Source of the DNA: Candidatus Latescibacterota bacterium
GTDB taxonomy: Bacteria; JAAXHH01; JACQVL01
Reading direction: 5' to 3'
NCBI GenBank assembly: GCA_016209865.1
Contig: JACQVL010000245.1
Location: 1-16,252 of the forward strand
Length of the DNA stretch: 16,252 nt
Shown: positions 1 through 16,252 of the stretch, piece by piece
Numbering within the stretch: the first letter of the stretch is position 1
How the letters are laid out: each line of letters opens with the position of its first letter
The notes under the pieces: model-generated
What the model saw: only the letters and a program-made list of their open reading frames with translations
Told to the model about the DNA's origin: nothing
The model's database searches: none
Made by a program: the position numbers and the translations under genes

Positions 1-485
1 ATCGCCTCATCTTCCCCCTGTCCAGGGCCGCGCAGGCGCTGTCCCAGCTTCAGGAACCGGTACCGCACCCGCACCGCCGACGGGTCATGTTCCAGTGCCT
101 CGTCCAGCGTCTGGATCGCGCGGTCATCCTTCCCCTGCGCCGTGTAGACGTCCGCCAGGATCGCCCGCACGGCGGCGTCATCGTCCGCCCGGTCGATCGC
201 CTGCTTCGCGGCCTGTTCCGCCTGGTCGAGCAGGTTCCGGTTGAGGTACGCCAACGCCAGGTTGGCATAGCCTAACGGCTCATCCGGGACGGTCGTGCAG
301 ACGATCTCGAATTCACGTGTCGCGTGCTCGTAATCGTCCCGCTCGAGGTAGGCCAGGCCGAGGTTTTTGTGGGTGATGGCGACCTTCCACGCCCCTGGGT
401 CGAGCGTGCCCCGGCTGCAATTCAGGAGCAAGAGAAGGGGGAAAAAGGCGAAAAGGCGAAAAGGCGAAGAGGGGAAGAGGTGCAT
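1..485 (-). CDS. TPR-repeat lipoprotein, C-terminus beyond window
   Basis: This reading frame begins at ATG 485 and is still open at base 1, so about 161 residues are visible. An in-frame TAG lies directly upstream, which fixes the start; a weak AGGA stands about 9 nt before it. The N-terminus is a hydrophobic signal ending LLLLLNCS, read here as a lipobox with Cys at about residue 23, although Asn at -1 is atypical. After it come TPR helices: THKNLGLAYLERDDYEHATR, then YANLALAYLNRNLLDQAEQA, then AILADVYTAQGKDDRAIQTL. TPR lipoproteins act as scaffolds on the periplasmic face of a membrane; no specific partner can be named. The gene lies 32 nt after the NTF2-like gene and is probably co-transcribed with it. 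Its signal peptide is encoded by an AAAAGGCG tandem repeat, which is unusual. TPR identity is clear; lipidation is inferred. Confidence 0.8.
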   Translation of the reverse strand, partial: MHLFPSSPFRLFAFFPLLLLLNCSRGTLDPGAWKVAITHKNLGLAYLERDDYEHATREFEIVCTTVPDEPLGYANLALAYLNRNLLDQAEQAAKQAIDRADDDAAVRAILADVYTAQGKDDRAIQTLDEALEHDPSAVRVRYRFLKLGQRLRGPGQGEDEA

Positions 486-507
486 CTAAGTTCGTCCTTC
501 GTCCTTC
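443..507. repeat. Two short tandem repeats at the TPR lipoprotein start
   Basis: AAAAGGCG occurs three times in perfect tandem at 443-466, inside the signal-peptide codons of the left-edge lipoprotein. TTCGTCC occurs 2.4 times at 491-507, between that gene's start and the preceding stop. Both are read directly. The second has the 7-bp period seen in other spacers of this window. Confidence 0.8.
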
Positions 508-517
508 ATACTTGTTG

Positions 518-1021
518 TCATCGTGGCGGCGGTAGGGTTCCGACGGTCAGGGGGGAGAGATGGCGATGGGCGAGCTTCCAGACATCTTTCCCGCCGTCTT
601 TGACCTTCACCCACACGTCCGAAGCCCGCAGGCTGACCGGGGTCGTCACCCCGTCTTTATTCGTCGTCGATCCCATCCGGTAGTAGTGGGCCACGGCGAC
701 CGTCCCGTTCCCATAGACCGCCACGTTGATGTAGCGCGGGTTGTAATTGAACCGCACGTTCGGACTGTCCCAGTTGTTGTTCGGGATGTTCGCCCGGACG
801 TCCTCGATCGTTTCCGGCTCGCCGAAGAACCCGTTGGGCGCGGCGAACGTGAAGCCAGGGGTGTAGTACGTCGAGACCCACTCTTCCCCCTTCTTCTGGT
901 TCCAGAACTGGTAATGCTGTTCGATACGGGCTTCCACGTCTTCTTTATCGCCCGCCATCGCCGGAAGACCGACCGCGAGCAGCAGGACGCCGCACACCCC
1001 ACCGATGATCGTCTTGCGCAT
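518..1021 (-). CDS. Secreted NTF2-like (SnoaL/DUF4440-type) protein
   Basis: The protein has 167 residues. Start ATG 1021 is chosen because AAGGAGG lies 4 nt upstream and because the protein then opens with a classical signal peptide (MRKTIIGG, then GVLLLAVGLPAMAG, cleaved near AMA-GD). The frame could extend to 1117, but that adds 32 residues with no export signal. The mature part has the size and pattern of the cystatin-like alpha+beta NTF2/SnoaL fold. It has an opening helix with EQHYQFWNQKKGEEW, then YYTPGFTFAAPNG, and a closing beta pair with ASDVWVKVKDGGKDVWKLAH. Family members include ketosteroid-isomerase-like enzymes and non-enzymatic binders, so no reaction is assigned. A periplasmic location is inferred. 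It is the first gene of a two-gene unit with the TPR lipoprotein, expressed from the promoter at 1089-1117. Confidence 0.75.
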   Translation of the reverse strand: MRKTIIGGVCGVLLLAVGLPAMAGDKEDVEARIEQHYQFWNQKKGEEWVSTYYTPGFTFAAPNGFFGEPETIEDVRANIPNNNWDSPNVRFNYNPRYINVAVYGNGTVAVAHYYRMGSTTNKDGVTTPVSLRASDVWVKVKDGGKDVWKLAHRHLSPLTVGTLPPPR

Positions 1022-1088
1022 AGCCCCTCCTTGAGACGGAGAACCGAGAACGCGAATGATAGGGAGACTGTTCGTGGACGACGCACAC

Positions 1089-1117
1089 AATGTAGACGGG
1101 GGATACAGGCTTGTCAA
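1089..1117 (-). promoter_or_regulatory. Sigma70-type promoter for the NTF2-like gene
   Basis: On the minus strand a perfect -35 TTGACA (1112-1117) is followed after exactly 17 bp by -10 TACATT (1089-1094). Transcription would start near 1082, giving a leader of about 60 nt before ATG 1021. Confidence 0.65.
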
Positions 1118-1204
1118 CCGCTTTTCGACCGGGTTGGTAAGGATGGACGAGAGAACTTTTTAGTGGATTTTCACAGGCACTCAGTGTACCTTCAAAGAGG
1201 TTTT

Positions 1205-1239
1205 CAATCCGCAATCCGCAATCGACAATCCGCAATCGG
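1205..1239. repeat. Heptanucleotide tandem repeat CAATCSR, five units
   Basis: Five consecutive 7-bp units are visible: CAATCCG, CAATCCG, CAATCGA, CAATCCG, CAATCGG. They lie directly upstream of the ribosome binding site of the Ldh-family gene. The 1022-1254 spacer otherwise holds the divergent promoter; no clear plus-strand promoter was recognised. A related, more degenerate copy lies at 3143-3173. Confidence 0.85.
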
Positions 1240-1254
1240 TAGAAGGAGTGCTCG

Positions 1255-2265
1255 ATGAACGTTCCTCCGACGAAAGCCATTCATGTTCCTGTCGCCGACC
1301 TCCGTCAGCTCGTGACAGTCTTGCTCCAGAGAGTGGGACTCCCCCCGGCGGACGCAGACCTCATCGCGGACTTGATGATCGATACCGACCTGCGTGGAGT
1401 GTTCAGTCACGGGACTCAGACGCTTCACGGGTATTGCAGAGCGTTCCTGACCGGTCAGTTCAATACCAGCCCAGATATCCGCGTCGTGAAAGAGACGCCG
1501 GTCTCGGGCCTCGTCGATGGGGACGGGGGGTTAGGCCATCTGGCGACGCACAAGGCCGCGCGTCTGGCGATCCAAAAAACCCGCGCCACCGGCCTCTGCC
1601 TGGCAGTCAGCCGGAATCACGGTCACTTCGGGAGCGCGGGGAAGTACGTCCGCATGGCCGTCCGCGAGGGATTGATCGGGTTCTGCGTCTCCGGCCTCCT
1701 GGCCCGAGAGCCGGAGGACACGACCGTCAGCGCCTGGGCGCACTCTCCGCTCGATAACCCGCCGATGAGTTTCGGGTGTCCTGCGCGGGACGGGTATCCG
1801 GTGATTCTGGATATGTGTACGAGTGTGGTGGATGAGTGGGACGTCGAATCCGAGCGGTTTCAGATGATCTTTCAGGCGATGCCGTCTGCCGTCTTCCGGA
1901 GTTTCGGGTTGCGTGCCATGGCGGATTTCCTGGCGGCCGGACTGGGCGGGATGATGCTGCCCGGACTGCGGCTGGAGGATCGCCGGTACTCTGGCGCCTA
2001 CTACGGGGCGTTCCTCTGGGTGCTCGACCCGGCCGTCTTCGTCGATCCGGACGCGTTCACCGCCGAGGTCGACCGGACGACCGCCCTCATCCGGCGACTC
2101 CGGCCGCTGCCGGGCTACGACCGGGCCGACCTGCCGGGCGGGCCGGAGTGGGATCGGGAACACGCCTGGGCACTCGAAGGCATTCCATTGGGAGAACATC
2201 ATCAACGGTCGCTTGAAGAGATCGCAGCAGAGTTAGGCGTGGCTGTCCCCTGGCGACGGACGTAA
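1255..2265 (+). CDS. Divergent Ldh-family (malate/L-lactate dehydrogenase type) oxidoreductase
   Basis: The protein has 336 residues, close to the usual length of the Ldh_2 family (NAD(P)-dependent 2-hydroxyacid and ureidoglycolate dehydrogenases). ATG 1255 is preceded by AAGGAG at good spacing. Family motifs are in order: DTDLRGVFSHG (43-53), SRNHGHFGSAGKY (119-131), NPPMSFGCPA (168-177) and VILDMCTSVV (183-192). The next block is unusual. Family members normally carry about 40 residues after DMATS, followed by a G-G-x-K-G-x-G-L element. Here SFGLRAMADFL follows after about 26 residues and the Lys is absent. The Rossmann-independent NAD fold probably persists, but substrate and activity are uncertain. 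The gene is soluble and cytoplasmic by sequence, diverges from the NTF2-like gene and is followed 78 nt later by a small membrane-protein gene. Family assignment is firm; enzyme specificity is unknown. Confidence 0.85.
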   Translation: MNVPPTKAIHVPVADLRQLVTVLLQRVGLPPADADLIADLMIDTDLRGVFSHGTQTLHGYCRAFLTGQFNTSPDIRVVKETPVSGLVDGDGGLGHLATHKAARLAIQKTRATGLCLAVSRNHGHFGSAGKYVRMAVREGLIGFCVSGLLAREPEDTTVSAWAHSPLDNPPMSFGCPARDGYPVILDMCTSVVDEWDVESERFQMIFQAMPSAVFRSFGLRAMADFLAAGLGGMMLPGLRLEDRRYSGAYYGAFLWVLDPAVFVDPDAFTAEVDRTTALIRRLRPLPGYDRADLPGGPEWDREHAWALEGIPLGEHHQRSLEEIAAELGVAVPWRRT

Positions 2266-2328
2266 GGAAGATTGTCGCATTCCTTCTTGAGTGAAACAAC
2301 TCAGCCCGCAGATGAGTCACATCCTATG

Positions 2329-2339
2329 AGGAGGTGATC
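2329..2339 (+). promoter_or_regulatory. Extended Shine-Dalgarno sequence for the 79-residue protein
   Basis: AGGAGGTGATC matches the complement of the canonical bacterial 16S 3' end over 11 consecutive bases, ending 4 nt before ATG 2344. Such full matches are uncommon. The site fixes the start and suggests high translation. Confidence 0.7.
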
Positions 2340-2343
2340 ATCT

Positions 2344-2583
2344 ATGGCATCAGTCATTACACTCATCGTCGATGGCTTCAAAGATCTGACGACGCTGATT
2401 ACCGGGCGCTTGAGCCAACTCTCCACTCTCCAGATTGCCCTTATCGTCGTCGTCGCCGTGCTGGCCGGCATGGTATTGACCTTCGTGGCCATCCTGGCTG
2501 TGAAACTACTCGTCCTCGCCGTGATCCTCTGTGCCCTCTACTTGCTGGTGAAGCGAGTGTTGGCCAGATGGCAGGAGTCGTGA
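2344..2583 (+). CDS. Small two-helix membrane protein, unknown function
   Basis: The protein has 79 residues and I do not recognise a family. The first 28 residues are amphipathic (MASVITLIVDGFKDLTTLIT). Residues 29-51 form one hydrophobic helix and 52-69 a second, separated only by K54, so it may be a hairpin or one bent helix. The short tail KRVLARWQES is basic. The start is set by an exceptional Shine-Dalgarno match (2329-2339). An overlapping 100-residue frame from 2334 lacks such a site and is rejected. The gene lies 78 nt after the Ldh-family gene on the same strand and before the independent metal-locus promoter at 2604, so it belongs to the upstream unit if any. Confidence 0.7.
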   Translation: MASVITLIVDGFKDLTTLITGRLSQLSTLQIALIVVVAVLAGMVLTFVAILAVKLLVLAVILCALYLLVKRVLARWQES

Positions 2584-2603
2584 GAGGGGTCAGGAAAAGT
2601 CTC

Positions 2604-2632
2604 TTGACGCATTCCCCTGTGAGCGGTATATT
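2604..2632 (+). promoter_or_regulatory. Sigma70-type promoter of the metal-handling locus
   Basis: -35 TTGACG (2604-2609) and -10 TATATT (2627-2632) are separated by exactly 17 bp. Transcription would begin near 2639, about 53 nt before ATG 2692. The 17-bp spacing argues against a CueR/MerR promoter, which needs 19-20 bp. Confidence 0.7.
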
Positions 2633-2684
2633 GTAAGCGTATTGAATTCATCCAGGTCTCCGCAAGACAACACTGCTCACAGGG
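2615..2684. promoter_or_regulatory. 10-bp inverted repeat flanking the promoter start, possible operator pair
   Basis: CCCTGTGAGC (2615-2624) lies inside the -35/-10 spacer. Its exact reverse complement GCTCACAGGG (2675-2684) lies at the ribosome binding site of the next gene. Centre-to-centre distance is 60 bp. The arms are seen directly; a repressor binding both, perhaps by looping, is inferred. Confidence 0.5.
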
Positions 2685-2691
2685 TCGTGCG

Positions 2692-3090
2692 ATGCACACG
2701 GGCTTTCGAATCGTCGTGTTATTGAGCTGGCTGTTTGTCTGGGCTCCCTCAGTCGTGGACACCGTATGGTGTTGCGATGGGTCACGTTCGCATCAGTTCC
2801 CTACGCAGCCCGGACACCATCAGAGCGCAGCCGATCACTGTTCCTCTCAGGAGTTCCGTCATGATTGCTGCATCACCGTGTGTCCTGAGATTCTTACCCT
2901 GGCTCAGGCCACGATGCCGTATCGTGGAGCTCCGACTGAGACTGATCCACGAGATAGACTCGACAATCAACCCCTTCAGTCTTTCATACTCCCTCCTTCG
3001 ATGATCCTCTCCGCACACCCGATGTCTCTTGTCATACCCCATCCTCCTCCGTCAGTCCTCTATCTTCTCAACGCGACTTACCGGATCTAA
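2692..3090 (+). CDS. Secreted Cys/His-rich small protein, putative metal binder
   Basis: The protein has 132 residues with an N-terminal signal (FRIVVLLSWLFVWAPSVVD). The mature N-terminal half carries six Cys (27, 28, 50, 59, 60, 64) and five His (34, 42, 43, 49, 57), including CCDG, HH and HDCC. The C-terminal half is Pro-rich and low in complexity. No named family is recognised. Its overall layout, a short exported His/Cys protein just ahead of a copper oxidase gene, is typical of small proteins in copper loci. Metal binding is inferred. A strong promoter lies 60 nt upstream; the ribosome binding site (ACAGGG) is weak and lies within one arm of the inverted repeat. An overlapping 89-residue frame (2735-3004) has no signal or metal motif and was rejected. 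Whether the full C-terminal part is real cannot be judged here. Confidence 0.6.
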   Translation: MHTGFRIVVLLSWLFVWAPSVVDTVWCCDGSRSHQFPTQPGHHQSAADHCSSQEFRHDCCITVCPEILTLAQATMPYRGAPTETDPRDRLDNQPLQSFILPPSMILSAHPMSLVIPHPPPSVLYLLNATYRI

Positions 3091-3109
3091 TCCCGTCTCA
3101 TCGCAAAGC

Positions 3110-3199
3110 CTGTCATTCTGAGCCGGGACGAAATGGATTTATCAATCCGCATTCCGCAATCGATATCAATCGGCGTCTTCGTAGTCGCGACTTCAGTCG
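3110..3199. repeat. Mosaic of dispersed-repeat fragments in the spacer
   Basis: The 131-bp spacer 3091-3221 contains three separate pieces. CTGTCATTCTGAG (3109-3121) is a string I recall from repeats of many bacterial genomes. A degenerate CAATCSR heptamer array lies at 3143-3173. The third is AGTCG-CGACT-TC-AGTCG at 3183-3199, in which a 10-bp palindrome overlaps a second inverted pair. The last could be an operator for the lipoprotein gene or a repeat fragment. Confidence 0.5.
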
Positions 3200-3221
3200 T
3201 GAAGAGAAAGGGGAGAATTCT

Positions 3222-3638
3222 ATGTCCATCATCAGACCGCTCCTCATCCTGGCTCTGCTCGCTGGCTGGCTGTTCACCAGCGCCTGCCAACAGAAGCCTG
3301 CTCAACAGGCTTCTCAGCCGTCTACGGCACCGCAAGACACTGTCGCCGCCTCTCCGGCCGAGCGGCTGCCGAAGATTCGGACCGACATCCAGGACGTCAA
3401 GCTGGCGCTGGCCAAGGATGGCAAATACATGTGCTGTGTCGATCCGCCGTGTGACTGGTGCCTGCTCCATGAGGGGGATTGTGAATGCCGGGACAATCTG
3501 GAAGCGGGTAAAGAGGTCTGTCCCGGCTGTGGACTGGGCTGGCACAACGGTCAGGGCGCGGTCAAGGGCGTCGACGCCCGCAAGGTCAAATGGGCGATCA
3601 CCCACGAACACGAGAAAAGCCAGGAACATAAGCATTAA
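3222..3638 (+). CDS. Cys-rich lipoprotein with His-rich tail, putative metal binder
   Basis: The protein has 138 residues. ATG 3222 follows AAGGGGAG at suitable spacing. A hydrophobic signal runs to FTSAC, making Cys22 the probable lipidation site. Residues 23-68 are a polar Gln/Ser/Pro linker followed by a short helix. The core then packs eight Cys (71, 72, 77, 80, 87, 89, 100, 103) in CCVDPPCDWC, CECR and VCPGCGLGWH, and the C-terminus is HEHEKSQEHKH. The Cys pairs look like zinc-knuckle or metal-thiolate ligands, and a His tail is common in proteins that bind Cu or Zn. No named family is assigned. It lies 15 nt before the multicopper oxidase gene, so it is almost certainly co-transcribed and works in the same envelope metal pathway. 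Metal identity is inferred from that neighbour. Confidence 0.75.
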   Translation: MSIIRPLLILALLAGWLFTSACQQKPAQQASQPSTAPQDTVAASPAERLPKIRTDIQDVKLALAKDGKYMCCVDPPCDWCLLHEGDCECRDNLEAGKEVCPGCGLGWHNGQGAVKGVDARKVKWAITHEHEKSQEHKH

Positions 3639-3653
3639 CGGGGAGGTGTCAGG

Positions 3654-5069
3654 ATGAACCAGGAACGGCGCGGGTTCTTGAAACAGACGGCCCTCGCGGT
3701 CACCGGGCTGCTGGCCGGCCGGAAAGCCCTCGCGGCGCAGGAGACGGCGCGCGTCCAGACGACGGCGGGCGAGTCAGTGTATACGCAATTCTCGGCTCCG
3801 ATGGGTCGTGCCTTGCCGGTCGACGTACCCGACCTGCCCAGGCTGCCCTGGCGGTGGAACGATGGGGCGAAAGAGTTCCATCTCGTCGCGGACGTCGTCA
3901 AGCGGGAATTCCTCCCCGGCTCGACGTTCGACGTCTGGGGCTACAACGGCAGCATGCCCGGCCCGACGATCGAGGTCAACCAGGGCGACCGGGTCAGGGT
4001 TGTCGTCGAGAATCGGCTCCCGGAGCCGACGACAGTCCACTGGCACGGGGTCGAGGTCCCGATCGCGATGGACGGGGTCGAAGGGGTGACGCAGGACCCC
4101 ATCCCGCCGGGCGGGCGGTTTGTGTATGAATTCACCGTCCACCAGTACGGCACGTTCTTCTACCATGCGCACATGCCGATGCAGCAGATGATGGGGATGA
4201 TCGGCCTGTTCATCATGCACCCGCGAGAGCCGTACCAGCCGCGGTGCGAGAAAGATTTCGGGTTGATCCTCCAGGAATGGGCGATCCTCCCCAACAACAC
4301 CATCCCCAACAGCCTCTCGATGGAATTCAACTGGCTCACGATCAACGGCAAGTCAGGCCCGGCGACCACCCCGCTCATCGTGAAGCTCGGCGAGCGGGTG
4401 CGTATCCGGATGGTGAACTTGAGCATGGACCACCATCCCATGCACCTGCACGGGAACACGTTCTACGTCACGGGCACGGAGGCCGGCCGGGTGCCTCAGG
4501 CCGCCTGGACGCCGGCCAACACCGTCATCGTCGGAGTGGCGCAGTGCCGGGATGTTGAGTTCGAGGCGAAATACCCTGGCGACTGGATGCTCCACTGCCA
4601 TCTGCCGCATCACATGATGAATCACATGGCCTCGATGGTCGGCCCGCTCGTCCATCTCGGACAGGGCATGCACCCGGGGATGGGGATGGAAGAGGGGATG
4701 GGCGTGCTCCAGCAAGGGACTGCGCTCTCCGAAGAGAACGGGCCCAGCCTGGGGCGGAGCATGGGGGTGGGAGCGACGTTTGACGAAGCGACGACCCACC
4801 TCCCTCTGCAACAAGACCACAGCGGGCACCAGGGGCCGGCGGCGCGAGTGCCTGGTTACCCGCAAGACCATTTCATGGCGATGGACGCCCTGGTGGACAA
4901 GTCCGAGACGTACGGCCTCCGGCCGGCCTGGAGCGGCGGGGTAATGGGGATGACGACGCTGGTGCGCGTCCTGCCCCCGGCACTCTACGACAAGATCATG
5001 GTGTTAAAGAAGGAACCATCCAAGTCCAGACCGGCCACGCAGCCGGAGATGGAGCACCGCCATGAGTGA
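3654..5069 (+). CDS. Tat-exported two-domain multicopper oxidase with Met-rich tail
   Basis: The protein has 471 residues. A Tat signal RRGFLKQ (5-11) with a weakly hydrophobic segment ends near ALAAQ. All four copper motifs are intact: HWHG (129-132), HAH (171-173), HPMHLHG (261-267), and HCHLPHHMMNHM (314-325) with Cys315 and axial Met325 for type 1 copper. Only 88 residues separate the second and third motifs, against about 260 in three-domain CotA-type enzymes. This is therefore a two-domain oxidase related to small laccases, which work as trimers. Residues 335-471 form an unusual extension that starts MHPGMGMEEGMG, rich in Met, His and Gly, and ends in a conserved-looking LVRVLPPALYDKIM block. 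The likely role is oxidation of Cu(I), or a laccase reaction, in the periplasm. GGGGAGG precedes the start. It shares an operon with the Cys-rich lipoprotein and probably the TolC-like channel. Confidence 0.92.
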   Translation: MNQERRGFLKQTALAVTGLLAGRKALAAQETARVQTTAGESVYTQFSAPMGRALPVDVPDLPRLPWRWNDGAKEFHLVADVVKREFLPGSTFDVWGYNGSMPGPTIEVNQGDRVRVVVENRLPEPTTVHWHGVEVPIAMDGVEGVTQDPIPPGGRFVYEFTVHQYGTFFYHAHMPMQQMMGMIGLFIMHPREPYQPRCEKDFGLILQEWAILPNNTIPNSLSMEFNWLTINGKSGPATTPLIVKLGERVRIRMVNLSMDHHPMHLHGNTFYVTGTEAGRVPQAAWTPANTVIVGVAQCRDVEFEAKYPGDWMLHCHLPHHMMNHMASMVGPLVHLGQGMHPGMGMEEGMGVLQQGTALSEENGPSLGRSMGVGATFDEATTHLPLQQDHSGHQGPAARVPGYPQDHFMAMDALVDKSETYGLRPAWSGGVMGMTTLVRVLPPALYDKIMVLKKEPSKSRPATQPEMEHRHE

Positions 5070-5076
5070 CGGGTAG

Positions 5077-5096
5077 GGGCGCGATGCATCGCGCCC
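5077..5096. repeat. Perfect 20-bp palindrome, REP-like
   Basis: GGGCGCGATGCATCGCGCCC is its own reverse complement and lies 7 nt after the oxidase stop, preceded by GGTAG. As RNA it could fold into a short GC hairpin, but no T-tract follows, so an intrinsic terminator is unlikely. Similar GTAGGGGCG-type palindromes are, from memory, dispersed in many environmental genomes. Confidence 0.6.
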
Positions 5097-5144
5097 GTCA
5101 GGACGAGTGACGAGAAAAAAACAGGAAGAAGAAGGAGAGTGATG

Positions 5145-6467
5145 ATGCAGGGTGTCTCCAGAAGGCTGTCGCTGGTGTGCTGTCTGATCGGGCTGCTGGC
5201 GCTCCCGGTGTCGATCCCCGTCCTCAGCGCCGCTGATCAGGCCCAGGAGTCCGCTCCGGTGCTTCGTCTGGAAGACCTTGAGCGGCGAGCGCTCGACCAG
5301 AGTCCCGCCCTCCGCCAGGAGGCAGCCCGGGTGCGCGCGGCGAGCGGACGGACGACTCAGGCTGGTCTCTATCCCAACCCCGTCATCGGCTATAACGGGG
5401 ACGAGATCAGCCGTGGGCCGGTCATCCGGGGCGGCGAGCACGGACTCTTCGTCGAACAGCCGCTCGTCATGAGCGGCAGATTAAGGGTCAATCGCCGGAT
5501 GTTCAGACACGAGCAGCAGCAGGCCGAGGCCACGGCGGAGGCCCAGCAGTACCGGGTGCTCAACACCGTCCGCCTCCTCTACTACCAGGCGCTGGGGGCG
5601 GAGCGACTGGTGCAGGTGCGCGCAGACCTCGCCCGGATCGCCCGTGAAGCGGTGGATATCTCCGAGCAGTTGTACAACGTCGGTCAGGCGGACCGGCCGG
5701 ACGTGATCGAGGCTGAAGTCGAAGCAGAACGCGTGGACCTCGCCCTGACTCAGGCCCGGCAGAGACGGGAGACGGTATGGTGGCGGCTCGCCGAGGCGGT
5801 GGGCGATCCCTCGCTGAGACGCATGCCCCTGGCTGGCAGCCTTGAAGACTCCATCCCACCGCTCGACCAGGAGCAGGTCCTCCAGTCGCTCGTCCGCGAC
5901 AGTCCGGAGATCAAGATGACCCGCGCGGGCGTGGCACGAGCGGACGCGGCCCTCACGTACGCCCGCGTCGAGCGCATCCCGGACCTCGTCGTGCGAGGAG
6001 GATTGCGCTACAACCGTGAATTAATCGAGCGCGGGGGGCAGCCGGTCGGCCTCGAAGGCTTCGCGGATGCCGGCATCCGGCTTCCTCTCTTCGACCGCAA
6101 CCAGGGCAGCATCGCGGCGGCGCGGGCGGACATCGACCGCGCGGAGCACGAAGTCAAACGGGTCCAGCTCTCCCTGCAGACCCGACTGGCCGTGGCGTTC
6201 AGCGAATACCGGGTCACGCAGGACGCGGTGAGCCGGTACCGGAACACCATCCTCCCGCGCGCTCGACAGGCGTATGAGCTGTACCGGAACAAGTTCCAGC
6301 AGATGGCCGCCGCCTACCCCCAGGTCCTCATCGCTCAGCGGAACCTGTTCCAATTGGAGGATGAGTACGTGACCGCCCAGGTGAACCTGTGGCGGATGGT
6401 CGTGGCCATCCGCGGGTTCCTGCTCGTCGAGGGGTTTGAGGGGAGGGGCAGAGGAAGTGAAGAGTGA
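5145..6467 (+). CDS. TolC-family outer-membrane channel (CzcC/CusC-like)
   Basis: The protein has 440 residues, usual for the family. GTG 5139, ATG 5142 and ATG 5145 are all possible; 5145 puts AAGGAG 7 nt upstream and is preferred. A signal peptide (LVCCLIGLLALPVSIPVLSA) is followed by the internally duplicated TolC fold. The first half has LEDLERRALDQSPALRQEAA, GLYPNPVIGYNGDE and the helix QLYNVGQADRPDVIEAEVE. The second half has SPEIKMTRAGVARADAALTY, RIPDLVVRGGLRYNRE, GIRLPLFDRNQGSIAAARAD and a final long helix. LFDRNQG and YPNP are typical of metal-efflux (CzcC) members. It would form the trimeric outer-membrane exit duct of an RND or similar pump. No inner-membrane pump or adaptor gene is present in the window, so its partner lies elsewhere. 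It follows the oxidase by 75 nt, across the REP-like palindrome. Confidence 0.9.
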   Translation: MQGVSRRLSLVCCLIGLLALPVSIPVLSAADQAQESAPVLRLEDLERRALDQSPALRQEAARVRAASGRTTQAGLYPNPVIGYNGDEISRGPVIRGGEHGLFVEQPLVMSGRLRVNRRMFRHEQQQAEATAEAQQYRVLNTVRLLYYQALGAERLVQVRADLARIAREAVDISEQLYNVGQADRPDVIEAEVEAERVDLALTQARQRRETVWWRLAEAVGDPSLRRMPLAGSLEDSIPPLDQEQVLQSLVRDSPEIKMTRAGVARADAALTYARVERIPDLVVRGGLRYNRELIERGGQPVGLEGFADAGIRLPLFDRNQGSIAAARADIDRAEHEVKRVQLSLQTRLAVAFSEYRVTQDAVSRYRNTILPRARQAYELYRNKFQQMAAAYPQVLIAQRNLFQLEDEYVTAQVNLWRMVVAIRGFLLVEGFEGRGRGSEE

Positions 6468-6476
6468 AGAGTGCAG
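6456..6476. repeat. Heptanucleotide tandem repeat AGTGAAG, three units
   Basis: Units AGTGAAG, AGTGAAG and AGTGCAG run across the stop codon of the TolC-like gene (TGA at 6465-6467), so they encode its last residues. The convergent gap to the transporter gene is only 39 bp. Related pairs with AGTGACG-like units lie at 8322-8335 and 5102-5115. Confidence 0.8.
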
Positions 6477-6506
6477 AACTGTTCATTTCTCAGGCAGGCA
6501 TGTCGG

Positions 6507-7967
6507 TCACCCGGTGAGGCGGACGGCGACATACCACAGCCCCACGCCGATGTACACGGCGGTGACGACGATCATGAGCGCCCGGGTGACCGGATGGGGC
6601 TTCACCCACGCCGGGAACGTCCGGGGGAGCAGGACGTAGTTCAGGTAGATCAGCCCCGGACAGAACAGTCCCATCGCCAGGAACGCGATCACCCCGCGCA
6701 GGATGATGAGCTGGCCGGGTTCCGCCATGGCGAGCGTGGCCGTCGTCAGGACGGTGAAGAGGCCGACGAACCCGTAGTACACGCTCCGGAAGTGGAACCG
6801 TCGAACACGTGAGAAGTTGGCGAACAGGAAGTCCGCCTGCATCCGTGAGAACCCGTCGGTGAGCTGGAGCCAGGCGTCGCAGAGGAATGCCGCCGCGATG
6901 ATGAGAAACAGGGTTTTCCCGATCCCTCCCCAGCTCACCTCGAAGAACGCGGACTGGACGACCGCGATCTGCCAGCCCTGCGGGATCAACCCTTTCGGCC
7001 TGAGCAGCGCCCACGCCAGCCAGCACATGATCGTCGTCGTCAGCAGGTTCAACCCAACCCCGAGCCCCATCTCGACCGTCAGGTACCGCATGAACCCGCG
7101 GTAGTGCCGCCGGTTCTCCTCATTGTCCGTGAACCCGTAACCGGTCGAGGGGATCGCCTCCGCCGCGCCGCGCAGCGGACTGGTGACCCGGCCGATGTAC
7201 CGGGCCATCCCCACCCCTTTATCCCGCATCCAGTAGGACAGGAACAACTGGCCGAACCCGCCCGCGCCCGCGAACACGATGCCGGTCAGGACGATCGAGA
7301 GGTCTTTGGGGTCCCAGTTAGCCGGCCGATGGAGTCCTGGGGTGAGGAGGGCGCTGAAGAACTCTCCCGTCACCGCTAAGACGGGGCGCTGAAAGAGGGC
7401 GAAGACGATCCCCCCGATGGTGATCACGACGACCGTCGTCGTCAGCCGCTCGACGATCTTGTAGACGACCCGGCCGACCAGGAGGGCGCAGAGGTAGACG
7501 GCGATCGTCGTGTACGCCCAGAAGAGGGACTGGCCACGGGGCGTCCATCCGCCCGGCAGGCCGGTGAGCTCGGCCAAGGCGGTGCCGCCTGCCGACGCGT
7601 ACGCCCCGAACCAGATGTTCTCGATGAACACCCCGCACCAGATCAGCAGCGCGTACCCCCGGCTGATCCGGCTGAACCCGGTCATCGCCGTCTCCCCGGT
7701 GGCGATCGTGTACCGGGCGATCTCGAGGTTCACCCAGAGCTGCATGAGAGAGGCCGGGATGAGCAGGCCGAGGAACGCGCCGCCGTACTTGGCCGTCAGA
7801 TACGGCCACCAGATGAGCTCCCCGCTGCCCTGAGCGAGTCCAGCCCAGACGATCCCCGGCCCGAGGTAGGCCAGCAGACCGGCGAACGCGGGCATGGCGG
7901 CCACCTTCAGCGGCGCAAGCCGGCCAAGCGGGAGTTCCGGCTGACGGGCGACACGGTCATGGTTCAT
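6507..7967 (-). CDS. Nramp-superfamily transporter lacking the canonical metal motif
   Basis: The protein has 486 residues with about 11-12 hydrophobic segments. The opening LGPGIVWAGLAQGSGEL (35-51) aligns with Nramp helix 1, LGPGFLxSIAxLDPGN. The metal-binding DPGN is replaced by GSGE. In helix 6 the usual MPHN element is replaced by AGAGGFGQLFLSYWMRDKG (233-251). These changes place it in an Nramp-like branch often annotated as divalent-metal transporter but without the known Mn/Fe ligands, so the substrate is unknown. Glu50 could take over cation coordination; this is inference. Its ATG overlaps the STAS gene stop as ATGA, implying translational coupling. It is the last gene of the phosphatase-STAS-transporter operon and converges on the TolC-like gene. 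Confidence 0.8.
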   Translation of the reverse strand: MNHDRVARQPELPLGRLAPLKVAAMPAFAGLLAYLGPGIVWAGLAQGSGELIWWPYLTAKYGGAFLGLLIPASLMQLWVNLEIARYTIATGETAMTGFSRISRGYALLIWCGVFIENIWFGAYASAGGTALAELTGLPGGWTPRGQSLFWAYTTIAVYLCALLVGRVVYKIVERLTTTVVVITIGGIVFALFQRPVLAVTGEFFSALLTPGLHRPANWDPKDLSIVLTGIVFAGAGGFGQLFLSYWMRDKGVGMARYIGRVTSPLRGAAEAIPSTGYGFTDNEENRRHYRGFMRYLTVEMGLGVGLNLLTTTIMCWLAWALLRPKGLIPQGWQIAVVQSAFFEVSWGGIGKTLFLIIAAAFLCDAWLQLTDGFSRMQADFLFANFSRVRRFHFRSVYYGFVGLFTVLTTATLAMAEPGQLIILRGVIAFLAMGLFCPGLIYLNYVLLPRTFPAWVKPHPVTRALMIVVTAVYIGVGLWYVAVRLTG

Positions 7968-8299
7968 TGAGACGCTGCGACCGCCTCGTCTACAGTCTTA
8001 AAAACGTCGAACACCGGCAAGAGCCGGCTGACCGCCAGGATCGTGTACGGCCGTTCCGGCAGCCGGGCGAGTTTCAGGTCCCCGCCCACTTCCCGCATGG
8101 TCTTCATCCCGGCGATGATCATTCCGACGCCTGAACTGTTCATCAGATGGACGCCGCCCATGTCGAGCACGACGATCTTCGTCCCCTCGCTCTTCAGACT
8201 GTGCAGGCGGCCCTGGAACTTGTCCGCGTCATCCCCCATCAGGTTTCCACTCAATTCGAAGACCGCGACTCCACCGACCTTTCGTTCTTTCATCGCCAT
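7964..8299 (-). CDS. STAS-domain anti-sigma-factor antagonist
   Basis: The protein has 111 residues, a single STAS domain of normal length. Typical features are VAVFELSGNLMGDDADKF near the start, KIVVLDMGGVHLMNSSGVGM around the phosphorylation site (Ser56 is the likely residue, equivalent to Ser58 of SpoIIAA), and a final helix DVFKTVDEAVAA. Members switch partners: unphosphorylated, they bind an anti-sigma kinase and release its target; a PP2C phosphatase reactivates them. ATG 8299 follows GAGGAGG by 8 nt, preferred over the in-frame ATG two codons later. The upstream gene encodes exactly such a phosphatase, 51 nt away, and the downstream transporter gene overlaps by 4 nt. No RsbW-type kinase gene is nearby, so the kinase must be encoded elsewhere or the target is different. 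Confidence 0.93.
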   Translation of the reverse strand: MAMKERKVGGVAVFELSGNLMGDDADKFQGRLHSLKSEGTKIVVLDMGGVHLMNSSGVGMIIAGMKTMREVGGDLKLARLPERPYTILAVSRLLPVFDVFKTVDEAVAASQ

Positions 8300-8350
8300 G
8301 ATGAGTTCCTCCTCACAGAGCAGTGACGAGTGACAAGCAAAACAAGGCCA

Positions 8351-10018
8351 TTAGACTTCGTGTTCGACGATCGCTAAGGTGAGGTCATCCTGGTGCTCTG
8401 TGCCGGCCGCGAACCGATCCACGTCCTGTAAGATCGCGTCTCGCAGCGCCGGGGCCGGGCTTCCCCGCTGCACGGCAACTAAGTCGAGCAGCCGCTGCTC
8501 CCCATATTCCTCGTCCTCCGCGTTCCGGGTTTCAGTGACCCCGTCCGTGTACAACACCAACTTCGCGCCTGGCTCAAACGGCGTCTCGTGGATTCCATGC
8601 GGGACGTCCCGTTCTTCCATAATCCCGATCGGGATGCCGGTCGGCATGAGGACGGTCGTCGCCTCGCCCGCCGGGAGCAGGATGGGCGGGTTATGGCCCG
8701 CATTACAGTAGATCAAGGTGCGCGTCCGCCGGTCGATCTCCGCATGAAAAAAGGTGATGAACTGGCGGGGGTTCGCATGCTTCAGGATGTACTGATTGAG
8801 CCGGGCGATCCGCTCCTGAAGGGGGAGCCCGGTCTCGACCAGGGTGGTCAGGATCGACTCGCACGCGGCCATCAGCAGTGCCCCGGCCGGGCCCTTCCCG
8901 GCCACATCCGCGATCGTCACGGTCAGGACGTCTTCGTTGAGCGGGATAAAATCAAAATAATCCCCCCCGACCTGCAAGCACGCCCGGTTGAACCCGAGGC
9001 ACCGGAAGCCGGCGAACGCGTACGAACTGCCCGGTAACAGCCTGGCCTGGATCTGGGCCGCCAGGGCTAATTCCCTCTCCATCGCCGCCTGGACGACCGC
9101 CGCCGCCATCAGCCGGAGGTTGTCGATCTTGATCGCTGCCAGGTTGGCCACGGCGCTCAACATCCCCAGGTGATCCATGTTCAACCGTACTTCCTGCTCC
9201 GTCGTATCCAGGTAGAACAGCCCGAACACCTGATCCTCATGCCAGAGCGGGGCGCAGAGGATGGAGGTAATCCCTCGGTTGATGACGCTGTCCTGGGCCT
9301 TAAACCGCTCGTCCTGCCCGGCGTTCGTCGTGAACAAAGCCATCTTATTCTCGATCACTTCCTGCGCGGCAGTCTTACTGATCGTCAGGTCCCTGACCAT
9401 GTCGGGCGTGGAGCAGGCTATAGCTTTGATATCCAACTGGTATCCATCAGGATGAGATTGCTGATAGACGATCGCGCAACAATCCGCCTGGAACCAGTCC
9501 AGGATATGTTGAGCCAGGAACTCGGCCAGAGCGTACTCATCTTTCATGGATATGATGTCTTTACTCAACCGGTTCAAGAGGAGCAGGTTGTGCTGCCTGG
9601 TGGGGGTATCGTCCTGGGGGCTCTGTTCGACCATCGTGTACGGCAGTTGGTCGGCCTTGAACATCGACGCCTGAAACTGCGGGTCGTTCGGTCCCAGCAC
9701 CATGTTGGCGGTCGTCGTCTTCGCCGGCGGGTTGACCAGGTACTTCATGATCGTCTGGCCGACCCGAACCTGGTCCCCGACCCTGAGCGGGATCTCCTGC
9801 TGGAGCACCGTCTCGTTCAGGAACGTCCCGTTCGAGCTGTCCATGTCCTTCACCAGGTAGAGTTCCCCGGTGCGACGAAGCTGTGCATGATGGCGCGAGA
9901 CCCCGGCGTCATGGAGCAAGATATCGGCATCCTTCGCCCGCCCGATCATGACCGTCTCTTTCGACAGCGAGTACGTCTGCGCTTCGCCCTGGGCGGTGAT
10001 GATATGAAGGTACGGCAT
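8351..10018 (-). CDS. FHA-GAF-PP2C (RsbU/SpoIIE-type) serine phosphatase
   Basis: The protein has 555 residues from ATG 10018, chosen because GGAGAG lies 9 nt upstream and the FHA domain follows at once. The frame could extend to GTG 10108, but that segment crosses an operator-like dyad and has no ribosome site. Residues 1-95 are an FHA phosphopeptide-binding domain (IGRAKDADILL, SRHHAQL, SSNGTFLN). Residues about 140-310 are a GAF sensor domain. Residues about 320-555 are a PP2C/SpoIIE phosphatase with complete metal-binding motifs: VGGDYFDF, IADVAGKGPAGALLMA, YCNAGHNPP, LYTDGVTETRN and QDDLTLAIVE. It should dephosphorylate a STAS protein, and the next gene encodes one. The FHA domain suggests that a Thr kinase supplies an input; the GAF ligand is unknown. 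Expression is probably from the divergent promoter region at 10129-10159. Confidence 0.93.
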   Translation of the reverse strand: MPYLHIITAQGEAQTYSLSKETVMIGRAKDADILLHDAGVSRHHAQLRRTGELYLVKDMDSSNGTFLNETVLQQEIPLRVGDQVRVGQTIMKYLVNPPAKTTTANMVLGPNDPQFQASMFKADQLPYTMVEQSPQDDTPTRQHNLLLLNRLSKDIISMKDEYALAEFLAQHILDWFQADCCAIVYQQSHPDGYQLDIKAIACSTPDMVRDLTISKTAAQEVIENKMALFTTNAGQDERFKAQDSVINRGITSILCAPLWHEDQVFGLFYLDTTEQEVRLNMDHLGMLSAVANLAAIKIDNLRLMAAAVVQAAMERELALAAQIQARLLPGSSYAFAGFRCLGFNRACLQVGGDYFDFIPLNEDVLTVTIADVAGKGPAGALLMAACESILTTLVETGLPLQERIARLNQYILKHANPRQFITFFHAEIDRRTRTLIYCNAGHNPPILLPAGEATTVLMPTGIPIGIMEERDVPHGIHETPFEPGAKLVLYTDGVTETRNAEDEEYGEQRLLDLVAVQRGSPAPALRDAILQDVDRFAAGTEHQDDLTLAIVEHEV

Positions 10019-10102
10019 CGAAACGGACTCTCCGGCCGTGCGAGACTTCTGATGCCCCTGATTCACGGGCGCGGGAGGAATCAACAGACAGGCGGGACGC
10101 GA

Positions 10103-10121
10103 CATCACGTCAGACGTGATG
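10103..10121. promoter_or_regulatory. 19-bp dyad, operator candidate in the phosphatase leader
   Basis: CATCACGT-CAG-ACGTGATG is a perfect 8-bp inverted repeat with a 3-bp centre. It lies just past the predicted transcription start of the phosphatase operon and 85 bp before its ATG. It suits a dimeric regulator; the protein is unknown. Confidence 0.5.
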
Positions 10122-10128
10122 CATCGTG

Positions 10129-10159
10129 CTTATAGTATAAGAAATCCATTCAGTGTCAA
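10129..10159 (-). promoter_or_regulatory. Promoter of the phosphatase-STAS-transporter operon
   Basis: On the minus strand a perfect -35 TTGACA (10154-10159) is followed by overlapping -10 candidates. TATACT (10134-10139) has a 14-bp spacer and TATAAG (10129-10134) a 19-bp spacer. The -10 area is itself a dyad, CTTATA-G-TATAAG (10129-10141), so it also offers a -10 box to the plus strand, though no good plus-strand -35 is seen. A 19-bp spacer would suit a MerR-type activator, but no dyad fits the spacer. Confidence 0.45.
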
Positions 10160-10169
10160 GGAGGAAAAT

Positions 10170-10232
10170 ATGAGGCCTCGAAGATCGGGCAACAGCCGCG
10201 CATCGAAGAAAACAGAGCCGCAGCGTCGATGA
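10170..10232 (+). CDS. Possible 20-residue basic peptide gene
   Basis: ATG 10170 follows a full AAGGAGG by 5 nt and opens a 20-codon frame, MRPRRSGNSRASKKTEPQRR, ending at TGA 10232. Nine of 20 residues are Arg or Lys. The frame ends inside an intrinsic terminator hairpin (10209-10249). It could be a leader peptide controlling read-through towards etfA or a free-standing small gene. Basic composition in GC-rich DNA can arise by chance, so the ribosome site is the main support. Confidence 0.35.
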   Translation: MRPRRSGNSRASKKTEPQRR

Positions 10233-10249
10233 GATGGCGGCCTGTTTTT
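10209..10249 (+). terminator. Intrinsic terminator or attenuator upstream of etfA
   Basis: AAAACAG-A-GCCGC (10209-10221) pairs with GCGGCCTGTTTT (10237-10248) over 12 bp with one bulged A and a 15-nt loop, ending in TTTTT (10245-10249). CATCGA (10201-10206) could instead pair with TCGATG (10226-10231) in the loop, so alternative folds exist. The 264-bp spacer 10109-10372 also has a perfect TTGACA at 10255-10260 that could serve etfA, but its -10 (TACTTG, 10278-10283) is poor. Confidence 0.6.
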
Positions 10250-10372
10250 CTTGCTTGACATTGGGAATGAGCTGGATTACTTGGTCACATGGATGGGCTC
10301 GTCAATCGCGTGCCATCCCAAGCTCCAGCCATCAAGACTGAAGGGTGATCGCTGATCTTCACAGGAGGCTGT

Positions 10373-11356
10373 ATGGCAGGTGTCCTCGCATTCGCGGAAC
10401 AACGGGACGGGGTCTTCAGGAACGCGGCGTTCGAGGTAGTGAGCGAAGGGCGGAAGCTGGCGAATGAACTGGGCGGTGAGATGGTGGCTGCCGTCATCGG
10501 GTCGGGGGTCGAAAGCCCCAGCGCGTCGCTCGGACGGTATGGGGCGGATCGCGTCCTGGTGGCCGACGAGCCAGTCTTCCAGTCGTACTCGACGGAAGGG
10601 TACGCGGCCGCGCTCACCGGAATGATCCGGGTGGCCAGCCCGTCGATCGTGCTCCTGTCGGCGTCGGCGATGGGGAAAGTGTTGGGGCCGGCGGTGGCGG
10701 CGCGGCTGGGGACCGGACTGGCGACAGATTGTACGGGGCTTGCTCTCGACGGGGAGCGTGTGCGCGCGGAACGGCCGGTGTACGCCGGGAAAGCGCTCGC
10801 CACTGTGATTATCCGGACAGACCCCCAGATGGCCACCTTACGGCCAAACGTCTTCCCGGCGACGGTCGTCGATGAGGGGCGGGTCGCGCCGGTCGAGCGG
10901 TTTACGGCTAACGTCGACCCGGCGAGCATCCGGGCGCGGGTGCGTGAGGTGGTCGCGTCCTCTGTGGGCAAGCTCGACCTGACTGAAGCGCCCATCATCG
11001 TCTCAGGCGGACGCGGTCTCGGCGGGCCCGAGCACTTCACGCTGGTCGAAGAGCTGGCGGCAGTCCTGGGCGGCGTCGTCGGCGCGTCCCGTGCGGTGGT
11101 CGACCTGGGCTGGCGGCCGCAATCCGATCAGGTCGGCCAGACGGGGAAGACGGTCTCTCCTTCCTTGTACATCGCCTGCGGCATTTCGGGGGCGATCCAG
11201 CATCTCGCCGGGATGTCGTCGTCGAAATGCGTCGTCGCCATCAACAAAGACCCGGACGCCCCGATCTTCCAGAAGGCGGACTATGGGATCGTCGGGGACG
11301 TGTTCGAGGTCGTGCCTGCGCTGACGGCTGAACTGAAGCGGGCGCTGGGACGGTGA
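10373..11356 (+). CDS. etfA: Electron transfer flavoprotein alpha subunit
   Basis: The protein has 327 residues, usual for EtfA. ATG 10373 follows AGGAGG by 4 nt. The N-terminal alpha/beta domain (about 1-200) has [10 protein letters not shown] and [20 protein letters not shown]. The C-terminal FAD domain (205-327) has the signature run [49 protein letters not shown], and [20 protein letters not shown]. The EtfAB heterodimer carries electrons from acyl-CoA and other dehydrogenases to the quinone pool through ETF-QO. The unusual point is the missing partner: etfB normally lies directly beside etfA, but here a 264-bp control region lies upstream and convergent recA downstream. Either etfB is encoded elsewhere, or this gene was separated by rearrangement. 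Confidence 0.95.
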
Positions 11357-11364
11357 GAGAGTCC

Positions 11365-11530
11365 GGGGTTCGGGATACGGGATTCGGGGTACGGGAAAGG
11401 AAACAGACAAGACGAGATACGGGGTACGGGGTTCGGGAAAGACGATGGCTTCCCGCTTTCGCGGGCATAACAGTCGTGCATGCTGTTCACTTTGCCTTTC
11501 CCGAATCCCCAACCCCGAACCCCGACCCTT
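11365..11530. repeat. Heptamer arrays in direct and inverted order plus hairpin between etfA and recA
   Basis: The 175-bp convergent spacer is mostly repeat. Units of the GGGRWWC type occur five times at 11365-11399 and four times at 11414-11441. The reverse-complement units CTTTCCC, GAATCCC, CAACCCC and GAACCCC occur at 11496-11523. Between them CCCGC-TTTC-GCGGG (11452-11465) forms a short hairpin resembling dRS3-like dispersed palindromes. The opposed arrays could fold into a long imperfect stem and separate the two converging transcripts. No T-tract terminator is seen. Confidence 0.75.
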
Positions 11531-11531
11531 C

Positions 11532-12599
11532 TCACCCCTCCGTCTCCACTTCCTCATCGACCGCGCTGGCCGGTTTTGACGTATTCAGTCCTTCCTGCAT
11601 CAGTTGTTCGCGGAGCTTTGCCTCGATCTCCATCCCCAGCTCTGGACGCTCTTTCAGCAGGGCTCGGACGTTCTCCCGCCCCTGACCCAGCCGTTCTTCT
11701 TTGTACGAGAACCAGGTCCCGCTCTTCTCGATCACCCCATTTTCCACGCCGAGTTCGATCAGGTCTCCTTCCTTGGAAATCCCCTCGCCGTAGAGGATAT
11801 CAAAATGAGCCTCCCGGAAGGGCGGCGCGACTTTATTCTTCTTGACGGACGCTTTGACCTGAATCCCGGTGACGTTGTCCTCGCCCTTGATCTGGCCGGT
11901 CCGGCGGACTTCGATCCGCACGGATGAGTAAAATTTCAAGGCCAGGCCGCCCGTCGTCGTCTCCGGGTTGCCGTACATTACCCCGATCTTCTGGCGGATC
12001 TGGTTGATGAAGATGACGGCGGTGCGGGATCGGCCGATGGCGCCGGTCAGCTTCCGCAATGCCTGGGACATCAGCCGCGCCTGAAGCCCAACGTGCGAAT
12101 CCCCCATCTCCCCCTCGATCTCCGCTTTGGGGACGAGGGCGGCCACGGAATCCACGACGATCACATCGATCGCGCCGCTGCGAACGAGGGTCTCAGCGAT
12201 ATCCAGGGCTTGCTCCCCCGTATCGGGCTGGGAGATCAGCAGGTTATCGATATCGACCCCGACATCCCGCGCGTATTTCGCGTCGACCGCGTGCTCCGCG
12301 TCGATGTACGCCGCGACTCCGCCCAGCCGCTGCGCCTGGGCGACGATGTGGTACGCTAACGTCGTCTTGCCGGAGGATTCCGGGCCGTAGATCTCCGTCA
12401 CCCGGCCGCGTGGCACTCCGCCGACACCGAGCGCGATGTCGAGGGTCAACGACCCGGTGGGGATGACGTCGACCGTCAGACGGGCAGTGTCTTCTCCCAG
12501 CCTCATGATGGATCCCTTGCCAAACTGCCGCTCAATCTGCGTGATGGCGGCGTTGAGCGCTTTCGCTTTTTCTTTATCGACGGCTCCGCTGGCTGCCAC
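11532..12599 (-). CDS. recA: Recombinase RecA
   Basis: From GTG 12599 the protein has 355 residues, the normal RecA length. AAGGGGGG precedes this start by 6 nt. An upstream TTG at 12656 adds 19 residues without a ribosome site and is less likely. The N-terminal helix ([20 protein letters not shown]) is followed by Walker [10 protein letters not shown] (about 72-80), EHAVD, Walker [13 protein letters not shown], loop L1 [16 protein letters not shown], and loop L2 [19 protein letters not shown]. The C-terminal domain ends in an acidic tail (VDEEVETEG). RecA forms filaments on single-stranded DNA, performs strand exchange and triggers LexA self-cleavage. Regulation is visible: the promoter 80 nt upstream carries a 16-bp dyad in its spacer. 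No recX gene follows in the window. Confidence 0.97.
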
Positions 12600-12679
12600 G
12601 ACAGGCCCCCCTTCTCGATAGATGCCCCTGGATCGACTCGACACGTGTCCGAGCAACCCATCAGGTCGCTCTTACCCCC

Positions 12680-12708
12680 AATATACTAAACTTATGTTTA
12701 GATAGCAA
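12680..12708 (-). promoter_or_regulatory. recA promoter with dyad in the spacer, LexA-box candidate
   Basis: On the minus strand, -35 TTGCTA (12703-12708), a 17-bp spacer and -10 TATATT (12680-12685) form a good sigma70 promoter. The spacer is almost wholly a perfect dyad, CTAAAC-ATAA-GTTTAG (12686-12701). A protein bound there would block RNA polymerase, as LexA does at recA. The AAAC-N4-GTTT core resembles the GAAC-N4-GTTC box of Firmicutes and Actinobacteria but is not identical. Confidence 0.65.
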
Positions 12709-12806
12709 GGATTTTTTCTCCTCTCCATCATTTTTCTGTAGTCTACAATCTGTCCGCAATCTCGTACGGAAACTTACTGACGGAAAGAATCGTTGTAAAG
12801 AATAAA

Positions 12807-12826
12807 AGAGCCCCTTGCTCTGTTTT
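12807..12826 (+). terminator. Small hairpin with T-run in the TPR-gene leader, possible attenuator
   Basis: AGAGC (12807-12811) and GCTCT (12817-12821) form a 5-bp stem with a 5-nt loop, followed by GTTTT. It lies 19 nt before ATG 12845. The stem is short, so support is weak. No clear plus-strand promoter was found in 12709-12806. Confidence 0.25.
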
Positions 12827-12844
12827 CTCTCTCCGAGTGTCTGT

Positions 12845-15085
12845 ATGAAATACGATTTTGGATTTTGGATTTTGGATTTTGGAGTCATCGCCCTCGTCCT
12901 GCTCCAGGGGTGCGCGGGGACGTCCCCCGCCGGGTCTGCCGGGAGCGCGACCGTCGCCCAGTTGGTCGCCCGCGGGGACGCGCTCGTCGCTCAGGGCCAG
13001 TATCCTGAGGCGATCCAGCAGTACCGGCGAGCGCTGGCGCGGGATGTCTCGGCTGCCGAAGCGCACGGGAACCTGAGCGTGGCGTTGTACTACAGCGGTC
13101 AGTATGATGACGCGATCAGGGAAGCGCAGCAGGCCATCATGATCGCGCCGTCCGAGATCAACTGGCGGCTCAATTTAGGAGCGGCGTACACGAAGAAGGG
13201 CGATCATGATGGCGCGATTGCCGCGTATGAGGGGGCAGTGGAAGTCGCGCGGCGGTTCTCGGCGAACAACCGGGGGTTGCTCAGGAACGCGCTGATCGGG
13301 GTTGGCCGGGCTTACGAACTGGCGGGCCGGTATCCACAGGCGCTCGATGCCTACCGGGAGGCGATGGTGTTCGCCCCAGAGGATGCTGAACTATGCACCG
13401 GTCTGGGGAATATCTTCTTCCGGCAGGGCCACTTCGAGGACGCAGCCGCCGCGTACCAGCAGGCGCTGGCCGTCGATCCTCAGCATCCTGTGGCCACGTA
13501 TAACCTCGGCCTGGTCTACGCGAAGATCGGCCGGTACGACGAGGCGATCGCGCTCTTCAGCGGAGCCACCGACCTCCCCACCCATCTCTCAGCCCCGATT
13601 GATGGGACCTCCCTCACCCAGACGGACCGGGCGCAGTCAGCCCAGCGAGCGGCGTTCCGGCAGCAGTTCGGCAGGACGGGGGGCGCGTCCCGGCTGGCCG
13701 GCCTCACGAAGCCCCCACCCTACACCTACGCGATGGGTCTGGCATACTATGAGCGGGGGGATGACCCTGAGGCGCTCGAAGCGTTCGGCCGGGCGCTGCA
13801 CGACGACCCGACCGTAGCCGAGGCCTTTCTCTATATCGGGAACATCCACGCCCGCCACGGCCGGACGGAGCAGGCTGTGGCCGCGTACCAGGACGCCATC
13901 CGCCTCAACCCGCAGTTTGTCGAAGCCTACAACAACATGGGCAGTGTGTACGCCGAAGCGGGAAAAGGACCGGAGGCGTTGGCCGCCTACCAGCGTGCGC
14001 TCGACCTCAACGGCCGGTTCCACGATGCCCGTTCGAACCTCGGCCTGCTGTATGCCGAGGCGGGACGGTATGCCGAGGCGATCCGGGAGTACCAGGCCGT
14101 CCTCAGGGACGACCCGGGCGTGGCCGAGGCGCACAACAACCTCAGCATGATTTACCTCAGCCAGGGCCAGCTCGATGACGCCATCGCGGAGAGCAAGCAG
14201 GCGATCCAGCTCCGTCCCGTCTTCCCGGAAGCCCACAACAACCTCGGCCTCGCCTACGCACGGCGCGCCCGTTTTGACGACCTGCTCGACACGTGGTGGA
14301 CGATGGCCAGCGGGTGGGCGGGAGAGCCGGGTGGGGTTGGGAGTGGACGAAAGCGTAAGGCCGCCGACTGGCTGTTACTCCGGCGTATCCCGGCACAATC
14401 ATCGGGGGTGTCTGGACCGGCGCGGGACCGGTATACGGAAGGGGTCAGTCAGGCGGAACGCGGGCGGCTCGCAGACGCCGTCCGGTCGTTTCTCGCCGCC
14501 CTCGACGCCCGTCCAGGGTGGCCGGCAGCCCGACTCGCTCTGGGCGGGGTGTTCCTCGCACAGGAGCACTGGGAAGAGGCAGCGGCCGCGCTCACGGAGG
14601 CAGCCACGTTGAGCCCATCCGACCCGCTGGCGCACGCCGCCCTGGCGATCGTCCATGCCCGGCGCGGCGAGTACGGAACGGCCGTGGGCGCGTGGGAGCG
14701 GGTCGCCGCGTTAGCAGAAGGTCGTGAACGTGAACCGGCTCAGGCCGCACTGCACACGGCGCGCGAGCGGAAAGAATCGGCCGACCGTGCCCTGGCAGAA
14801 TTGAAGACCGCCGTCAGCCAGCGGCCGGATTTTGTGAAAGCCTACTTCAACCTGGGCACGATCTACGACCAGCTCTTCCGGTATCCTGACGCGATCGCCG
14901 CGTACGAACGGGTCGTGGCGCTGGCCCCGACGATGCCCATCGTCCAGTTCCGGCTGGGCGTGGCGTACAGCCGGGTCGGCCGGCTTCAGGATGCGCAGGC
15001 CGCCATCCAGCGTTACCTGACGAGTGTCACCGACCCGATCGAAATCCCACAGGTTGAAACGTTCTTGAAAAGCTTGGGACGGTAG
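12845..15085 (+). CDS. Large TPR-repeat lipoprotein
   Basis: The protein has 746 residues from ATG 12845; the frame is open to a TTG at 12815, but the export signal begins at the ATG. The signal peptide ends VLLQGC, a good lipobox, with Cys near residue 23. About a dozen or more TPR units follow, with canonical forms such as EAYNNMGSVYAEAGKGPEAL, ARSNLGLLYAEAGRYAEAIR and VKAYFNLGTIYDQLFRYPDA. Two non-TPR inserts break the solenoid: about residues 239-293 (polar, with QTDRAQSAQRAAF) and about 472-528 (Gly/Arg-rich with GSGRKRKAADWLLL). It is probably anchored to a membrane and exposed to the periplasm as a protein-binding scaffold; partners are unknown. The first codons of the signal lie in a GATTTTG tandem repeat. 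It diverges from recA and has no evident strong ribosome site. Confidence 0.85.
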   Translation: MKYDFGFWILDFGVIALVLLQGCAGTSPAGSAGSATVAQLVARGDALVAQGQYPEAIQQYRRALARDVSAAEAHGNLSVALYYSGQYDDAIREAQQAIMIAPSEINWRLNLGAAYTKKGDHDGAIAAYEGAVEVARRFSANNRGLLRNALIGVGRAYELAGRYPQALDAYREAMVFAPEDAELCTGLGNIFFRQGHFEDAAAAYQQALAVDPQHPVATYNLGLVYAKIGRYDEAIALFSGATDLPTHLSAPIDGTSLTQTDRAQSAQRAAFRQQFGRTGGASRLAGLTKPPPYTYAMGLAYYERGDDPEALEAFGRALHDDPTVAEAFLYIGNIHARHGRTEQAVAAYQDAIRLNPQFVEAYNNMGSVYAEAGKGPEALAAYQRALDLNGRFHDARSNLGLLYAEAGRYAEAIREYQAVLRDDPGVAEAHNNLSMIYLSQGQLDDAIAESKQAIQLRPVFPEAHNNLGLAYARRARFDDLLDTWWTMASGWAGEPGGVGSGRKRKAADWLLLRRIPAQSSGVSGPARDRYTEGVSQAERGRLADAVRSFLAALDARPGWPAARLALGGVFLAQEHWEEAAAALTEAATLSPSDPLAHAALAIVHARRGEYGTAVGAWERVAALAEGREREPAQAALHTARERKESADRALAELKTAVSQRPDFVKAYFNLGTIYDQLFRYPDAIAAYERVVALAPTMPIVQFRLGVAYSRVGRLQDAQAAIQRYLTSVTDPIEIPQVETFLKSLGR
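12854..12881. repeat. Heptanucleotide tandem repeat GATTTTG, four perfect units
   Basis: Four exact copies run end to end and are translated as YDFGFWILDFG, the start of the TPR lipoprotein signal peptide. Runs of this 7-mer are known to me as intergenic repeats in many unrelated bacteria, but here it lies inside a likely gene. Confidence 0.9.
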
Positions 15086-15135
15086 GAAAATCAGCGAGGA
15101 GAATTTGGGGATTTTTTCTGTATGAGTGTATCGCA

Positions 15136-15402
15136 TCATTCGTAATGATACTTGCAAGAGATAATAATAACGTCTTCATCGGTGACTTTATAGACCAAAC
15201 GATGCTCATCATTAATCCGTCGTGACCAGAATCCTTTTAGTTCATGCTTGAGTGGCTCAGGTTTGCCGATCCCCGAAAACGGCTGATGAAGAATGTCCAT
15301 AATCAGCCCAGCAATCCTCTGATAGAGCTTCTTATCTACAGTTGCCCATTCGACAAAATCTTGAAAGGCACCCTTTTCAAAGACGATTTTTCTCACTGTC
15401 AT
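15136..15402 (-). CDS. YoeB/Txe-family toxin, ribosome-dependent mRNA endonuclease
   Basis: The protein has 88 residues, close to E. coli YoeB (84). The family core is nearly intact: KPEPLKHELKGFWSRRINDE, HRLVYKVTDEDV and the C-terminal ISCKYHY. The residues equivalent to the YoeB catalytic set E46, R65 and H83 are present as E49, R68 and H86, so the toxin should be active. Family toxins bind the ribosomal A site and cleave mRNA there. ATG 15402 overlaps the antitoxin stop as ATGA, the usual coupling for these pairs. The stop codon lies within ATCATT-CGT-AATGAT (15135-15149 area), a weak dyad. Base composition is far lower in GC than in the flanking genes, suggesting acquisition. Confidence 0.92.
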   Translation of the reverse strand: MTVRKIVFEKGAFQDFVEWATVDKKLYQRIAGLIMDILHQPFSGIGKPEPLKHELKGFWSRRINDEHRLVYKVTDEDVIIISCKYHYE

Positions 15403-15632
15403 TCGTCTAATTTGACCGTGACAAGATCGCGATTATGGGTAACATTCTCTATCGCTCTTAGTAGACGCTCCCGATTGGCTGGTGACCTCAGCAAGTAAGC
15501 CGTTTCATCTTCCTCACTTTCAGCGGTCTCGCAGACGACGATTTCGATCTCCTTATTTTTAAACATTGTCTTTAACGCTCGTAGAAACCGACTATCCAAT
15601 TCGTCTGCATTGACCCGATAAATCGAGTACAT
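15399..15632 (-). CDS. YefM/Phd-like antitoxin with non-classical N-terminus
   Basis: The protein has 77 residues and lies directly before the toxin gene with a 4-nt overlap. ATG 15632 follows AAAGGAGG by 6 nt. The C-terminal half DETAYLLRSPANRERLLRAI (42-61) matches the toxin-binding helix of YefM antitoxins. The N-terminal half does not look like the usual Phd/YefM DNA-binding fold. It reads NADELDSRFLRALKTMFKNK followed by EIEIVVCET, a pattern I recall in an uncharacterised antitoxin group. It should neutralise the toxin and repress the operon, probably at the palindrome over the promoter (15684-15693). Antitoxin role is firm from position and C-terminus; the DNA-binding mode is unknown. 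Confidence 0.85.
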   Translation of the reverse strand: MYSIYRVNADELDSRFLRALKTMFKNKEIEIVVCETAESEEDETAYLLRSPANRERLLRAIENVTHNRDLVTVKLDE

Positions 15633-15682
15633 CTGTTACCTCCTTTGAGTCATCTTTGCAAATTCTCGAAGAGTCCTGCACA

Positions 15683-15711
15683 AATCTATAGATGAAAACA
15701 ACTCTCGTCAA
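15683..15711 (-). promoter_or_regulatory. Toxin-antitoxin promoter with palindromic operator candidate
   Basis: On the minus strand, -35 TTGACG (15706-15711), a 17-bp spacer and -10 TAGATT (15683-15688). A perfect palindrome ATCTATAGAT (15684-15693) overlaps the -10, where an autorepressing antitoxin would bind. The leader is about 45 nt. Confidence 0.55.
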
Positions 15712-15728
15712 GAATCTTTCCCTACACA

Positions 15729-15787
15729 AACGGCCCGACCAGCGCAGAAAGCAGGTGATCAACCTGTCCTGACCTGATCGGGCCGTT
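15729..15787. terminator. 10-bp inverted repeat with nested hairpin, terminator or boundary element
   Basis: AACGGCCCGA (15729-15738) and TCGGGCCGTT (15778-15787) are exact reverse complements. Between them CAGGT-GATCA-ACCTG (15752-15766) forms an inner hairpin. Read on the minus strand, the outer stem ends in CGTTTGTG, with only three T residues. It lies between the right-edge gene and the toxin-antitoxin promoter, and may end the former's transcript. Confidence 0.45.
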
Positions 15788-15802
15788 GAATCAGGGGAGC
15801 AA

Positions 15803-15823
15803 GGGTTCGGACGTCTCGAACCC
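15803..15823 (-). terminator. 7-bp hairpin after the right-edge gene
   Basis: GGGTTCG (15803-15809) and CGAACCC (15817-15823) pair around a 7-nt loop, 6 nt past the stop codon of the right-edge gene. No T-tract follows, so it could stabilise or weakly terminate the transcript. Confidence 0.4.
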
Positions 15824-15829
15824 CGAGTA

Positions 15830-16252
15830 TCACTTGAGCAAGGTCATTCTGCGGGTCTGACTGAACCCGGCGCTCGTCGTCAGCCGGTACAGGTAGACGC
15901 CGCTGGCCACGCTCAGCCCTTGTGCATTCCGCCCGTCCCAACTCACCCCATACCGCCCCGGCGCTTGCTGCGCATCCACCAGGCGCACGACTTCCTGCCC
16001 GACCAGGTTGTACACCGCCAAGACGATGTGCGCGGCCTGCGGCACGTCGTAGGCGATCGCCGTCGTCGGGTTGAACGGGTTCGGTCGGTTGGCGCGCAGG
16101 GCAAACGCGGTCGGCAGCGGGGCCACCTTCACCGTGCCGGTCCCCACGACCACCGGCACCGCCTGCGCCTGCGCGTTGGCCAGCAGCACGGCGGAGAGTG
16201 TCAGTGTCGGCGTGGCGGCCGGGTCGCCCAGTACGGTCACCGGCACCAGCAG
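15830..16252 (-). CDS. C-terminal part of a secreted protein with FlgD-like/T9SS-style sorting domain
   Basis: The frame ends at TGA 15830-15832 and is open through base 16252, so only the last 140 residues are seen; the GTG at 16246 is internal. The first part (VTVLGDPAATPTLTLSAV) looks like a beta-rich extracellular module. The end is a typical FlgD Ig-like C-terminal domain: LRANRPNPFNPTTAIAYDVP, then VLAVYNLVGQEVVRLVD, APGRYGVSWDGRN, ASGVYLYRL and a final TRRMTLLK. In Bacteroidota such domains direct type IX secretion and cell-surface anchoring; the same form is abundant in other FCB-group and candidate phyla. The catalytic or binding part lies beyond the window, so the function is unknown. 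Confidence 0.85.
   Translation of the reverse strand: MLVPVTVLGDPAATPTLTLSAVLLANAQAQAVPVVVGTGTVKVAPLPTAFALRANRPNPFNPTTAIAYDVPQAAHIVLAVYNLVGQEVVRLVDAQQAPGRYGVSWDGRNAQGLSVASGVYLYRLTTSAGFSQTRRMTLLK

What the first reader, a model, noticed from the sequence alone, without database searches (positions are those of the whole stretch)
6507..10018. Partner-switching module fused in one operon to an Nramp-like transporter
An FHA-GAF-PP2C phosphatase, a STAS antagonist with its phosphorylatable Ser, and a membrane transporter are encoded in one unit; the last two genes overlap by ATGA. Phosphatase-STAS pairs normally control a sigma factor through an RsbW-type kinase, and no kinase or sigma gene is present here. 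One reading is that the STAS protein acts on the transporter itself, as STAS domains do within SulP carriers. Gene order and domains are seen; the direct link is inference.
Basis: partly seen in the sequence, partly recalled or inferred. Interest (0 to 1): 0.65.

Follow-up and report, generated by a model that had tools for sequence, protein, structure and literature searches.

The report
Phosphatase, STAS and transporter gene cluster
Two parts of a common bacterial phosphorylation switch sit, in this one genome, in the same run of genes as a membrane transporter; a likely partner kinase is encoded elsewhere in the genome and all readable relatives keep the transporter apart, so a direct switch-to-transporter link is possible but unsupported.

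Summary
The three genes are real and placed as described: FHA-GAF-PP2C phosphatase (10018-8351), STAS protein (8299-7964) and Nramp-like transporter (7967-6507), all on the minus strand, the last two overlapping by ATGA. The phosphoacceptor is Ser55, not Ser56. The interpretation mostly fails. (1) "No kinase" holds only for the window: the same genome has an RsbW-type kinase (contig C159) with orthologs in all 15 relatives of the order. Its homologs lie within 3 kb of this STAS type in 17 of 34 more distant genomes that have both (about 0.1 expected), often with a PP2C gene and no clear sigma gene. (2) The transporter occurs in 14 of 15 relatives, never beside STAS or PP2C where flanks can be read; none of 80 transporter loci from many phyla has the three-gene order. 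Phosphatase and STAS also stand apart in relatives. (3) The transporter has the Nramp fold but lacks the metal-site Asp/Asn and Met, so "divalent metal transporter" is doubtful. Best reading: an ordinary RsbU-RsbV-RsbW phosphoswitch with dispersed genes, two of which became clustered with a phylum-wide transporter gene in this lineage. Direct gating of the transporter by STAS is not excluded (about 10%).

The parts
8351..10018 (-). FHA-GAF-PP2C (SpoIIE/RsbU-type) serine phosphatase, 555 aa; the PP2C motifs GGDYFD, DVAGKG, TDG and QDD are present
   Evidence: Pfam SpoIIE 160.6 bits, FHA 69, GAF 42; full-length orthologs of 47-49% identity in 13 genomes of the same order
7964..8299 (-). single-domain STAS protein of RsbV/SpoIIAA type, 111 aa, phosphoacceptor Ser55
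   Evidence: Pfam STAS 61.9 bits; aligned to SpoIIAA, RsbV and TM1442; reciprocal best match of STAS genes in 14 genomes of the order
6507..7967 (-). Nramp-fold transporter of the NF037982 subgroup, 486 aa, with GSGE in place of DPGN in TM1
   Evidence: NF037982 224 bits; AlphaFold mean pLDDT 88.7 and Z 35.2 to DraNramp; 75-77% identical homologs in the order
7964..7967 (-). ATGA overlap: transporter start codon inside the STAS stop
   Evidence: sequence read directly
8308..8313 (-). AGGAGG ribosome-binding site 8 nt before the STAS start
8135..8137 (-). codon of Ser55, the expected phosphoacceptor
   Evidence: first Ser of N-S-S-G, aligned to the Ser that is Ala in the SpoIIAA chain 1tid_B; invariant in the aligned homologs of this type, while position 56 varies
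7818..7829 (-). codons 47-50 (GSGE) of the transporter, at the place of DPGN of classical Nramps
   Evidence: invariant in 35 aligned homologs; structural register model 36 = DraNramp 45
10132..10159 (-). promoter-like site TTGACA-16-TACTAT upstream of the phosphatase; the only minus-strand site found in 6300-10400
   Evidence: consensus match only

Best explanation
The phosphatase and the STAS protein are the RsbU-like and RsbV-like parts of an ordinary phosphoswitch. An RsbW-type kinase encoded elsewhere in the genome (contig C159, 16071-16550) phosphorylates STAS Ser55, and the FHA-GAF-PP2C phosphatase removes the phosphate when its FHA/GAF part receives a signal. Unphosphorylated STAS then captures the kinase or another partner. 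The three genes of the switch are dispersed in this phylum. In the lineage of this genome, phosphatase and STAS became joined upstream of a phylum-wide Nramp-fold transporter gene. The likely consequence is shared expression (one transcript, translational coupling), not STAS binding to the transporter. Shown: gene order, domains, presence of the kinase, conservation and neighbourhoods. Inferred: phosphorylation, pairing of this kinase with this STAS, co-transcription, output.
For: The genome has RsbW-type kinases. The C159 kinase has orthologs of 49-56% identity in all 15 relatives of the order. Outside the order, same-strand homologs of that kinase and of this STAS lie within 3 kb in 17 of 34 genomes with both (12 within 500 bp; about 0.1 and 0.02 expected), and kinase-PP2C within 3 kb in 12 of 26. 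STAS-kinase-PP2C clusters were read directly in ten of these genomes, with no clear sigma gene beside them. STAS Ser55 and the PP2C motifs are intact. In relatives the transporter stands without STAS or PP2C beside it; STAS homologs lie next to unrelated metabolic genes, and the phosphatase ortholog sits beside an alcohol-dehydrogenase-like gene.
Against: The kinase is assigned to this STAS by neighbourhood in distant genomes, not by experiment. Three genes conserved separately in the phylum came together here, which can itself signal a shared function. In nine genomes of one related genus, phosphatase and transporter lie on one strand 32-36 kb apart, a weak hint of old linkage. No SigB/F/G-type sigma factor passes the curated cut-off in this 83%-complete genome, so the output of the switch is unknown.
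Confidence: 0.7

Rival explanations
1. The STAS protein binds the transporter and gates it, and phosphorylation of Ser55 controls the binding. The phosphatase thus switches transport on or off.
For: STAS and transporter genes overlap by ATGA. The STAS protein MlaB binds the ABC ATPase MlaF in trans, with the Ser-equivalent Thr52 at the interface (PMC7367683), and STAS domains are part of SulP/SLC26 carriers (PMC8256260).
Against: Adjacency is found in this genome only: none of 80 related transporter loci has it, nor any relative of the order with readable flanks. Relatives keep a 75-77% identical transporter without it. No transporter homolog has a fused STAS domain. The two papers in the library that hold both terms do not link STAS domains with Nramp proteins in this sense, judging by title and abstract.
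Confidence: 0.1
2. The cluster is a neutral rearrangement. The proteins share a promoter but no function, and the transporter is simply a downstream passenger.
For: All three genes are conserved apart in the phylum; adjacency is unique to one genome.
Against: Tight packing (51 bp, then a 4-bp overlap) and a good ribosome-binding site before STAS suggest a kept operon. This overlaps with the best explanation and differs only in whether shared expression is useful.
Confidence: 0.17
3. The junction is an assembly or binning artefact.
For: The genome is a fragmented assembly of 356 contigs, 83% complete.
Against: Phosphatase, STAS and transporter all have their closest relatives in the same order; the overlap keeps both reading frames intact.
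Confidence: 0.03

Closest known systems
RsbU-RsbV-RsbW / SpoIIE-SpoIIAA-SpoIIAB partner switch (Bacillus)
   Same: PP2C phosphatase with sensory domains, STAS protein with the phosphoacceptor Ser, and an RsbW-type kinase in the genome
   Different: the kinase is unlinked, no SigB/F/G-type sigma factor was found above the curated cut-off, and a transporter gene follows STAS
RbaV-RbaW-RbaY of Rhodobacter capsulatus (PMC3999984)
   Same: partner switch in which no cognate sigma factor was found and the STAS protein may set the output
   Different: there rbaV and rbaW overlap; here STAS overlaps a transporter gene and the kinase is apart
MlaB-MlaF (PMC7367683)
   Same: precedent for a single STAS protein acting on a transporter in trans
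   Different: the partner there is an ABC ATPase; the protein here is an Nramp-fold carrier with no ABC protein beside it
SulP/SLC26 carriers
   Same: STAS domain associated with a membrane carrier
   Different: in SulP the STAS domain is part of the carrier chain; here it is a separate protein and the carrier has the Nramp fold
Nramp/SLC11, including NRMT and PxpT/YcsG
   Same: same fold; Z 35.2 to DraNramp, 32.8 to EleNRMT, 33.8 to a YcsG model
   Different: the metal-site Asp and Asn of TM1 are Gly and Glu, and no Met lies in the TM6 break. PxpT of Corynebacterium, in the same TCDB family, is needed for growth on 5-oxoproline (PMC13274462), so the substrate may not be a metal

Membership tests
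RsbU/SpoIIE phosphatases | PP2C/SpoIIE catalytic domain with its metal-binding motifs | tested here: met
   160.6 bits to PF07228 (cut-off 25); GGDYFD, DVAGKG, TDG and QDD read in the sequence
RsbV/SpoIIAA antagonists | single STAS domain with the phosphoacceptor Ser | tested here: met
   61.9 bits to PF01740; Ser55 at the RsbV/SpoIIAA/TM1442 position. The score for TIGR00377 is 51.1, just below its cut-off of 53.45
RsbU-RsbV-RsbW partner switch | RsbW-type kinase in the genome that pairs with the STAS protein | tested here: inconclusive
   kinase present and its homologs lie beside this STAS type in 17 of 34 distant genomes; pairing not tested by experiment
RsbU-RsbV-RsbW partner switch | target sigma factor of SigB/F/G type | tested here: not met
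   no match over the TIGR02980 cut-off (best 119 of 234 bits); the genome is 83% complete, and partner switches without a known sigma factor exist
Nramp/SLC11 | Nramp fold | tested here: met
   Z 35.2, 373 residues, 2.5 A to DraNramp, above other LeuT-fold families (Z up to 27.4)
Nramp/SLC11 metal transporters | DxxN (or DxxG in NRMT) in TM1, with the Asp described as universal (PMC8806188) | tested here: not met
   GSGE at this place, invariant in 35 homologs and kept in seven more distant members examined
Nramp/SLC11 transition-metal transporters | A/CxxM in TM6 | tested here: inconclusive
   AGAGGFGQ at the TM6 break (residues 233-240) holds no Met, but the exact register to DraNramp in TM6 was not verified
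SulP/SLC26 carriers | STAS domain fused to a SulP membrane domain | tested here: not met
   separate genes; no fused homolog among 38; the carrier matches Nramp structures

The most novel reading that the evidence does not exclude
A phosphatase-controlled STAS protein directly gates an Nramp-fold carrier, a STAS-in-trans control not described for this fold, which arose in one lineage by gathering three previously separate genes into one operon.
Probability: 0.08. Interest if true: 0.6.

Novelty: new member of a known kind. Interest (0 to 1): 0.25.

Why it matters
If the simple reading holds, it is a further case of a partner switch whose genes are scattered and whose output is not an obvious sigma factor, and it warns against reading function from one gene order. 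If the direct reading held, it would extend STAS control in trans from ABC transporters (MlaB) to Nramp-fold carriers. The large GSGE subgroup of Nramp-fold proteins, annotated as divalent metal transporters without the usual metal ligands, deserves a substrate test of its own.

Tried and rejected
No solved structure matched the transporter by sequence, alone or as a profile; only the fold did. A scan of viral contigs found no relative; plasmids hold only distant Nramp-like proteins of about 30% identity or less in the rows shown. A profile search for STAS and PP2C in the 80 transporter loci gave one STAS protein about 3.6 kb from the transporter in L147, not adjacent. The co-occurrence test of STAS and transporter outside the order has no power, because no sampled genome there had both at the cut-offs used. 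A second genome of this family could not be found: the order holds 16 genomes here and only this one is of its family. A literature search for a lanthanide or methanotroph role of the transporter gave nothing on this subgroup in titles and abstracts.

Full report
Observation. The window is contig C192 of a 3.75-Mb assembly of 356 contigs. Its closest relatives are deposited mostly as Candidatus Latescibacterota, some as Gemmatimonadetes or Zixiibacteriota. On the minus strand lie a 555-aa protein with FHA, GAF and SpoIIE/PP2C domains (10018-8351), a 111-aa STAS protein (8299-7964) and a 486-aa membrane protein (7967-6507). The gap before STAS is 51 bp and holds AGGAGG 8 nt before its start; the transporter ATG overlaps the STAS stop. 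One promoter-like site lies upstream of the phosphatase, and no terminator-like site lies between the genes on that strand. An operon is therefore likely but not shown.

Phosphosite. Aligned to TM1442, SpoIIAA and RsbV, the STAS motif N54-S55-S56-G57 places the phosphoacceptor at Ser55; a SpoIIAA chain in the PDB (1tid_B) has Ala at that position.

The kinase. The window has no kinase gene, but the genome has several HATPase_c_2 proteins, two of them strong: one in a PP2C-kinase-STAS cluster on C321 and one alone on C159. The C159 kinase has orthologs in all 15 other genomes of the order. Among 34 genomes outside the order with homologs of both this kinase and this STAS, the two lie within 3 kb on one strand in 17 and within 500 bp in 12, against about 0.1 and 0.02 expected; kinase and PP2C are close in 12 of 26 genomes, STAS and PP2C in 9 of 26. 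Direct reading of these regions shows STAS, kinase and PP2C genes together in ten genomes, and a search with four sigma-type reading frames of this genome found no clear sigma gene in them; the only hits, in L262, fall mostly outside a clear sigma region of a 479-aa query frame. The absence of a linked sigma gene is thus usual for this type of module. No SigB/F/G-type sigma factor passes the curated cut-off in this genome.

Gene order elsewhere. The transporter occurs in 15 of the 16 genomes of the order held here, this one included. Where flanks can be read in the relatives, neither STAS nor PP2C lies beside it, nor in any of 80 loci from many phyla. Orthologs of the phosphatase (47-49%) occur in 13 relatives and lie elsewhere; G011 and G013 lack it but keep transporter and STAS. 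The STAS homologs of 14 relatives (44-54%) have the window STAS as their best match in this genome, and in the three read in full they lie by metabolic genes. In nine genomes of one genus, phosphatase and transporter lie on one strand 32-36 kb apart, perhaps a trace of old linkage.

The transporter. It has no Pfam match and matches NCBIfam NF037982. The AlphaFold model (mean pLDDT 88.7) matches DraNramp at Z 35.2 over 373 residues, with other LeuT-fold families at Z 27.4 or less. In structural register the DPGN of classical Nramps is GSGE here, invariant in 35 homologs and kept in the seven more distant members examined. The TM6 break holds AGAGGFGQ without Met. PMC8806188 describes the TM1 Asp as universal in SLC11, so a metal substrate is doubtful. 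For the relative YcsG, Mn2+ import has been reported (PMC10448178) and, through its homolog PxpT, 5-oxoproline uptake (PMC13274462).

Conclusion. The simplest account is a standard phosphoswitch with dispersed genes, of which two are clustered with a phylum-wide transporter gene in this lineage. Precedents for switches without a known sigma factor (RbaV, PMC3999984) and for STAS control of a transporter in trans (MlaB, PMC7367683) exist, so the direct reading stays possible but has no support beyond gene order in a single genome.

Noticed in passing
window 15136-15632, minus strand: YoeB-type toxin gene (15136-15402, 116.9 bits) preceded by an overlapping 77-aa reading frame (15399-15632) that may be its antitoxin.
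   Followed up: partly
L208 9261-10775 and 16068-16550 (contig C159): A second GSGE-type Nramp-fold protein, 28% identical to the window's, lies about 5.3 kb from the lone RsbW-type kinase gene, on the other strand with genes between.
   Followed up: partly
L203, L194: In relatives of two other families the phosphatase ortholog sits beside an alcohol-dehydrogenase-like gene and a gene for a fatty-acid-ligase-like protein.
   Followed up: no
L117-L122: In one related genus the transporter gene is flanked by amidohydrolase-like genes, which might hint at an organic substrate.
   Followed up: no
L003 and L004 (contigs C70 and C96): Two contigs carry the same RsbR-like STAS sequence, a duplicate or an assembly overlap; on C96 it is followed by an RsbS-like and an RsbT-like gene.
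   Followed up: no
window 15830-16252, minus strand: C-terminal end of a protein with an NPFNPTT motif and a FlgD Ig-like match, as in secreted proteins with a sorting domain.
   Followed up: no
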